Shown here one piece after another: positions 1-64,000 of a DNA stretch of 64,000 nt (the stretch's first letter is position 1; each line of letters begins with the position of its first letter). The DNA lies in the NCBI GenBank assembly GCA_002726205.1, contig PBSL01000013.1, positions 70,096 through 134,095 on the forward strand, written 5' to 3'. This DNA comes from Planctomycetaceae bacterium. GTDB lineage: Bacteria > Planctomycetota > Planctomycetia > Planctomycetales > Planctomycetaceae. Made by a program: the position numbers and the translations under genes. Under the pieces are notes generated by a model. The model worked only from the letters and a program-made list of their open reading frames with translations, made no database searches and was not told the DNA's origin.

Positions 1-1880
1 GAACATCAGGTCATGATCGTTGCCGCCCCGCAGCGAGTCATCTCCCAGGCTACCAAGCATCGTGTCGCGACCACTGTTGCCATTCATGGTGTCGGCACCA
101 GCATGCCCCTGCATGGCGTCGGCGCCTTTCCCGCCGAACAACACGTCATCACCCTCGTTGCCCTTCACCGTGTCGTCGCCATCGTCCCCATACACCAGGT
201 CGTCATCCTCGCCACCGGTCAGCGAGTCGTTGTCCCGTTGCCCGTAGAGGATGTCGGCATCGCCACCGCCGTCGATAATGTCATCGCCACTGCCGCCGAA
301 GATGGTGTCGGAACCCTCGTTGCCGGAAATCTCGTCGTTGCCCGGGCCGCCGTTGATTCGGTCATCCCCCAGCCCGCCGCTCATCGTGTCGTCGCCCCCG
401 GAACCCCAGAGGATCACCTGGCCGCTGAAGGCCGAAGCGTCGATCGAGTTGGCACTCGCGCCACCGATCAACTTGAGGTCCTCGACAGTCTGCACGATGT
501 CGGTACCCATTCCGGTCAACTGGCTGTCGCTGGCGACGAAATCCCAATCGCCGGTTTCGTACAGTCGGTCGTAACCGTCGCCACCCTTCAACTTGTCGTT
601 GCCGAGTCCACCCCGGATCGTGTCGTTGGCCCCCTGGCCGTTGACCGTGTCGTTGCCTTCGCCCCCATACATCAAATCCCGGTCGCCACCGCCAACCAAC
701 TTGTCGTCGCCTTCTCTTCCGTCAAAGGTGTCGTTGCCGGAGTTCCCGTTGAGGTAGTCGTTGCCCAGTCCGCCGATCAGCGTGTCCGCCCCGTTGCCAC
801 CAAAGAACATGACCGGCAGCGTGGCTTCGACGGCGCTGAACTTGTTCGCCTCGTCATTGCCGACAATCGAGATCAGTTCCACCGACAGCAGTTGATCATT
901 CCCGATGTCACCGCTCAGCGTCGTGTCGGTCACGTACACGGTCACGCCGTCATCGGCCCCCAACCAGGCGATGAGTTTATCGTAGTCGTCACCACCATCG
1001 ATAATGTCGTCACCGATACTCCCTCGCAGCCTGTCGTCTCCTGGCCCCCCATAAAGAGTGTCGTCACCGGTGTTGGCCAGCAACTTGTCGTTGCCTTCTC
1101 CTCCGGTGAGAAGATCGTTGCCGAATCCACCGAACAGCGTGTCGTTGCCGTCGCCGGCAGTCAGCACGTCATCCCCGTCCTTGGCGTTGAGTTTGTCGTT
1201 GCCGTCACCACCATCGAGCGAGTCTCCGCCCCCGCCGCCGGTCAACCGGTCGTCACCGTCGGTGCCGAACAGTGAAACCGAACCCAGGTCGTAACTGCTG
1301 GCATCGATCGTGTCGTTGCCCAGCCCGCCGTTGAGTACAAACTCCTCGACCGCGCTGAAACTGTCAGTTCCTGCCCCGGTGAGGGTGGTGTTTGTCAGTG
1401 TCTGGCTTCCATCAACGGTTTGTTCAATACGATCGGTGCCGTCACCGCCATTCAGCTCGTCGTCGCTGGCGGCACCGTAGAGCGTGTCGTTGCCGTCACC
1501 ACCGTTGAGAATCACTGATCCCCCGAAACCGGAGGCATCGAGCACGTTGTCGCCCGCACCGCCGCTCAACTCGGCGAGCTCGATCGCGTCAAGTGAATCC
1601 GTCTGGCTCACCAGCCCATCATCCACCGTCAGTGACGTCGTGAGCAGGACGAAGTCCGCATCGGCCACCTCAACAATCGTGTCCGTACCGCTGCCACCAA
1701 AGATTTGATCGTCACCACCACCGCCACCGGGCGAATCGTCTCCCGTACCACCATTGACGATGTCGTCGCCGAGTCCACCACCGAGCAGGTCGTCGCCAGC
1801 ATCACCGCTGATCGTAAGCGAGTCTGGATAGGTGGAGGCATCGACTGTGTCGTCACCATCGCCGGCGTTGACGGTCACGG
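1..1880 (-). repeat. RTX-type (hemolysin) calcium-binding repeats
   Basis: From about 1880 to the left edge the giant protein is dense in glycine/aspartate nonapeptides of the form GGxGxDxLx, with many GNDxL, GGxGDD and GDDxLxGG copies. Longer linkers of about 40-60 residues (for example near 1250-1480 and 420-600) separate the groups. Such repeats form calcium-loaded beta-rolls after secretion and are usually near the C-terminus. The array continues past the window, so neither its end nor any secretion signal is visible. Confidence 0.9.
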
Positions 1881-4800
1881 CGACTGCCAGCAGCGGGTCC
1901 ATCGGCGTCATCGTCAGCCGGTTGTCTCCTGGACCGGCATTGATCACCAGCGAGGTCGCAGGATTCTGGAAACTGAACACACCGAAGCTGGAAGCTCCTG
2001 TTGATTCAATCAACGAATTCCCGGTCCCCGAGGCATTTCGCGTCAGCATCTCGTGGTCGCCGGCAAATCCGCTGTCGAGGGTTATCATCCGGTCGCTGGC
2101 CGCGGTGTGGTCAACCATCGCCTCAACGTTGACATAGCTTATCGAACTCGCATCGAGGCTGATCGAGGCCGCGCCATCACCGGTGATCGTATAGTCCACC
2201 GTTGTGAATCCGGCACCGGCATTGATCAACTGCACCACGTCGGCGCCGGTCTCACTGACACCGTCCAGTTGCAACCCGTTGGACGGAATCGGATTTCCGC
2301 CAACAAAATCGACGATGAACAGGTCGTCACGTATACCGGGTTGGTCCCCGGTCAGAGGCAGCATGGTGACCAGGTCCGTCGTTGACAGGAACAACACGCT
2401 GTTGAGCAACACTTCGATCGTGTCCGGAGTCCCGGGGATCAACGAGATTTCCCAGATGTCCGGAGGATCCTCGTCATCGAGAATTGTTCCCACGCCCGGT
2501 GATCCGCCGTTGAGAATCGCCGCCGCGTCGGCAACGCCATCCTTGGTTGCGTTGCTCAAAGTGGCAAAGATCCGTTCATCCGGTTCGAGCAACACGTCCC
2601 CGTTGACGGTGACGCTGGTGGTCACCAGCGTTTCATTCGGATTGAACGTCACCGTCACAGCATTCAGCGCATCGTAGTCGTTCCCGGCTGTTGCCGAACC
2701 GAACAAGGTGCTGATATCGACGCCCGGGGTTGCGCCCCCGCTGAGGTTGTTCGTGGCCACCGACAGTTCCGCCACATCATTACCGGCCAACAGCCCAATG
2801 AACTCGATATTCACGGCGGCGATGTCGAGCGGGCCCCCTGTCACCAAAACATCACCACCGGAAATATTCGTCAACGATTCCAGTTCGGCCTGCATCGCGG
2901 CGGCCGTGGCGTCAAATGGGATCGCGCCGGTTGTCTCCAGCCCGAAGGTCAAGTTGAAGTCGCCACCGGTAGGTCCACCGGTCAGAACAACCTCTTGCAC
3001 CTCGTTGCCATCGCTGGTCTGAAATTCCACGGTGACCGGCACGGCACTGGGCTGGGCCAGTGTTACGGCGAAATCGAGCAACACCGTGCCGAAATCTTCT
3101 TCGGCAATCGACGGAGTGTCCAGCAGGAAGGAACTGTCATCGTTGAGAATGCTTCCTTCGCCTTGCCCGTCCTCGATGTTGACAGTCGTGCTCAGATCCA
3201 ACAACACGGTCTCGTGCGGCTCGACGTCGCCATCCCCGTCGACGGTGATCGTGACCGTCTGTGACAACTGGGCGGGGTCGGTCGGGTCAGTAAACACCAC
3301 CTGGCCGCTGGCCGCCGTGTAGTCGCTGCCGGCGGTGGCAGTTCCGTTCGCTGTCGCGTAATTGACCGTGATTGCCTGGATGGCATCGATCGGTTCGACC
3401 AGGCTGATGGTGAAGACCAGGTCGACGGTTCCCGCATCGGTTTCGACCACCGAGGGATCCGAAACCGTGACGGCAGTGTCATCGTTGAGGATCGACACCA
3501 CCGCCTGCGTGTCAAGCAGGTCGGCATTTTCAGGGTCCGAGAGTTCGACAAACAGGCTTTCGGTCGGCTCAACCGAAAGATCGCCGTTGATCATCACGAC
3601 GATGTTTTGCGTCAGCTCGCCGGGCTGGAATGTAACCGTACCCTGTGTCGCCTGGTAATCGCTGCCCTGGAAGGCTGTGCCGTCGACGGTAGTGTAGTCG
3701 ACGCTGATCGTCTCGACACTCGGGGCCGAGAGAATCACCGACACGTTGACCGACTGCGATCCAGTGGTCCCTTCGATGATCGACACGTCGCTGGTATCCA
3801 GCGACAGGAATGTCATTTCGAAAGAGCCAATATCACTGTCCTTGTTTGTCGGACGAACTGCGCCTCTCTGGTCTGTTGTTTCATCGCTGCCGGTCGTGTC
3901 GCCAGCATCGATCGCGGGACTGCTTGGCAACAGCCGGTGAGTCCGGGTTGCCCCACCATTGTCACGTAACACCGGGTCGATCACCGGGTCAAACGGGCTG
4001 CCGCTGGAGCCGACCTGGTCCTCGTTCTCGAGATGCACCAACCCCACCGAGGACCCCGCGTCCCCGATCAGGTTGTTGCCCTCGCTGACGAACCGACCGC
4101 GGATGTCCGCGTCGTCTCCAGTGGCCGTATTCGAGGCAACGATACTGTTCTCGAGCTCGAACCGCCCACCATCGGATGCCAGGCCGCCGGCGTAAACAGC
4201 CGTGTTCGCCGTAACTGTCGAGTTGATCATCGTGGCGTCACCGTTGCTCGCCAGCCCACCGCCTACGCCGGCCGCGTTCGACGAGATCGTGCTGGTGGCG
4301 ATCACCAGCGTGTCTTCACTGAAGACCCCTCCACCGCTCGAATGAGCGGTGTTGTCCGCGACGGTGCTGCGATTGATCGTCGCCGTGCTCTGTCCTGACA
4401 ACCGGATTTCCGCACCGACATTGTGAGGCGAGGCTACGGTTCCGCTGACGCCGCGAACCACGGTGAACTGGTTTCCATTGACCGAGGTTACTGACATCCC
4501 CTCGTCGTCAACGAAGATATTGAATGGGGTCATCGCAGGAATCGGTGCGGAATCAACCAGCGTGATCGTACTGCTCGAGGCCAGGGCCGCCTGTCCGAGC
4601 ACCGCTGTGAGTGTCGCGTTGTAGATCCCCCCACCGCGGGAATCAGAGACATTCTCGACCACTTCACTGCGTGCAATCGTCAACGAAGCTTCGTTGAAAA
4701 TTCCGCCACCTTGTGCATTCGCGGTGTTGCCCGAAACCGTCGTGTCACTGACCACGACAACCCCGCCACCGACGAGACTGACTGTTGCCCCGTTCGGATG

Positions 4801-7800
4801 CGCCGCATCGGTAGTACCCTGAGCCCCTCGGGTTACGGTGAACACATCGCCATCGACGCCACTGACCGTCAACACCTCGGCATCAATCCTCAAGTCGAAC
4901 GTCCCCGTCGACGGGAAATTCGCCGCGTCGTCGACCCGTAAAGTCGTCGCCCCGGCAGCGACTCCCCCGTCGAGTTCTCCGGTCTGGAAGTTGTAGATCC
5001 CACCGCCCTGCAGGTTCGCAAAGTTCTGGCGCAGCGTCGTGTTGTCGGCACTCAAGGAACCGGTGTTGAACACTCCGGCACCACGACTGGCGAGATTGCC
5101 GCTGACATCGGAGTCGGCCAGTGTCACGGTTCCGCGGTTGAGCAGGCCACCGCCGATCGCGGTGATCCCGGCATCACCCCCGGTGATTGTCACACCCGAG
5201 ATATTCAGGGTCACGCCATTGAAAACGTGGAACACACGGTCAATTCCGTCGGCATCAATGATCGTTTCACCGGCACCAGCGCCCAGGATATCCAGGTCTC
5301 CGGTGATATCGAGGTCTCCCGTCCAACCCGCATCCTCGTCTCGTCCGGTCAGGCTCAACAGGAAGGTCCCCGCCGGCAGGATGATCGTATCACCGCCCGG
5401 CGAGGCGTTTGCCTCGTTGATCGCCGCTCGCAGACTGCTGTTTCCATCACTGTCGGCACTGATCCCGTCATCGGGACTGACATCGGTCGTGTCGATGTAA
5501 CTGGAAACGACAAAGCCGCTTTCGAGCGCACCGATGTCGATTGTCGCCGTGCCGTCGCCGTCACCGTCGAAGACTCGTGTGAATCCTCGCTGGTCGGTGG
5601 TCGGCGGCAGGCTGTTGTCGCCGGAATCCCTGGCCGGACTCCCGAATTGCAGGCCGTGGGTCTCGGTCGGTCCCCCGTTGAGTTGCAGGTCAAACAGCGA
5701 GGGGTCCAGTGGCGATCCGGTGGTCCCCACCTGGTCACCGTTGCCGCCAAAAGCGGTCACTGTGCCCTGGTCCCCGACCAGGTTGTGTCCATCCGACTGG
5801 TAGCCGGTCCCGGACACGTCGTTGTCGGCGACCGCCGTGTTGCGAGCCACAATAGTGTTACGCATCTGCATGACGTCGGGAACAGTAGGTGCATTGAAGA
5901 CGCCACCCCCGGCCACCTCGGCATCGTTGGCGTAGACAGTACTGTGCGTCAGTGCGAATTGGCCCGTGTTGGCGATGCCCGCACCGTTGGTCGCGGTATT
6001 CTCGCCCAGTGTCGTGTTCACTACGGTGGCATCGCCGAGATCGTTGTTGTAGATCCCTCCCCCGTCTCCTTCGGCATGATTGCCGGTCAACAGCGACTCG
6101 CTGACCAGAAGCGACGGGTTCGTCGCGTTGAACACGCCGCCACCATTGGCCTCGGCCCGGTTGTCCTTGAGCGTCGAGAAGCTGATCGTGACATCGCCGT
6201 TGTCCATCGCGTAGACAGCGCCCCCGTCACCGTCAGAGATGTTCTCCGAGAGTATGCTGGTCGTGACATTGATCACTCCGGCATCGTCGCCGAAGACCGC
6301 TCCACCGCGGGACGAGGCCTCGTTGCCGGTGATCTGGCTGCCGGACACGTCCAGCTGCCGGGAACTGGCAATGGCCCCCCCGTCTACGGCCGTGTTGTCG
6401 GTCAACGTCCCAGCAGAGATCGCCAGCGTCCCGAAGTTATCGGCTCCGCCACCACGTCCGCCGGCGGTATTCAACGCCATCGTGTCGTCGGCAGACGTCA
6501 CCTCGCCATTTGAGGCGTTGTAGAGCACTCCACCACCATCGACGGCCGCGTTCCCGGAAAAGATGCTTCGCGTACTTGTGACGATTCCGTCATCGTTGTA
6601 GATCGCCCCGCCGTCATCACTGGCCTGGTTGGTGGCGAATGTGGAGTTGGTGATATCCAACACGCTGACAAGCTCATTGAAGATCGCGCCACCGTCTTCG
6701 GCGGTATTCAGCGACAGGCGACTGTTGGTAACAGTGACCGTCGCTGCATCGTTGTTGTAGATGCCACCGCCCTGACCAACCGCCGCGTTTCCGATGACGT
6801 CACTGTTGATCACTTCGACATTGGCATCCAGGTCGTTGTAGATACCACCGCCATCGTTGCTGGCGGTGTTGTCATTGACCGACGAGTTCCGGACCGAGAC
6901 AGTCCCGTTGTCGTTGTTGTAGATGCCAGCCCCGTTCAGGGCCGTGTTCGACGTGACCACACTTTCATCGACTGTCAGGAGACCGCCCAGCGTGTTGAAA
7001 AGCCCGCCGCCGCTGGCTTCCGATTGGTTGCCGGATACGGTCACCTCAGAAATCACCAGTGAGCCGCTGTTGTAGACAGCCCCGCCCTCGGAACTGCCGG
7101 TCACCGAACCGCCCGTCAGTGTCAGGTTTCGCAAGATCGCGCCGACGTTTTCCTGGACCTGGAAAATTCGGTCAATCCCGTTCGCATCGATCACCGTGCC
7201 CCCGACTCCGATGATCTCCAGGGTCCCCGTCGTGTCGGTGATGTCCAGGTCACCGGCTCCATCGGAGGCCTCGCCCCGTGTCCAGCTGTCGCTGGCATCG
7301 GCGATCATCAGGTTGGGAACCATGTCCTGGATCCCCGAGCCACTTGCCACCAGTGTCAGCAGGTACGTGCCATCGAAGCCGGTCACGCTGTTCAGATTCA
7401 ACGTGTACTCAGACCCTGACAACGCTGTCAGCACCACCCCGGTCAGCGGCACGTTGACCGGCCCGCTGCCGGCATCGCGAGTCAGTGAAAAATCACCGAG
7501 ATCCAGTCCCGTGACCGGTTCGCTGAAGTCAATCGTGACCAATCCCACATTTGTGATTCGGGGATCGGGAACGACGTCGACGATGTCAGCTGTCGGCGGG
7601 ACGGTGTCCACACCGCGGACCCACGTTTCGACCGCGTCACCGGCAAGCGGATTGGCGCTGGAATCCTGGATCCCGGAACCGGCCGCAACCAGGGTCAACG
7701 TGTAGGTGCCATTGTTGCTCGTCAATGTGCCAGTCAGGTCGAGCGTGTATTGCGAAGGACTGACCTGTACGAAGGGCGTGCCGGCCAGCGGGATATTCGC

Positions 7801-10800
7801 CGGGCCACCGCCACCGCCGAAATCAATCTCCAGAGTGAAGTCTCCCAGGTCGACGTTGCTCACGTTCTCGGAAAAGTTGACCGTCACCAACCCGGCATCG
7901 GTCGATCGTGGATCGGGCACGAGATCAACGATGTCGGCCGTCGGCGGATAGGTGTCCGGGCCGGTCAGCCACGCATCCTCGGCGTCGTCAACCAGTGGAT
8001 TGCCGGCGAGATCGACGATGGAGCCCGCCGTCGCGTCGAAAGTCAACAGGTACATGCCGTCGACATCGGTTACCGAACTCAGGTCCAGGGTGTACTGTGA
8101 GTTACTGACCTGCTGGGTCACGATTCCGGTCAACGGAATCACCTGCGGCCCCATCCCCACATCACGGGTCAGGACAAAGTCCGGCGCCCCGTCGGTGGTG
8201 GTGTCGACGTTGAGCACATCCTCGCTGAAATTGACCGCGACCACCGAGACCACCGTGTCGCGGGGATCGGGGGTAATATCGACAATATCCACGGTCGGGT
8301 TTTCGGTGTCCGGGGCCGTCATGGTCAACGTGTAGACCTCGGAACCGAGGATGATCGTGTTTTGCCCCTGCAACGCGTTGGCTTCCTGCAAAGCGGCTCG
8401 CAAGGTGATCTGCTTGCCCAGTGTCAGGATATCCCCATCGACAAGACCATCTCCCAGCGGGGTGGTGTCGGTCAGATCGTCCAACGAATTGACGTAGAAG
8501 TTGCCGAATTCCACGGCGCCGATATCGACCGTCGCCACCGTGTCCAGGTCGGGACCATCCAGCACCCGGCCGGCGCCGCGTTGCTCGGTACTCACGCTCG
8601 AGCCCAGCCCGGCGTTGTTGCCACCGTCGATAGCCGGACTTCCCATCAGCAGCAGGTGCGTGTGCGTCTGACCCCCGTTGTCCATCAGCGTCGGATCCAG
8701 AAACGGATCCACCAGGCTCAAGGGAGACCCCACGAAGTCGCCATTGGCGTTGGGAGCTCCGGCCGGGAACGAAACGTCGGCACCGGAGTTGTTGCCCACC
8801 AGGTTATTACCCGCCGTGATGAACGTCCCGGCCACGTCCGGAAAACTTAACGTCGCGTTGTTCTGGGCGACCAGCGTATTTTGCAGCGTCGTCTGGCCCA
8901 CACCCGAAATGCCTGCCCCGGTGTTTTCAGCCGTGTTGTGGGCAATCGTCGTGTTGCCCAGGAACATGGTCGCCTCGTTATGGATCGCGCCGCCGTCGCG
9001 CAGCGCCGTGTTGCCAGAAAAGGTCACGTTACTCAGCGTCGCCTCCCCCGCCGAGATGCTGACCAACCCGCCGCCGTCCAGACCACTCTGGTTGCCAGAA
9101 ACCGTCGAATTCGACACCGACAGAGTGCCCGTGTTGCGAACACCCCCTCCGTCTCCCCCTGACGTGTTCAGCGACACCGTGGATTGGATCACGGAGAGGC
9201 TGCCCGCACTGTTGATGCCACCACCGCTGTCCTGTGCCGAGTTCCCTGTCACCACAACATCTTCAAGTGTCAGATCGCCGCCACTGCGGATCCCGCCCCC
9301 GTCCTCGCTTCCCACGACGGCTCCGCCGGTGATGGTCACGCCACTCAGATGGACCGTCACTCCCCCGAACACCTGGAGCACCCGCTCGAGCCCGTCGGCA
9401 TCAATGGTTGTCACGGCGGATCCTCCGCCGACGATCGTCAGGTCCTGGCGGATATCCAGGTCACCCGACACGCTGAAGTCTTCGCCGACTCCGGGCAGGG
9501 TCAGGACGTAGTTGCCCTCCGGTAAAGAAATCACGTCGGGTCCGGGCAACTGGTTGGCTTCTTGGATCGCCGCCCTCAGCGTGATCTGCTTGCCGGAAGT
9601 GACGAGGTCGACATCGACATTGCCATCTCCCAAGGGAGTCGCATCGACGAGGTCCAACTCGCTGTTGACAACGATCGTGGTGTCGGTCACCCAGCTCTCC
9701 ACGGCATCAACCACCAGCGGTGAACTTCCGACCAGCGTCTCGACTCCGGAACTGTCGGCATCCAGTCGCAGATCGTATGTCCCGTCTGCCGACGTGACAT
9801 TGGACAGATCCAGCTCGTACTGGTTTCCGTTGAATGCGGTCAGCGTCACCACGCCCAGGTCCAGCAGCAACCCGTCCCGTCGGAGCTCAAAATCTCCGAC
9901 GTCGAGACCGGTCACATCGCTGGGCAACCCGCTGATCGGATCGGTGAAGTTGATCGCGACGGACGCCACCGGAGTGATCCGTGGATCAGGCGTCACATCG
10001 ACAATGTCGGCCAGCGGGCCGGTGTTCCCCTTGACCCAGTCATCAGTCGCCGCAACCGCGAGCAGGTTTCCGACGCCGTCGGTGATGTTGGAACCTGTGG
10101 CGCTGAGTGTCAGCACGTAGGAACCATCGGTGCCGGTCACCGACGAGAGATCAATCGCGTAGCGCCGCGGTGTGATCTCGATCGTCGACAGGCTGCCGAT
10201 GTCGACGGCAACCGCGTCACGGGTCAGTGCGAAGTCGGCGATGTCGACACCGGTCACATCCTCGCTGAAGGACACCGTCACAAACTCAACCGGGGCAATC
10301 CGTGGATCCGGGTCGATGTCGATAATGTCGGCTGTCGGAGACGTGGTGTCGCTGGCGGTCTTCGCCCACGCGTCTGAAGCATCGGTCACCAAGCTGCCAC
10401 CCGCCTCATCGACGATTGCCGAACCCGAAGCCGTCAACTGCAGCACGTAGCTGCCGTTGACATCGGTGACGTTGCGCAGATCGATCGTGTATCGCTCGAG
10501 AAAGTCCCCGGCCCCCTCCGCCTGCACTGTCACTCCGGCAGTGACCATGTCGATCGGCGAACCATCCAACGTCAGGGCAAAATCGGCAATGTCTACCGTC
10601 AGACGATCAACCGGCTCGTCGAAGATCACGTTGACGATGTCCGCATCGGTTGTGCGAGGGTCGGGTGTCACGTCGAGGATATCGGCTTCGGGTGCGGTGG
10701 TGTCCATCACCCATGCCACCGAGGAGTCGTTGGGAAGTGGGTTGCCCGCATCGTCAACGACGGCGCTGTCGGCCGCCACCACGGTCAACTCGTAGGTCCC

Positions 10801-13800
10801 CTCGGGAGTGTCGGTTGAACCGATCGACAGATCGATCGTGTACTGTGTCGGGCTGACCGGCGTCAGGCTCAGCGCGTCCAGTGAGAGCGATTGCCCGTCG
10901 CGGGACAATGCCAGGTCGCCGATGTCGAAACCGGTCACGTCCTCGCTGAAGTTGATCGTCACGACCCCGGAACTGGTTTGTCGAGGTGTCGTGATCGCAG
11001 CGAATGAAGCCGTCGGGGCGGTAATATTCGTGGTCCAGCCAACGCTGGTCCCGGCCGATTGGTTGCCGGCCGCGTCCAGGATCGGCGTGACCGGGTCGGT
11101 GTCGACCAGGAACAGGGTGTAGTCACCGGCGGTGCCGGTCTTGAGGTTCAGGTCCAGTGTGTAACGCGTCTCTGAAACCGTCGTCACGGGCAGTCCGGCA
11201 AGGCTGACGTTTACCGGACCGGAACCGGTGTTGCGTTGCAGTATGAAATCCTCGATGTCGACGCCGGTGACGCTCTCGTCGAAATCAAGCGTGATCACGC
11301 CCACGGCGGTGTGCTGTATCGCCGGCGTGACCGCGGTGAAGGAACCATTCGCTCCCACCGAGTCCCGTGTCCAGGCATCCTGGGCCCCGATGTTGAGCGT
11401 ATTGCCCGAGCCGTCGACAAGCTGAGTCAATCGCTCTTCGAGAATGTCGGACGTCGGCGGGCCTTCGTCATCGGTCATCACCGAGAGGATGTACTTGCCG
11501 TCGCCATCGGTCACTCGTCTTCCATCGGTGATTACGTTCACCGAACCAGTGGTCCCGACCAGTGCCGGATTGCCCAAGGGAGCATCCTCGATCACCATCA
11601 GGTTCATCGGCGTCAAGGCGTACTGTCCGACAAACTCGATATCCACCGGCGTGGCGGGCAACGGACCGCCCGTGGCGATCACGTCACCGGCGGTAATCGT
11701 CCCCAAACCTTCGAGAGCTGCCTGCACCTGCGGTGCCGTCGCATCATAAACGAGGGCAGCGGTTTCAAGGACGCCGGCGCCCGTCGCGTCAAACTGCAAT
11801 GCAAACGTACCACCGGTCGCACCATTGAGCACAATCCGTTGTGATTCGTTGGTGTCGAACCCGATCGTGTACTGCTTGCCGTCACCTTCCTGCACAGTGG
11901 AAATCGCGCCGGCGGGACTGCTGATACCCGACAGCAGTGAACCATCAAGTACCATTTCGGGTTGGTCGAGACATTTCAACAACTTGATGAACTCGACCCG
12001 AACAGCAACCTGCGGCAGAGGCCCGCCGGTCACCAACACATTCCCCGCGCCGATGGAGCTGACATTGACCTCGTCATTCAAGGCGTTGGCAACATCGGCG
12101 GCAGTTGCATCGAACGCTATTGGATCCGTCGCCATCTCCTTGAACGACAACGTGAAAGTACCGCCTGTCGGCAGGTTATTCTGGGCGAAACTGATCTCCT
12201 GGATGTCGTTGGTTCCCCTCACGCTCAGATTGCTGCCATCGGGCCCCAGCTTGATATTCTTGATCCAGCGCCCTCCACCGACATAATCCCCGCCGGCAGT
12301 AATCCCCTCGCCCTGCGTCAGCGTGGTGATCACCGCATCCGGATTGGTGCCGCCGGTCAGCAAGGCACCGTCGGGATTCAGCTCACCGACATCGACGTGC
12401 GAGAGGTCGCCGCCGAACTGGATGTTCATCCCGGCCCCCGGCAACGGTCCGCCGCTGACCTCGACATTGCCCATCTTCGACCAGCGACCGCGACCGGCGT
12501 AGTCGCCATCACCGACGAGATCGGCTCCGCCGACGTGATGCAGCGAGAACATATTCTCGTTGATCACGGTCACCTGTCGCCTACCGTTGATCGCGGTGTT
12601 CTCGATGTGCAACATCCGCCGACCGTCGACGTGCACGGTTGGCGTGGTGCCATTGGCCCCTCGCCTGACCGTGAGTGTGTCGCCGGCGACAATTTCAACG
12701 ACCATATCCTCGGCATCAACCCGCACCGTGAACTCTACCGCATTGGTGAACGCCGACCCGTCCTCGACGGTGACCGTCGTGCCGACCTGGCTCATACCAC
12801 CAACGATCCGGGTCCGTTCTCCGTCGACCGACGCACCTTCGATGAAAATCACGTCATCGTTAGTCAGTCCGTGACCGGCTGACGTCACCAAGACGGGTGT
12901 GGCGTTGGTCGCTTCGGTGATCTGCCCTCGCGGAACAGCGATCGTCGCCATCCGTTCCAGCTCTTGCTGCACAAATGACGCATCCGCGTCAAACGGCAGT
13001 TCCACAGTCTGGAACCCACCATGCACGATCTCGAGTGCCGTGAGACCCATACCCGGTTCGTCACCGGTACGATACCTGGTGACTCCGACGGCGGAATTAT
13101 TGTCGTTGAGGGTGACATCAATGACCTCGAGCATCTCCAGGCTCTTGTTGGCCAACTGGTTGACAAACTCCACCATCATCGAACCGGTACCGGTCTCGCC
13201 AATGCCGGTCGCCAGTGGACCACCGTTGACCACGACGTTGTCTTCCCCGATCGAGTTCAAAGCCTGCAGTCGACTTTGAACGCTCCCAAAACCCCCGTTT
13301 GCCGCAGCGTTGTACTGGATCAGGCCCGTGGTCACGCCATTGAACCGCAGCCTGTACGATCCGCTGCCGAGCTCGTTGTCCGGGTCAAGCGAATGCCCGG
13401 TGATCAACTGCATTTCGTTGACACCGGTCAGGAATGTCTCGCACTGGACCGTCACATCGGTAAAACAGTACCAGTCGTCAGGAGCAGGTGTTGCCAGCAT
13501 CGGGTCCTGGCTGGGCGGGAGCGGCGTCGTGATATCATCGTTCCAGGGATCCTCGACGGTGTCCTCGCCTTCAGGCGTCCACTGCACCAGGTAGTCGTCG
13601 GGCGCGATCAGCTCGATTTCATTGGTCGCGGCCTCCAGTAGCGGCAGGTCCGAATTCGCCAGCAGCCCGACGAATTCGACCTCTAGCGGAGCGCGACGCA
13701 AGCCATCCTGGATGGACGTCACATCGATCACTGCCGTGCTGTTCTGGCCGCCGATGTAATTCGCCTCAAGAAGAGGATGGTTGGCCGCACCCAGATCTCG

Positions 13801-16800
13801 CGTGAATTCGACCTGGATCGGCAGGAACGGTAAGGCCGCGGGAGGATTCGGGGCCGCCTCGTCTGTTATCACCAGCACACTGCCGTTGTCGATGCCGCCG
13901 AGTTTGACCAGCGCCTTCTGAACACTTAGCACGCCCTGATTTACTGTCGTGATCGAAATGCTGTCGGAGTGGCCCGGCGGGCTGGGCGGCACGTGGTTGG
14001 GGACTTCATCGCCATACAACTCGACGATGTTCCGGGAACCCAGAATCGGCCCACGGAACGTGAAGAAGATGCCGGAGGTGCCCAGTGGGCCGCCGACGAC
14101 GTTGATGTCCGTCTCGGGCCCGTTGATGCTCGGGAGTCGCTCCATTGCGGTTTCGACACTCAACGCGCCTTCTGTCTCGGTGAAGACGTCAGCCGTCTCG
14201 TCAACATGTGTCCCCGCATCTGTCAACAACCGGTTGTCCGAAATCATTTCGGCGATATTGGTGTGTTCCAACGTCCCCACAAACTCGACCTCGACAAAAT
14301 CATCCGGCAAGTCACCTCCCGAGACGTCGACGTTGTTCTTGACGTCGGTCCCGTCGTTGTGAACGGTGCGAACGGTCTCGTGGTAACCCCGGATGACCGT
14401 CAGGGTGCTACCGACAATCCCGGTGACTTGCAGATCCTCGTTATCGATCCGGACCGTAAATGGCAGCGGTTGCCTGCCGAGATCGAAGACCGTCACGTCA
14501 ACGACATCGATCGATACCTGCTGGTCGTCGATGACGCCGTCGAGGGTCGTGCCGTCGAGGATTTCGTCGAGTTCTTCCAACGCGGTTTCAACGCTCAGGA
14601 CACCCGCAGCCTGCTCGGTGACGTCGACATCCTCATCGTCATGGGGTGCTCCGCCTTCGGTCAAAAGGCCCCCGTCGGCAGTCATCGTGACGAGGTCGTA
14701 ACCCTTCAAATCGCCGGTAAACGCAACGTCGATCGGTGTACCCTCCAGCGGGCCTCCGCTGACGGCAAAGTCTGTCGCGATCAACTGGTCGAGAGCTTCC
14801 AGTGCCGCCCCGACCTGGACATCGGTGGCCGGTACACTGATCGCCCCGGTCGTCTCCACATAGTGAACGGGAACGCCGATCGCATGAACCACGTCGCTGG
14901 TACCGTTTTCTCCCCGCGCCACGGTGAAGGTGTTCTCGACCCGATCCACAGCGGTAACGAGCATCTCCTCATCGTCGATGCGGATCCTGAACTGATCGGG
15001 ACCTGCCAATGCTCCATCGGGCACGACGGCGCCGTTGCCGTCGAGCATCTGGTCAACATCGACGACATAGATCGACGGTTCACCCGCGTCGGTGCCGGAC
15101 ATCCCCTCTTGCGACGTCGTGATATCGGCGTTCTCGTCCGTGTGCACCGCCAATTCGGTCAGTAAGCGGCTGTCGGAATGCAGCACCCCGATCGGTTGCG
15201 CAGCCAACACGCCGACAAATTCCACATCCACGGGCGTTCCCGGCAGTGGCCCCTGTGTCGCGATCACATTGCCAACACCGACGGCAACCAGGTTTTCCAG
15301 AGCGGTCTGTACTTCTGCCGCGGTGGCATCGTGGTTGAGTTGGACGGTCGTTACCATCTCGACAACACTGGCGCCGAGGGCGTGGGTGGCCGGGCTCGAA
15401 TCCAGGTCTCCGGGAGTCACCGTCAGGGTGTTAACCGAGACATTCGTCACCGTAAACATCTCGTCGTCAATTCGCACCGGGAACGGGGTTGGCGTGGTAA
15501 ACTGCATTCCGTCAGCAACCTCGATCGACGTCGGACTCGGGGCCAGGATCTCGACTGCCAGCGTCGAGTTCGCCGCGGTCGGACTCTCGAAACTCAGTGC
15601 AAACTGCCCACCATCGGGATTACCCGACATGGCGATTTGCTGATTTTCGTTTCGGCCATGCAGGTCAGCCGGAATTGCCTCGGGGTGCAACAACGTCAGT
15701 GTGAAACTGCCGCCATCGGCACCGTTGGTCAGTGCAATTCGCTGCACCTCGTTTGCGGTATCGTCGGCCGGTGCATCAAAAGCAATCGGACGGGTCGTCT
15801 GCACCTCGAAAACCTGAATTCCATCCAGGTGCGGCGCCGCTGTGGTTCCGTTGACAGCCCGCACCACCTCCAGGGTGTTGGCGACATCGTTGACGGCAAT
15901 CACTCGCATCATTTCTTCGTCAGCCGTCCCCCTGTCGATGATGATGTTGAACGGCTCGGCTCCCACGAGGGTGTTCCCAAAGCCGTCGGTCATCTCGGTG
16001 ACGTCGTCAACCGGGATGATCGTGGTGGTCAACAGGTTGTCGATCGGCCCGTCGAGCGTGGTCGGTACCGTCGCGGGGTGTAGAAACGTCAACGTGAAAG
16101 TCCCGCCATCCGGATCACCGTTCATCGTGATCGACTGCAAGTCATTGCGACTGTCGTCGGCCGTCGCCAGATAACTGAGCAGTCCGGTCGTCTCGATATA
16201 GTGAATTTCCGCCAGGGCGTTGTGCGTAGCCAGGCTGGTTCCGTTGAATTCTCGAACGACAGTCAGCGTATGCGTCGCCGTCGACGTATCGACGGCGGTT
16301 ACTCGCATCTCTTCGTCGTCGATGCGAATGTTGAACTGTTGACCATCGGGCAGGATTCCTGTCGGCAACGCGCCGCCGAAGGCATCGGTCATCGCGTTGA
16401 AGTCCTCGACCGGCACAATCACTGTCGTGTCCTGGTCATTAATCTGTGCCGACAACAGCCCCGCTTGCGTGTCGGGATGCAGGAACGACAGCCTGAACTG
16501 GTCGTCGGGGAATGCGCCGAGCTGCATCCGCTGCACCTCGTTTTCGGCCCTGTAGGCCGGCGCGTTGACCTCGATCGGAAGTGTCTGCTGGATCTCTCGG
16601 ACCTTGGTCCCCAACGTGTGCGGTTCAGGAGCAGTGCCATTGTCGCCGCGACTGACCGTCAGCACATTACCGCTGACGTTCGAGACCACCATTTCTTCAT
16701 CGTCAAGCCGAATCGAGAACGGAACGTCCAGCGGACCCCCGTACGAACCGACAAACTCCGCGGCGTTGTTGACGGTGATGCTGGTCTGTACGTCATCGAT

Positions 16801-19800
16801 GTTGCTCGGCAGCACCGTGGCTGGATGCAGGTAGGTCAGTGTGAACACGTCACCACCGACGGCCGCACCGGTGATCCCGATCTCCTGCACTTCGTTCATG
16901 CCCGCCAGCGGGCCACCTGTCACCAGCACGTCACCGGGATCGATCGTCGGAACCGCTGGTCCCTCGAGCGCAGCCTGCACCTCGGCAGCCGTCGCATCGT
17001 ACTCGATCGGCTCGGTGAACTCGGTTCCCCCGACCGGCGGCCGGAAGCCCAATGCGAAGTGACCGTCCATCGGCAATCCGGCCATCTCGATCCGCTGAAC
17101 CTCGTTGGTCGGCTGCTGGTATTCCAGCGTGAAGGTGCCGCCGGTGGGCGATCCGGTCAGCTCGAGCATCTGCACCTCGTCGACACCGAGGTCGAAGGTG
17201 TTGGCGGTCACATTCGACACCGAGTAGACGCCGTTGGCCGCGCCGTTGCCAAGAATACCGCTGATGGTGACCTGGTCTCCGTCGACCAGGTAGGAGCCGA
17301 CTCCGATCGAGGTGATCGTCACCGGATCCTTGGTCCCATCGGGACGAATATGCGTCGCGCCGGTGATCACTCCCGACGTGCTGACCGTTCCATCGTCGAA
17401 GGCCAGGGCAAAGTCGTCGATTCCGACATTCTGCATATCTTCCGAGAAGGTGATCTCGACAATGCCAGCATCGGTGTTTCGGATCTCCGGGGTCACGTCG
17501 ACGATGTCGGGTAGCGGGAAGGTCGCCAGTTCGGGATCCGGGAAGGTGAACATGCCAACAGCCGTGCCCGAGAGATGCGAAAGAATCGGCGTACCGCGGT
17601 GTCCCCGCCGGACAGTCAGCGTTGCCTTGGTCGAAACCGGGTTGGGATCCGGCACCACGTCTTCGACGAACATCTCTTCGCGGCCCACCTGGATCGTGAA
17701 ACCCGGCGCAGCCAGCGGGCCCCCGCCGGGGGGTTCAGCCCCACCGACAAAGACGTCGACATCCTCGACGACCAGGGTCGTGGCCGTCTCACTGACAAAA
17801 CCATCCAGTTCAGTGCCAACGATATCCCAACCGCATCCGCCACCGGCACTGAAGTCCGACCCCAGGTCAAACGCATCAAAGGGTCCCGGCCCCACCGTGT
17901 CAAAACCTATCAGCACACGCCACGTCAACTCGGCTCCCATCCCCGGAAACATGAATCCGCCCGCGCCCCCGGGAGCGCCCGGTGGAATCTGGATTCCGAA
18001 AGGATCGATTTCGTTGTTGGGAATCAGGCAGGCCGACCGTGCGCGGCCACCGGAGAAAATGCCCGGCGGGGTTTTGTCACCCTGCCTTGACTTGAAGTCC
18101 GGTTCGGCATTGCTGTAGGCGGCGCCCCCGGAACCACCGATGAGACCGTTGCCGGTATTGCCGGTGAAGACCAGGTTGACCCGGGAGAGCGGATCACTGG
18201 AAAAGCTGTTGATGATGAAATCGGTTTCATTCCATGTGCCGGTGGTCGTCGGCGGATCGACGGTCGACTTGAACGCTTCGATGAGAAAGTCGTTCCCGTA
18301 GTTTCCCTCGTAGGTATTGTTCGCAATCCGGGCGTTGACTCGCCCGTTGCCCATGGTGGGATCGCCATCGTTACTGCCGACACCAGTGGCGATCCCTCCG
18401 CCCTCGCCACCGCGGCGCACGACGTCACCCGAGGGATCACGCGTGCCCCAGTCGGTGCTACCACCACCAACGGATCCGGCCCGCATGACCAGGCCTGTTC
18501 CGGTGAAACCGGTTCCCTGACCGTTGTCCTCCATCGTGTTCGTATCGACGTGGAGCATGATGTCGGGAGCGGCACCGACGGGGCCCCCTTGCAGCAACGG
18601 TACGGTGCTGGCCACGTCCTGGGTCTGGGCCGAGTCAGCGGTGTTGACGACGTAAACGCCCTCGTGGAGGTTGCCGACGATGTGGTTTCGGCCCGAATCC
18701 ATCGGCAGCGTGGGATCTCCGATCTTCAACTGCGTGACACCGAGGTTCAGCAGGTCGACACCGCGGCCATCGTTGCCCTCGATAAAGTTACCCGTCGCCG
18801 TCACGTGCAGCGTTCCTGTTGTGCCCGTCTGCAATTCGATTCCGTCCCCGGTCACCACCGCATCGCCCGTGTCCGAATCGATGTTGTTGCGAATCAGGTT
18901 TTCACGAATCGTGACAACAACCGTCGATGTCGCATTGACGTCGATACCAATCCCGAGGTTCTCGGAAATATCGCTCGCCTTGATCGACGTCGTTTGCGAG
19001 CCGCCGGGGTCGATATCGATACCACCGGTCCCGTTGTACTTCACGCTGTTGTTGGAGAATGAGATGAAGCCTGTGGAGTTGACGGTGATGCCGTCCAGGC
19101 TGTTGGATTCGATGATGTTGCCCAGATCCTTACCGTCAACGGGATCCACACCCTCGATGCCGATAAACAGCGGCGTCACGATTGTCTCGGCCCCGCTGAC
19201 CAGGACCATCTCGCTGATCATGTCAAACAGCCCATGCCGCCCGATGATCTCGATGCCGTGGTCGCTGTTGTCGGTGATCGTGTTCTTCGTCCAGGTGCCC
19301 CCGATCTGGCGGACGTCGGTCGAGTCGTTTTGCCGTGACGAGAGTTCGATCCCGTCGGCGGCGTTGTAGCGAATCCGGTTGTCTTCGATGTCGACCAGGA
19401 TCCTGGCATCGGCTTCGGCTCTCAACAGAATCCCGCTGGTGTTGGTGCCGAGGTTGCCCTCGATTACGTTCCCGACGATCTCCAGGTCCTGGAGATCAAT
19501 GCTGCCGTTGATCGCATGGATGTCGATGCCAGCACCGCGTTGCTCGGACGTGCTGGGCGTGAGCGTTTCGTTGGGGGCATTGAAACCATTGCCGATGAAC
19601 GTGTTGTCGCGGATCGTCACCGCACGTCTTTGGCCGGGCCGCTGATTGATCATCTGCATGCGGCCCTCGTCTTCACGCCGCAGCTTGAAACCGTCGTCGG
19701 CATTGTTGACGACGGTGTTGTTGGTGAAGAACAGGTCTTCGATCGCCGAATCCTCTTCCACCAACAACGCAAAACCTCGCCCCAGGTTTCCTCCGCTCGT

Positions 19801-22446
19801 CGAGAACACTGCATCCCCGGACCCGTGGGCCTCGTTGGGTCCGCTGACGCCCCGAACGACGTCGAGGTTGTTGTCCATGATCCCGGTGACCGTCAGTTCT
19901 TCTCGCCCGATCTGCACGTTGAAGGGCAGAGTCAGGGAATCGAACCGCGCACTGTCCTCGACGGTGATGGTTGTCTGCGTGCTGTTGATCGTGGCCGCCA
20001 ACAGGCTGCTGCCCATGGTTCCGATGTTATTGCTGTCGATGACGCTGCCCTGCAGGACATTGGTCGCCTCGACGACAAGCTGCTCGCCGATCAGTTCGAT
20101 GTGAATCGCATCACCAACGTAATTCGTCGTCGTGTCGTTGTCGTCGAGCGTATTGATCAGCGTGTTGTTGCGAACATCGAAAGTCCCAGTCGCCTGATCG
20201 ATCAGGGTGAAAGCCACGCCCGCGCCGATGTTTGCGTCGAACAGGTTCGCATCAGTCACGACGTCGTCACCGCCGATCTTGACATTGAAGGCCGGTGAAC
20301 CATGGTCCACCTGGTTGGTGTCGGTCGCCCGCAACACGAAACCGCCGGCCGCGTTGGCCGCGAAGACGTTCTGCGTCACATCGGCAAGCAACACGGTGTT
20401 TGCCGGCAGTTCGGCCCGCAGTCCCACGCCGCTGTTATTACTGATCGTGTTGGCCCGGATCGCTCCCTGGGCCATTTGAATCGTTCCGCCACCGGAATAG
20501 ACCCCGGTGCCGGTTGCTCGACCGTCGGCGCCTTCCAGCAGAAACATCGAATCGTGCTGCACGGGCAAATCGATTCCGTGGCTGCCGGCGACGCTGGTGC
20601 CAAAGCCCCGCTCGACTGTCAGCACGTTGGTGCTGCCATCGATCCCGGTGACCTTCATCTGCTCATCTTCGATCCGGATCAGGAAATCATACAGGCCGGT
20701 GCCCGGATCTGGAGACTCCAGCAGCAGGAAGGGGCGCACGTCGTCGACGGTTACCGAGAGCTGCACCAGGTTCATCGACGCATCCAACGCCGCGGTGGCA
20801 ACCTGTACGTGGTAGTTACCGTTGGCGGCAACATTGCCGGTCACACCTTCGATGTAGATCAGGTCCCCGGTCGCCAGCCCATGGCCATCAGAAGAAATAC
20901 GGATCTGGTCATGGTTGCTGGCGCCGACGATCGCCCCGACCTCCTGGCCAGGATCGTGGAAATACAAGGTGCGTAGATTCGTCGCTGAATCGGCGTTGAA
21001 CACTATCCCGTCGCCGGCGTTGCTCGAGATCGTGTTCCCGAACACGCGGCCGCCCAGGTTGCTGTCGGTCAGGTCGAACTGCATCCCGTTGGTCGCATTC
21101 CCCAGCACCCGGTTATTTGTGAACACGCCATAAACGTTGCTGTCGTCGGCATGGAGCACCAACCCGCTGCCGACGTTGTTTCCGGTCAACAGGTTGTTAT
21201 CGACAACCAGCCCTTTGGTCGCCGTCTGGTCAAGCGTCACCGACACGCCCTCGATCCGAACGTTGTCGGAGATCGAAATTTCGCCTGTGACCGTCTCGCT
21301 GAAATCAACCTGCAACCCGTCCGACCCTGTCGCTCCCTCCAGGCGATTCCCTTTGACACTGATATCGATGATCGCCGAGGGGACGATCCACTCACCGCCG
21401 CTGACGTAGGTCCCGTCACTTTCGGTGGCGAAGACATCATCACCGGCAAGATGCGCCGTCGCCGATGTGCCGCTGACACCGCGCGACACCGTCAGCGTGC
21501 TCCCCTCGATCGACAGGACCTCAAGTCGTTCGGAGCCAATCCCGATGGTCAGTGGCAGCACCGCCCCGGTACGAAGCAACTCGATGTTTTCAACCGTCAG
21601 CGTCGTCTGGCTGTCGTCGATCCCCGCAGCGAGTGGCGAGCTGTCGACGGTGAACGAGTCACCATTGACCACCGTGATCACGCGTTTGCCGTTGACCGCC
21701 GAATTTCCGACCACACCGGAAATCTGCACCACGTCACCGGTCGACAGGCCGTGATTCAACGATGACACCGTCAGCGGGTTGGTGCTCGACACTCCGACCG
21801 CCGGAGAAATCACCCCCCGCTCACCGGCCACGGCGTCCACGCTGAAGCCGTCGGCAATGTTCCCGTCGACGTTGAACTCTCTGACCGTCGTGCCGTCCAG
21901 CGAGATCCGTACCCCGGCGCCGGCATCTCCGCCGAATGTCGAATCCACGATAGTCACCGCGTCGATGGTGGAATCGTGAAGAGTGATCTTGACCCCTGCA
22001 CCGTTCTCACCGGTGATCGTCGCAGCATCGATTACGAGGTCACTGACGGTCACGTCCTGCAGGTTTATCTCCAGGCCCGCATCGCCATTGCCAACGGCAA
22101 TGACCGACTGAAGCGTGATCGTATCCAGGACGAGCTTCGACGTGTCATCGCCGGCAAGATCAATCGAGATCGCTGATCCCGAAGCCGGTGCAATGTCAAC
22201 CGATCGAATTGCCAGCGTATCGAACTGAGGATTGCCCAGGGTTCCCGTGCCGATCATCGCCTGCGTGTCGATCGTGACCGGTTGGTCAACGCCGACCGAT
22301 TCGATCACCACCGAACTCAGAAGCGTGCGATCCTCGAGTTGCTCGACGGCGCTGGTCTGGGTCTGGCGTTTCCGCACGACTCCACGGCGGTACCGATCCC
22401 GTCGCCAGGTTCGTCGCATCGAGTCAATCCACGATGTCAACAACAT
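1..22446 (-). CDS. Giant mosaic extracellular repeat protein (C-terminus beyond window)
   Basis: A single frame without a stop runs from an ATG at 22446 to the left edge, giving at least 7482 residues. The frame is closed upstream by a TGA at 22471-22473, and a GGGAGAGAG ribosome-binding site precedes this ATG; a second ATG at 22419 has none. Order of modules: a basic N-terminus with LEDRTLL (residues 37-43), a long parallel beta-helix region (about 45-1500), an array of two alternating short modules (about 1640-3660), Ig-like domains, three CSLREA-like/beta-helix blocks, three Calx-beta domains, then RTX repeats up to the edge. All these families are typical of secreted or surface proteins. 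The RTX part should bind calcium outside the cell, and the whole is probably an adhesin or matrix protein; that role is inferred. The frame is the same at both ends, so no net frameshift is present. Which anchor or secretion signal ends the protein cannot be seen. Confidence 0.93.
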   Translation of the reverse strand, partial: MLLTSWIDSMRRTWRRDRYRRGVVRKRQTQTSAVEQLEDRTLLSSVVIESVGVDQPVTIDTQAMIGTGTLGNPQFDTLAIRSVDIAPASGSAISIDLAGDDTSKLVLDTITLQSVIAVGNGDAGLEINLQDVTVSDLVIDAATITGENGAGVKITLHDSTIDAVTIVDSTFGGDAGAGVRISLDGTTVREFNVDGNIADGFSVDAVAGERGVISPAVGVSSTNPLTVSSLNHGLSTGDVVQISGVVGNSAVNGKRVITVVNGDSFTVDSSPLAAGIDDSQTTLTVENIELLRTGAVLPLTIGIGSERLEVLSIEGSTLTVSRGVSGTSATAHLAGDDVFATESDGTYVSGGEWIVPSAIIDISVKGNRLEGATGSDGLQVDFSETVTGEISISDNVRIEGVSVTLDQTATKGLVVDNNLLTGNNVGSGLVLHADDSNVYGVFTNNRVLGNATNGMQFDLTDSNLGGRVFGNTISSNAGDGIVFNADSATNLRTLYFHDPGQEVGAIVGASNHDQIRISSDGHGLATGDLIYIEGVTGNVAANGNYHVQVATAALDASMNLVQLSVTVDDVRPFLLLESPDPGTGLYDFLIRIEDEQMKVTGIDGSTNVLTVERGFGTSVAGSHGIDLPVQHDSMFLLEGADGRATGTGVYSGGGTIQMAQGAIRANTISNNSGVGLRAELPANTVLLADVTQNVFAANAAGGFVLRATDTNQVDHGSPAFNVKIGGDDVVTDANLFDANIGAGVAFTLIDQATGTFDVRNNTLINTLDDNDTTTNYVGDAIHIELIGEQLVVEATNVLQGSVIDSNNIGTMGSSLLAATINSTQTTITVEDSARFDSLTLPFNVQIGREELTVTGIMDNNLDVVRGVSGPNEAHGSGDAVFSTSGGNLGRGFALLVEEDSAIEDLFFTNNTVVNNADDGFKLRREDEGRMQMINQRPGQRRAVTIRDNTFIGNGFNAPNETLTPSTSEQRGAGIDIHAINGSIDLQDLEIVGNVIEGNLGTNTSGILLRAEADARILVDIEDNRIRYNAADGIELSSRQNDSTDVRQIGGTWTKNTITDNSDHGIEIIGRHGLFDMISEMVLVSGAETIVTPLFIGIEGVDPVDGKDLGNIIESNSLDGITVNSTGFISFSNNSVKYNGTGGIDIDPGGSQTTSIKASDISENLGIGIDVNATSTVVVTIRENLIRNNIDSDTGDAVVTGDGIELQTGTTGTLHVTATGNFIEGNDGRGVDLLNLGVTQLKIGDPTLPMDSGRNHIVGNLHEGVYVVNTADSAQTQDVASTVPLLQGGPVGAAPDIMLHVDTNTMEDNGQGTGFTGTGLVMRAGSVGGGSTDWGTRDPSGDVVRRGGEGGGIATGVGSNDGDPTMGNGRVNARIANNTYEGNYGNDFLIEAFKSTVDPPTTTGTWNETDFIINSFSSDPLSRVNLVFTGNTGNGLIGGSGGAAYSNAEPDFKSRQGDKTPPGIFSGGRARSACLIPNNEIDPFGIQIPPGAPGGAGGFMFPGMGAELTWRVLIGFDTVGPGPFDAFDLGSDFSAGGGCGWDIVGTELDGFVSETATTLVVEDVDVFVGGAEPPGGGPLAAPGFTIQVGREEMFVEDVVPDPNPVSTKATLTVRRGHRGTPILSHLSGTAVGMFTFPDPELATFPLPDIVDVTPEIRNTDAGIVEITFSEDMQNVGIDDFALAFDDGTVSTSGVITGATHIRPDGTKDPVTITSIGVGSYLVDGDQVTISGILGNGAANGVYSVSNVTANTFDLGVDEVQMLELTGSPTGGTFTLEYQQPTNEVQRIEMAGLPMDGHFALGFRPPVGGTEFTEPIEYDATAAEVQAALEGPAVPTIDPGDVLVTGGPLAGMNEVQEIGITGAAVGGDVFTLTYLHPATVLPSNIDDVQTSITVNNAAEFVGSYGGPLDVPFSIRLDDEEMVVSNVSGNVLTVSRGDNGTAPEPHTLGTKVREIQQTLPIEVNAPAYRAENEVQRMQLGAFPDDQFRLSFLHPDTQAGLLSAQINDQDTTVIVPVEDFNAMTDAFGGALPTGILPDGQQFNIRIDDEEMRVTAVDTSTATHTLTVVREFNGTSLATHNALAEIHYIETTGLLSYLATADDSRNDLQSITMNGDPDGGTFTLTFLHPATVPTTLDGPIDNLLTTTIIPVDDVTEMTDGFGNTLVGAEPFNIIIDRGTADEEMMRVIAVNDVANTLEVVRAVNGTTAAPHLDGIQVFEVQTTRPIAFDAPADDTANEVQRIALTNGADGGSFTLTLLHPEAIPADLHGRNENQQIAMSGNPDGGQFALSFESPTAANSTLAVEILAPSPTSIEVADGMQFTTPTPFPVRIDDEMFTVTNVSVNTLTVTPGDLDSSPATHALGASVVEMVTTVQLNHDATAAEVQTALENLVAVGVGNVIATQGPLPGTPVDVEFVGVLAAQPIGVLHSDSRLLTELAVHTDENADITTSQEGMSGTDAGEPSIYVVDVDQMLDGNGAVVPDGALAGPDQFRIRIDDEEMLVTAVDRVENTFTVARGENGTSDVVHAIGVPVHYVETTGAISVPATDVQVGAALEALDQLIATDFAVSGGPLEGTPIDVAFTGDLKGYDLVTMTADGGLLTEGGAPHDDEDVDVTEQAAGVLSVETALEELDEILDGTTLDGVIDDQQVSIDVVDVTVFDLGRQPLPFTVRIDNEDLQVTGIVGSTLTVIRGYHETVRTVHNDGTDVKNNVDVSGGDLPDDFVEVEFVGTLEHTNIAEMISDNRLLTDAGTHVDETADVFTETEGALSVETAMERLPSINGPETDINVVGGPLGTSGIFFTFRGPILGSRNIVELYGDEVPNHVPPSPPGHSDSISITTVNQGVLSVQKALVKLGGIDNGSVLVITDEAAPNPPAALPFLPIQVEFTRDLGAANHPLLEANYIGGQNSTAVIDVTSIQDGLRRAPLEVEFVGLLANSDLPLLEAATNEIELIAPDDYLVQWTPEGEDTVEDPWNDDITTPLPPSQDPMLATPAPDDWYCFTDVTVQCETFLTGVNEMQLITGHSLDPDNELGSGSYRLRFNGVTTGLIQYNAAANGGFGSVQSRLQALNSIGEDNVVVNGGPLATGIGETGTGSMMVEFVNQLANKSLEMLEVIDVTLNDNNSAVGVTRYRTGDEPGMGLTALEIVHGGFQTVELPFDADASFVQQELERMATIAVPRGQITEATNATPVLVTSAGHGLTNDDVIFIEGASVDGERTRIVGGMSQVGTTVTVEDGSAFTNAVEFTVRVDAEDMVVEIVAGDTLTVRRGANGTTPTVHVDGRRMLHIENTAINGRRQVTVINENMFSLHHVGGADLVGDGDYAGRGRWSKMGNVEVSGGPLPGAGMNIQFGGDLSHVDVGELNPDGALLTGGTNPDAVITTLTQGEGITAGGDYVGGGRWIKNIKLGPDGSNLSVRGTNDIQEISFAQNNLPTGGTFTLSFKEMATDPIAFDATAADVANALNDEVNVSSIGAGNVLVTGGPLPQVAVRVEFIKLLKCLDQPEMVLDGSLLSGISSPAGAISTVQEGDGKQYTIGFDTNESQRIVLNGATGGTFALQFDATGAGVLETAALVYDATAPQVQAALEGLGTITAGDVIATGGPLPATPVDIEFVGQYALTPMNLMVIEDAPLGNPALVGTTGSVNVITDGRRVTDGDGKYILSVMTDDEGPPTSDILEERLTQLVDGSGNTLNIGAQDAWTRDSVGANGSFTAVTPAIQHTAVGVITLDFDESVTGVDIEDFILQRNTGSGPVNVSLAGLPVTTVSETRYTLDLNLKTGTAGDYTLFLVDTDPVTPILDAAGNQSAGTSVGWTTNITAPTASFAAITTPRQTSSGVVTINFSEDVTGFDIGDLALSRDGQSLSLDALSLTPVSPTQYTIDLSIGSTDTPEGTYELTVVAADSAVVDDAGNPLPNDSSVAWVMDTTAPEADILDVTPDPRTTDADIVNVIFDEPVDRLTVDIADFALTLDGSPIDMVTAGVTVQAEGAGDFLERYTIDLRNVTDVNGSYVLQLTASGSAIVDEAGGSLVTDASDAWAKTASDTTSPTADIIDIDPDPRIAPVEFVTVSFSEDVTGVDIADFALTRDAVAVDIGSLSTIEITPRRYAIDLSSVTGTDGSYVLTLSATGSNITDGVGNLLAVAATDDWVKGNTGPLADIVDVTPDPRITPVASVAINFTDPISGLPSDVTGLDVGDFELRRDGLLLDLGVVTLTAFNGNQYELDLSNVTSADGTYDLRLDADSSGVETLVGSSPLVVDAVESWVTDTTIVVNSELDLVDATPLGDGNVDVDLVTSGKQITLRAAIQEANQLPGPDVISLPEGNYVLTLPGVGEDFSVSGDLDIRQDLTIVGGGSAVTTIDADGLERVLQVFGGVTVHLSGVTITGGAVVGSEDGGGIRSGGDLTLEDVVVTGNSAQDSGGGINSAGSLSVIQSTVSLNTSGGDGGGVRNTGTLSVSNSTVSGNQSGLDGGGLVSISAGEATLSNVTFSGNTALRDGGAIHNEATMFLGNTTIAHNTAENTGAGISGVGQTTLQNTLVAQNNATLSFPDVAGTFITAGNNLVGNNSGADVSFPAGAPNANGDFVGSPLSLVDPFLDPTLMDNGGQTHTHLLLMGSPAIDGGNNAGLGSSVSTEQRGAGRVLDGPDLDTVATVDIGAVEFGNFYVNSLDDLTDTTPLGDGLVDGDILTLGKQITLRAALQEANALQGQNTIILGSEVYTLTMTAPDTENPTVDIVDITPDPRDTVVSVVAVNFSEDVLNVDTTTDGAPDFVLTRDVGMGPQVIPLTGIVTQQVSNSQYTLDLSSVTDVDGMYLLTFDATAGSIVDLAGNPLVDDAEDAWLTGPDTYPPTADIVDLVPDPRSTDAGLVTVNFSENVSNVDLGDFTLEIDFGGGGGPANIPLAGTPFVQVSPSQYTLDLTGTLTSNNGTYTLTLVAAGSGIQDSSANPLAGDAVETWVRGVDTVPPTADIVDVVPDPRITNVGLVTIDFSEPVTGLDLGDFSLTRDAGSGPVNVPLTGVVLTALSGSEYTLNLNSVTGFDGTYLLTLVASGSGIQDMVPNLMIADASDSWTRGEASDGAGDLDITDTTGTLEIIGVGGTVIDANGIDRIFQVQENVGAILRNLTLTGGSVTGSSEGGAVYNSGSLVISEVTVSGNQSEASGGGLFNTLGGLLTVDESVVTSNTALNGAGIYNNDNGTVSVRNSSVNDNTASNDGGGIYNDLDANVEVINSDVIGNAAVGQGGGIYNNDAATVTVTNSRLSLNTAEDGGAIFNELVSVLDITNSTFATNQASDDGGAIYNDDGIVTSTRSIFSGNAAVDGGGVLYNASNGEVTSADDTMALNTAGGRGGGADNFGTLAISAGTLTDNTAVDGGAIASSRQLDVSGSQITGNEASSRGGAVFGDDAGVINVTTSILSENISDGDGGAVYAMDNGDVTISFSTLKDNRAEANGGGVFNATNPSLLVSESLLTGNHAEGDGGGIYNNDLGDATVVNTTLGENTATNGAGIANTGQFALTHSTVYANDAEVAGGGVFNAPTVPDVMQMRNTIVARNTAVADNDVSGTGYQSDGHNLVGDQGTVTAFGGNGDQVGTTGSPLDPSLFDLQLNGGPTETHGLQFGSPARDSGDNSLPPTTDQRGFTRVFDGDGDGTATIDIGALESGFVVSSYIDTTDVSPDDGISADSDGNSSLRAAINEANASPGGDTIILPAGTFLLSLTGRDEDAGWTGDLDITGDLDILGAGAGETIIDADGIDRVFHVFNGVTLNISGVTITGGDAGITAIGGGLLNRGTVTLADSDVSGNLASRGAGVFNTGSLSADNTTLRQNFANLQGGGIYNFQTGELDGGVAAGATTLRVDDAANFPSTGTFDLRIDAEVLTVSGVDGDVFTVTRGAQGTTDAAHPNGATVSLVGGGVVVVSDTTVSGNTANAQGGGIFNEASLTIARSEVVENVSDSRGGGIYNATLTAVLGQAALASSSTITLVDSAPIPAMTPFNIFVDDEGMSVTSVNGNQFTVVRGVSGTVASPHNVGAEIRLSGQSTATINRSTVADNTAHSSGGGVFSEDTLVIATSTISSNAAGVGGGLASNGDATMINSTVTANTAVYAGGLASDGGRFELENSIVASNTATGDDADIRGRFVSEGNNLIGDAGSSVGLVHLENEDQVGSSGSPFDPVIDPVLRDNGGATRTHRLLPSSPAIDAGDTTGSDETTDQRGAVRPTNKDSDIGSFEMTFLSLDTSDVSIIEGTTGSQSVNVSVILSAPSVETISVDYTTVDGTAFQGSDYQATQGTVTFQPGELTQNIVVMINGDLSVEPTESLFVELSDPENADLLDTQAVVSILNDDTAVTVSDPSVVETDAGTVDLVFTISLVEPIDAIQAITVNYATANGTATAGSDYTAASGQVVFTDPTDPAQLSQTVTITVDGDGDVEPHETVLLDLSTTVNIEDGQGEGSILNDDSSFLLDTPSIAEEDFGTVLLDFAVTLAQPSAVPVTVEFQTSDGNEVQEVVLTGGPTGGDFNLTFGLETTGAIPFDATAAAMQAELESLTNISGGDVLVTGGPLDIAAVNIEFIGLLAGNDVAELSVATNNLSGGATPGVDISTLFGSATAGNDYDALNAVTVTFNPNETLVTTSVTVNGDVLLEPDERIFATLSNATKDGVADAAAILNGGSPGVGTILDDEDPPDIWEISLIPGTPDTIEVLLNSVLFLSTTDLVTMLPLTGDQPGIRDDLFIVDFVGGNPIPSNGLQLDGVSETGADVVQLINAGAGFTTVDYTITGDGAASISLDASSISYVNVEAMVDHTAASDRMITLDSGFAGDHEMLTRNASGTGNSLIESTGASSFGVFSFQNPATSLVINAGPGDNRLTMTPMDPLLAVAVTVNAGDGDDTVDASTYPDSLTISGDAGDDLLGGGLGDDIVNGGTGDDSPGGGGGDDQIFGGSGTDTIVEVADADFVLLTTSLTVDDGLVSQTDSLDAIELAELSGGAGDNVLDASGFGGSVILNGGDGNDTLYGAASDDELNGGDGTDRIEQTVDGSQTLTNTTLTGAGTDSFSAVEEFVLNGGLGNDTIDASSYDLGSVSLFGTDGDDRLTGGGGGDSLDGGDGNDKLNAKDGDDVLTAGDGNDTLFGGFGNDLLTGGEGNDKLLANTGDDTLYGGPGDDRLRGSIGDDIIDGGDDYDKLIAWLGADDGVTVYVTDTTLSGDIGNDQLLSVELISIVGNDEANKFSAVEATLPVMFFGGNGADTLIGGLGNDYLNGNSGNDTFDGREGDDKLVGGGDRDLMYGGEGNDTVNGQGANDTIRGGLGNDKLKGGDGYDRLYETGDWDFVASDSQLTGMGTDIVQTVEDLKLIGGASANSIDASAFSGQVILWGSGGDDTMSGGLGDDRINGGPGNDEISGNEGSDTIFGGSGDDIIDGGGDADILYGQRDNDSLTGGEDDDLVYGDDGDDTVKGNEGDDVLFGGKGADAMQGHAGADTMNGNSGRDTMLGSLGDDSLRGGNDHDLMF
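2475..3820 (-). repeat. Three Calx-beta domains, the third interrupted by a module insertion
   Basis: Three units show the Calx-beta pattern: an E.G strand, V.Y.T.DGTA..GSDY, a V.F..GE....V.V..D...EP.E.F.V.LS segment, and an ILNDD or ILDDE end. They occupy about 3485-3820, 3140-3480 and 2475-3135. In the third, the conserved TSDG and SATAGNDYD segments, normally adjacent, are separated by about 104 residues (2697-3008) that form a copy of module B described for 11480-17515. Calx-beta domains bind calcium in several families and often lie next to RTX repeats, as here. Confidence 0.75.
3930..9700 (-). repeat. Three CSLREA-like modules with SGGGI(Y/F)N-type beta-helix repeats
   Basis: Three starts of the type VNS..D..D..PLGDG followed by LRAA(I/L)(Q/N)EAN lie near 9500-9690, 8320-8500 and 5390-5530. 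After the first and third come many short repeats of the form (D/S)GGG(I/V)(Y/F)N.G.L...NST(V/I)..N.A, the parallel beta-helix pattern of polymorphic outer membrane proteins. The blocks close with a segment like NNLIGD...S..DP.L.DNGG.T.TH.LL.GSPAIDAGD (near 8520-8690, 5590-5760 and 3930-4110), resembling 'choice-of-anchor' endings. The second block is split from its helix repeats (about 5800-7150) by three Ig-like domains. The domain names are matched by eye. Confidence 0.72.
7200..11430 (-). repeat. Bacterial Ig-like domain repeats in two groups
   Basis: Units of about 100 residues follow the pattern D..PP.ADI.DV.PDPR.T....V.V.FSE.V.G.DI.DF.L.RDG, then YTLDLS.VT..DGTY.LTL.A.GS.I.D.AGN.L. Five units lie between about 9690 and 11400 and three between about 7280 and 8330; a further copy sits near 17340-17510. 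Such domains usually serve as rigid spacers or adhesion units in surface proteins. The two groups are separated by the first CSLREA-like module (about 8500-9690). Confidence 0.78.
11480..17515 (-). repeat. Array of two recurrent protein modules (about 55 and about 75 residues)
   Basis: This part of the giant protein alternates two modules. Module A has the pattern (I/V)DDEEM.VT.V..N.LTV.RG..GT....H..G; recognisable copies lie near 17580, 16640, 16235, 15850, 15400, 14900, 14370 and 12650. Module B has the pattern NEVQ.I.L.G.P.GG.F.L.F, then DATAAEVQ.ALE.L and a TGGPL.GTPV.VEFVG strand; copies lie near 16950, 15270, 14780, 14100, 13230, 12440, 12050 and 11690. Copies differ enough at DNA level that this is old duplication rather than a recent tandem array. 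More copies of A occur near 21470, 20600, 19835, 4800 and 4420, and one of B near 2850. No function is known to me for either. Confidence 0.8.
22315..22347 (-). other. LEDRTLL N-terminal signature of planctomycete surface proteins
   Basis: Residues 34-44 of the giant protein read VEQLEDRTLLS and follow a strongly basic stretch (many R and K in residues 10-30). Planctomycete giant extracellular proteins commonly carry an LEPR-XLL or LEDRxLL motif at this place, after a basic segment and before the first beta-rich repeats. It is thought to take part in export or sorting, but its mechanism is not established. Its presence supports the chosen start region and the assignment to planctomycetes. Confidence 0.8.
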
Positions 22447-22878
22447 CAACTCTCTCCCGTTACATTCAACTCACGCCATGACCGATAACGAGCGCAACAA
22501 TCCACGCCGGGTAGAAATCCGGTTCGGTTCGCTGGCGAGTCCATTCGCCAAGAGCATCTCGCGGTCATACGCAACGATCCAAAATCTGCGATTTCGCAGT
22601 TCGTCTTCATCTTCAGCCAGTCAATGGACCGCTTGCCGGACACCATCCGGGCACCCAACAGCGACACCAATCGTAAATAGAGTGGGGAATGTATTGCTTT
22701 TCGCGAATTCGCGGAACACGAATTCACGTGGAATCCGAGAATACGAGAAAACCACTCGGTCGCGACGGAATAGACAACCGGCGCACTGGATAACCCCAAT
22801 TCCTCGTCCGACATTCGCCAAAAAGCCCTCGATCGCGATGAATTTCCGGGCAATTCGTCACACGTTCGCAAAAAAGCG
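22447..22878. other. Intergenic region upstream of the giant gene
   Basis: These 432 bases lie between the stop of the M32 carboxypeptidase gene and the start of the giant gene, both on the minus strand. They are richer in A+T than the flanking genes. A 150-codon minus-strand frame covers the region, but its composition is unlike the neighbours and it matches no family I know. Contents worth noting: a T-run just after the carboxypeptidase stop (near 22867-22872 read on the minus strand), and the perfect palindrome CGCGAATTCGCG at 22702-22713. The promoter of the giant gene should lie here, but no convincing -35/-10 pair was found. Confidence 0.5.
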
Positions 22879-24396
22879 TCACAGTTGGTAGATCGCACGA
22901 AACCGGTTGTTCAGGTGCGCAACCAGCGGCTCATGCGTCAGGTCAGTGCCAGTCACCACCTTCACAAGGGTGTCGGCGGGAAACTGTCGTCCCCGCCGAT
23001 GGATTTCCTGGGTCAACCAGGTTTTGAGTGGTTCGAACTCACCACGGGCAAATTGTTCGCCAAGCGGGCCGATCGCTGTTTCTGCCGTATCAAAAAACTG
23101 GGCCGCGTAGATGTTGCCCAACGCGTAGGTGGGAAAGTACCCGATCAACCCGGCACTCCAGTGAATGTCCTGCAGACAGCCCTCGGCGTCGTTCCCGGGC
23201 GTGATCCCGAAATCGCGAGTGAATGTCTCGTTCCAGGCACCGGGAAGATCCTCGGGTTGCAGGTCTCCGGCGATCAGCTGCCGTTCAATCTCAAACCGCA
23301 GCATGATATGCAGGTTGTAGGTCACCTCGTCGGCTTCCACACGGATCATCGAGGGACGCACATCGTTGATGGCCGTCACGAAACGCTCTCGCGAGACGTC
23401 CGCCAAAGCCTCGGAGAAGGCAGACTGAACCTCCTCGTAGAATCCGTCCCAGAACACCCCGCTGCGACCGACGAAATTCTCCCACATCCTTGATTGTGAT
23501 TCGTGAATCCCCAGCGAGCAAGAATGGCCCATCGCGGTTCCGTACGCTTCTCGATCGAGCCCCTGTTCGTAGATGCCGTGCCCGGCCTCGTGCATCGTCC
23601 CGAAAAATGCGCCGGGAAAATGTCGCGGATCGTAACGGGTGGTCAGGCGGCAATCGCCCGGCCCGAATCCGCTGCAGAACGGATGAGCGGCCACGTCGAG
23701 GCGACCCTCATCGAAGCAAAATCCGATCATCGCGGCAGCCCGCATTCCCACCGTTCGCTGTGCGTCGACCGGATATTCACGAACCAGAATCTCCCTCTCC
23801 GGCTGCACACGACTGCCGCGAATCGCTTCGAGCAGGCTTACAGTCTCCGCTCGCAAGGGAGCAAACACCGCGTCGACCCATGCGGATGTTGCTCCCGGCT
23901 CGTATTCATCCAGCAACGCATCGTAGGGCTCGCCGCCGTCGGCGAATCCTACCGCGTCGGCTTCTTCTCGTTTCAATGCCACGACCTGCTGTAACCACGG
24001 CAGAAAACTCGCAAAATCCTGTTCCCGGCGGGCTGATACCCAGGCCTGCTGTGACAGTGTCGTCACTCGCGAAAGCTCCTCGACGAGCCTGCGCGGCAAC
24101 CGGGTGGCGCGGTCGAATTCACGCCGCGCATTCCGCACATTCACAGCCATGGCTCCATCGCCATCACCGAGGTCATCAAGCTCCAGCTCCGCGAGCAAGT
24201 CGCCCAGACCGGGATCGGTTGCTTCGGCATGCGTTCTGCCGGCCAGCAACGCCAGTTGCTCGGATCGATGGGCAACCCCTCCGGGCGGCAGGTACGTCTG
24301 CTCGTCCCATCCCAGCACACTGCCGCACGACTGCAACAGGGCCGTCTCGCGCAGGCGGGCCAGCAGGGCCTCGTATCGCTGGGCCAGTCCCGACAT
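22879..24396 (-). CDS. Carboxypeptidase M32 (Taq carboxypeptidase family)
   Basis: The 505-residue product starts MSGLAQRYEALLARL and shows the zinc-binding HEAGH motif in GTMHEAGHGIYEQ, followed by the family segments SLGIHESQSRMWENFVGRS and VRPSMIRVEADEVTYNLH. M32 enzymes are cytosolic metal-dependent carboxypeptidases that remove C-terminal residues from peptides; about 500 residues is the usual length. The start at 24396 is chosen because a GGAGGTGA ribosome-binding site precedes it; the frame stays open for 53 more codons upstream, but that part is arginine- and proline-rich and not family-like. No signal peptide is seen. It lies 182 bases downstream of the M81 gene on the same strand and may be co-transcribed with it, which would suggest a shared role in peptide turnover. 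Confidence 0.93.
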   Translation of the reverse strand: MSGLAQRYEALLARLRETALLQSCGSVLGWDEQTYLPPGGVAHRSEQLALLAGRTHAEATDPGLGDLLAELELDDLGDGDGAMAVNVRNARREFDRATRLPRRLVEELSRVTTLSQQAWVSARREQDFASFLPWLQQVVALKREEADAVGFADGGEPYDALLDEYEPGATSAWVDAVFAPLRAETVSLLEAIRGSRVQPEREILVREYPVDAQRTVGMRAAAMIGFCFDEGRLDVAAHPFCSGFGPGDCRLTTRYDPRHFPGAFFGTMHEAGHGIYEQGLDREAYGTAMGHSCSLGIHESQSRMWENFVGRSGVFWDGFYEEVQSAFSEALADVSRERFVTAINDVRPSMIRVEADEVTYNLHIMLRFEIERQLIAGDLQPEDLPGAWNETFTRDFGITPGNDAEGCLQDIHWSAGLIGYFPTYALGNIYAAQFFDTAETAIGPLGEQFARGEFEPLKTWLTQEIHRRGRQFPADTLVKVVTGTDLTHEPLVAHLNNRFRAIYQL

Positions 24397-24578
24397 TTTC
24401 ACCTCCCTGTGACGCCTCGGCCTGCCCGGATCCGCTTCGGAGCGGGGAACATCCTGATCCCTCCGAATTGGGCAGGCACAACGTAACAACTGCGACGGGG
24501 GCGGTTCAAGGATGCTCTTATCCGAACCCGGCTTCTGACCGCCATCAGCGTTCAAGGCCTTCTCGTACCATCACCGAT

Positions 24579-26078
24579 TCAAAATCCCCGACGCGCATCG
24601 CCATCCAACGGGTACACCGCCCGGCCCAGTCGTGAATACGGCAGATCGGCAAACGACTGTCCCAGCAACCCGACAGCATCGACGTTGAAGATCGATCCGG
24701 CGATCGGCGCGAACCCACTGCGAAAATGCCCGGTCGATTTCACGCAGATATATTCGAAACGGGCCGGATCCATCCCCAGCGTGCGGCACAAGGCCAGATC
24801 GACAGGCTGTTGAGGCAAGCTGATCACGACCACCGACACACCCGCTTCTTGCAACCAGGCTGTCGGCCCCACCGAATCGGCCAGACCCTTCCACATCGGA
24901 CCGTCGTACACGAACTCACCGTCGGCCAACCCTTCCACGACAGCTTGCATCTTGACTGGTGGTCCCATATCCGGATGCGAACGCCCGCCGACTTCCACTG
25001 CAATCGTTTCTCCCACACCGGCCTGGTGTGCTTGGGAAGCGGTGATGGGATCGACCACATACAACACCACCGACGGGTCCAACTTTCGCTCGATGAACAG
25101 TCGCAGCACCTCGGTGCCGTCCCCGGGGGCGCCGCCCCCGGTGTTGTCTGCCTGGTCGGCCAACACGATGGGATACGCCCCGTCGGCTACCCCGCGTTCG
25201 AGCGCGTCGGCGGGCTTCAGCGTCGGAGCGATCCAGTCCTGGCGGCGATCCCATACCCAACCGGCAAGAGCATCGGCCTGCTGGTGGGCTTCCTGAAGAT
25301 CGTCATCGGTGACCACGACCGTGCTGACACCAACCGACGGGCTGTCGACCCACTGGTAGCCCACGCCCAGGCTCGCCGAGACCACCCCGTCCAGGTCATT
25401 GGTCAGCACCACCTGGTCTACCGCCTCCGACATTGGGGACTCGGCATCGATCATGCGTGGCGCGCTCCACAGCAAAGGCAATTGGCGAAATGCCATCGTC
25501 GGCTTCAATCGCCCCGCCAGCGTCTCGGCCATCAGGCCGATGACATGCAGTGCCCGTTCTTTCATGTCCACGTGCGGATAAGTCCGCATCACTGCCAGGG
25601 CATCGGCCGGGCCGATCATCTTTTCGGTCAGGTTGCAGTGAAGATCGTGGACTGACATCAACGGCACATCCGGACCGATGCAATCTCGTACCGCCTGCAA
25701 CACCGCGCCATCGGCGTCATCGATTCCCTCGGCAGCAAATGAACCGTGCAGGCTCAACAAAACGCCGTCCACCGACCCGTGTCCCTCGAGATCCTCGAGA
25801 AGTTCGCCCAATAATGTGTCAAACGTCGCGCGAGAAGCTGGAGGCCCCGAAGTGCCCTTGACCCAGACAAGCGGTGCCACCTCCCACCCTCGTTCCCTCG
25901 CCCCCTGCAGGTATCCGTCAACCACCGTGTTGGCTTCACCGGAGCGTTTGATCAATTCATCCGGGCGAACCCTACGACGATCGAAGACTGTCATCGAGGT
26001 TTCGCCGGGCAACATCCCCGCCGTTTCATGTTCGATGCCTCCGATGGCGATACGGGGCGGTCTGCGATCGTGGGTCAT
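24579..26078 (-). CDS. M81 family metallopeptidase (MlrC-like)
   Basis: The 499-residue protein matches the MlrC family, named for the enzyme that completes microcystin linear-peptide degradation. It has GGIEHETAGM near the N-terminus, GVLLSLHGSF, SVHDLHCNLT, TYPHVDM, then DQADNTGGGAPGDGTEVLR and KSTGHFRSGFAPIA in the C-terminal domain. The histidines and aspartates of HET, DLH and YPHVD are the expected metal ligands. The family's usual DLHAN appears here as DLHCN. Most members have no proven substrate, and microcystin degradation should not be assumed. A purine-rich GAGAGA lies 8 bases before the ATG. It ends 182 bases before the M32 gene and starts 72 bases after the dnaE2 stop, all on one strand. 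Confidence 0.88.
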   Translation of the reverse strand: MTHDRRPPRIAIGGIEHETAGMLPGETSMTVFDRRRVRPDELIKRSGEANTVVDGYLQGARERGWEVAPLVWVKGTSGPPASRATFDTLLGELLEDLEGHGSVDGVLLSLHGSFAAEGIDDADGAVLQAVRDCIGPDVPLMSVHDLHCNLTEKMIGPADALAVMRTYPHVDMKERALHVIGLMAETLAGRLKPTMAFRQLPLLWSAPRMIDAESPMSEAVDQVVLTNDLDGVVSASLGVGYQWVDSPSVGVSTVVVTDDDLQEAHQQADALAGWVWDRRQDWIAPTLKPADALERGVADGAYPIVLADQADNTGGGAPGDGTEVLRLFIERKLDPSVVLYVVDPITASQAHQAGVGETIAVEVGGRSHPDMGPPVKMQAVVEGLADGEFVYDGPMWKGLADSVGPTAWLQEAGVSVVVISLPQQPVDLALCRTLGMDPARFEYICVKSTGHFRSGFAPIAGSIFNVDAVGLLGQSFADLPYSRLGRAVYPLDGDARRGF

Positions 26079-26150
26079 CGCGATCTCTCGGTTGAAGACA
26101 AAGCGTGTTTCGCAACATGAGCTTCCGAGCCGACCGGCATCCTAGCGTTG

Positions 26151-29419
<3,269 letters not shown>

Positions 29420-29420
<1 letters not shown>

Positions 29421-31045
29421 TACTCAAACACCCCGTGCAGAAACCAGTCTCCATGTGATCGCCGACGAAACAGCCAGAATCGTTCCCCCTCGATGGTTTC
29501 CACCTGGTAGTAATCCCGCTCAATACCCCGGGCTGTCCACCATCCGGTTTCGATCCGTTCCGGTCCCCAGCAATGGGCCACACGATGCGACCGCGTTTTC
29601 CAAAGAAATCGCAGCGGCGGCCCCCCAGGCTCCATCAAGACCACCTCGATCCGGTGGGGCGCAGACTCCAACCACAACGGCCTGTTCGCCGGTCCCCATC
29701 GCGTTGCCCAGCAACGGTCGTTCCACGATTCGTTTTCCGTTAATGTTTTCGACCGCGCAACAGCTTCTCCGGCGGACACCACCGCCTCCAACCGTGCGGC
29801 GGTCTCGGGAATTGTCGCTTCCTTGAGTACCGGCCTCACGACCGCCGCAGGCCCCAACCGACTACTCAACCGCTCCTTCAGGCGCGCCATCCCGCGATCA
29901 ATATCCTTGTCGATGTCCTCCTCGTGAAAGTCGAACAATTTGCGCTGCACTGGTACGGGAACCGTCATCCCCTCGACCGACACTTCGATCGCCACCACAT
30001 CACGAGGCCATCGCCGTCGTTCCATTTGCAGCAAAACCAGGTCTCGCAGGTGGGAGGCCCGGCAACTCGGCTCGACCAGTCGTGTTTTCCACTCGACCGA
30101 CTTTCCCGGTGCTTCCTCACTCTTTACCAGCCACGCAAGTTGCATCGTCACTCGTCGATCGAGTCTCAACCGCTCGGCCACTTCTTCGACCAATTCGCCC
30201 TGGATCTCGGTCAGCCACTCCACACGACTGATCGGGTATTCGAACCGTCGTGACGCCACGATCGGGTCCGGCGGCGGCAGGTACTCGAGCGACTCGTTGC
30301 GACGCCCCAGTGCACGACCGATTCTCGACAGTGTGTCTTCGCCGAAACGACGTTTCAGCTCTGCCGACGGCAGCTCCAGGACACTCCCCACGTCGAACAA
30401 ACCCAGTTCCTGCAACGAGGCAACAACCGTTGGCGGCAACGCCAATGCTTCGACTGGCAAACGTTTCATCCAGTCGATGTCTCTTCCGGGTGAAACCACC
30501 AGGGGAGCCATTGGTCGACTGAGCCATTCAGCAGCATGACTGACCGCCCAGGCCACCCCCGGTGATGCTGCCAACGCGATCCGCACTTGATATCCCCGCT
30601 CCGTCCAGGCCGTGTGCATAGCCGAAACCAGGCCGTGTTCGCCGCCGAACAGGTGCCCGCAGCCGGTCACGTTGACGAACAGCGATTCCGGATCGTCTCG
30701 TGGATCCTGTCGTTGACCGGGTGGACCTGTCTGGATGGGAATGGCGACGAGTGGTGAGAAATTCCAGGCCCGCCTCACCTCAACACACAAGGCCGCCCGA
30801 TCCTCACGGCCGTCATCCCTGACAACCTCGATAGCGTCATCGAGAATTGCCAGGCCTTCAGCGACTGGCATCCCCGCCCTCACACCGGCACTTCCGGCAC
30901 GTGAGCAACAGGCGAGAACCCGTTGCCCGCGTCCAGTTGAAGTGCTGGCAACGATCAGCAATCGGCGTTCATCCCGCGAGCGAGACATCAACCGGTGTTG
31001 TATGCACCAGTCGGGGAAGTAAATGCAGGCGACCCGTTTCATCAT
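29420..31045 (-). CDS. imuB: ImuB, catalytically inactive Y-family polymerase-like protein
   Basis: The product (541 residues) begins MMKRVACIYFPDWCIQHRL and follows the Y-family fold, but the acidic residues of active members are missing: the usual DxDxFF strand is CIYFPDW, and the SxDE site is replaced by LFVNVTGCG. This is expected of ImuB, a non-catalytic hub that brings ImuA and DnaE2 to the beta clamp during induced mutagenesis. The second ATG, at 31042, is 7 bases after a GGAG and may be the real start. The gene overlaps the end of imuA by about 75 bases, an unusually long overlap, and shares one base with dnaE2. Confidence 0.94.
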
Positions 31046-31835
31046 TCAACTCCAGCGACACCTCAGCACTCAGGTCTCGCATTCGCTCTTTCGCCTGATG
31101 CCCACCCGATGTCTGGCACCGATGGTGCCCCCGCAACACCCGCACCGCCCATCTCCGTCCCCGGCCTTCTCGCTCCTGTGGCCCATGACTCGAGTTGTAT
31201 TCACGCTTTCCCCACTCCCCGGCTCCATCGGCTCTCACCAGCAGCCGCACGCTTGCCCACGACGGCTCGCTGGCGGCCCGGCAAGGCCTGGCCAACATTC
31301 CAACGACCCCACTGGTTTCGACAGCCAACTGCCATCGTCGAAACGCGACAGACTCGAGATGATCTGCCCAGACCAACACACCCCCGACTGCACGATTCCG
31401 CAACACCTGTTCCACCGTCCACAACCATTCCGCCCCTTCCCGTGGCCGGACAACCAGTGTTCGCTCCGGGTCAATCCCCAGGGCAGCAGCTGCAACCGGA
31501 TTGAAGACTCGTCTCTGATCGATCACGACCAGCCCTCCCCGCTCTTTCACCAGGCATCGTGCCGCCAGCAGCGCCAACGTCACCGCACCACCACCTGGTC
31601 CGGATCCTGCCAGCCATTCCATCAACGTGCCGCGTCGCAGCCCTCCTTCCGGAAAAATCGAGTCCAGTACCACCGAACCGGTTTTGATCAGCCGGCCATC
31701 ATCCTCGCTTCCCCATCCCGGGGCCCTCTCACCTCGCTGCCGCAACCTCTCCACTCGCCGAATGCGATCAGCAAGAGCATCGATCTGTCGGCGACGTTGA
31801 TTGCCCTGCTGATGTACCGACGGTTCGCGGCTCAT
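30969..31835 (-). CDS. imuA: ImuA, RecA-like mutagenesis protein
   Basis: The 288-residue product (MSREPSVHQQGNQ start) has an ImuA/RecA-like core: SVVLDSIFPEGGLRRGTLMEW, then a degenerate P-loop GSGPGGGAVTLALLAA, followed by VVIDQRRVFNPVAAAALGID and GGVLVWADHL. ImuA acts with ImuB and DnaE2 in SOS mutagenesis. The start at 31835 has a GGAG 7 bases upstream and lies 22 bases after the lexA stop; an ATG at 31907 would overlap lexA and adds a tryptophan-rich tail unlike the family. The last 77 bases overlap the start of imuB. Expression is probably driven from the lexA promoter. Confidence 0.9.
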   Translation of the reverse strand: MSREPSVHQQGNQRRRQIDALADRIRRVERLRQRGERAPGWGSEDDGRLIKTGSVVLDSIFPEGGLRRGTLMEWLAGSGPGGGAVTLALLAARCLVKERGGLVVIDQRRVFNPVAAAALGIDPERTLVVRPREGAEWLWTVEQVLRNRAVGGVLVWADHLESVAFRRWQLAVETSGVVGMLARPCRAASEPSWASVRLLVRADGAGEWGKREYNSSHGPQEREGRGRRWAVRVLRGHHRCQTSGGHQAKERMRDLSAEVSLELNDETGRLHLLPRLVHTTPVDVSLAG

Positions 31836-31857
31836 CCTGTCACTCCAATCACCCCGA

Positions 31858-32541
31858 CTACCGCATCCGACGAACCACGCCCACGACAATGCCCAGGATT
31901 TCCACATCCCGCGTGTATATCGGCTGCAGAGCCTGGTTGGCCGGCTGCAGCCGGATGCGATTTTTTTCTCGGTAAAACCGCTTCAACGTGGCATTTTGCC
32001 CCTCCAGTAACACCACGACCAGATCCCCCTGCCGACATCGACTGGCCTTCTTGACCACGACCATATCTCCCTCCGCAATATGATCTTCGATCATCGAGTC
32101 CCCTTTAACCTCCAGGACAAAATGCCCGTCTCGATTGAACAGGGCATCGAAATCGATCCGCTCGTTCTGCTCGATGGCTTCGATCGGATGTCCGGCAGCA
32201 ATCACGCCGGCAAGCGGCAGTCCCTCGGAACGCATCACCCGCGTGTCGCCGGCGAGACGAATGGACCGGCTTTTTCCTGCATCTCGGTCGATGTGACCAT
32301 GACGTTCAAGGGTTTTTAAATGCCGATGAACGCTGGTCGGAGATCGATCACCGACATGGCGAACAATCTCCCGGATCGACGGAGCATAGCCGCGTTCTCG
32401 CAGCTGTGTCTTGATGAATTCAAGAATCTGCTTTTGCCGTTCCGAGAGCGGTCTCAAGGAACCATCACCGCTTCCGTGATGGCCTGGCGTACCACACGAT
32501 ACGGATTCTTCGCGTTGATGCTCACCTGTTTCGGCAGTCAT
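31858..32541 (-). CDS. lexA: LexA repressor (SOS regulator, self-cleaving)
   Basis: The 227-residue protein has an N-terminal winged helix-turn-helix (LSERQKQILEFIKTQLRERG, then SIREIVRHVG) and a C-terminal S24 peptidase domain. The cleavage site Ala-Gly lies in LPLAGVIAAG, the catalytic serine in GDSMIEDHI and the lysine in ATLKRFY. On DNA damage RecA filaments stimulate self-cleavage and the SOS genes are released. The start is set by a strong GGGGAGG ribosome-binding site; the N-terminus is about 25 residues longer than in most LexA proteins. It heads the operon imuA-imuB-dnaE2 and probably represses itself and these genes through the dyad at 32597-32628. Confidence 0.95.
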   Translation of the reverse strand: MTAETGEHQREESVSCGTPGHHGSGDGSLRPLSERQKQILEFIKTQLRERGYAPSIREIVRHVGDRSPTSVHRHLKTLERHGHIDRDAGKSRSIRLAGDTRVMRSEGLPLAGVIAAGHPIEAIEQNERIDFDALFNRDGHFVLEVKGDSMIEDHIAEGDMVVVKKASRCRQGDLVVVLLEGQNATLKRFYREKNRIRLQPANQALQPIYTRDVEILGIVVGVVRRMR

Positions 32542-32574
32542 CGCTGACCTCCCCTCAAGCCCCCGTAACCGGGG

Positions 32575-32602
32575 ATTGTACTGTTTTATCGTATGTAAAC
32601 AA
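32575..32602 (-). promoter_or_regulatory. Probable lexA operon promoter
   Basis: On the minus strand TTGTTT (32602-32597) is followed after 16 bases by TACAAT (32580-32575), a 5/6 match to the -10 consensus; the lexA ATG is 34 bases further on. The -35 element lies inside the left arm of the dyad listed next, as expected for autorepression. Confidence 0.55.
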
Positions 32603-32628
32603 ATGTATACACAGGAAAACATTTGTTT
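32597..32628. promoter_or_regulatory. Inverted repeat, candidate LexA operator
   Basis: Perfect 10-base arms AAACAAATGT (32597-32606) and ACATTTGTTT (32619-32628) flank a 12-base spacer; outward of each arm one mismatch is followed by another match. The spacer side contains the palindrome TGTATACA (32604-32611). The site overlaps the -35 of the lexA promoter and lies between lexA and the divergent gene at 32779. It differs from the GAAC-N4-GTTC and CTGT-N8-ACAG LexA boxes, so the assignment rests on position only. Confidence 0.5.
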
Positions 32629-32778
32629 TCTTGGCAATTTTTGCGATGTCGCAGGGATTTCATTCCCATCGGTATTCCCCACGCTGTCGCATATCTCGAC
32701 GATCATCTGTTATCGTGGGATGACTGCCCTCCACACAATCCTCACCACTCCCACCCGTCCTTCCGCAGGATCCCGAGG

Positions 32779-35700
32779 ATGACACCCAAGCGACTCCTGA
32801 TGACCATGCTTCTTGCACAGTCGTCTGTTCTTTTCCTCGCGGTGCTAACCACCCCGCTGCCCGCGGCTGATCCGGTACTCCCCGAGACCGTTGATTTCAA
32901 TCGCGACATCCGTCCGATCCTCTCCAATCTCTGTTATCACTGTCACGGACCGGACAAGACCAAGCGACAGGCCGATCTCCGTTTCGACACCCGCGAAGGG
33001 GTCTTCGCCAAACGTGACGATCTCACTGTCACGGTGCCCGGCAAGCCCGCCCAGAGCGAAATCTATCGTCGGATCACGACCAAGGACGCCGCCGAGCGCA
33101 TGCCGCCGGACGACTCGGGCCTTTCCCTCACCCCGCACCAGGCGCAGTTGATCCAACGCTGGATCCTCCAGGGAGCCTCCTGGCAGGCCCACTGGTCCTT
33201 TTCACCACCGGTCCGGCCTTCGCTTCCCGACGTCAGCCAACCCGACTGGCCGACAAATGCCATCGACCACTTCATTCTCGCTCGCCTCGACAAGGCCGGC
33301 CTGTCGCCTTCGCCACCGGCCAACCCCACGACCCTGCTGCGACGCCTTCACCTCGATCTGACCGGCCTTCCCCCAACCCCCGCCCAGATCTCGCGTTACC
33401 TGGCCGACGACACGCCAGCCGCCTACGAACGCGAAGTCGAACGGCTACTCAATTCGCCCCGGCTCGGCGAACACCTGGCCGCCCGCTGGCTCGACGCGGC
33501 CCGCTACGCCGACACCAGCGGCTACCAAAACGACGGACCCCGCGACATGTGGCGTTGGCGGGACTGGGTCCTGGACTCACTGAACACGAACATGCCATTC
33601 GACCGATTCACGATTGAACAACTCGCCGGCGACCTGCTGCCCAACGCCACACTCGAACAACGCATTGCCACCGGATTCAACCGAAACCACCGAGGCAACA
33701 GCGAGGGAGGCGTGATTCCCGAGGAATTCCAGGTCGAATACGTCGTCGACCGTGTCGACACAACCGCTACCGTCTGGTTGGGCCTGACGCTCAATTGCGC
33801 TCGCTGCCACGAGCACAAGTACGATCCCTTCTCCCAGAAGGAGTTCTATCGACTCTTCGCCTATTTCAACAACCTCCCGGAAAACGGACGCGCGATCAAG
33901 GAGGGCAACTCGCCACCGCTGATCAAAGCGCCCACCCCGGCCCAGCAGGTGCAACAGTTGTCCTTGGCCAAGGCGGTCACCGACGCGCGGCGAACAGCCC
34001 TGAAACTGAGGCCCTTACTGGCCATGTCGCAGCGCAAGTGGGAGGCCGCTGATGCGTCCAAGTTGCCCGAAGGCACCGACTGGTCGGTCACCTCCGGACT
34101 CGTCGCTCACTTCGCCTTTGACCAAACGCTCAGCGACGCCACCGACGCCAAACGCACGGGAAAGTTCTCCGACCCGGCGGCTTACGGCCCCGGTCGCCTG
34201 CGCCACGCCGCCAAACTCTCCGGCGGTGGCTTTGTCGAAGTCGACGAAACTCCGACCGGTTTCGGGTACCGGGACCACTTTACTCTCTCGGCCTGGATTC
34301 GACCCGACCGTGTTGACCGGGGGACCGTGCTCTCGCGGATGACTGATGTGGTCGAGGGCAAGGGCTACTATGTCGACTTCGAAAAGGGTCACATCCGCGT
34401 CAACCTGATCACTCGTTGGCTGGATGACTCGATCCGGGTCCAATCCGCGCGTCCGATCACCGCGGGCAGCTGGCGGCACCTCGCCGTGACCTACGATGGC
34501 ACACGACTGGCCAAGGGAATCCATTTGTTTCTCGACGGTCGGCCGGTCCCGCTGACGGTCAACTATGATTTTATCAATCAGTCCTTCGAGTCGAACGAGC
34601 CGCTGCGACTGGGCGGCGGCGGCGGCGCTGAGGGCCGATTTGAGGGTCTGCTCGACGAGGTTCGGATCTACGACCGTGATCTCTCCGCCGCTGAGGTCTC
34701 GGTCCTCGCCACACCACAGACAATTCCCGAATTGGTCTCGATCCCGCGCGACAGGCGAACGCCCGGCCAGGTGGCGAAACTTCGCGATTACTTCACTGCC
34801 AAACATGCCACGCCCTTGCACCGGCATGCTGTCACCAGCCTGCGGGGTCTGCTGCAACAACAGCGAACGTTTCTGGAGGAACTGCCCACGGTCATGGTGA
34901 TGCAGGAACTCCCGAAACCCCGGCCGACGTTCATCCTGCAGCGAGGCGAGTATGACCGCCCCGGCCAACGGGTGACACCCGGGACACCCCCGGCGCTTCC
35001 CCCGTTGCCTGCCAACGCCGCACCCAACCGTCTCACACTGGCACGCTGGCTGGTTAACAAGAAGAACCCGCTGACGGCCCGCGTGATCTGCAATCGTTTC
35101 TGGCAGGGCATCTACGGCAGCGGACTGGTTCGTACGACCGAAGATTTTGGGTCACAGGGCGAGCAGCCCAGCCACCCGCAACTCCTTGATTGGCTGGCGA
35201 CCGAATTCCACGACTCTGATTGGAATGTCAAGTCGTTGCTGCGAACCCTCGTCACCAGCGCCACTTATCGCCAGTCCTCCCGACTGACCAAGACCCTGCT
35301 CGAAACGGACCCCCTCAATCGTTTACTCGCTCGTGCCCCGCGGTACCGTCTGTCGGCGGAGGTAGTCCGTGACCAGGCGCTGTTCACCGCGGGTTTGCTC
35401 AATGAGCGGATTGGTGGCCCTTCGGTCCGGCCCTACCAGCCCAAGGGACTCTGGAAGGAAATCGCCTCAACGACCGACTACAACCAGTCGCATGGTGGCG
35501 ACCTTTACCGCCGCAGCCTCTACACCTACTGGAAGCGCACTGTAACCCATCCGACGATGCTGGCCTTTGATGCGAGCACCCGTGAAGCGTGCACGGTTCG
35601 CCCGGCACGGACCAACACCCCGTTGCAAGCCTTGACCTTGATGAACGACATCACTTTCGCCGAGGCCGCCCGGACTCTTGCCGAACGGATTCTCAGCGAA

Positions 35701-35964
35701 TCGGCACCGGCCAACGCCACAAGGTTGCGGCAGGCCTTCCTGTTGACCGTCGCACGCCCGCCTCGTCCCGAAGAGCAAACGATCCTGCTCGAGAGTCTCA
35801 CGCGACAGCGTGCCGCCTTTGCCGCCAATCCTGAAGCCGCCTCGCAACTGGCAGCCACTGGCGAATCCCCGCGTCGCAAGGGACTCAATGACATCGATGT
35901 CGCCGCCTGGACGACGCTCGCCAGCCTTCTGCTCAACCTTGATGAGACCATCAGTCGGGAGTAA
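32779..35964 (+). CDS. PSCyt1/DUF1549/LamG/DUF1553 planctomycete cytochrome protein
   Basis: The 1061-residue protein has a signal peptide (MTPKRLLMTM..., cleavage near residue 30) and a PSCyt1 heme site CYHCH at residues 52-56. A DUF1549 (PSCyt2) region from about 155 includes CARCH at 340-344; a LamG/concanavalin-like domain covers about 440-645, and DUF1553 (PSD1) the C-terminal third. Proteins of this type are abundant in planctomycetes and are exported, c-type heme-bearing, and usually paired with a DUF1501 gene; roles in breakdown of complex polysaccharides have been proposed but not proven. The start is placed at the ATG before the signal peptide, with AGGA 8 bases upstream. The DUF1501 partner begins 3 bases after the stop. 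Confidence 0.93.
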   Translation: MTPKRLLMTMLLAQSSVLFLAVLTTPLPAADPVLPETVDFNRDIRPILSNLCYHCHGPDKTKRQADLRFDTREGVFAKRDDLTVTVPGKPAQSEIYRRITTKDAAERMPPDDSGLSLTPHQAQLIQRWILQGASWQAHWSFSPPVRPSLPDVSQPDWPTNAIDHFILARLDKAGLSPSPPANPTTLLRRLHLDLTGLPPTPAQISRYLADDTPAAYEREVERLLNSPRLGEHLAARWLDAARYADTSGYQNDGPRDMWRWRDWVLDSLNTNMPFDRFTIEQLAGDLLPNATLEQRIATGFNRNHRGNSEGGVIPEEFQVEYVVDRVDTTATVWLGLTLNCARCHEHKYDPFSQKEFYRLFAYFNNLPENGRAIKEGNSPPLIKAPTPAQQVQQLSLAKAVTDARRTALKLRPLLAMSQRKWEAADASKLPEGTDWSVTSGLVAHFAFDQTLSDATDAKRTGKFSDPAAYGPGRLRHAAKLSGGGFVEVDETPTGFGYRDHFTLSAWIRPDRVDRGTVLSRMTDVVEGKGYYVDFEKGHIRVNLITRWLDDSIRVQSARPITAGSWRHLAVTYDGTRLAKGIHLFLDGRPVPLTVNYDFINQSFESNEPLRLGGGGGAEGRFEGLLDEVRIYDRDLSAAEVSVLATPQTIPELVSIPRDRRTPGQVAKLRDYFTAKHATPLHRHAVTSLRGLLQQQRTFLEELPTVMVMQELPKPRPTFILQRGEYDRPGQRVTPGTPPALPPLPANAAPNRLTLARWLVNKKNPLTARVICNRFWQGIYGSGLVRTTEDFGSQGEQPSHPQLLDWLATEFHDSDWNVKSLLRTLVTSATYRQSSRLTKTLLETDPLNRLLARAPRYRLSAEVVRDQALFTAGLLNERIGGPSVRPYQPKGLWKEIASTTDYNQSHGGDLYRRSLYTYWKRTVTHPTMLAFDASTREACTVRPARTNTPLQALTLMNDITFAEAARTLAERILSESAPANATRLRQAFLLTVARPPRPEEQTILLESLTRQRAAFAANPEAASQLAATGESPRRKGLNDIDVAAWTTLASLLLNLDETISRE

Positions 35965-35967
35965 CCG

Positions 35968-37398
35968 ATGGACCCCTTCCTCGACACCCTGGACCACCAT
36001 CGCCGCTCGTTTCTGCGGCGTTCGGCTCTGGGCCTGGCGGCCCTGTCGACACTGAACGACAGCCATGCCACCGCGGCTGATCGTCCCGCCGGGGGACTGC
36101 CCGGCCTGCCGCACTTCGCCCCCAAGGCCAAGCGGGTCATCTACCTGTTTCAATCCGGCGCCCCGGCCCAACTCGACCTCTTCGACCACAAACCCGAGCT
36201 GGAGAAAAGACGAGGCACTGACCTTCCCGATTCCATTCGCAAAGGGCAACGCCTGACCGGAATGACCGCGACCCAGGCGAGATTTCCGATTGCCCCCACC
36301 AAGTTCCACTTCGCCCAGCACGGCAAGAGTGGCCAGTGGCTCAGCGACCTACTGCCCCACACGGCAAAGATCGCCGATCGCATTTCCATCATCCGCACCG
36401 TTCACACCCAGGCCATCAACCACGACCCGGCGATCACCCTGATCCAGACCGGGGCCCAACTGGCCGGCCGGCCCAGTTTCGGTGGCTGGATTTCCTACGG
36501 CCTGGGCACCCTCAATCGCGATCTGCCCGCTTTCGTGGCGATGGTCTCCGGGTCGGGCGGCCAGCCACTTTATGACCGTCTCTGGGGCAGCGGTTTTCTC
36601 CCCAGCAAATACCAGGGGATCAAGTTTCGTTCCGTTGGCGACCCGGTCCTGTTCCTGTCCAACCCGACCGGGCTGGACAGTTCGATCCGGCGGCGTTTTC
36701 TTGACGACCTGGCCCGGATCAACCAGCTGAAACTCCAACGGCAGGGCGACCCCGAGATCAATACCCGGATCACCCAGTATGAACTGGCCTTCCGGATGCA
36801 AACCTCGGTGCCGGAATTGACCGACACGTCGCAAGAGCCTGAACACATCTTCAAACTCTACGGAGAAGACGCCAAGAAGCCGGGCACCTTCGCCGCCAAC
36901 TGCCTGCTGGCCCGACGACTTTGTGAACGGGGAGTCCGGTTCGTCCAATTATTCCACCGGGGCTGGGACCAACACGCCACCCTGCCCAAGAAAATCACCG
37001 AGCAATGTCAGGCCACCGACCAGGCCAGTGCCGCGCTGGTGCTCGATCTCGCACAACGAGGCATGCTCAAGGACACACTCGTCGTCTGGGGTGGCGAGTT
37101 CGGGCGCACCGTTTATTGCCAGGGCCGGTTGACTCCCCAGGACTATGGCCGCGACCACCATCCTCGCTGTTTCTCGGTCTGGGTCGCCGGGGCGGGAATC
37201 AAGCCGGGAATCACTTACGGGACAACCGACGATTTCAGCTACAACATCCTCGAAAATCCCGTTCACACTCACGACCTCAACGCCACGCTGCTTCACTGCC
37301 TGGGAATCGATCACACCCGACTGACCTTCCGTTACCAGGGTCGCCGCCACCGCCTCACGGATGTCGGTGGCAACATCGTCAAGGACCTGCTGGCCTGA
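35968..37398 (+). CDS. DUF1501 family protein (Tat-exported), partner of the PSCyt gene
   Basis: The product (476 residues) starts [26 protein letters not shown], a twin-arginine-like signal. It then shows the DUF1501 pattern: [66 protein letters not shown] and GGEFGRT....YGRDHHP. DUF1501 belongs to the alkaline phosphatase/sulfatase-like fold, but no reaction is proven for the family. Such genes nearly always follow DUF1549/DUF1553 genes in planctomycetes, as here, which suggests a joint extracytoplasmic role. Its TGA overlaps the next ATG (ATGA). Confidence 0.93.
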
Positions 37399-38576
37399 TG
37401 AGCACTTTTTCCTACTGCCGGCCCGACGACCCCGTCGGTGATCACCGGTTGCGGGACACGCTGGTCCAGAGCCTGTTGTTTGAGGTCGACTACTGGGAAA
37501 CCTATGTGCGGCGCGTCGGAGCTGCCAACATCCGCGCCCTGCTCCAGGGCGAACGCAGGATAGGCAGCCTCGCCGTCTATCGTACCGGGCAGTGGTTCGG
37601 CGGCAACTGCGTCTCGATGGGCGGTGTGGCCGCCGTTGGTGTGGTTCCGGAGTTTCGCGGCCGCGGTGCCGCGGCGTTCCTGATGGCCGAACTGCTTCGC
37701 GAACTCTTCGAAGATGGCACGGCGCTCTCGACGCTATTCGCCTCCACCCAATCTCTTTACCGCAAGTGTGGATACGAATGCGCAGGCAGTCGCATCCTCC
37801 GGGAATTACCGCTCACAGAGATCGGACGGACCGAGCGTTCACTCTGCCTGACGCCCATCACTCTCGACGACCCCGACTGCCTGACCCCGCTGGCCGACGA
37901 GCGCGCCCGCCGCACTGCCGGGAACCTCGCACGAACCCCCGGGCTTTGGGAACGGCTCGTCACCGTGCCCAAAACAGACGTCCACGGCTACCTGCTGGGA
38001 CCGACCGAGTCCCCGCAAGGCTACATCCTCTATCACCAGCCCTCCGACTGGGTCCACCCGACCATCTTGACCATTCGCGACATGCTGGCACTGACACCGG
38101 CCGCGTTGCGGATGCTCTGGACCTTCATCCACGACCACCGCAGCATCATCGACGTTGTCCGCTGGTATGGACCGTTCGTCGACCCGCGTTTGCTGGCCCC
38201 GTCCGAATCGCGTGCCCGGGTCGTTGATGACTCATCGTGGATGACAAGGATCGTCAATGTAAGACAAGCGCTTTGCGAACGCGGCTACTCGCCCGGAGAA
38301 AGTCACGAACTTCACCTCGAGATCGTCGGCGATGCGGTTCTTGCCGAGAATAACGGCCGCTTCGTGTTGCACGTCGACCAGGGCCGCGGCGACGTCCGCG
38401 CGGGAGGACGTGGCGACCTGTGCGTGGATATCGGCACCCTGGCCCCTTTGTATACCGGCATGCACTCGGCCACGTCCCTTTCGGTGCACGGATCCCTCTC
38501 GGGTGATCCGCTGACGCTACAAACAGCTGACCGCATCTTCGCCGGCCCCGAACCCTGGATGCCCGAGGGTTTCTAG
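37398..38576 (+). CDS. Eis-like GNAT family N-acetyltransferase
   Basis: The 392-residue protein has the acetyl-CoA binding loop GVVPEFRGRGAAAFLMAELL at about residue 80 and FASTQSLYRKCGYE after it, then a second GNAT-like part and a C-terminal sterol-carrier-like domain ending in the terminal F typical of Eis proteins (here MPEGF). Eis enzymes acetylate amines, including aminoglycosides and protein lysines; the natural substrate here is unknown and resistance should not be assumed. The ATG overlaps the DUF1501 TGA, so the gene is probably translated with that operon. Confidence 0.85.
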   Translation: MSTFSYCRPDDPVGDHRLRDTLVQSLLFEVDYWETYVRRVGAANIRALLQGERRIGSLAVYRTGQWFGGNCVSMGGVAAVGVVPEFRGRGAAAFLMAELLRELFEDGTALSTLFASTQSLYRKCGYECAGSRILRELPLTEIGRTERSLCLTPITLDDPDCLTPLADERARRTAGNLARTPGLWERLVTVPKTDVHGYLLGPTESPQGYILYHQPSDWVHPTILTIRDMLALTPAALRMLWTFIHDHRSIIDVVRWYGPFVDPRLLAPSESRARVVDDSSWMTRIVNVRQALCERGYSPGESHELHLEIVGDAVLAENNGRFVLHVDQGRGDVRAGGRGDLCVDIGTLAPLYTGMHSATSLSVHGSLSGDPLTLQTADRIFAGPEPWMPEGF

Positions 38577-38603
38577 TTCGCCTCGTGAACGGACTTCCCC
38601 GCC

Positions 38604-39656
38604 CTAGACATCGGTCGCCCTGGGCCGACTCACCGGTTTCGGCTTCGCCGCGGGGACCCTGGGCGCCGCCTTTTTGGTCTTGCCGGCCGGTCGACCGGCT
38701 GCTCCCAGCAGTTCGGCCAGTGTCTTGCGAGCGGTAGTCAGCCGCTTGAGAACGTCGCGGAGTTCCGCCGGGCTGGCCTTCGGTTGTTTGGCAAGCTGTT
38801 CGAGCCGCGTGACCGCCTCTTCGACCTGCTTGTATGCTCGTTCGACCTGCTGATGCCAAGGCGATCCACGTGGAAGAGAAAGGGCACGGCCACCAGCGCG
38901 GCCGATGCGAGGTATCAGTCTTGGAAACCTGTTTTGCACGCCCGCCCGTCCGCCCTGCCTGATCAACACACGGTTCTTCACCGCGTACTGCTCGTACAAC
39001 TTGTGAGCTTCCGGATCCTTCTTCTTCAGATCCGCGGCATCGGCCGCCTTGGTTTCACGTGTCTTGGCCTGCCCCTTGACCGTGTCAGTCACCCGCACCG
39101 AGATCTCTTTGCCATTGACGTCCTCGATGATGATATTGCGGCCACCGGAAGTGACATTAATCGTGCGGCGACCGTTTCTGACTCGCACCGACATCCTGGT
39201 AGTGTTCCTGGAAACAGCACCGCGACCCGGCGACGGATCGGGCTTCGGCAATGCGGCGGCAGCCCGCCGGGCCACTCCCCGGGACCGGCTCTTCGTCAAC
39301 TGCTTCAATGCCGATTCGGCTGCGGACTTCGTCGCCTTGTTCATCGACGCCAGCATCTTTCTGAGCAGGGCAATGCAGCGTGTCGTTCGTTCCAGGTCCT
39401 TCCCATCGGCCGCTGTGGCCACTGCCTTAACAACCAGTTGCCCGGCGGTCAGCAATTTGCGAGAAGCGTCGCGTCGCACCTCGAAATCGCGACTGGTCAA
39501 GGCATCGATCCACTCGCGAATCTTCTCCGGCGTCGCCGACTCTGCAGCCGCCTTCCCTGGCGCCGCCGCTTTCGCGTCATCGACGACAGGCTCGGCTTTT
39601 GTGACGATGCACACCGACAACAGGACAAGGACGCCGAACAGGGTCGAGCGAATCAC
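38604..39656 (-). CDS. Secreted HEAT-repeat-like protein, function unknown
   Basis: Translation most likely starts at a GTG (39656) with GGAGGTG 6 bases upstream, giving 350 residues; no ATG fits. A signal peptide (IRSTLFGVLVLLSVCIVTKA) is followed by a region rich in helical pairs (EKIREWIDALTSRDFEVRRDA, about 40-130) that resembles HEAT repeats. Next come a segment TINVTSGGRNIIIEDVNGK with KDPEAHKLYEQY, and a lysine/alanine/proline-rich C-terminus with a probable coiled coil. Similar proteins occur in planctomycetes without known function. It lies on the strand opposite to its neighbours and converges with the acetyltransferase gene (27-base gap). Confidence 0.8.
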   Translation of the reverse strand: MIRSTLFGVLVLLSVCIVTKAEPVVDDAKAAAPGKAAAESATPEKIREWIDALTSRDFEVRRDASRKLLTAGQLVVKAVATAADGKDLERTTRCIALLRKMLASMNKATKSAAESALKQLTKSRSRGVARRAAAALPKPDPSPGRGAVSRNTTRMSVRVRNGRRTINVTSGGRNIIIEDVNGKEISVRVTDTVKGQAKTRETKAADAADLKKKDPEAHKLYEQYAVKNRVLIRQGGRAGVQNRFPRLIPRIGRAGGRALSLPRGSPWHQQVERAYKQVEEAVTRLEQLAKQPKASPAELRDVLKRLTTARKTLAELLGAAGRPAGKTKKAAPRVPAAKPKPVSRPRATDV

Positions 39657-39809
39657 GGCACACACCTCCGATTCTGTAGATCGCGTGTCTTGAGTGAGAT
39701 CTGGGCGATTCTCGCCGATACAGCGCCCCCCGGCAAGAGGTGACGCCACGCTCCGTCGGGGGTAGGATGCAACCATCCTGTCCGCTTCTGAACAGATTGC
39801 GCTAACCTC

Positions 39810-42776
39810 ATGCTGAACAACCCGACCCGATTGTGTTTCGCCCTTGTCCTTGGGCTGTTGACAACCCTGGCCAGCGGCGCCGAGAAGCCCTTTGGAATTG
39901 CCTCGCGGGTCGCGTGGGCGACGTCCCGGATTACCGGTTCGCCGGACCCGCCACCACCCTATTCCACCGTACCGGTCTTTCCCCGGCTGAAGTTCACCAA
40001 TCCTGTGATCTTGACCAATGCGCCGGGTACAAGGCGACTGTTCGTCGTCGAACTGAAGGGGAAGATCTTTTCGTTCGTCCCCGATTCCGACATTGACCGT
40101 TCCGACCTGGTCGTCGATCTCGCGCCGGCCGTCAAAGGGCTGACGCAACTCTATGGCCTCGCCTTTCATCCCCGATTTGACCACAACCGCTACTGCTACA
40201 TCACCTACGTCAAGAAGGCTGGTGACCCCAACGGCACAGTGGTCTCGCGGTTCACCGTCAGCCGCGAGGATCCTCCGACGATCGATCCCGGCAGTGAGCA
40301 AACGGTGATCTCCTGGGTGGCCGGTGGTCACAACGGCGGTTGTCTGGAATTCGGCCCTGACGGTTTTCTCTACATCTCCGCAGGAGATGGTGCGGGTGCA
40401 TTCCCCCCCGACAGTCTTCGCAACGGCCAGAATGCCGGCTCGTTACCCTCGACGATCATGCGACTCGATGTCGACCGCCCTTCATTGAAACACAACTACT
40501 CGATTCCCCCGGACAATCCCTTCGTCACCACGCCCGGGGCTCGTCCCGAGGTCTGGGCTTATGGTTTCCGCAATCCCTGGAAGATCACCTTTGATCCGGA
40601 AAACGGTTCGCTTTGGTGTGGCGATGTCGGCTGGGAAATGTGGGAGATGATCTATCGTGTACAAAAGGGAGCCAACTACGGCTGGAGTGTTGTCGAGTCG
40701 ACCCAATCGGTTCATCCCGAGTGGGATCGTGGCCCAACCGAGATCACGCCGGCGACGATCGCCCACGCCCACACCGAATCACGCTCGATCACCGGTGGCG
40801 AGATCTATATCGGTGAAAGGCTTCCCGGACTTCACGGGGCCTACGTTTACGGCGACTACGTCACGGGCAAGATCTGGGCGGCGCGGCACGACGGTTCCCG
40901 CGTCACCTGGAAGCAGGAACTTGTGGACACGCCGCTGCAAGTCATCTGCTTCGGCACCGATGACACCGGCGAACTCTACGTCGTCGATTACGTCGGTGGC
41001 AACCTGCATCGCCTTGTCCCCAACGACACGACACAGGTCAACAAACAGTTTCCTCGCAAGCTCAGTGAAACGGGCCTGTTCGCGTCAACACCAACGCACC
41101 AGCCAGCCCCGGGAGTCATCCCCTATTCGATCAATGCCGCGCCGTGGGCCGACCACACCGTCTCCCAGCGATTTGTCGCCCTGCCTGGCACCCAGCGACT
41201 CGGTGTCTTCCAGAAATCCAACATCCAACTCGGTTTCGTCGAAGGGCACTGGGCGTTCCCCAAAGACGGTGTACTCGCCAAGACCATCTCCCTGGACCTC
41301 AAAAGGGGCGACGCGCAATCGCGGCGACGAATTGAAACCCAGATCCTGCATTTCGACGGCCACACCTGGCAGGCATACAACTACATCTGGAACGACGCCC
41401 AAACCGACGCCGAACTGGCCGGACACGCGGGCCGCGACCGCGAGTTCCTCGTCACCGACCCCAGCGCCCCCGGAGGCAAGTTGATTCAGCGGTGGCACCA
41501 TGCCAGTCGCACCGAGTGCCTGCTGTGCCATACCACACGGGGCGGGTCGATCTACGGCTTCACCATGAACCAGATCAACCGCGAACACGCCTACGCAACC
41601 GCCACTGACAACCAGTTGCGAACACTCGCTCATGTCGGGCTCTTCTCGGAGCCCCTGCCCGAAAAGCCGCCGACAATGCCCCGGCCCTTCGATTCCACAT
41701 TGCCACTCGAGCAAAGAGCCCGGGCCTACCTGCATGCCAACTGTGCCACCTGCCATCGACGAGGTGGCGGAGGCACAGCGGCAATGGACATCCGCTACGC
41801 CTACTCACTCAAGCAATCCAACCTTCTCGGAGCCCGCCCCACCCAGGGGACGTTCGGGATGCTCGCCGCCAGGGTCATGGCGCCCCACGACCCGTTCCGC
41901 TCGGTACTGCTGTATCGCATGGCCAAACTCGGCCGTGGCCGCATGCCACACTTCGGATCGCACGTCGTCGACAGACGTGGACTCCAACTGATTCACGACT
42001 GGATCGCCTCACTCCCAGCGACGCTGGCCCCGGCAGGAACCGGCGACAAGGCGGCAATGGTTCTCCAATCGCGTCACGACACACTGCTGGCGGAACTGGC
42101 CGATCAACCCGCGGCAGGACAACAATCGTCGCTCAAGGAACTGCTCTCCTCGACCAGCGGCGCGTTGCAACTGGCCCTGGCCCTCGACAGAACATCCAAC
42201 CCATTCCCCGCGTCAGTCCGGAAACAGGCGATCCGGCTCGGCGGAACCCATGCCGAGATCCAGGTTCGCGATCTGTTCGAACGCTTCCTGCCCGATTCGC
42301 AGCGTGTCAAACGACTGGGTACCGTGGTCAAGCCGACAGAACTTCTCGCGTTGCGGGGCGATGCCTTGCGCGGACGCAGCCTCTTTCTCACGGCAAAAGG
42401 TGTTCAGTGCCGCAACTGCCACCGAATCGCAAAACAGGGAAAAAGCGTCGGGCCCGACCTCGATGGGGTCGCAAAAAAGAACGATCGTCGGGCATTGCTC
42501 GAATCCATTCTCCAACCTTCCAAGAAGGTTGACCCGAAGTTCCGGGCGATTCTCGTGGAGACCGTTCAGGGGCGTGTTTTTACCGGCCTCCTGGTTTCCC
42601 GAACTGACCAACTTGTCGTCGTGAAGGACGGAACGGGAAAAGAGATTCGGATTGCCGCAGCCGATGTTGAGATGATCGTTCCCCAGGCGAAAAGCCTGAT
42701 GCCGGAACTGTTAGTCAAGGATTTGACCGCCCAACAGGTCGCCGACCTGCTGGCCTTTCTGGAGACGCTGAAGTGA
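39810..42776 (+). CDS. PQQ-dehydrogenase-like beta-propeller fused to c-type cytochrome domains
   Basis: The 988-residue exported protein starts with a signal peptide (MLNNPTRLCFALVLGLLTTLASG). Residues about 50-410 form a glucose/sorbosone-dehydrogenase-like propeller (YGLAFHPRF, GGHNGGCLEFGPDGFLYISAGDG, EVWAYGFRNPWKITFD). Three heme c sites follow: CLLCH (570-574), CATCH (645-649) and CRNCH (867-871); the last, with GPDLDGV, is in a putative heme-binding domain common in planctomycetes. A periplasmic oxidation of sugars or alcohols with electron transfer to hemes is inferred; PQQ binding is not shown by the sequence. It is followed, with a 4-base overlap, by a close paralogue. Confidence 0.9.
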   Translation: MLNNPTRLCFALVLGLLTTLASGAEKPFGIASRVAWATSRITGSPDPPPPYSTVPVFPRLKFTNPVILTNAPGTRRLFVVELKGKIFSFVPDSDIDRSDLVVDLAPAVKGLTQLYGLAFHPRFDHNRYCYITYVKKAGDPNGTVVSRFTVSREDPPTIDPGSEQTVISWVAGGHNGGCLEFGPDGFLYISAGDGAGAFPPDSLRNGQNAGSLPSTIMRLDVDRPSLKHNYSIPPDNPFVTTPGARPEVWAYGFRNPWKITFDPENGSLWCGDVGWEMWEMIYRVQKGANYGWSVVESTQSVHPEWDRGPTEITPATIAHAHTESRSITGGEIYIGERLPGLHGAYVYGDYVTGKIWAARHDGSRVTWKQELVDTPLQVICFGTDDTGELYVVDYVGGNLHRLVPNDTTQVNKQFPRKLSETGLFASTPTHQPAPGVIPYSINAAPWADHTVSQRFVALPGTQRLGVFQKSNIQLGFVEGHWAFPKDGVLAKTISLDLKRGDAQSRRRIETQILHFDGHTWQAYNYIWNDAQTDAELAGHAGRDREFLVTDPSAPGGKLIQRWHHASRTECLLCHTTRGGSIYGFTMNQINREHAYATATDNQLRTLAHVGLFSEPLPEKPPTMPRPFDSTLPLEQRARAYLHANCATCHRRGGGGTAAMDIRYAYSLKQSNLLGARPTQGTFGMLAARVMAPHDPFRSVLLYRMAKLGRGRMPHFGSHVVDRRGLQLIHDWIASLPATLAPAGTGDKAAMVLQSRHDTLLAELADQPAAGQQSSLKELLSSTSGALQLALALDRTSNPFPASVRKQAIRLGGTHAEIQVRDLFERFLPDSQRVKRLGTVVKPTELLALRGDALRGRSLFLTAKGVQCRNCHRIAKQGKSVGPDLDGVAKKNDRRALLESILQPSKKVDPKFRAILVETVQGRVFTGLLVSRTDQLVVVKDGTGKEIRIAAADVEMIVPQAKSLMPELLVKDLTAQQVADLLAFLETLK

Positions 42777-45730
42777 TCGCGATTCTGCGTGTGCTGCCTG
42801 TTGTCGTCCTGCTCGTGTTGCTGTCGGGAACCGGCCTTTCAGCCGCCGATCCACCGACCCGCCGGGTCGGCTGGACTTCCTCACAGGTCATCGGGACGCC
42901 CGAACCGCCCTCCCCCTACCTGGTCGAGCGTCGGTTTCCGAAGTTGAACTTCAAGAACCCCGTCGAAATGCGCCCGATCCCAGGCACCAACCGTCTGCTG
43001 GTCGTCGAATTGGGGGGCCGGATCTTTTCATTCCCGGACCGCCAGGACGTCGAAAAAGCCGACCTGATTCTCGACCTGAAACAGCACAAGCCCGCGGTGG
43101 CCAACACCTACGGACTCACCTTCCACCCGCAGTTCCTCAAGAATCGCACCTGTTTCATCTCCTATATCCAGGGCCCACAGGGCAACGGTACCAAGATCTG
43201 CCGCTACCGGTTCACCAAGTCCGATCCGCCGGTGATCGATCTTGCCAGCCGCGAGGTGGTCTTTTCGTGGCCCTCCGGCGGCCACAACGGCGCGGCGTTG
43301 CGTTTCGGCCCCGACGGTCTGCTCTACATCACCGCCGGGGACGGTGTCGGCCCGAATCCGCCCGACCCGGTCAACAACGGACAGGATTGCAGCAACTACT
43401 TCTCCACGCTCGTGCGAATCGACGTCGACCACACCGATCCCGGCCGCGCCTATCGCATTCCACCGGACAACCCGTTCGTCAACGTCGAAGGCGTGCTCCC
43501 GGAGATCTGGGCCTACGGCTTTCGTAATCCGTGGAAAATCTCATTTGACCGCAAATCCGGCGACTTGTGGCTCGGTGATGTCGGCTGGGAGCTCTGGGAG
43601 TTCATCTACCGGATCGTCAAGGGAGGCAACTACGGCTGGAGCATCGTCGAGGGGCGTCAACCGGTCAACACGCACTTCAAGCGCGGTCCCAGCCCGATAC
43701 TGCCTCCCACCGTCGACCACCCGCACAGCGAGGCGGCTTCGATCACCGGTGGTGAGGTTTACTACGGGCGTCGGACACCGGGACTTTTCGGACAATACGT
43801 CTACGGGGATTACGAGACCGGAAAACTCTGGTCGTTTGTCTGGAATGCCAAACAGAAGAAGGTCGTCAAGCATCGAGAACTGGTTGACTCGTCGCTGCGG
43901 ATCATCTGTTTCAGCTACGACACCACTGACGACCTCCTGTTCATGGATTACACGGCCGGCACAATCCATCGCCTGGCGCCCAATCCTGACCGTGGCAAGC
44001 CCAGCCGTTTTCCCAGGAGGCTCAGCCAGACGGGCCTGTTCGCATCCGTCGCCGACCACCGCGTGGCTGACGGTGTGCTCACCTACCAGGCCACGGCCGA
44101 ACCGTGGCAAGACGGATCGACCGCCGAGCGTGCGATCGCGGTTCCGGGAACCGCCCCGATCGGCACCAAGGGAAAGTGGTCGTTCCCGGCCGGCACGGTC
44201 GTCCTCAAGACGATCTCAATGCAAACGGCCGTCGCCAAACGCAACCAGCGACGCCGACTCGAAACACAACTCCTGCATTTCGACGGGGATGCCTGGCGAG
44301 GCTACAGCTATCGCTGGAACCGCGACCAGTCCGACGCGGTACTGTTGCCGCCAGCCGGCAAAGACGAAGCATTGCTGATCGCTGATGCCACGTTCAAGAA
44401 CGGATTGCGCAGGCAGACCTGGCATTTCTCGGGACGGGTCGAATGCGTGAGATGTCACAATCCGTGGGCCGGACACGTGCTGGGATTCAACCCCGCTGGC
44501 CTCGACCGGACCATTGACACTCCCTCCGGTGACACCAACCAGCTGGCCGCCCTTTCCCGCCACAATCTCTTCACACCGGCGTTGTCCCCCTCCTCGCAGC
44601 CACAACTGGTTGACCCCTATGACGAGACTCTCGACACCGAGCGTCGCGCAAGAAGCTATCTGCATGTCAATTGCGGTCATTGCCACCGATTGCACGCCGG
44701 CAGTGCCGTGTTGGCCTACATGCACCATGACATTTCGTTGACTGCGACCCGCATGCTCGACAGCAAGCCCAGCCAGGGAACCTTCGGGATTCCCGATGCC
44801 CGCATCATCGCGCCCGGCGACCCTCTGCGCAGCGTTCTGTTCCTGCGAGTTTCCAAGCTCGGCCGTGGCCGGATGCCCCATATCGGCTCGGAACGCGTCG
44901 ATCGTCGAGCAACCACGATGATTGGCAAGTGGATCTCTGAACTTCCCAACGACACCCCCATCGCCACACTCAGCGATGCCCAGCGTCGTTCCCGATTACA
45001 GGCTCTCATCGAGGTGCGACAACTCGAACGCGGTGCCAAGGCCATCCCTCAGGTAATGCTCAGCCGTGCTCTCGCGTCGACTTCAACCGCCTTGCACCTG
45101 CAACAAAGACTCGACGCAGCCGGCAACCGTTTCGCAGCGGAAACACGACGTGCAATCGTCAAGGCCGGCGTGACACATGACGACATCACGATCCGTGATC
45201 TCTTCGAGCGGTTCATTCCCGAAGAACAACGGGTGAAACGACTCGGGCGCGTCATTCGCCCCGAATCACTTCTGGCCCTCACCGGAAATGCCAAGACGGG
45301 GCGAGAGTTCTTTCTGACCTCGAAGGCATCACAGTGCCGCAATTGCCATCGTGTCGGCGGCGCGGGCAAATCGCTCGGCCCTGATCTCGACGGCATCGGC
45401 AAGAAATACGGTCGACCCGAGTTGCTCGACCAGGTCCTCAACCCGTCACGCAAGATCGACCCCAAGTTCATGACCTATCTCGTGGAGACAACAGCCGGGC
45501 GTGTTCACACCGGACTGATGATCCGCAAGACCGATCGAGAGATTGTTCTTCGCGACGCCAAGGGCAAGGAACTGGTGATTGCGAGTGGCGATGTGGAATC
45601 GCTGATCCCGCAACGCAAGAGTCTCATGCCCGAACTGCTCCTCAAGGACATGACCGCCCAACAGGTGGCCGATCTCCTGGCGTTCCTGGCCTCGCTGAAA
45701 GTGCCCGCGGCCAAGAGCACAACAAAGTGA
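42773..45730 (+). CDS. Propeller-cytochrome c paralogue of the preceding gene
   Basis: Translation begins at a GTG overlapping the previous stop (GTGA). The 985-residue product has a signal peptide (to about SAADPP) and the same order as its neighbour: a propeller with YGLTFHPQF, GGHNGAALRFGPDGLLYITAGDG and EIWAYGFRNPWKISFD, then heme sites CVRCH (558-562), CGHCH (634-638) and CRNCH (855-859) and an ending very like the neighbour's (KSLMPELLLKDMTAQQVADLL). The two are clearly tandem duplicates that have diverged, most in the linkers. They are translationally coupled and may form a heteromer, or oxidise different substrates. Confidence 0.9.
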   Translation: MIAILRVLPVVVLLVLLSGTGLSAADPPTRRVGWTSSQVIGTPEPPSPYLVERRFPKLNFKNPVEMRPIPGTNRLLVVELGGRIFSFPDRQDVEKADLILDLKQHKPAVANTYGLTFHPQFLKNRTCFISYIQGPQGNGTKICRYRFTKSDPPVIDLASREVVFSWPSGGHNGAALRFGPDGLLYITAGDGVGPNPPDPVNNGQDCSNYFSTLVRIDVDHTDPGRAYRIPPDNPFVNVEGVLPEIWAYGFRNPWKISFDRKSGDLWLGDVGWELWEFIYRIVKGGNYGWSIVEGRQPVNTHFKRGPSPILPPTVDHPHSEAASITGGEVYYGRRTPGLFGQYVYGDYETGKLWSFVWNAKQKKVVKHRELVDSSLRIICFSYDTTDDLLFMDYTAGTIHRLAPNPDRGKPSRFPRRLSQTGLFASVADHRVADGVLTYQATAEPWQDGSTAERAIAVPGTAPIGTKGKWSFPAGTVVLKTISMQTAVAKRNQRRRLETQLLHFDGDAWRGYSYRWNRDQSDAVLLPPAGKDEALLIADATFKNGLRRQTWHFSGRVECVRCHNPWAGHVLGFNPAGLDRTIDTPSGDTNQLAALSRHNLFTPALSPSSQPQLVDPYDETLDTERRARSYLHVNCGHCHRLHAGSAVLAYMHHDISLTATRMLDSKPSQGTFGIPDARIIAPGDPLRSVLFLRVSKLGRGRMPHIGSERVDRRATTMIGKWISELPNDTPIATLSDAQRRSRLQALIEVRQLERGAKAIPQVMLSRALASTSTALHLQQRLDAAGNRFAAETRRAIVKAGVTHDDITIRDLFERFIPEEQRVKRLGRVIRPESLLALTGNAKTGREFFLTSKASQCRNCHRVGGAGKSLGPDLDGIGKKYGRPELLDQVLNPSRKIDPKFMTYLVETTAGRVHTGLMIRKTDREIVLRDAKGKELVIASGDVESLIPQRKSLMPELLLKDMTAQQVADLLAFLASLKVPAAKSTTK

Positions 45731-45819
45731 CCAATCGCCGCCCAACGCGCAACGAAATCGAACACGGCCAGGCCCTCAGGGAATGCAGCGATCTCCTGAA
45801 ACCGGCCTGATCCGACGGC

Positions 45820-46782
45820 CTATCCCAGTTCCAGCTCTGCCAGCAAATTCTTCCAGGCCAACCGTTCGCATTCAGGCTCGAATTGCCATCGCCGCTCGGC
45901 ACACGCCGCCATCAGCGACTGGTAGAACTCCCGGTCCCCCTCGGCAGCCAACAGCATCCTCTGTAGCCCCGACGTATCCCCCACGTCGTAGAATCCCGGA
46001 TAGTCTTCTCCGAGCAAACCAATCGTACCGCTGATACGGCTCGCCACGACGGGGGTTTGCACCGAGATCGACTCACCCACGACGTTTGCGCCACCTTCCA
46101 TCCGTGAACTGAGGACCATCAGTTGGCTTCCGGCCAGCGTTTCCAGCACATCACCGTATCGCCGACTTCCCCGCCATTGGTATCGACGGTTTGCCCGAGT
46201 CTCTGCTTCGGCCGCGGATCTCAGTCCCGGTGTCAACGCTTCTCCAAGATGCACGACACGAATTCGCGAATTCCCCGGCAGATCGCGCACGGCATAGGCG
46301 GTCCGTAATGGATCCTTGACCGCTCGCAGGTGGCCGACCACGGCCACCTGCCACCATCGCTGAATACGGTTGGTTGTCCTGTTTCGTGGCTGCACCGACT
46401 GAAAGACCACGCGACAACGCTCTCTGCAGTGCTCCGGAAGCCAACGGATCCCGTCGGGTTGCAGAACGACAATGCGATCGGCGGTAGCCACCGCCTTCTG
46501 GCCTCCCCGTGATCGTTGCAGGTCACGATACAGGTCGGTCCCGCTGATGCCGACAATCAACGGGGCATCCGCACGACAGCGACGCCATCGCAGGGCGCTC
46601 GCGGCGCTATGATGCGCATGCAGAGCCACAAGCAGATCACAGCCCTGGTCAAGAAATTCGCCGCTGATCTGGGTGTGGTGCCCCAGTTGATTCAGCAACC
46701 GCCGCCAGCGGCGAGCCGTCGCAAGGTTGCCGCTGCGAGTCCGGGCCGCGGCGGGGGTCACGATCAGGATCTTGAGGCCCAT
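45820..46782 (-). CDS. senB: SenB-type selenosugar synthase (TIGR04348 glycosyltransferase family)
   Basis: The 320-residue product starts MGLKILIVTPAAARTRSGNLATARRW and has the family marks CDLLVALHAHHSA, ISGTDLYRDL, VVGHLRAVKDPLR, and SSRMEGGANVVGESI with GLLGEDYPGF. These are the landmarks I know for the TIGR04348 family, whose characterised member SenB joins selenophosphate and a UDP-sugar to make a selenosugar in selenoneine biosynthesis. The gene starts 7 bases after selD, whose product makes selenophosphate, which strongly supports the call. The frame is open for 43 more codons upstream but these lie inside selD. The SenA enzyme that would complete selenoneine is not in the window. Confidence 0.82.
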   Translation of the reverse strand: MGLKILIVTPAAARTRSGNLATARRWRRLLNQLGHHTQISGEFLDQGCDLLVALHAHHSAASALRWRRCRADAPLIVGISGTDLYRDLQRSRGGQKAVATADRIVVLQPDGIRWLPEHCRERCRVVFQSVQPRNRTTNRIQRWWQVAVVGHLRAVKDPLRTAYAVRDLPGNSRIRVVHLGEALTPGLRSAAEAETRANRRYQWRGSRRYGDVLETLAGSQLMVLSSRMEGGANVVGESISVQTPVVASRISGTIGLLGEDYPGFYDVGDTSGLQRMLLAAEGDREFYQSLMAACAERRWQFEPECERLAWKNLLAELELG

Positions 46783-46789
46783 CGATCGG

Positions 46790-47845
46790 CTAGTCATCCA
46801 AGACCAGGAACACGTCAGTTTTCTCGACGACGCGGCCCACAATCGCCGCTGTTTCAGATCCGCCTTCCCGGCAGCTTGCGACGAGATGCTCGGCGTCTTC
46901 GGCACGAACACTGATCAACAGGCCCCCGGAGGTCTGGGGGTCAAAGCACATTTCCAACCGCATCGGATCGGCGCCGGCCTGGATCTGCATCAGTGAGTCG
47001 GCCGCATTACGATTTGTCTGGCTGGCCCGCGTGTGGTAGCCGGCAGCAGCCAGTTCCGCTGCGCCGGGCAGAACCGCCAGACATGACGTTTCGATGACGA
47101 GCGTCACATCGCTCGCCTGCGCCATTTCCCCCGCATGTCCTGCCAGGCCAAACCCGGTGATGTCTGTTGCCGCAGAGGCCTTCACACCGCGTGCGGATTC
47201 ACTGGCTCCCTTGTTGAGCATCGCCATGCTCGCTGTCGCCGTAGCCAGTACATTCCCCGGACAGCGGTTCTTCTTGAATGCCGTCGTGATGAATCCGGTC
47301 CCCAGGGGCTTGGTCAACACGAGTCGATCACCTGGTTGGGCGCCCGAGTTGGTAATGAGTTCATCGGGGGTTGCCACCCCGGTGACACTCAATCCGTATT
47401 TGATCTCGGTGTCTCGCACGGTATGCCCTCCGGCAATCACCGCGCCAGCAGCTTTGACACGTTCAGCTCCTCCATTGAGGATCTCTCCAAGAATCTCGAG
47501 GTCGAGCTTGTCGTCGGGAAAACCGACGATATTCAGCGCCGTCCTGGGTTGCCCCCCCATGGCGAAAATGTCGCTGAGGCTGTTGGCGGCGGCAATTTGA
47601 CCAAACAGGTACGGGTCATCGACCAGTGGTGGAAAAAAGTCCAGTGACTGCAGAATCAGCAGATCGTCACGCAACCGGTAAACGCCGGCATCACTGAACC
47701 CTTCGGCTCCGACCACCAGGTTCGGATCGTCGAAGACCGGCAAACCCCGCACGACCTGTGCGGTCCCCTCTTGGGGTAATTTCCCGGCTCACCCTGCGCA
47801 ACTGGCCCAATCGACCAGTCGCTTCTTGCGTCCAAAGATTGCCAT
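46790..47845 (-). CDS. selD: Selenide, water dikinase SelD with selenocysteine (in-frame UGA)
   Basis: SelD makes selenophosphate from selenide and ATP. From the ATG at 47845 the frame reads MAIFGRKKRLVDWASCAG, then TGA (47791-47789), then AGKLPQEGTAQVVRGLP and continues as a typical SelD (DPNLVVG, IAAANSLSDIFAMGG, GGHTVRDTEIKYGL, TDITGFGLAGH, DPQTSGGLL). The UGA aligns with catalytic Cys17 of E. coli SelD and is followed three residues later by the essential lysine (Lys22 here), so it is read as Sec19; the product has 351 residues. A GTG at 47752 would give a shorter protein lacking the active site. An AGGA lies 9 bases before the ATG, and a SECIS-like hairpin at 47747-47763 supports recoding. 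Confidence 0.92.
47747..47763 (-). promoter_or_regulatory. Bacterial SECIS-like hairpin in selD
   Basis: On the minus strand CCGCAC, loop AGGTC, GTGCGG form a perfect 6-bp stem whose loop starts 32 bases after the UGA. Bacterial SECIS elements need a stem-loop just downstream of the UGA with a G among the first bases of the loop, at about 16-37 bases. A competing weaker hairpin (CCCC-AAGA-GGGG) lies just upstream. Confidence 0.65.
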
Positions 47846-47893
47846 CGAGAAATGTCCTGCGGTGGATGATCAGCCTGCAGACGGTTGGGCCGG

Positions 47894-47922
47894 ATTGTAG
47901 CCCGCATGTCCCCGACGACCAA
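47894..47922 (-). promoter_or_regulatory. Probable selD-senB promoter
   Basis: TTGGTC (47922-47917) and TACAAT (47899-47894) are separated by 17 bases on the minus strand and lie 48 bases upstream of the selD ATG. The -10 matches the consensus at 5 of 6 positions, the -35 less well. Confidence 0.5.
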
Positions 47923-47940
47923 CAGCGGATCCGCCACGTT

Positions 47941-47969
47941 TTGACAGCTTCATCGCGGCTGTCTATTCT
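47941..47969 (+). promoter_or_regulatory. Probable promoter of the SDR gene
   Basis: A consensus TTGACA (47941-47946), a 17-base spacer and TATTCT (47964-47969) lie 94 bases before the SDR start. This is the best sigma70-type match noticed in the window. It faces away from the selD promoter, 18 bases apart. Confidence 0.6.
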
Positions 47970-48063
47970 CCGGTGTGTTCCACCAGCTCGCGGCCCGTGG
48001 CGTCTTTGGCTTGAATTATCACCGCGGTGACGCGGCTCGACGACCTCGAAAGGACCAAGCACA

Positions 48064-48840
48064 ATGTCTCTGCAAGGCCAAGTGGCGGTCGTAACCGGTG
48101 GCGGCCGGGGTATCGGCCTGGCGTGCGTTCGGGCTTTGGCCCGTGATGGTGCCTCCGTGATCATCGCGACTCCCGAGGACGATGAACGTCTCGCGGCCGT
48201 CGAGGAACTGCAGTCCCGCGGAGTGGACGTGTTGGGGACAGACACCGACGTGACCTGCGAAGAACAGGTGGCTTCGATGGTCGCACAGGCCAGTGACCGA
48301 TTCGGCCGCATCGACATCCTTGTCAACAATGCCGGCATCATCGGCCCCACCTCGCCTGTCCAGGAAATCCAGCGCCGTGACTGGGATCAGGTCATGGCGG
48401 TCAACGTGACCGGCAGCTACCTGTGCTGTCGCGAGGTTCTGCCCGGAATGATCACTCGACAATCCGGACGGATCATCAATATTGCCTCCACGGCGGGCAA
48501 GATCGGATTCCCGCTGCGAAGTCCGTATGCCGCATCGAAGTGGGCAGTGATCGGATTGACCAAGACACTGGCCGCCGAGGTCGGGCGGCAGGGAATCCTG
48601 GTCAACGCGGTTTGCCCAGGCCCGATTGCCGGCCCTCGCATGGACGCGATCATCGCGGCTCGTGCGGAGAAGACCGGAACACCCGCCGAGGACGTACGCG
48701 CGACCCTCGAGGAATCGACCCTGCTGGGACGATTGATACCGCCCGAGCACATCGCAGAGATGGTCACCTTTCTTGCCTCCGATCGCGCCACCAGTATCAC
48801 CGGGCAGACCCTCGACGTCACCGCCGGGCACCGTGTCTAG
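48064..48840 (+). CDS. Short-chain dehydrogenase/reductase (FabG-like)
   Basis: The 258-residue protein is a classical SDR: cofactor loop GGGRGIG (residues about 12-18), NNAG near 90, a catalytic serine in NIASTAG, YAASK with the catalytic Tyr and Lys, and NAVCPGPIAGPRM after it. It resembles 3-oxoacyl-ACP reductases and sugar-alcohol dehydrogenases; substrate and cofactor (NAD or NADP) cannot be told from sequence. The gene is followed after 37 bases by a carboxymuconolactone-decarboxylase-family gene on the same strand, a pairing found in catabolic operons. An AGGA lies 10 bases before the ATG. Confidence 0.9.
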   Translation: MSLQGQVAVVTGGGRGIGLACVRALARDGASVIIATPEDDERLAAVEELQSRGVDVLGTDTDVTCEEQVASMVAQASDRFGRIDILVNNAGIIGPTSPVQEIQRRDWDQVMAVNVTGSYLCCREVLPGMITRQSGRIINIASTAGKIGFPLRSPYAASKWAVIGLTKTLAAEVGRQGILVNAVCPGPIAGPRMDAIIAARAEKTGTPAEDVRATLEESTLLGRLIPPEHIAEMVTFLASDRATSITGQTLDVTAGHRV

Positions 48841-48877
48841 TCCCCCCATGTCCCTTCTTGTTGACGGAGGCTCGCCA

Positions 48878-49276
48878 ATGACCAACAGCGACACGACACT
48901 CCAGGACCGCCTTGACCGTGGCCGTCTCGTTCTCGACGAAATGCTGGGTCCGGAAACAGCCGCCGAAACTGTGGCACACTGGCAGACAATCTGTCCGGAG
49001 TTCGGCGACTATGTCACCGAGTTTCTTGCAGGAGAGATCTGGAGCAGGCAGGGCCTGGACCGGCGAACTCGCAGCCTGATCTCCATTGCCGCCCTGGCAT
49101 CTCTGGGGCGAACCCGGGCACTGGAACTCAATCTGCAGTTTGCGATCAACAACGGCGCCTCCCGACGCGACATTGTCGAGGCGTTGCTGCAGATTGCTCC
49201 CTACGCGGGCTTTCCGGTGACGTGGGACGCGTTGGCACGCCTCGAACAGGTTTGCCCTCGGAATGACGACTGCTAA
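48878..49276 (+). CDS. Carboxymuconolactone decarboxylase family protein
   Basis: The 132-residue product has the CMD fold signature: LAGEIWSRQGLDRRTRSLISIAALASLGRTRALELNLQFAINNGASRRDIVEALLQIAPYAGFPV, about the usual 120-130 residues. It lacks the CxxC pair of AhpD peroxidases, so it is closer to 4-carboxymuconolactone decarboxylase than to the redox branch. The start is fixed by a GGAGG 7 bases upstream. It is probably co-transcribed with the SDR and may act on a product of that enzyme; the substrate is unknown. Confidence 0.86.
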   Translation: MTNSDTTLQDRLDRGRLVLDEMLGPETAAETVAHWQTICPEFGDYVTEFLAGEIWSRQGLDRRTRSLISIAALASLGRTRALELNLQFAINNGASRRDIVEALLQIAPYAGFPVTWDALARLEQVCPRNDDC

Positions 49277-49300
49277 GACGCCCCGGTGAAACGGCTCACC

Positions 49301-49819
49301 TCACTTCTCGGCGACGACCGGAAAGCCGGCGCCCTTCCAGGCAAAGATTCCGCCAGGATACCGCCGAACGTTAGTGAAACCACATTTCCTGGCCCACATC
49401 GCCGCATTGTGACTACGGCCACAGGCGGTGAATCCACAATAGACGACAATGAGTTTCTCTTTGTCCTTTCCAAGCTGACTTTCGAAATCGGCTTCGGTCT
49501 TACCGTCCGTTTCCGCCGGATCCCAAGTCTCCATCGTGCCCTTGGGAAACAGAAACTGCACTGCACCCGCGATGTGCTGCTTCTTGAAACTTGTCGCGTA
49601 GGGCATCGCGTCCACCAGCACGAGTTCCGGTGTTGTATCGAGCAACGCCTTCAATTCCGCAGTGGTTATGACCTGGTAATCGCCCTCGGCCACTTGCCTG
49701 GCCAGTTTTACAGCGACCTTCTCGGTGACCACTTCCTGTTCAAACTTGTTGTGTCCACATCCCGGCAACGACACGGTCAGTGTGACCAGCAACCCGATAA
49801 GAAATCGGCTCATTTTCAT
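49301..49819 (-). CDS. Rhodanese-domain lipoprotein
   Basis: The 172-residue product begins MKMSRFLIGLLVTLTVSLPGCG, a lipoprotein signal with a Cys at about residue 21, so it is probably anchored outside the cytoplasmic membrane. A rhodanese domain follows (ITTAELKALLDTTPELVLVDAMP, then VVYCGFTACGRSHNAAMWARKCGF and a YPGGIFAWKGAGFPV end). The Cys in VVYCGFTACG is at the catalytic position for sulfur transfer. Its ATG overlaps the stop of the MauE-like gene (ATGA). The pair suggests extracytoplasmic sulfur or thiol chemistry. A second ATG two codons on is also possible. Confidence 0.87.
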   Translation of the reverse strand: MKMSRFLIGLLVTLTVSLPGCGHNKFEQEVVTEKVAVKLARQVAEGDYQVITTAELKALLDTTPELVLVDAMPYATSFKKQHIAGAVQFLFPKGTMETWDPAETDGKTEADFESQLGKDKEKLIVVYCGFTACGRSHNAAMWARKCGFTNVRRYPGGIFAWKGAGFPVVAEK

Positions 49820-50253
49820 GATTGCAGTTCCTCGCCTGTTTTCGCGTTGTCCGTCTTCGGCCACTGCAAGCAGCAGCAAACGACCAGCAAGCCACAATCG
49901 ACCCCGACGGCCTGCCAGGGCGACAGCCCGCTGCCTTCTTCGGACCCAAAACAACCGCACTCGACATCAAGGCCCAAGGCTATCCCGTAACCCAGCACGA
50001 CCAGGAACACAAGGACAAGCACCGACGCCATCCTGGGTGCCCAGTCTCGGCCGATCAACAGGGCCGCAGCAATAATCAGCTCCACGACGATCAGGCCCCA
50101 GGCTGCCAGACCCAGCAGCGGTTCCCAGACAAGACCGTAGCCCCCGATGGTGTCGATGAAATCACTGACATCAAACAGCTTGGCCACCGCGGCCCACAGG
50201 AACACCATCCCCAGGCCAACAGCTCCCAGACGACGACTGGTCTCGCGTGACAT
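49816..50253 (-). CDS. MauE/DoxX-like redox-associated membrane protein
   Basis: The 145-residue protein (start MSRETSRRLGAVGLG) has four predicted membrane segments: GMVFLWAAVAKLFDV, LAAWGLIVVELIIAAALLIG, MASVLVLVFLVVLGYGIALG and VGVDCGLLVVCCCLQW. A loop with VECGCFGSEEG holds two cysteines. MauE-like proteins help disulfide formation or thiol redox in the periplasm, which fits its partner, a rhodanese lipoprotein that overlaps it by 4 bases. An ATG 24 codons further up is disfavoured because it adds a proline/arginine-rich tail. A terminator-like hairpin and a leader ORF precede it on the same strand. Confidence 0.85.
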   Translation of the reverse strand: MSRETSRRLGAVGLGMVFLWAAVAKLFDVSDFIDTIGGYGLVWEPLLGLAAWGLIVVELIIAAALLIGRDWAPRMASVLVLVFLVVLGYGIALGLDVECGCFGSEEGSGLSPWQAVGVDCGLLVVCCCLQWPKTDNAKTGEELQS

Positions 50254-50306
50254 CGGGTATCGCGTCCTACGACTCAAAGGTTTTCTTGGAGGCGTCTGCC
50301 TGAAAC

Positions 50307-50341
50307 AAAAAAGGCCCGGTCGCAACCTCAGCGACCGGGCC
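50307..50341 (-). terminator. Strong rho-independent terminator before the MauE-like/rhodanese operon
   Basis: On the minus strand a perfect 11-bp stem GGCCCGGTCGC / GCGACCGGGCC with a 7-base loop is followed by six T. It lies 54 bases before the MauE-like start and downstream of the leader ORF, so it either ends a short RNA or acts as an attenuator. Confidence 0.85.
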
Positions 50342-50480
50342 TCCGAGTTTCTCGCATACAGGAACGAATTAGGTTCCTGTCGAGATGGTGGTTGCCCTCA
50401 GGACAACCCGCCGGTTTCCCTAAGCGCTACCACCTCTCTGGCTGGTACAACAATATTCCACTGGATCACCTCCTTCCTGA
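50342..50480 (-). ncRNA. Structured leader or small RNA ending at the terminator
   Basis: Upstream of the terminator, on the minus strand, three more hairpins follow one another. TACCA...TGGTA (50428-50447) lies inside the leader ORF. GGTTG...CAACC (50390-50408) follows, with two more pairs inside. ACAGGAAC...GTTCCTGT (50358-50380) has 8 perfect pairs. The row of stems plus a final terminator is typical of an attenuator leader or a small RNA. No Rfam family is recognised by eye, and the 5' end is not defined. Confidence 0.5.
50420..50461 (-). CDS. Putative 13-residue leader peptide with tandem cysteines
   Basis: A GTG start (50461) 7 bases after GGAGG opens a 13-codon frame reading MEYCCTSQRGGSA and ending in TAG. 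The ribosome-binding site, AAGGAGGTGATCC (50475-50463), matches the 3' end of bacterial 16S rRNA over 13 bases, far more than any other gene in the window. Two Cys codons in a row at positions 4-5, before hairpins, a terminator and a rhodanese operon, suggest an attenuation peptide that senses charged cysteine tRNA. This role is inferred from layout; translation is not shown. Confidence 0.45.
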   Translation of the reverse strand: MEYCCTSQRGGSA

Positions 50481-50669
50481 ATCGTGGCCATCACCCGCTT
50501 CCGAACGGAACTCCAGCACCGATCTCCTCACGGGCCTCCATTCCTGCCACGCCGCGTCAGCGTGACCCTGTCGGACCATACTGCTCATTCCATTCCAACA
50601 TGCAAGCACAATCTTGGGATTTGCCAGACAGGGATGCCAAGTCGGCCTCACCGAACACATAATGAACAA

Positions 50670-53600
50670 ATGACACGTTACCTCTTGCTTCTCTGCCTGC
50701 TCCTCCCGCCAGTCGTGGACGAAGCGACTTGTGCCGACGATCGTCCCGGACCGACATTCCGCCGCACGCTCGCCCCGTTACTCGCCCGTCACTGCCTGGG
50801 CTGCCACAGCGGACCCGCCCCCAAAGGCGAATTGGACCTTTCCCAACCAGCCACGTTTCTCAAGGGCGGGGTCTCCGGAGCCGCCGTCGATCCCGGCAAG
50901 CCCGAGGCCAGCTTGCTCTGGAAACGCGTCACGGCCGGGGAAATGCCGCCCAAGCAGCGTTTGACAACCGCCCAACTCAAGACGATCAAACAGTGGATTC
51001 TCAAGGGGGCGGCATTTCCCTCTCCCATCGATGCCTCTCGCTACACCACCTCTGCCCGGGCCGGACGCGACTGGTGGTCCCTTCAGCCTCTCTCAGAGAA
51101 ACCGCCCCCCAGACCGCTTTCGCCCCGCTCCTGGTCAACCAACCCGATCGACGACTTCGTCCTCGAGCAACTCATCGCCGCCCGTCTCTCACCCTCACCG
51201 CCGGCGGCACGCCGCACGCTTGCCCGCCGTCTCAGCTTCGGCCTCCTGGGTTTGCCTCCGGATCCGGACGAGATCGATTCGTTTGTCGCCGACAGGCAGG
51301 ATGAGGCCTGGTTGCGACTTGTCGATCGCTGGCTCGCGCACCCTCACTACGGGGAACGCTGGGCACGCCACTGGCTGGACGTGGTCCGATTCGGCGAGAG
51401 CCAAGGCTTCGAACGTGACAAACTCCGCCCCCATGCCTGGCGTTATCGCGACTGGGTCACCTCGGCACTCAATGCCGACATGCCCTACAACCGGTTCGCT
51501 GCCTGGCAACTTGCCGGCGATGTCTTATCGCCCGGCCGCGCCGACGCGATCGTCGCCACCGGTTTCCTGGTGGCTGGTCCCTACGACGAGGTTGGCAACG
51601 CACAAATCAGCAAGGCGATGAAGCGCGTCGTTCGACAAGACGAACTCGAGGACATCATCAGTGTTGTCGGCCAGTCGTTCCTGGGCCTGACAATTCATTG
51701 CGCGCGCTGCCATGACCACAAGTTCGACCCCATCCCCCAGTCCGAGTACTACCAGCTCGCCGCCGCGCTCGACGGTGTCCGCCACGGACTACGCAACTTG
51801 CCTGCCAAAGCGGAACCACATCGCTCAACCGAACCCGCGGCCACGCTCGCGGTCACAATTGGCGGCCTCCAACAGGCACTCGAACAACTCGAGGCGCCCT
51901 TCCGCGACCAGGTGCTGAAACGGCGGCGCCGCTCCTCCACCGTTCCCGCTCCGCGGCCGTTCGCCCGCTGGGATTTTCAGGGCAACTACCGCGACTCGGT
52001 GGGGAACCTTCACGCCACACCGTCAGGAGATGCCCGCATCGAGCGCGGCCACCTGGTCTTGCCGGGTCGAGCCCATCTCACCACCCCCCCAATCGCTCAA
52101 CCACTTGTTGCTCGCACACTGGAAGCGTGGGTCTATCTCGACGACACCCGACAACGCGGTGGTGGCATCGTGGCCCTGCATTCGGTAACTGCTGAAGCGC
52201 ACGACGCCATTGCTTTTGGTCAATTGCGTCCCGGGCACTGGAACCTCAGCAGCGAAGGAGGCAAACGTTCAGTCGGCTTCGAGGGGCCAGAAGAACGCGA
52301 TGCGGACTCGGGCCTGATTCACCTGGCTTTTGTCTTCAAAGCCGACGGTGCCGTTGTTGCCTATCGCAATGGACAACAGTATGGGCGGCCGATCCGCACG
52401 CGGGGTCCACGAAAGTTTGAACCCGGAGAGGCTCGGATTCTCATTGGCCTCAGACATCTGCCGCCACTTCGCGATCGGCACATCCGCGGCCGAATCTGGC
52501 GTGTGCAGTTTCATACTCGCGCGTTGTCGGCAGACGAGGTCCGGGCATCGGCGGGGCCCTTCAATGTACAAGTCTCCCAGCAGGAACTGCTCGCCGCGAT
52601 GCCACGAGGCGTTCGACGCGAGTGGCAACATCGGCGTTTCGAGATTTCCCAATTGAAACAACTCCAGAAACGATGGACCGCCTGGAAGAGCTACGCCGTG
52701 GTGCCCGTCGCTCCCGAGGCAACTCATCTCCTGAAGCGAGGTAATCCCCGAACGCCGGGACCGGTCGTGACAGCCGGGGCGATTTCCTCGGTCTCTGGGC
52801 CGTCGTCCGATTTCCATCTTGCCGCCGACGCGGCCGACTCGCCGCGTCGACAGGCACTGGCCGACTGGATCACAGACCGTAGCAATCCACTGTTTGCCCG
52901 CGTGATCGTCAACCGCCTCTGGCAGCATCACTTTGGCGTCGGGCTGGTGGAAACGCCCAGCGACTTCGGTTTCAACGGCGGACGCCCCTCGCACCCACAC
53001 CTGCTCGACTGGCTCGCCAACCAACTGATCACTCACGACTGGAGTCTCAAGCACATTCACCGCCTGATCCTCTCGTCGGCCACCTATCAACAATCCTCAC
53101 TTTTTCGCCCCGAAGCGGCCCGGCGTGATTCACGCAACCGCCTGCTCTGGCGACGTTCTCCTCAACGACTGCAGGCTGAGGTGCTTCGCGACAGCCTGCT
53201 TGCCGTCTCGGGTTCCCTGAACCGTTCAATCGGGGGTCCGGGTTATTACGACTTCACCACCTACGTGAACAACTCGCAGTTCTACGAAATCCGTGATCCC
53301 GTAGGGGTAAGTTTCGATCGCCGCAGCCTGTACCGCACCCTCGCTCGTTCCGGACGTAACCCCTTCCTCGATGCTTTTGACTGCCCCGACCCCTCGACGA
53401 AGACTCCCCGACGCGCCGTGACAACCACTCCTCTGCAGGCACTCGCTCTGCTCAACAACGAATTCGGATTCCGCATGGCCGATCGACTCGCCCGGCGAAC
53501 CGCGATCGACACCGGACCGCAACCCGGGGCACAGGTCCAGCGTGTCTTCGCCATCTGCCTTGGTCGCAGTCCCTCACCCATCGAACTTCACGACTCGCGG

Positions 53601-53678
53601 CGTTTTCTTTCCCGGCACGGACTCGCCGCGTTGGCCCGCGTCCTGTTCAACTCCAATGAGTTTCTTTATGTCGATTGA
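50670..53678 (+). CDS. Second PSCyt1/DUF1549/LamG/DUF1553 planctomycete cytochrome protein
   Basis: The 1002-residue product starts with a signal peptide (MTRYLLLLCLLLPPVVDEATC). It has the PSCyt1 heme site CLGCH at 42-46, DUF1549 with CARCH at 344-348, a LamG-like domain at about 430-640 (FARWDFQGNYRDSVGNLHATP, then LEAWVYLDD) and DUF1553 at the C-terminus (NPLFARVIVNRLWQHHFGVGLV, SATYQQSS). The order is the same as in the gene at 32779, but the two have diverged widely. Its stop overlaps the start of the DUF1501 partner. No clear ribosome-binding site is seen; the start was chosen for its signal peptide. Confidence 0.92.
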   Translation: MTRYLLLLCLLLPPVVDEATCADDRPGPTFRRTLAPLLARHCLGCHSGPAPKGELDLSQPATFLKGGVSGAAVDPGKPEASLLWKRVTAGEMPPKQRLTTAQLKTIKQWILKGAAFPSPIDASRYTTSARAGRDWWSLQPLSEKPPPRPLSPRSWSTNPIDDFVLEQLIAARLSPSPPAARRTLARRLSFGLLGLPPDPDEIDSFVADRQDEAWLRLVDRWLAHPHYGERWARHWLDVVRFGESQGFERDKLRPHAWRYRDWVTSALNADMPYNRFAAWQLAGDVLSPGRADAIVATGFLVAGPYDEVGNAQISKAMKRVVRQDELEDIISVVGQSFLGLTIHCARCHDHKFDPIPQSEYYQLAAALDGVRHGLRNLPAKAEPHRSTEPAATLAVTIGGLQQALEQLEAPFRDQVLKRRRRSSTVPAPRPFARWDFQGNYRDSVGNLHATPSGDARIERGHLVLPGRAHLTTPPIAQPLVARTLEAWVYLDDTRQRGGGIVALHSVTAEAHDAIAFGQLRPGHWNLSSEGGKRSVGFEGPEERDADSGLIHLAFVFKADGAVVAYRNGQQYGRPIRTRGPRKFEPGEARILIGLRHLPPLRDRHIRGRIWRVQFHTRALSADEVRASAGPFNVQVSQQELLAAMPRGVRREWQHRRFEISQLKQLQKRWTAWKSYAVVPVAPEATHLLKRGNPRTPGPVVTAGAISSVSGPSSDFHLAADAADSPRRQALADWITDRSNPLFARVIVNRLWQHHFGVGLVETPSDFGFNGGRPSHPHLLDWLANQLITHDWSLKHIHRLILSSATYQQSSLFRPEAARRDSRNRLLWRRSPQRLQAEVLRDSLLAVSGSLNRSIGGPGYYDFTTYVNNSQFYEIRDPVGVSFDRRSLYRTLARSGRNPFLDAFDCPDPSTKTPRRAVTTTPLQALALLNNEFGFRMADRLARRTAIDTGPQPGAQVQRVFAICLGRSPSPIELHDSRRFLSRHGLAALARVLFNSNEFLYVD

Positions 53679-55107
53679 CGATCGAGCAGCTTCCCGACGC
53701 GACTTCCTTGATTTCGCCGCTCACGGCATCGGCAGCACCGCGTTGATGTCGATGCTCTGCGACGAGGCGTCGAGCATGGCGACACCGGCCACCGACCGCG
53801 TCGCAACACCGCACGCCCCGCCCCGGATCCGCCGGATGGTCCATGTCATCGCCACCGGGGGAGTCAGCCAGATCGACACGTTTGACTACAAACCGCAACT
53901 CGACCGACTGCACGGCAAACCACTGGTCAGCAAGAACCGTCCCGACGTCTTTTTCGGGAAGGTCGGCCTGCTGCGCAAGAGTGACTGGGCCTTTCGTCGT
54001 CGTGGAAGAAGTGGTCTTTGGGTTTCGGACCTTTTCCCCCACCTCGCCGAGGTCGCCGACGAACTGACCATCATCAAGTCAATGGTGGCGGAGACATCCA
54101 ACCACACACCGGCCACATTCCAGGAAAACACAGGTTTTCGACTCAATGGATTCCCCGTCCTCGGCGCCTGGCTCTCCTACGGACTCGGCTGCGAATCCGA
54201 AAATCTGCCCGCCCATGTCGTGATTCCCGACCCGCGGGGTTTCCCCGCCGGCGGCTCGATCAACTGGACCAGCGGCTTTCTACCGGCTCAACACCAGGGA
54301 GTCGCGTTGCGAGCCAAAGGGCTCCCAATCGATGATCTCGTCCCGGCCAGAACACTTCCCCGTGGAACCGAAGCGGATACGCGAGTGCTGCTGGCGTCGT
54401 TGAACAGACGCCACGTCCTCGCCCGCCGCGGTGACGATGCTTTGCTGGCGCGAATTCGCAGCTACGAGCTGGCAGCAAGAATGCAATTGGCTGTCCCCGA
54501 GGTCACTGCTCTCGATGGAGAAACCCGCGCCACCCAGGAACTTTACGGATTGCACCGAAAGCCCACTGCCGAATTCGGCCGTGGCTGCCTGCTGGCTCGT
54601 CGCCTGCTCCAAAGCGGCGTTCGTTTTGTCCAACTTTACAGCGGCGGTGCCTTCGGCCGCCCCCGCCACAACTGGGATGGCCACGAGGACATGGTCAAGA
54701 ATCACGGTCGCGAAGCGGCCCGCGTCGATCGGCCTCTGGCGGCGTTGATCAAGGATCTGCGTCGCACCGGCCTGCTCGACGACACGTTGATCCTGTTTAC
54801 CAGTGAGTTCGGACGCACACCCTTTACCCAGTCCAACGCCGGCGTGCTCGGAACCGGACGCGATCATAACCAGGACGGATTCAGTGTCTGGATGGCCGGT
54901 GGTGGCCTCAGAGGAGGCCTGGCCTACGGCAGCACCGACGTCTTCGGCTGGAAAGCCCAGGAGAACATCACCAGTTGGCACGATCTGCACGCCACGTTGC
55001 TTCACTTGCTCGGACTGGACCATGAACAACTGACCTTCTATCACAATGGCATCCAACGCCGATTGACCAACGTCCATGGCCGGGTGATCGAGGCTCTCCT
55101 GGAATGA
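53668..55107 (+). CDS. DUF1501 family protein, partner of the second PSCyt gene
   Basis: The 479-residue product (MSIDDRAASRRDFLDFAAHGIG) has a twin-arginine-like start, then [72 protein letters not shown]...NWDGHEDM and TSEFGRTPFTQ. This is the DUF1501 pattern with aspartate and histidine positions kept. The start codon lies inside the end of the upstream gene (11-base overlap); an ATG at 53656 would add four residues. Function is unknown; export and joint action with the PSCyt protein are inferred. Confidence 0.9.
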   Translation: MSIDDRAASRRDFLDFAAHGIGSTALMSMLCDEASSMATPATDRVATPHAPPRIRRMVHVIATGGVSQIDTFDYKPQLDRLHGKPLVSKNRPDVFFGKVGLLRKSDWAFRRRGRSGLWVSDLFPHLAEVADELTIIKSMVAETSNHTPATFQENTGFRLNGFPVLGAWLSYGLGCESENLPAHVVIPDPRGFPAGGSINWTSGFLPAQHQGVALRAKGLPIDDLVPARTLPRGTEADTRVLLASLNRRHVLARRGDDALLARIRSYELAARMQLAVPEVTALDGETRATQELYGLHRKPTAEFGRGCLLARRLLQSGVRFVQLYSGGAFGRPRHNWDGHEDMVKNHGREAARVDRPLAALIKDLRRTGLLDDTLILFTSEFGRTPFTQSNAGVLGTGRDHNQDGFSVWMAGGGLRGGLAYGSTDVFGWKAQENITSWHDLHATLLHLLGLDHEQLTFYHNGIQRRLTNVHGRVIEALLE

Positions 55108-55216
55108 CCGCCGCCCGGCAGAACCTGGCGGAAGGAGAACGCGCTGCACGCTCGCCGGAGCCTGTGTTACAATGCTGAGATGTCGACGCAACATCCAGCG
55201 TAGTCCGCGAACTGCA

Positions 55217-56704
55217 ATGCCGCTTGCCCCGCCAACAGCCGATTCGATACTGACGCACGCCCGCCGTGATTTCCTTGCCTCGACCGCTTGCGGGCTGGGC
55301 GCCATTGGCCTGGGCGCGGCCTTCGACGCCGATGGCATCCTGCACGCGCAGTCCTCGTCGACCGGCACCCCGCTCTCTGCCAGGTCTGCTCATCGCGAGC
55401 CGCAGGCAAAAAGCTGCATCTTCATCTTCATGGCGGGTGCCCCCAGCCAGATGGACCTCTTTGACCCCAAGCCACAGCTCGCCCAACGAGACGGCCAACC
55501 GTTGCCCGAATCGCTGCTCAAGGACGTTCGCTTTGCCTTCATCAAGAAGAACTCCGCCCGCCTCATGGGTTCCAGCTTCCGTTTTCGCAAGCACGGCGAC
55601 TGCGGCATGGAGCTCTCCGAATTGCTGCCCCATCTGGGTTCAGTCGCCGATGACCTGCTGCTGGTCCGCAGCCTGCGATCCAAACAATTCAACCACCATC
55701 CTGCTCAATTGCTGATGCAATGTGGCCGCGCCGAATTCGGCCTCCCAACGATGGGTGCCTGGCTCAGCTACGGACTCGGTACCGAATCCCAGAACCTGCC
55801 GGGTTACGTGGTGCTCAACAGCGGCACCGGCTCCAGCGGCGGAGCAACTCTCTGGCAAAGCGGGTTTCTTCCGACCAGTTACGCCGGCGTGCTGTTTCGA
55901 AACCAAGGCGAACCTGTACTGAACCTGCGAAACCCCCAGGGCTTGCCCACTCAACTGCAGCGCAAGGGCCTTGACCTGCTCAAACGTCTGAATTCCTCTC
56001 GGTTCTCGCAGTTCCGCGATCCGGCGATTAACGAACGGGTCGCCAGTTACGAATTGGCCTACCGGATGCAGACGGCCACGCCTGAATTGATCGACCTGGC
56101 CTCCGAACCCAAACACATTCGCGAGCTTTACGGGGTCGATCGCCCCGAGCCCAAGGGGCTGACCAGTCGTGGCAAGTCCGGCGAGACCTTCAAGAGTCTT
56201 GCCAGAAATTGCCTGCTGGCCAGGCGACTGGTCGAGCGTGGTGTCCGTTTCGTCAACATCATCTATGCCAGCTGGGACCACCACGCGAACCTGGCCAAGG
56301 AACTTCCCTACAACGCCGGCTGCGTCGACCAGCCGATTGCCGCGCTCATCCAGGACCTCAAACAGCGAGGCCTGCTCGAGAGCACGATCGTGGCCTGGGG
56401 CAGCGAGTTCGGCAGAACACCGCTGGCTGACAATGGGGGAGGCAAGAGCACCGGCCGCGACCACCACCCGTTCTCTTTCAGCATGCTGTTTTCCGGCGGC
56501 GGTCTGAAGGCCGGTCACGTCCACGGAAAGACAGACGACCTGGGCTGGGGCATCGTCGAGGATCCGGTCGAGATCAATGACATGCAAGCAACACTTCTCC
56601 ACCAGTTCGGACTCGACCACCTCAAACTGACACACCGTTTTCAGGGCCGCGACTTCCGCCTGACTGATATTGCCGGCAATGTCCAACACGACTGGATCGC
56701 CTGA
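55217..56704 (+). CDS. DUF1501 family protein, third copy, without its own PSCyt partner
   Basis: The 495-residue product (start MPLAPPTADSILTHARRDFLAS) shows a DUF1501 core: CIFIFMAGAPSQMDLFDPKPQL, MELSELLPHLGSVADDLLLVRSL, SGFLPTSYAGVLF, GVRFVNIIYASWDHH and WGSEFGRTPLADN. An ATG 15 codons further up (55172) is possible. It follows another DUF1501 gene after a 109-base gap, whereas such genes normally follow a DUF1549/DUF1553 gene. It is closer in sequence to the copy at 35968 than to its direct neighbour (shared FNHHPAQ or INHDPAI, FRMQT and KHIRELYG or EHIFKLYG segments). The PhyH gene starts 2 bases after its stop. Confidence 0.9.
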   Translation: MPLAPPTADSILTHARRDFLASTACGLGAIGLGAAFDADGILHAQSSSTGTPLSARSAHREPQAKSCIFIFMAGAPSQMDLFDPKPQLAQRDGQPLPESLLKDVRFAFIKKNSARLMGSSFRFRKHGDCGMELSELLPHLGSVADDLLLVRSLRSKQFNHHPAQLLMQCGRAEFGLPTMGAWLSYGLGTESQNLPGYVVLNSGTGSSGGATLWQSGFLPTSYAGVLFRNQGEPVLNLRNPQGLPTQLQRKGLDLLKRLNSSRFSQFRDPAINERVASYELAYRMQTATPELIDLASEPKHIRELYGVDRPEPKGLTSRGKSGETFKSLARNCLLARRLVERGVRFVNIIYASWDHHANLAKELPYNAGCVDQPIAALIQDLKQRGLLESTIVAWGSEFGRTPLADNGGGKSTGRDHHPFSFSMLFSGGGLKAGHVHGKTDDLGWGIVEDPVEINDMQATLLHQFGLDHLKLTHRFQGRDFRLTDIAGNVQHDWIA

Positions 56705-56706
56705 CC

Positions 56707-57693
56707 ATGTCGCCACTCAGCACCGTAACCGCCGGGGACTTGCAGCACTTTGAGGATCAGGGATATGTCGTCGTCAGGAATCTGCTCGACCCGGACCGGC
56801 ATTTTTCCCCGGTCGTCAAGGAATACGAAGAGCTGCTCGACGGCCTTGTCGACCAATGGTCTGTCGACGGCCATCTGCAGGACAAGCGGATCGGTTTGCC
56901 CTTTCCCGAACGTCTGTTGCAAACGGTCGTCGAGGCCCGCCAGCCTTATGACCTGGCCATGGACATTTCCCTACCGCAGGCGAGCATCACCGACGCCACA
57001 CCGATGCACCATGGCCCGGCCGTTTTCGACCTGCTCCGCACCCCCGAGTTGCTCGACGCTGTCGAAGCTTTTGTCGGCCCGGAAATCTACTCCAATCCCG
57101 TGCAGCACACTCGGATCAAGCTTCCCGAGGCCGCTCTGCCAGAAGAAGCCTGGACCGGCCTGACCGCGAGAATCGACTGGCACCAGGACCTGGGGGTGAT
57201 CACCGACGACGCCGACACCTGCCTGCTCCTGACCGTCTGGATCCCCTTCACCTCGGCCGATGCCGAGAATGGCTGCCTGGCGGTCGTTCCCGGAAGTCAC
57301 AGGCGAGAACTTGTCACCCACTGCACGAGTTCCCACGCTCTCACACGCGGCCAGGTGTCCATACCCGAGCCCCTGGTCGAACCCAACCAGGTGCCCCTGC
57401 CGATGAATCCCGGCGATGTACTGTTCCTCCATTCGCTGCTGCAGCACGCCGGTCTCCCCAACAAGAGTGACCGGCTTCGCTGGAGCTTTGACCTCCGGTA
57501 CCAACCGATCGGTGAACCGACCGGCCGCGAGTGGTTTCCCGGCTTCATCGTTCGCAGCACCGCAGACCCGGACTCGGTACTCGACGATGCGCACGCCTGG
57601 TCGGAACTCTGGCAAGACACCCGCACGCGGTTGGCCGCCGGAGGAGACGTCTCGTTCAACCGCTGGACCGACGAGAGCCCCTACTGCGCCTAG
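56707..57693 (+). CDS. Phytanoyl-CoA dioxygenase (PhyH) family protein
   Basis: The 328-residue product has the iron(II)/2-oxoglutarate dioxygenase marks: WHQDLG (first His and Asp ligands, about 157-162), WIPFTSADAENGCLAVVPGSH, LPMNPGDVLFLHSLLQHAGLPNKSDRLRWSFDLRYQ with the second His and the arginine that holds 2-oxoglutarate. PhyH proteins hydroxylate many small molecules in bacteria; the substrate is unknown. It is the last gene of the plus-strand group, 2 bases after a DUF1501 gene, and a hairpin at 57708-57730 follows. Confidence 0.9.
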   Translation: MSPLSTVTAGDLQHFEDQGYVVVRNLLDPDRHFSPVVKEYEELLDGLVDQWSVDGHLQDKRIGLPFPERLLQTVVEARQPYDLAMDISLPQASITDATPMHHGPAVFDLLRTPELLDAVEAFVGPEIYSNPVQHTRIKLPEAALPEEAWTGLTARIDWHQDLGVITDDADTCLLLTVWIPFTSADAENGCLAVVPGSHRRELVTHCTSSHALTRGQVSIPEPLVEPNQVPLPMNPGDVLFLHSLLQHAGLPNKSDRLRWSFDLRYQPIGEPTGREWFPGFIVRSTADPDSVLDDAHAWSELWQDTRTRLAAGGDVSFNRWTDESPYCA

Positions 57694-57707
57694 ACGCAGC
57701 GGCAGGC

Positions 57708-57730
57708 CTCGCGGCCACGGCAACCGCGAG
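57708..57730. terminator. Hairpin between convergent genes, possible bidirectional terminator
   Basis: CTCGCGG and CCGCGAG form a 7-bp stem with a 9-base loop between the PhyH stop and the stop of the small symporter-linked protein. There is no T-run on either side, so termination is only suggested by position. Confidence 0.4.
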
Positions 57731-57753
57731 GATCTCTCGTCAGTCGGCGATGC

Positions 57754-57870
57754 CTATTTCGACCGCTGCCGCCACTGCTCGACGGCCGACCATCCCAGCC
57801 AACCCAGGATGATCACCGCCGCAACGAGCGAGAGAACGTGCAGCACACTGACCAGGCCGACCGGAACCAT
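57754..57870 (-). CDS. 38-residue single-pass membrane protein, symporter small accessory type
   Basis: Directly after the symporter gene (22 bases between stop and ATG) a 39-codon frame starts with an AGAGGTGA ribosome-binding site. The peptide has one membrane segment (VLSLVAAVIILGWLGWSAV) and a basic tail ending WRQRSK. Many sodium symporter genes are followed by a gene for a short one-helix companion of about 30-45 residues that helps assembly or activity. The position, ribosome-binding site and helix fit this type; direct homology cannot be checked here. Confidence 0.7.
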   Translation of the reverse strand: MVPVGLVSVLHVLSLVAAVIILGWLGWSAVEQWRQRSK

Positions 57871-57892
57871 TCACTTCACCTCTTCTGTCAGT

Positions 57893-59443
57893 TCAGCGGG
57901 CCGGTGCTTGCCCGGGCCGATCCGGCTCCGAGGGCACCGTAGTGCGAGAGGTCAGTACCCGCAAGCAGAGATAGACGACGACGGCGACCGCGAAACCAAA
58001 CAGCGCGGGACTGATGTCATAAGGAATATCAAGAACGTACCGCCAGAGAATCGTAGCCAGGGGACCGGCGATCATCGACACGACGACCGGCCCCCGCTTT
58101 TCCGGACGGTAAGCAAACACGCCGACCAGGAACGGCAGTACCATCGCCGGCGCCCAGAAGTCATAGATGAACTCGAGGATCTCGGCGATATTGCTCCAGG
58201 CCAGCGCGCAACCGGCGGCAATGACTCCGGCCACCACGGTGGACCACCTGGCGACCTGCAACAGCCGGGCATCGTCGGCCTGGGGATCGATGTGCATCCG
58301 GTAAATATCCTCCATGACACTTGTTGCCAGGCACGAAAGGCAACTGTCGGCCGATGACATCACCGCGGCGATCAGGGCCGCGATCATGATCCCAGCCAGC
58401 AACGGAGGAAACGTGGTGCGCATCAGCGCGGGAAAGGCGACCTGGGCCGCATTCGCCCGGGCGGCGCGGTCCTTTTCCGGCGTCCATTGTGTCGGGTCGG
58501 CGGCGCGAATTTCCTGGTACTTTTCCTGAACCGCTGCCTGAACCTTCGGTTCGACGCGGCCGGCCATCGCCAGGGTGAAGGTCGCCACTGGCAGAAACAA
58601 CAGCAGGAACAGGCCCCCACCGGCAACACCCATTCGCGCCTCGCGGGCATCCTTGGCGATAAAGCAGCGGACAGCATATGGGGGCACCAGTGTCTCCCCC
58701 AGCAGGAAAGCCCCAAACAGCGTGGCAACCCGCATCCCGGACCAGTGCTCACCGGCAATCTCGAAACTCGACATCCCGACTTCCGCTCGGGCGGCCAACG
58801 CCGTCCAGCCGCCGTGTTTCCACAACAGCCACCCCGAGGCCGTCGCGATTCCGCCGACAAGCACGACGAACTGCAGCACATCCGTCTTGACGACGGCCCG
58901 AATGCCTCCGATCGTCGAATACAACACGACCACCGCCGCCCCCAACAGCACGGCCCACCGCCGGTCAATCTGCAGCACCGTCTCGGTCACGGTGCCCATC
59001 GCGGCCATCTGTGCCACGAGCGCACCGACCAGGAACACGATCCCGCTGACCACTGCAATCCGTCGCGCCAATTCTCCGTATTGGCGGCCGAAGTACTGAG
59101 CGACGGTCACCAGATTCATCCCCCGCAGTCTCGGCGCGATGAACACACCGGTAAAGATCAACTGCAGGTGCCAGGCGCAGGTGATTACCGCGGCTCCCAC
59201 CCCAACGGCATAGGCCTTTCCGACGAATCCAATCGACGCACCGCCACCGACCATCGTCGCTGCCGTTGTTGCCAGTACAACAATCCAGGGCAATTGTCGA
59301 CCGGCCACCGTATAGTCGTCAGCGGTATGGATCTCCCTGGCACTGCGAATGCCGATCCAGAGCAATCCGCCGAGATACACTGCCAGGGTCAACAACTCCC
59401 ATTCCTGACCGTTCACGACTGTTGTGGCCAACAACGTTTCCAC
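57893..59443 (-). CDS. Sodium:solute symporter (SSS family)
   Basis: The product of about 516 residues, read from a GTG at 59443 with AGGAG 8 bases upstream, has about 13 membrane segments and the SSS pattern. Visible marks are TADDYTVAGRQLPWIVVLATTAATMVGGG, ILQIDRRWAVLLGAAVVVLYSTIGGIRAVVKTDVLQFVVLVGG, and IAAVMSSADSCLSCLATSVMEDIYR with the serines of the sodium site region. The frame is open to an ATG at 59605, but that part is arginine-rich and unlike the family. SSS carriers bring in sugars, amino acids or organic acids with sodium; the substrate is not evident. It is followed by a 38-residue companion gene. Confidence 0.9.
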   Translation of the reverse strand: METLLATTVVNGQEWELLTLAVYLGGLLWIGIRSAREIHTADDYTVAGRQLPWIVVLATTAATMVGGGASIGFVGKAYAVGVGAAVITCAWHLQLIFTGVFIAPRLRGMNLVTVAQYFGRQYGELARRIAVVSGIVFLVGALVAQMAAMGTVTETVLQIDRRWAVLLGAAVVVLYSTIGGIRAVVKTDVLQFVVLVGGIATASGWLLWKHGGWTALAARAEVGMSSFEIAGEHWSGMRVATLFGAFLLGETLVPPYAVRCFIAKDAREARMGVAGGGLFLLLFLPVATFTLAMAGRVEPKVQAAVQEKYQEIRAADPTQWTPEKDRAARANAAQVAFPALMRTTFPPLLAGIMIAALIAAVMSSADSCLSCLATSVMEDIYRMHIDPQADDARLLQVARWSTVVAGVIAAGCALAWSNIAEILEFIYDFWAPAMVLPFLVGVFAYRPEKRGPVVVSMIAGPLATILWRYVLDIPYDISPALFGFAVAVVVYLCLRVLTSRTTVPSEPDRPGQAPAR

Positions 59444-59490
59444 TGACCTCACTCCTGAATCGCCTCGCGGTAATCGGCCCACGAGAGGGC

Positions 59491-59538
59491 TTTCTACGGA
59501 CTTTTCCGGTCGGGCCCGAACTTTCTGGGTCGTAGAAA
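59491..59538. promoter_or_regulatory. Nested dyad in the divergent symporter/59639 promoter region
   Basis: Outer arms TTTCTACG (59491-59498) and CGTAGAAA (59531-59538) are perfect inverted repeats; the 10-base palindrome TCGGGCCCGA (59510-59519) lies exactly at their shared centre. The site sits between the symporter start and a possible -10 TATACT (59585-59590) of the plus-strand gene at 59639. It could be an operator for a dimeric or tetrameric regulator. Confidence 0.45.
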
Positions 59539-59638
59539 TATTCACCAGAAGAAGAGGAACATTCCCGCCCGCAATCGAGTCGATTATACTCCCAGCAGGC
59601 GACAATTACGCCGCAGGCGCAATTCAGGACACCCGCCG

Positions 59639-62600
59639 ATGGCAAGCACCACACCACACGGCCAGACTCGTTACGTCGATTTTGACCAATATGTGGATTC
59701 AAAACTCAGCGGAACCCGCTCCGCAATTCGCTCGACCGATGTCATGTCGGCGATTGTCGCTTCATCAGTCCTGGTGCTGACCTACCTGGTCCTGTTCATC
59801 ATCGCCGACCACTGGATCAGCACGCGTTTCCTGTCTCCCACAACTCGCTTGGTGCTGGGGTTCACCACCCTGGGAACCGCCGTGGTCTGGTGCGGTTGGC
59901 GGATTGGCCTCCCCCATCGCCGTCGCGTCAGTCGACTCTACGCGGCCTGGGAAATCGAGGAATCCGAACCGTCTCTCCAAAGCAACCTGCTCAACCTTGT
60001 TGACCTGCAAGACGCCAAGCGAGATGTCTCCCCCGACGTCATCCACTCGATAGAAAAGCGGGCAGCCGTTGGTCTCTCGCAGACCAATCTCGACTCCACC
60101 GTCGATCGCCGCCAGCTGATGCGCATTTCCTACGTGCTGTTGAGCCTGGTCGTTGTTGCCTGCATCTACACACTGTTCTCTCCTAAACCCATCGGGCCAT
60201 CACTGCTGCGGGCCTTCGGCTCTTTCAGTGCGGTGCCGACACGCACCCGGATTGAACAGATCCAGGTGCAGACTGCCGGCGATGACACACAGGTGGACGC
60301 CAGCACGTCGCCGGTAGTTCCCGCCGGCTTCCAGCCCACGATCACCGCCGTCGTCCGCGGCTCTCTGGCCGAACAGGATCACGTCACACTCTATTACACG
60401 ACAGCTGACGAACGGTTCGTTGATCAGCAACTTCAGATGAAGCCGGTCAGCGATACCCTGGCCACGTTTGCGTCGCGTGAATTCTCCACTGCGTTGATCG
60501 GAGAAAATGATCGCGGCCTGCTTCAGGATGTCCGTTTCCATATCACGGCCGGTGACGCTCGAAGCGAAACCTTCACCATCCGCGTCTCGACCGCTCCCTC
60601 CACAACTGTCACCTCCGTCGACTTCGCCTACCCCGAGTACATGCAACTGGACCCGGAATCAAACGATGGTGGAAATGTTGATGCCTGGGAAGGGACCACC
60701 GTCACCTTCCACGCCACCGCATCACGCCCGGTACGCTCTGCTCGCCTTGTCTTCTCTGATACCGAAGACACGTCCCAGCGTGCTGAAGAAACGGCAATGC
60801 GAATTACCAACGGCACCACGTTGACCGGCCATTGGCGACTCTCTTTTCGTGGCTCCGACCAGGAAGACTACCCCCGGTTCTATCGCATTGTCTGCAAGAA
60901 CGCCGACGGCGCTATCGATCTGCAGCCAACCCTGTATTCCATTGCCATTCGCCCAGACAAGCCCCCCGAAGTCGAGCTGCTTTCACCCCGGCAGGATCTG
61001 GAATTACCGTCAAACGCCGTGTTGCCCCTTCTCATCCGCGCACGTGACCCGGACTTCCAACTCCGCTACCTCACCCTGCGCGTCGAAAAGGACGGCAAGC
61101 AACTCCCCGAGCACAACCGCGAGTTGTTTTCCGGACAGCAGTCGGCTTTCGGGCCGTCCTCGATTGATTTTGCCTTGAAGCCCCTCGCCCTCAACCCGGG
61201 CGACACGATCAGCTACTGGATCGAGGCACGTGACAACAAGATGCCGGTCGGTAACCGTACCAACACCGCCCCCAAATTGAACATCCGTATCACCGAACCC
61301 GTCAGCCCCGATGAAGTCAAAAAGCAGCGGGACCAGGCCAGAAAACAACAAGAAAAGGCCGTCCAAGACGCCCGGCGCCAACAAGACGAACCTGAGTCAG
61401 ACGACACCTCCTCGCCTCAACCCGACGACACCAACCGACCTGGCGAGCCTGACCCGCCCCCAGGTGAATCCCCGGAGGCGAAGGAACCGCCGGCGAATGA
61501 CCCAGAAAGCAAACCCGAGCAGAAGGACTCCGAGGACAAGCAGCCTCGAGGAGGCGATGACCCACAACAGGGCGACAGCAACGGGTCTGACCAGAAGGGC
61601 AATTCGTCCAAGAGCGATGGGAAAGACAAGGGCGAAACCAACGGCCAGAAGTCCGACTCCGGTGAGAAGTCCCCCTCCGGGAACAAGGACGGTCGCCAAC
61701 CCGATCGCAAGCCTCTCAGTAAAGACGGATCCGATGACGACGAGGCCATCAAGCGGATTCGTGACCATCAGCGCAAGAAGGAGCCTGGTGACTCGAACTC
61801 CTCACCCGAGCGTAAACCAGAAGACGGTTCTTCCCAACCGCCCTCGCCCGCAAAGGGAGATCAGAAGGGATCCGGCGCCGACGCCAACAAGAAGGGCGAC
61901 CCTGGCAACTCACAGACGTCTGACAAGAACAAGAAGGATGCCAAGCCGTCGTCCAAACCGATGAAGAAGTCCACAGGACCAAAGCGTCCTGATGACGCCA
62001 AAGACCGTCCGACGCCCAAAGCCGGAAAGGGAAATCAGGCCAAGTCGAAGAAGAACCAGAAGGATGGCGCCGCGAAGGCTTCAAGCGGGGATTCGAAACA
62101 GGAGAAGCCTGGCAACAAGAAGACCGCCCCCGCATCCAAGTCAAAAAGCGGCGACAGTGGCACCAGGAAACCATCCGCGAAGAGCAAGTCCGACGCCAGT
62201 GATCCCAAGGCGAAGAATCCCTCCTCCAAACAACCCGCCCAAAAGGGAAAACCCAAACCCGGCACCGGTTCGAGCAAGAGTGGGGATTCGGGCCAGTCCG
62301 GCGACGAGCCGAACAAGGACGGCAAGAAGAAATCAACTGCCAACAAGAAGGGCAGCGGCGACTCCCCCTCTTCCTCCCCGGAGGGAAAGAAGAAGGGCGT
62401 TTCCTCCGGAAAGAAACCGGAGGGTTCAAAGAAAAAGGGGGGAAGCGGAAGTGGAAAGAAGGGCGCCGGCGAATCTGGATCCAAGGCCGGGAAACCATCG
62501 GCTCAGAGCGACAAGCCCGGGGAAGGAACTGCCGGCACCGAATCGAAAACCGGGACCGGCGGCACCGGCGCCCGGCCGGGAACAAACGACCAGGGAGAAG

Positions 62601-63082
62601 ACCCAACGGGCAAGCCGGACGGGAAGCCAGGCCAGGCCCGAGATGCCGAAGGTGGCGAGGATCCGGTCAATGAAGCATTCACCAAGCAGGCCGCCAACCT
62701 GGTCCTCAAACGAATTGAAGACGACTTGAGACGTGGCAAAGTCGATCCAGAACTCCTCAAACGGCTGGGATGGAACAAGGACGACATGAAGAAATTCTCC
62801 AGTCGCCTTCGTAAGCAACTCGACACACCCGACTCCGACAGCACTCCCGAAGCGAACGCGCGACGCCGGCAGCTCGATGAACTGCTCAAGAGCGTCAACG
62901 TTCCCTCTCGCGGTGCACGACGAGTGGGCCGATCCAAACGGAAGCGCACTACTGACGCGTTGAATGCCCAGGATCTGCCGGTCCCCTTGCAATTCCGAGA
63001 GGCCGTCAAGTTGTATCGGCGAAACCTGACGCGCCGAAAGTCCGCCACCCCCCCAAAGGGCGGCGGACGACGTTCACCCTGA
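59639..63082 (+). CDS. Large membrane protein with lysine/serine/glycine-rich low-complexity region
   Basis: The 1147-residue product has membrane segments near 35-58, 70-92 and 162-180. After the third follows an extracytoplasmic part of about 350 residues with beta-rich, Ig-like stretches (FAYPEYMQL..., then PPEVELLSPRQDLELPSNAVLPLLIRARDPDFQL). A region from about 550 to 1010 is almost only K, S, G, D, P, E, N and Q. A short ordered C-terminus (AFTKQAANLVLKRIEDDLRRGKVDPELLKRLGWNKDDMKKF) closes it. The first half resembles large planctomycete membrane proteins of the DUF4175 kind. The C-terminal segment recalls the end of such proteins, but no function is known. SD not obvious; the start is the first ATG of the frame. 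Confidence 0.82.
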   Translation: MASTTPHGQTRYVDFDQYVDSKLSGTRSAIRSTDVMSAIVASSVLVLTYLVLFIIADHWISTRFLSPTTRLVLGFTTLGTAVVWCGWRIGLPHRRRVSRLYAAWEIEESEPSLQSNLLNLVDLQDAKRDVSPDVIHSIEKRAAVGLSQTNLDSTVDRRQLMRISYVLLSLVVVACIYTLFSPKPIGPSLLRAFGSFSAVPTRTRIEQIQVQTAGDDTQVDASTSPVVPAGFQPTITAVVRGSLAEQDHVTLYYTTADERFVDQQLQMKPVSDTLATFASREFSTALIGENDRGLLQDVRFHITAGDARSETFTIRVSTAPSTTVTSVDFAYPEYMQLDPESNDGGNVDAWEGTTVTFHATASRPVRSARLVFSDTEDTSQRAEETAMRITNGTTLTGHWRLSFRGSDQEDYPRFYRIVCKNADGAIDLQPTLYSIAIRPDKPPEVELLSPRQDLELPSNAVLPLLIRARDPDFQLRYLTLRVEKDGKQLPEHNRELFSGQQSAFGPSSIDFALKPLALNPGDTISYWIEARDNKMPVGNRTNTAPKLNIRITEPVSPDEVKKQRDQARKQQEKAVQDARRQQDEPESDDTSSPQPDDTNRPGEPDPPPGESPEAKEPPANDPESKPEQKDSEDKQPRGGDDPQQGDSNGSDQKGNSSKSDGKDKGETNGQKSDSGEKSPSGNKDGRQPDRKPLSKDGSDDDEAIKRIRDHQRKKEPGDSNSSPERKPEDGSSQPPSPAKGDQKGSGADANKKGDPGNSQTSDKNKKDAKPSSKPMKKSTGPKRPDDAKDRPTPKAGKGNQAKSKKNQKDGAAKASSGDSKQEKPGNKKTAPASKSKSGDSGTRKPSAKSKSDASDPKAKNPSSKQPAQKGKPKPGTGSSKSGDSGQSGDEPNKDGKKKSTANKKGSGDSPSSSPEGKKKGVSSGKKPEGSKKKGGSGSGKKGAGESGSKAGKPSAQSDKPGEGTAGTESKTGTGGTGARPGTNDQGEDPTGKPDGKPGQARDAEGGEDPVNEAFTKQAANLVLKRIEDDLRRGKVDPELLKRLGWNKDDMKKFSSRLRKQLDTPDSDSTPEANARRRQLDELLKSVNVPSRGARRVGRSKRKRTTDALNAQDLPVPLQFREAVKLYRRNLTRRKSATPPKGGGRRSP

Positions 63083-63102
63083 ACCTCTTGAGGAGTTCGA
63101 CG

Positions 63103-63318
63103 TTGGAAATCTCCATCACATACTGCCATCAATGAAACTACGAACCGCAGGCGGCCGGTCTGGCCGCGGCAATCAAGGATCATTGCGGCGTTGACGCAAC
63201 CCTGGTACCCGGCGCCGGAGGCATTTTTGACGTGGTCGCCGACGGCAAGCTCATCTTCAGTAAGCACGAAGTCGAACGCTTCCCAGAACACGACGAAATC
63301 CTCGGCCAGCTTCAATAG
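63103..63318 (+). CDS. SelW/Rdx-family selenoprotein with CxxU motif (in-frame UGA)
   Basis: From a TTG (63103) 7 bases after AGGAG, a 72-codon frame contains one TGA (63133-63135) and ends in TAG. Read with Sec, it begins LEISITYCHQUNYEPQA and continues with LVPGAGGIFDVVADGKLIFSK and RFPEHDEIL, the SelT/W/H (Rdx) family pattern: an N-terminal CxxU redox motif, a central G.FDV strand and FSK....RFP. Cys8 and Sec11 form the motif. The 71-residue length is normal. The family is thioredoxin-like and acts in redox reactions, possibly with glutathione; exact partners are unknown. Without recoding only ten residues would be made. The hairpin at 63151-63167 fits a bacterial SECIS. No ATG start exists in frame. 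Confidence 0.9.
63151..63167 (+). promoter_or_regulatory. Bacterial SECIS-like hairpin in the SelW-like gene
   Basis: GCGGCC, loop GGTCT, GGCCGC form a perfect 6-bp stem. The loop begins 22 bases after the UGA and starts with G, as bacterial SECIS elements require. The loop shares GGTC with the hairpin in selD. Confidence 0.75.
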
Positions 63319-63459
63319 CTCCAGGCCGCACGCAGGGCTCGCTGTCGTCTTGATTCGCCGGGACGCCGTCGCCGCGGTGAGGACGCACGGGCAGGCGTCG
63401 TCGCTCTCGGGGGTTTTGTGGTGACCGGCTGGCAGATCGATGTTCAACGGCCGGATCCA

Positions 63460-64000
63460 TCACTCGTCCCCTGTCCCGCCGAGCTCCTGATAGCCAGCAT
63501 CCGCCCCACTCCGATAGCCATCATCAGGCCCGCCCCCGCCCCGCCGGGCCCACCAGATACCCGCCAGCAGCAGTGGTATCCCTGAGAGATTCATGGCAAT
63601 TCCTATCAGTGCTTCAAAAGGCGAATACAGGAACACGTGATAAAGAAACCATGAATAGAAGATCAGGTAGGCCGCCGGTACCAGCAGCGAGACCTGGAAA
63701 GGGCGTTCCCAATCCGGATGTTTTCGGCGCAGAACGGGTACGGCCAGCACGGCCAGCATGTAGAAAATACTCGAGGAAAAAATGATGTAATTGGTCATCA
63801 GGTCGAATATCCCTTTGCCCTGTTCCTTGAGTGATGGCACGTACTCGACCATCAGAGTGGAACCAATCAACAACAGGACTCCCATCCCGGCCTGGATGCA
63901 GATCGCGCGAGCGGGCGTGCGAAATCTCGGGTTCACGTCGCCCATCCACCTCAGCAGCGAATCATCGCGGCCTAGTGCGAAGGGCACCCTCGGTCCCAGC
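63460..64000 (-). CDS. Amino acid permease (APC family), C-terminal part
   Basis: The frame enters from the right edge and ends at 63460, giving about 180 C-terminal residues. It begins LGPRVPFALGRDDSLLRWMGDVNPRFRTPARAICIQAG, the loop typical of APC-superfamily transporters, followed by four membrane segments (GVLLLIGSTLM, IIFSSSIFYMLAVLAVPVL, LLVPAAYLIFYSWFLYHVFL and ALIGIAMNLSGIPLLLAGIWW) and a short glycine-rich tail. Most of the protein lies outside the window, so its substrate cannot be judged. The gene is convergent with the SelW-like gene, with 141 bases between them in which nothing was recognised. Confidence 0.88.
   Translation of the reverse strand, partial: LGPRVPFALGRDDSLLRWMGDVNPRFRTPARAICIQAGMGVLLLIGSTLMVEYVPSLKEQGKGIFDLMTNYIIFSSSIFYMLAVLAVPVLRRKHPDWERPFQVSLLVPAAYLIFYSWFLYHVFLYSPFEALIGIAMNLSGIPLLLAGIWWARRGGGGPDDGYRSGADAGYQELGGTGDE

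Follow-up and report, generated by a model that had tools for sequence, protein, structure and literature searches.

Small selenoproteins of the SelW-like type carrying a CxxU redox motif have been described repeatedly in bacteria, from the Sargasso Sea (PMC1088965), from complete genomes (PMC1794560) and from the GOS data, in which they form the most abundant selenoprotein family, with 427 selenocysteine (Sec) as compared to 56 cysteine (Cys) forms (PMC2398784). A 2026 review lists the family (PF10262, CxxU) as "predicted with high confidence" (PMC13188914). The window analysed here, a stretch of 64,000 nucleotides, holds a gene at positions 63103-63318 of the plus strand which shares with the bacterial SelW-like/Rdx family (PF10262, NF041051, TIGR02174) its size, the CxxU motif, the downstream sequence marks, the fold and a SECIS element just past the UGA codon. 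There is no difference of substance; the gene in the window begins with TTG, the family members usually with ATG. CxxU and a bacterial SECIS are likewise common to this gene and the Sargasso Sea and GOS proteins (PMC1088965, PMC2398784). Those were derived from metagenomic reads, whereas the present gene is placed in a planctomycete-type draft genome together with its Sec machinery. In the literature searched we found no paper specifically on planctomycete SelW. The gene is thus one more member of a well-known bacterial family and a range extension at most. Its practical consequence is the corrected annotation of one gene. An earlier note on this DNA, made from its letters alone, had called such a gene invisible to ordinary ORF calling. 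This applies to plain ORF finding, by which none was listed, but not to published homology methods, which have been detecting the family from 2005-2008 onwards; a curated NCBI model for it also exists.

The 71 amino acid frame begins with TTG and ends with TAG. Its translation, with UGA read as a residue, is LEISITYCHQUNYEPQAAGLAAAIKDHCGVDATLVPGAGGIFDVVADGKLIFSKHEVERFPEHDEILGQLQ*. It scored 65 bits against Pfam Rdx PF10262 (cutoff 22.6, E=7e-18), 89.3 against NCBIfam NF041051 "SelT/SelW/SelH family (seleno)protein" (cutoff 88) and 52.3 against TIGR02174 (cutoff 34.2), in agreement with the family membership proposed earlier. Sequence matches in the PDB were SelW-related, MIEN1 or unnamed hypothetical proteins. 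The redox motif C8-H-Q-U11 lies near the N terminus, and both of its columns show no variation among 46 sequences when U is counted as C. Residue 11, the second redox position, corresponds to the sole in-frame TGA (63133-63135), the single UGA in YCHQU that the earlier note had described. The G.F[DE]V and FSK...RFP marks follow downstream, as in the known SelW-like family.

Regarding translation initiation, a GAGGAG ribosome-binding site, read directly at 63090-63095 of the plus strand, precedes the TTG at 63103 with a spacer of 7 nt, which bears out the good site claimed before. An alternative in-frame TTG at 63088 lacks proper spacing to a ribosome-binding site. Among the 92 UGA-containing homologues described below, the codon ten codons ahead of the UGA is ATG in 69, TTG in three and GTG in two, and purine runs resembling a ribosome-binding site stand ahead of the same start codon in relatives. 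Since most relatives share the start position, the start site proposed in the earlier note is supported, whereas the TTG codon itself is unusual, a choice of this species where most relatives have ATG. The weak start codon is a point against the Sec reading.

SelW was searched for in six frames in the genomes of relatives (119 genomes), and 71 loci were taken from a species collection covering Planctomycetota, Deltaproteobacteria, Zixiibacteriota, Acidobacteria, Campylobacterota and others. At the position of the selW UGA, 92 distinct homologues from many phyla likewise have UGA, and five have Cys. The conservation of the UGA in relatives, a check proposed with the earlier note, was thus confirmed. 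The nearest orthologue, in genome G054, is 83% identical and has the UGA. SelA was present in all 36 genomes with a UGA-containing SelW as compared to 23 of the 83 others (119 searched; Fisher p=4e-15), and was missing in six of the seven genomes having the Cys form only. The match to Pfam Rdx (E=7e-18), the 83% identical UGA orthologue and the UGA in 92 homologues together amount to more than chance.

Two readings which would remove the selenocysteine can be weighed against these data. If UGA were an ordinary stop, the frame beyond it would be the decayed remnant of a pseudogenised Cys-type SelW; translation table 11 indeed ends the frame after ten codons, and Cys homologues exist. Yet 92 distinct homologues retain the UGA and continue beyond it in an open, conserved frame, SelA being present in all of the genomes where this was tested, and neither the loop-codon bias nor the stem covariation described below would last in pseudogenes, so that we consider this reading hardly credible. 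A sequencing or assembly error which turned TGC or TGT into TGA is possible in principle in a draft genome of 76 contigs. However, the 83% identical gene elsewhere has the same UGA, as do the independent assemblies UBA9460 and RS395, whose SelW are 80-84% identical, and an error is equally improbable. Most naturally, and almost certainly, positions 63103-63318 are to be read as a genuine SelW-like (Rdx family) selenoprotein gene that looks functional and whose UGA is predicted to be decoded as Sec.

The apical hairpin of a bacterial SECIS lies at 63151-63167 of the plus strand, composed of a 6 bp stem (63151-63156/63162-63167, GCGGCC/GGCCGC) and the loop GGUCU (63157-63161). It begins 15 nt past the UGA. 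Published bSECIS criteria (PMC13188914) are a loop of 3-9 nt with a G in its first two bases, located 16-37 nt after the UGA, a stem of 4-16 bp and a minimum free energy of at most -7.5; with its 5-nt loop located 21 nt past the UGA and its 6 bp stem, the selW hairpin agrees with all of them, the energy being -15.4 kcal/mol for a 39-nt core and -20.7 for 58 nt. As compared to synonymous-codon shuffles of this one sequence the energy was not unusual (z=-0.89). Single-sequence energy is therefore uninformative, and the evidence for a SECIS element, which the earlier note had proposed from the hairpin, is comparative and strong.

The loop G is kept in 91 and the loop U in 85 of the 92 homologues. 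Where the loop codon specifies Ser it is AGT in 54 of 54 cases, against 24 of 335 Ser codons elsewhere in the same genes, and where it specifies Gly it is GGT in 23 of 25 cases against 105 of 515 elsewhere. The loop G and U are hence kept against codon preference. In four of the seven pairs of the stem both sides have changed, above the level of shuffles and slid controls, and 32 cells with both-side changes were counted against 7.6 in shuffles; the stem thus shows compensatory changes. A covariance model constructed with this genome left out had the selW UGA as its sole significant match in the 64-kb window (62.9 bits, E=1.7e-15, a score that partly reflects protein homology). Rfam at gathering threshold gave no match over the window, and a lax Rfam scan of the selW locus returned chance matches only.

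Concerning the machinery for Sec incorporation, contig C76 of the genome carries selA (510 bits) and selB (354 bits), separated by about 100 bases, and the genome also has a tRNA-Sec with a UCA anticodon. The one selD above cutoff in the genome, encoding selenophosphate synthetase (TIGR00476, 353 bits), is located in the window at 46790-47845 on the minus strand. It holds one UGA, within the motif CAGU (codon 47791-47789), and has a bSECIS-like hairpin with the loop AGGUC 31 nt past this UGA. On these features selD is a second predicted selenoprotein gene within the window; plain ORF calling clips it by placing the start at 47752. A scan of the window for further CxxU or UxxC frames with hairpins left selD and selW as the sole credible ones, and the formate dehydrogenase model TIGR01553 gave no match above cutoff. 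The Sec trait of this genome hence serves at least SelD and SelW. The complete genomic Sec machinery, like the family, the fold, the conserved UGA and the conserved SECIS, was established computationally; that Sec is actually inserted and that SelW acts in redox chemistry we infer.

In the proposed mechanism, SelD would supply activated selenium and the ribosome would start at the TTG at 63103. The SECIS hairpin would recruit SelB with Sec-tRNA(Sec), by which the UGA at codon 11 would be decoded as selenocysteine. The product is expected to be a small thiol/selenol oxidoreductase of thioredoxin-like fold, in which C and U of the CxxU motif form the redox pair. An AlphaFold model of SelW built from 32 relatives reached a mean pLDDT of 90.6. 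Its best PDB structure matches, the bacterial proteins 2fa8, 2obk and 2p0g, were all SelW-related (TM 0.90-0.93, identity 26-33%), and mouse SelW 2npb gave a TM of 0.74. The modelled product fits the thioredoxin-like fold of the SelW type, shared with 2fa8, 2obk and 2p0g. These three are Cys-containing proteins that carry CxxC where SelW of the window has CxxU.

The gene preceding selW (59639-63082, same strand) ends 20 bases upstream of it and encodes a large low-complexity protein; a permease-like gene follows downstream. The two nearest relatives retain both neighbours, and some others retain parts of them. Neither neighbour is linked to selenium or hints at a specific role. In some relatives the surroundings are of another kind. 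In the class-level relative G077 (L131, 2133-7074), selW heads the array selW-selD(Sec)-selB-selA on one strand, and in the planctomycete relatives G087, G104 and G115 selD follows it immediately. If SelW were not a general redox protein but dedicated to selenium metabolism, with selenide or selenium being handled for SelD, this would account for the G077 array and for the place of selW just ahead of selD in at least three further relatives. On the other hand, about 15 kb separate selW from selD in the genome of the window, a sel gene was seen in the examined flanks of only 3 of 94 UGA loci, plus G087, and the linked SelW proteins, at about 32-40% identity, belong to a more distant type. A common control by selenium may be all that the co-location reflects. 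For these reasons we regard a dedicated partner as unlikely, and it is a shade less likely still that planctomycete SelW-like selenoproteins act inside selenium metabolism, where they would feed SelD as a carrier of selenium or as a reductant. The linkage of selW and selD in relatives is a small, testable hint at the role of bacterial SelW; for the protein of the window a general redox function remains the preferred reading.

The window also contains a gene for the selenosugar synthase SenB (45820-46776, minus strand; TIGR04348, 354 bits, cutoff 300), which starts 13 bases after selD on the same strand. SenB was present in nine of 119 genomes, so that a single selD probably feeds Sec and selenosugar alike. 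Around the selD-SenB pair (43000-48300) no SenA-like large ORF was listed; one sugar-dehydrogenase-like and one SDR-like ORF are its neighbours. The SenB frame of G087 (L127, G087:C191:6446-7402, minus strand) has a single TGA close to the N-terminal end (MPRLUIACPAPP). This codon was rejected as a Sec candidate, as it falls in an apparent first beta strand and at no obvious redox position, and an error or a start-site problem is the likelier explanation. At the other end of the window, one frame (1-22449, minus strand) stays open for at least 7483 codons and runs off the window, which makes its product a giant protein.
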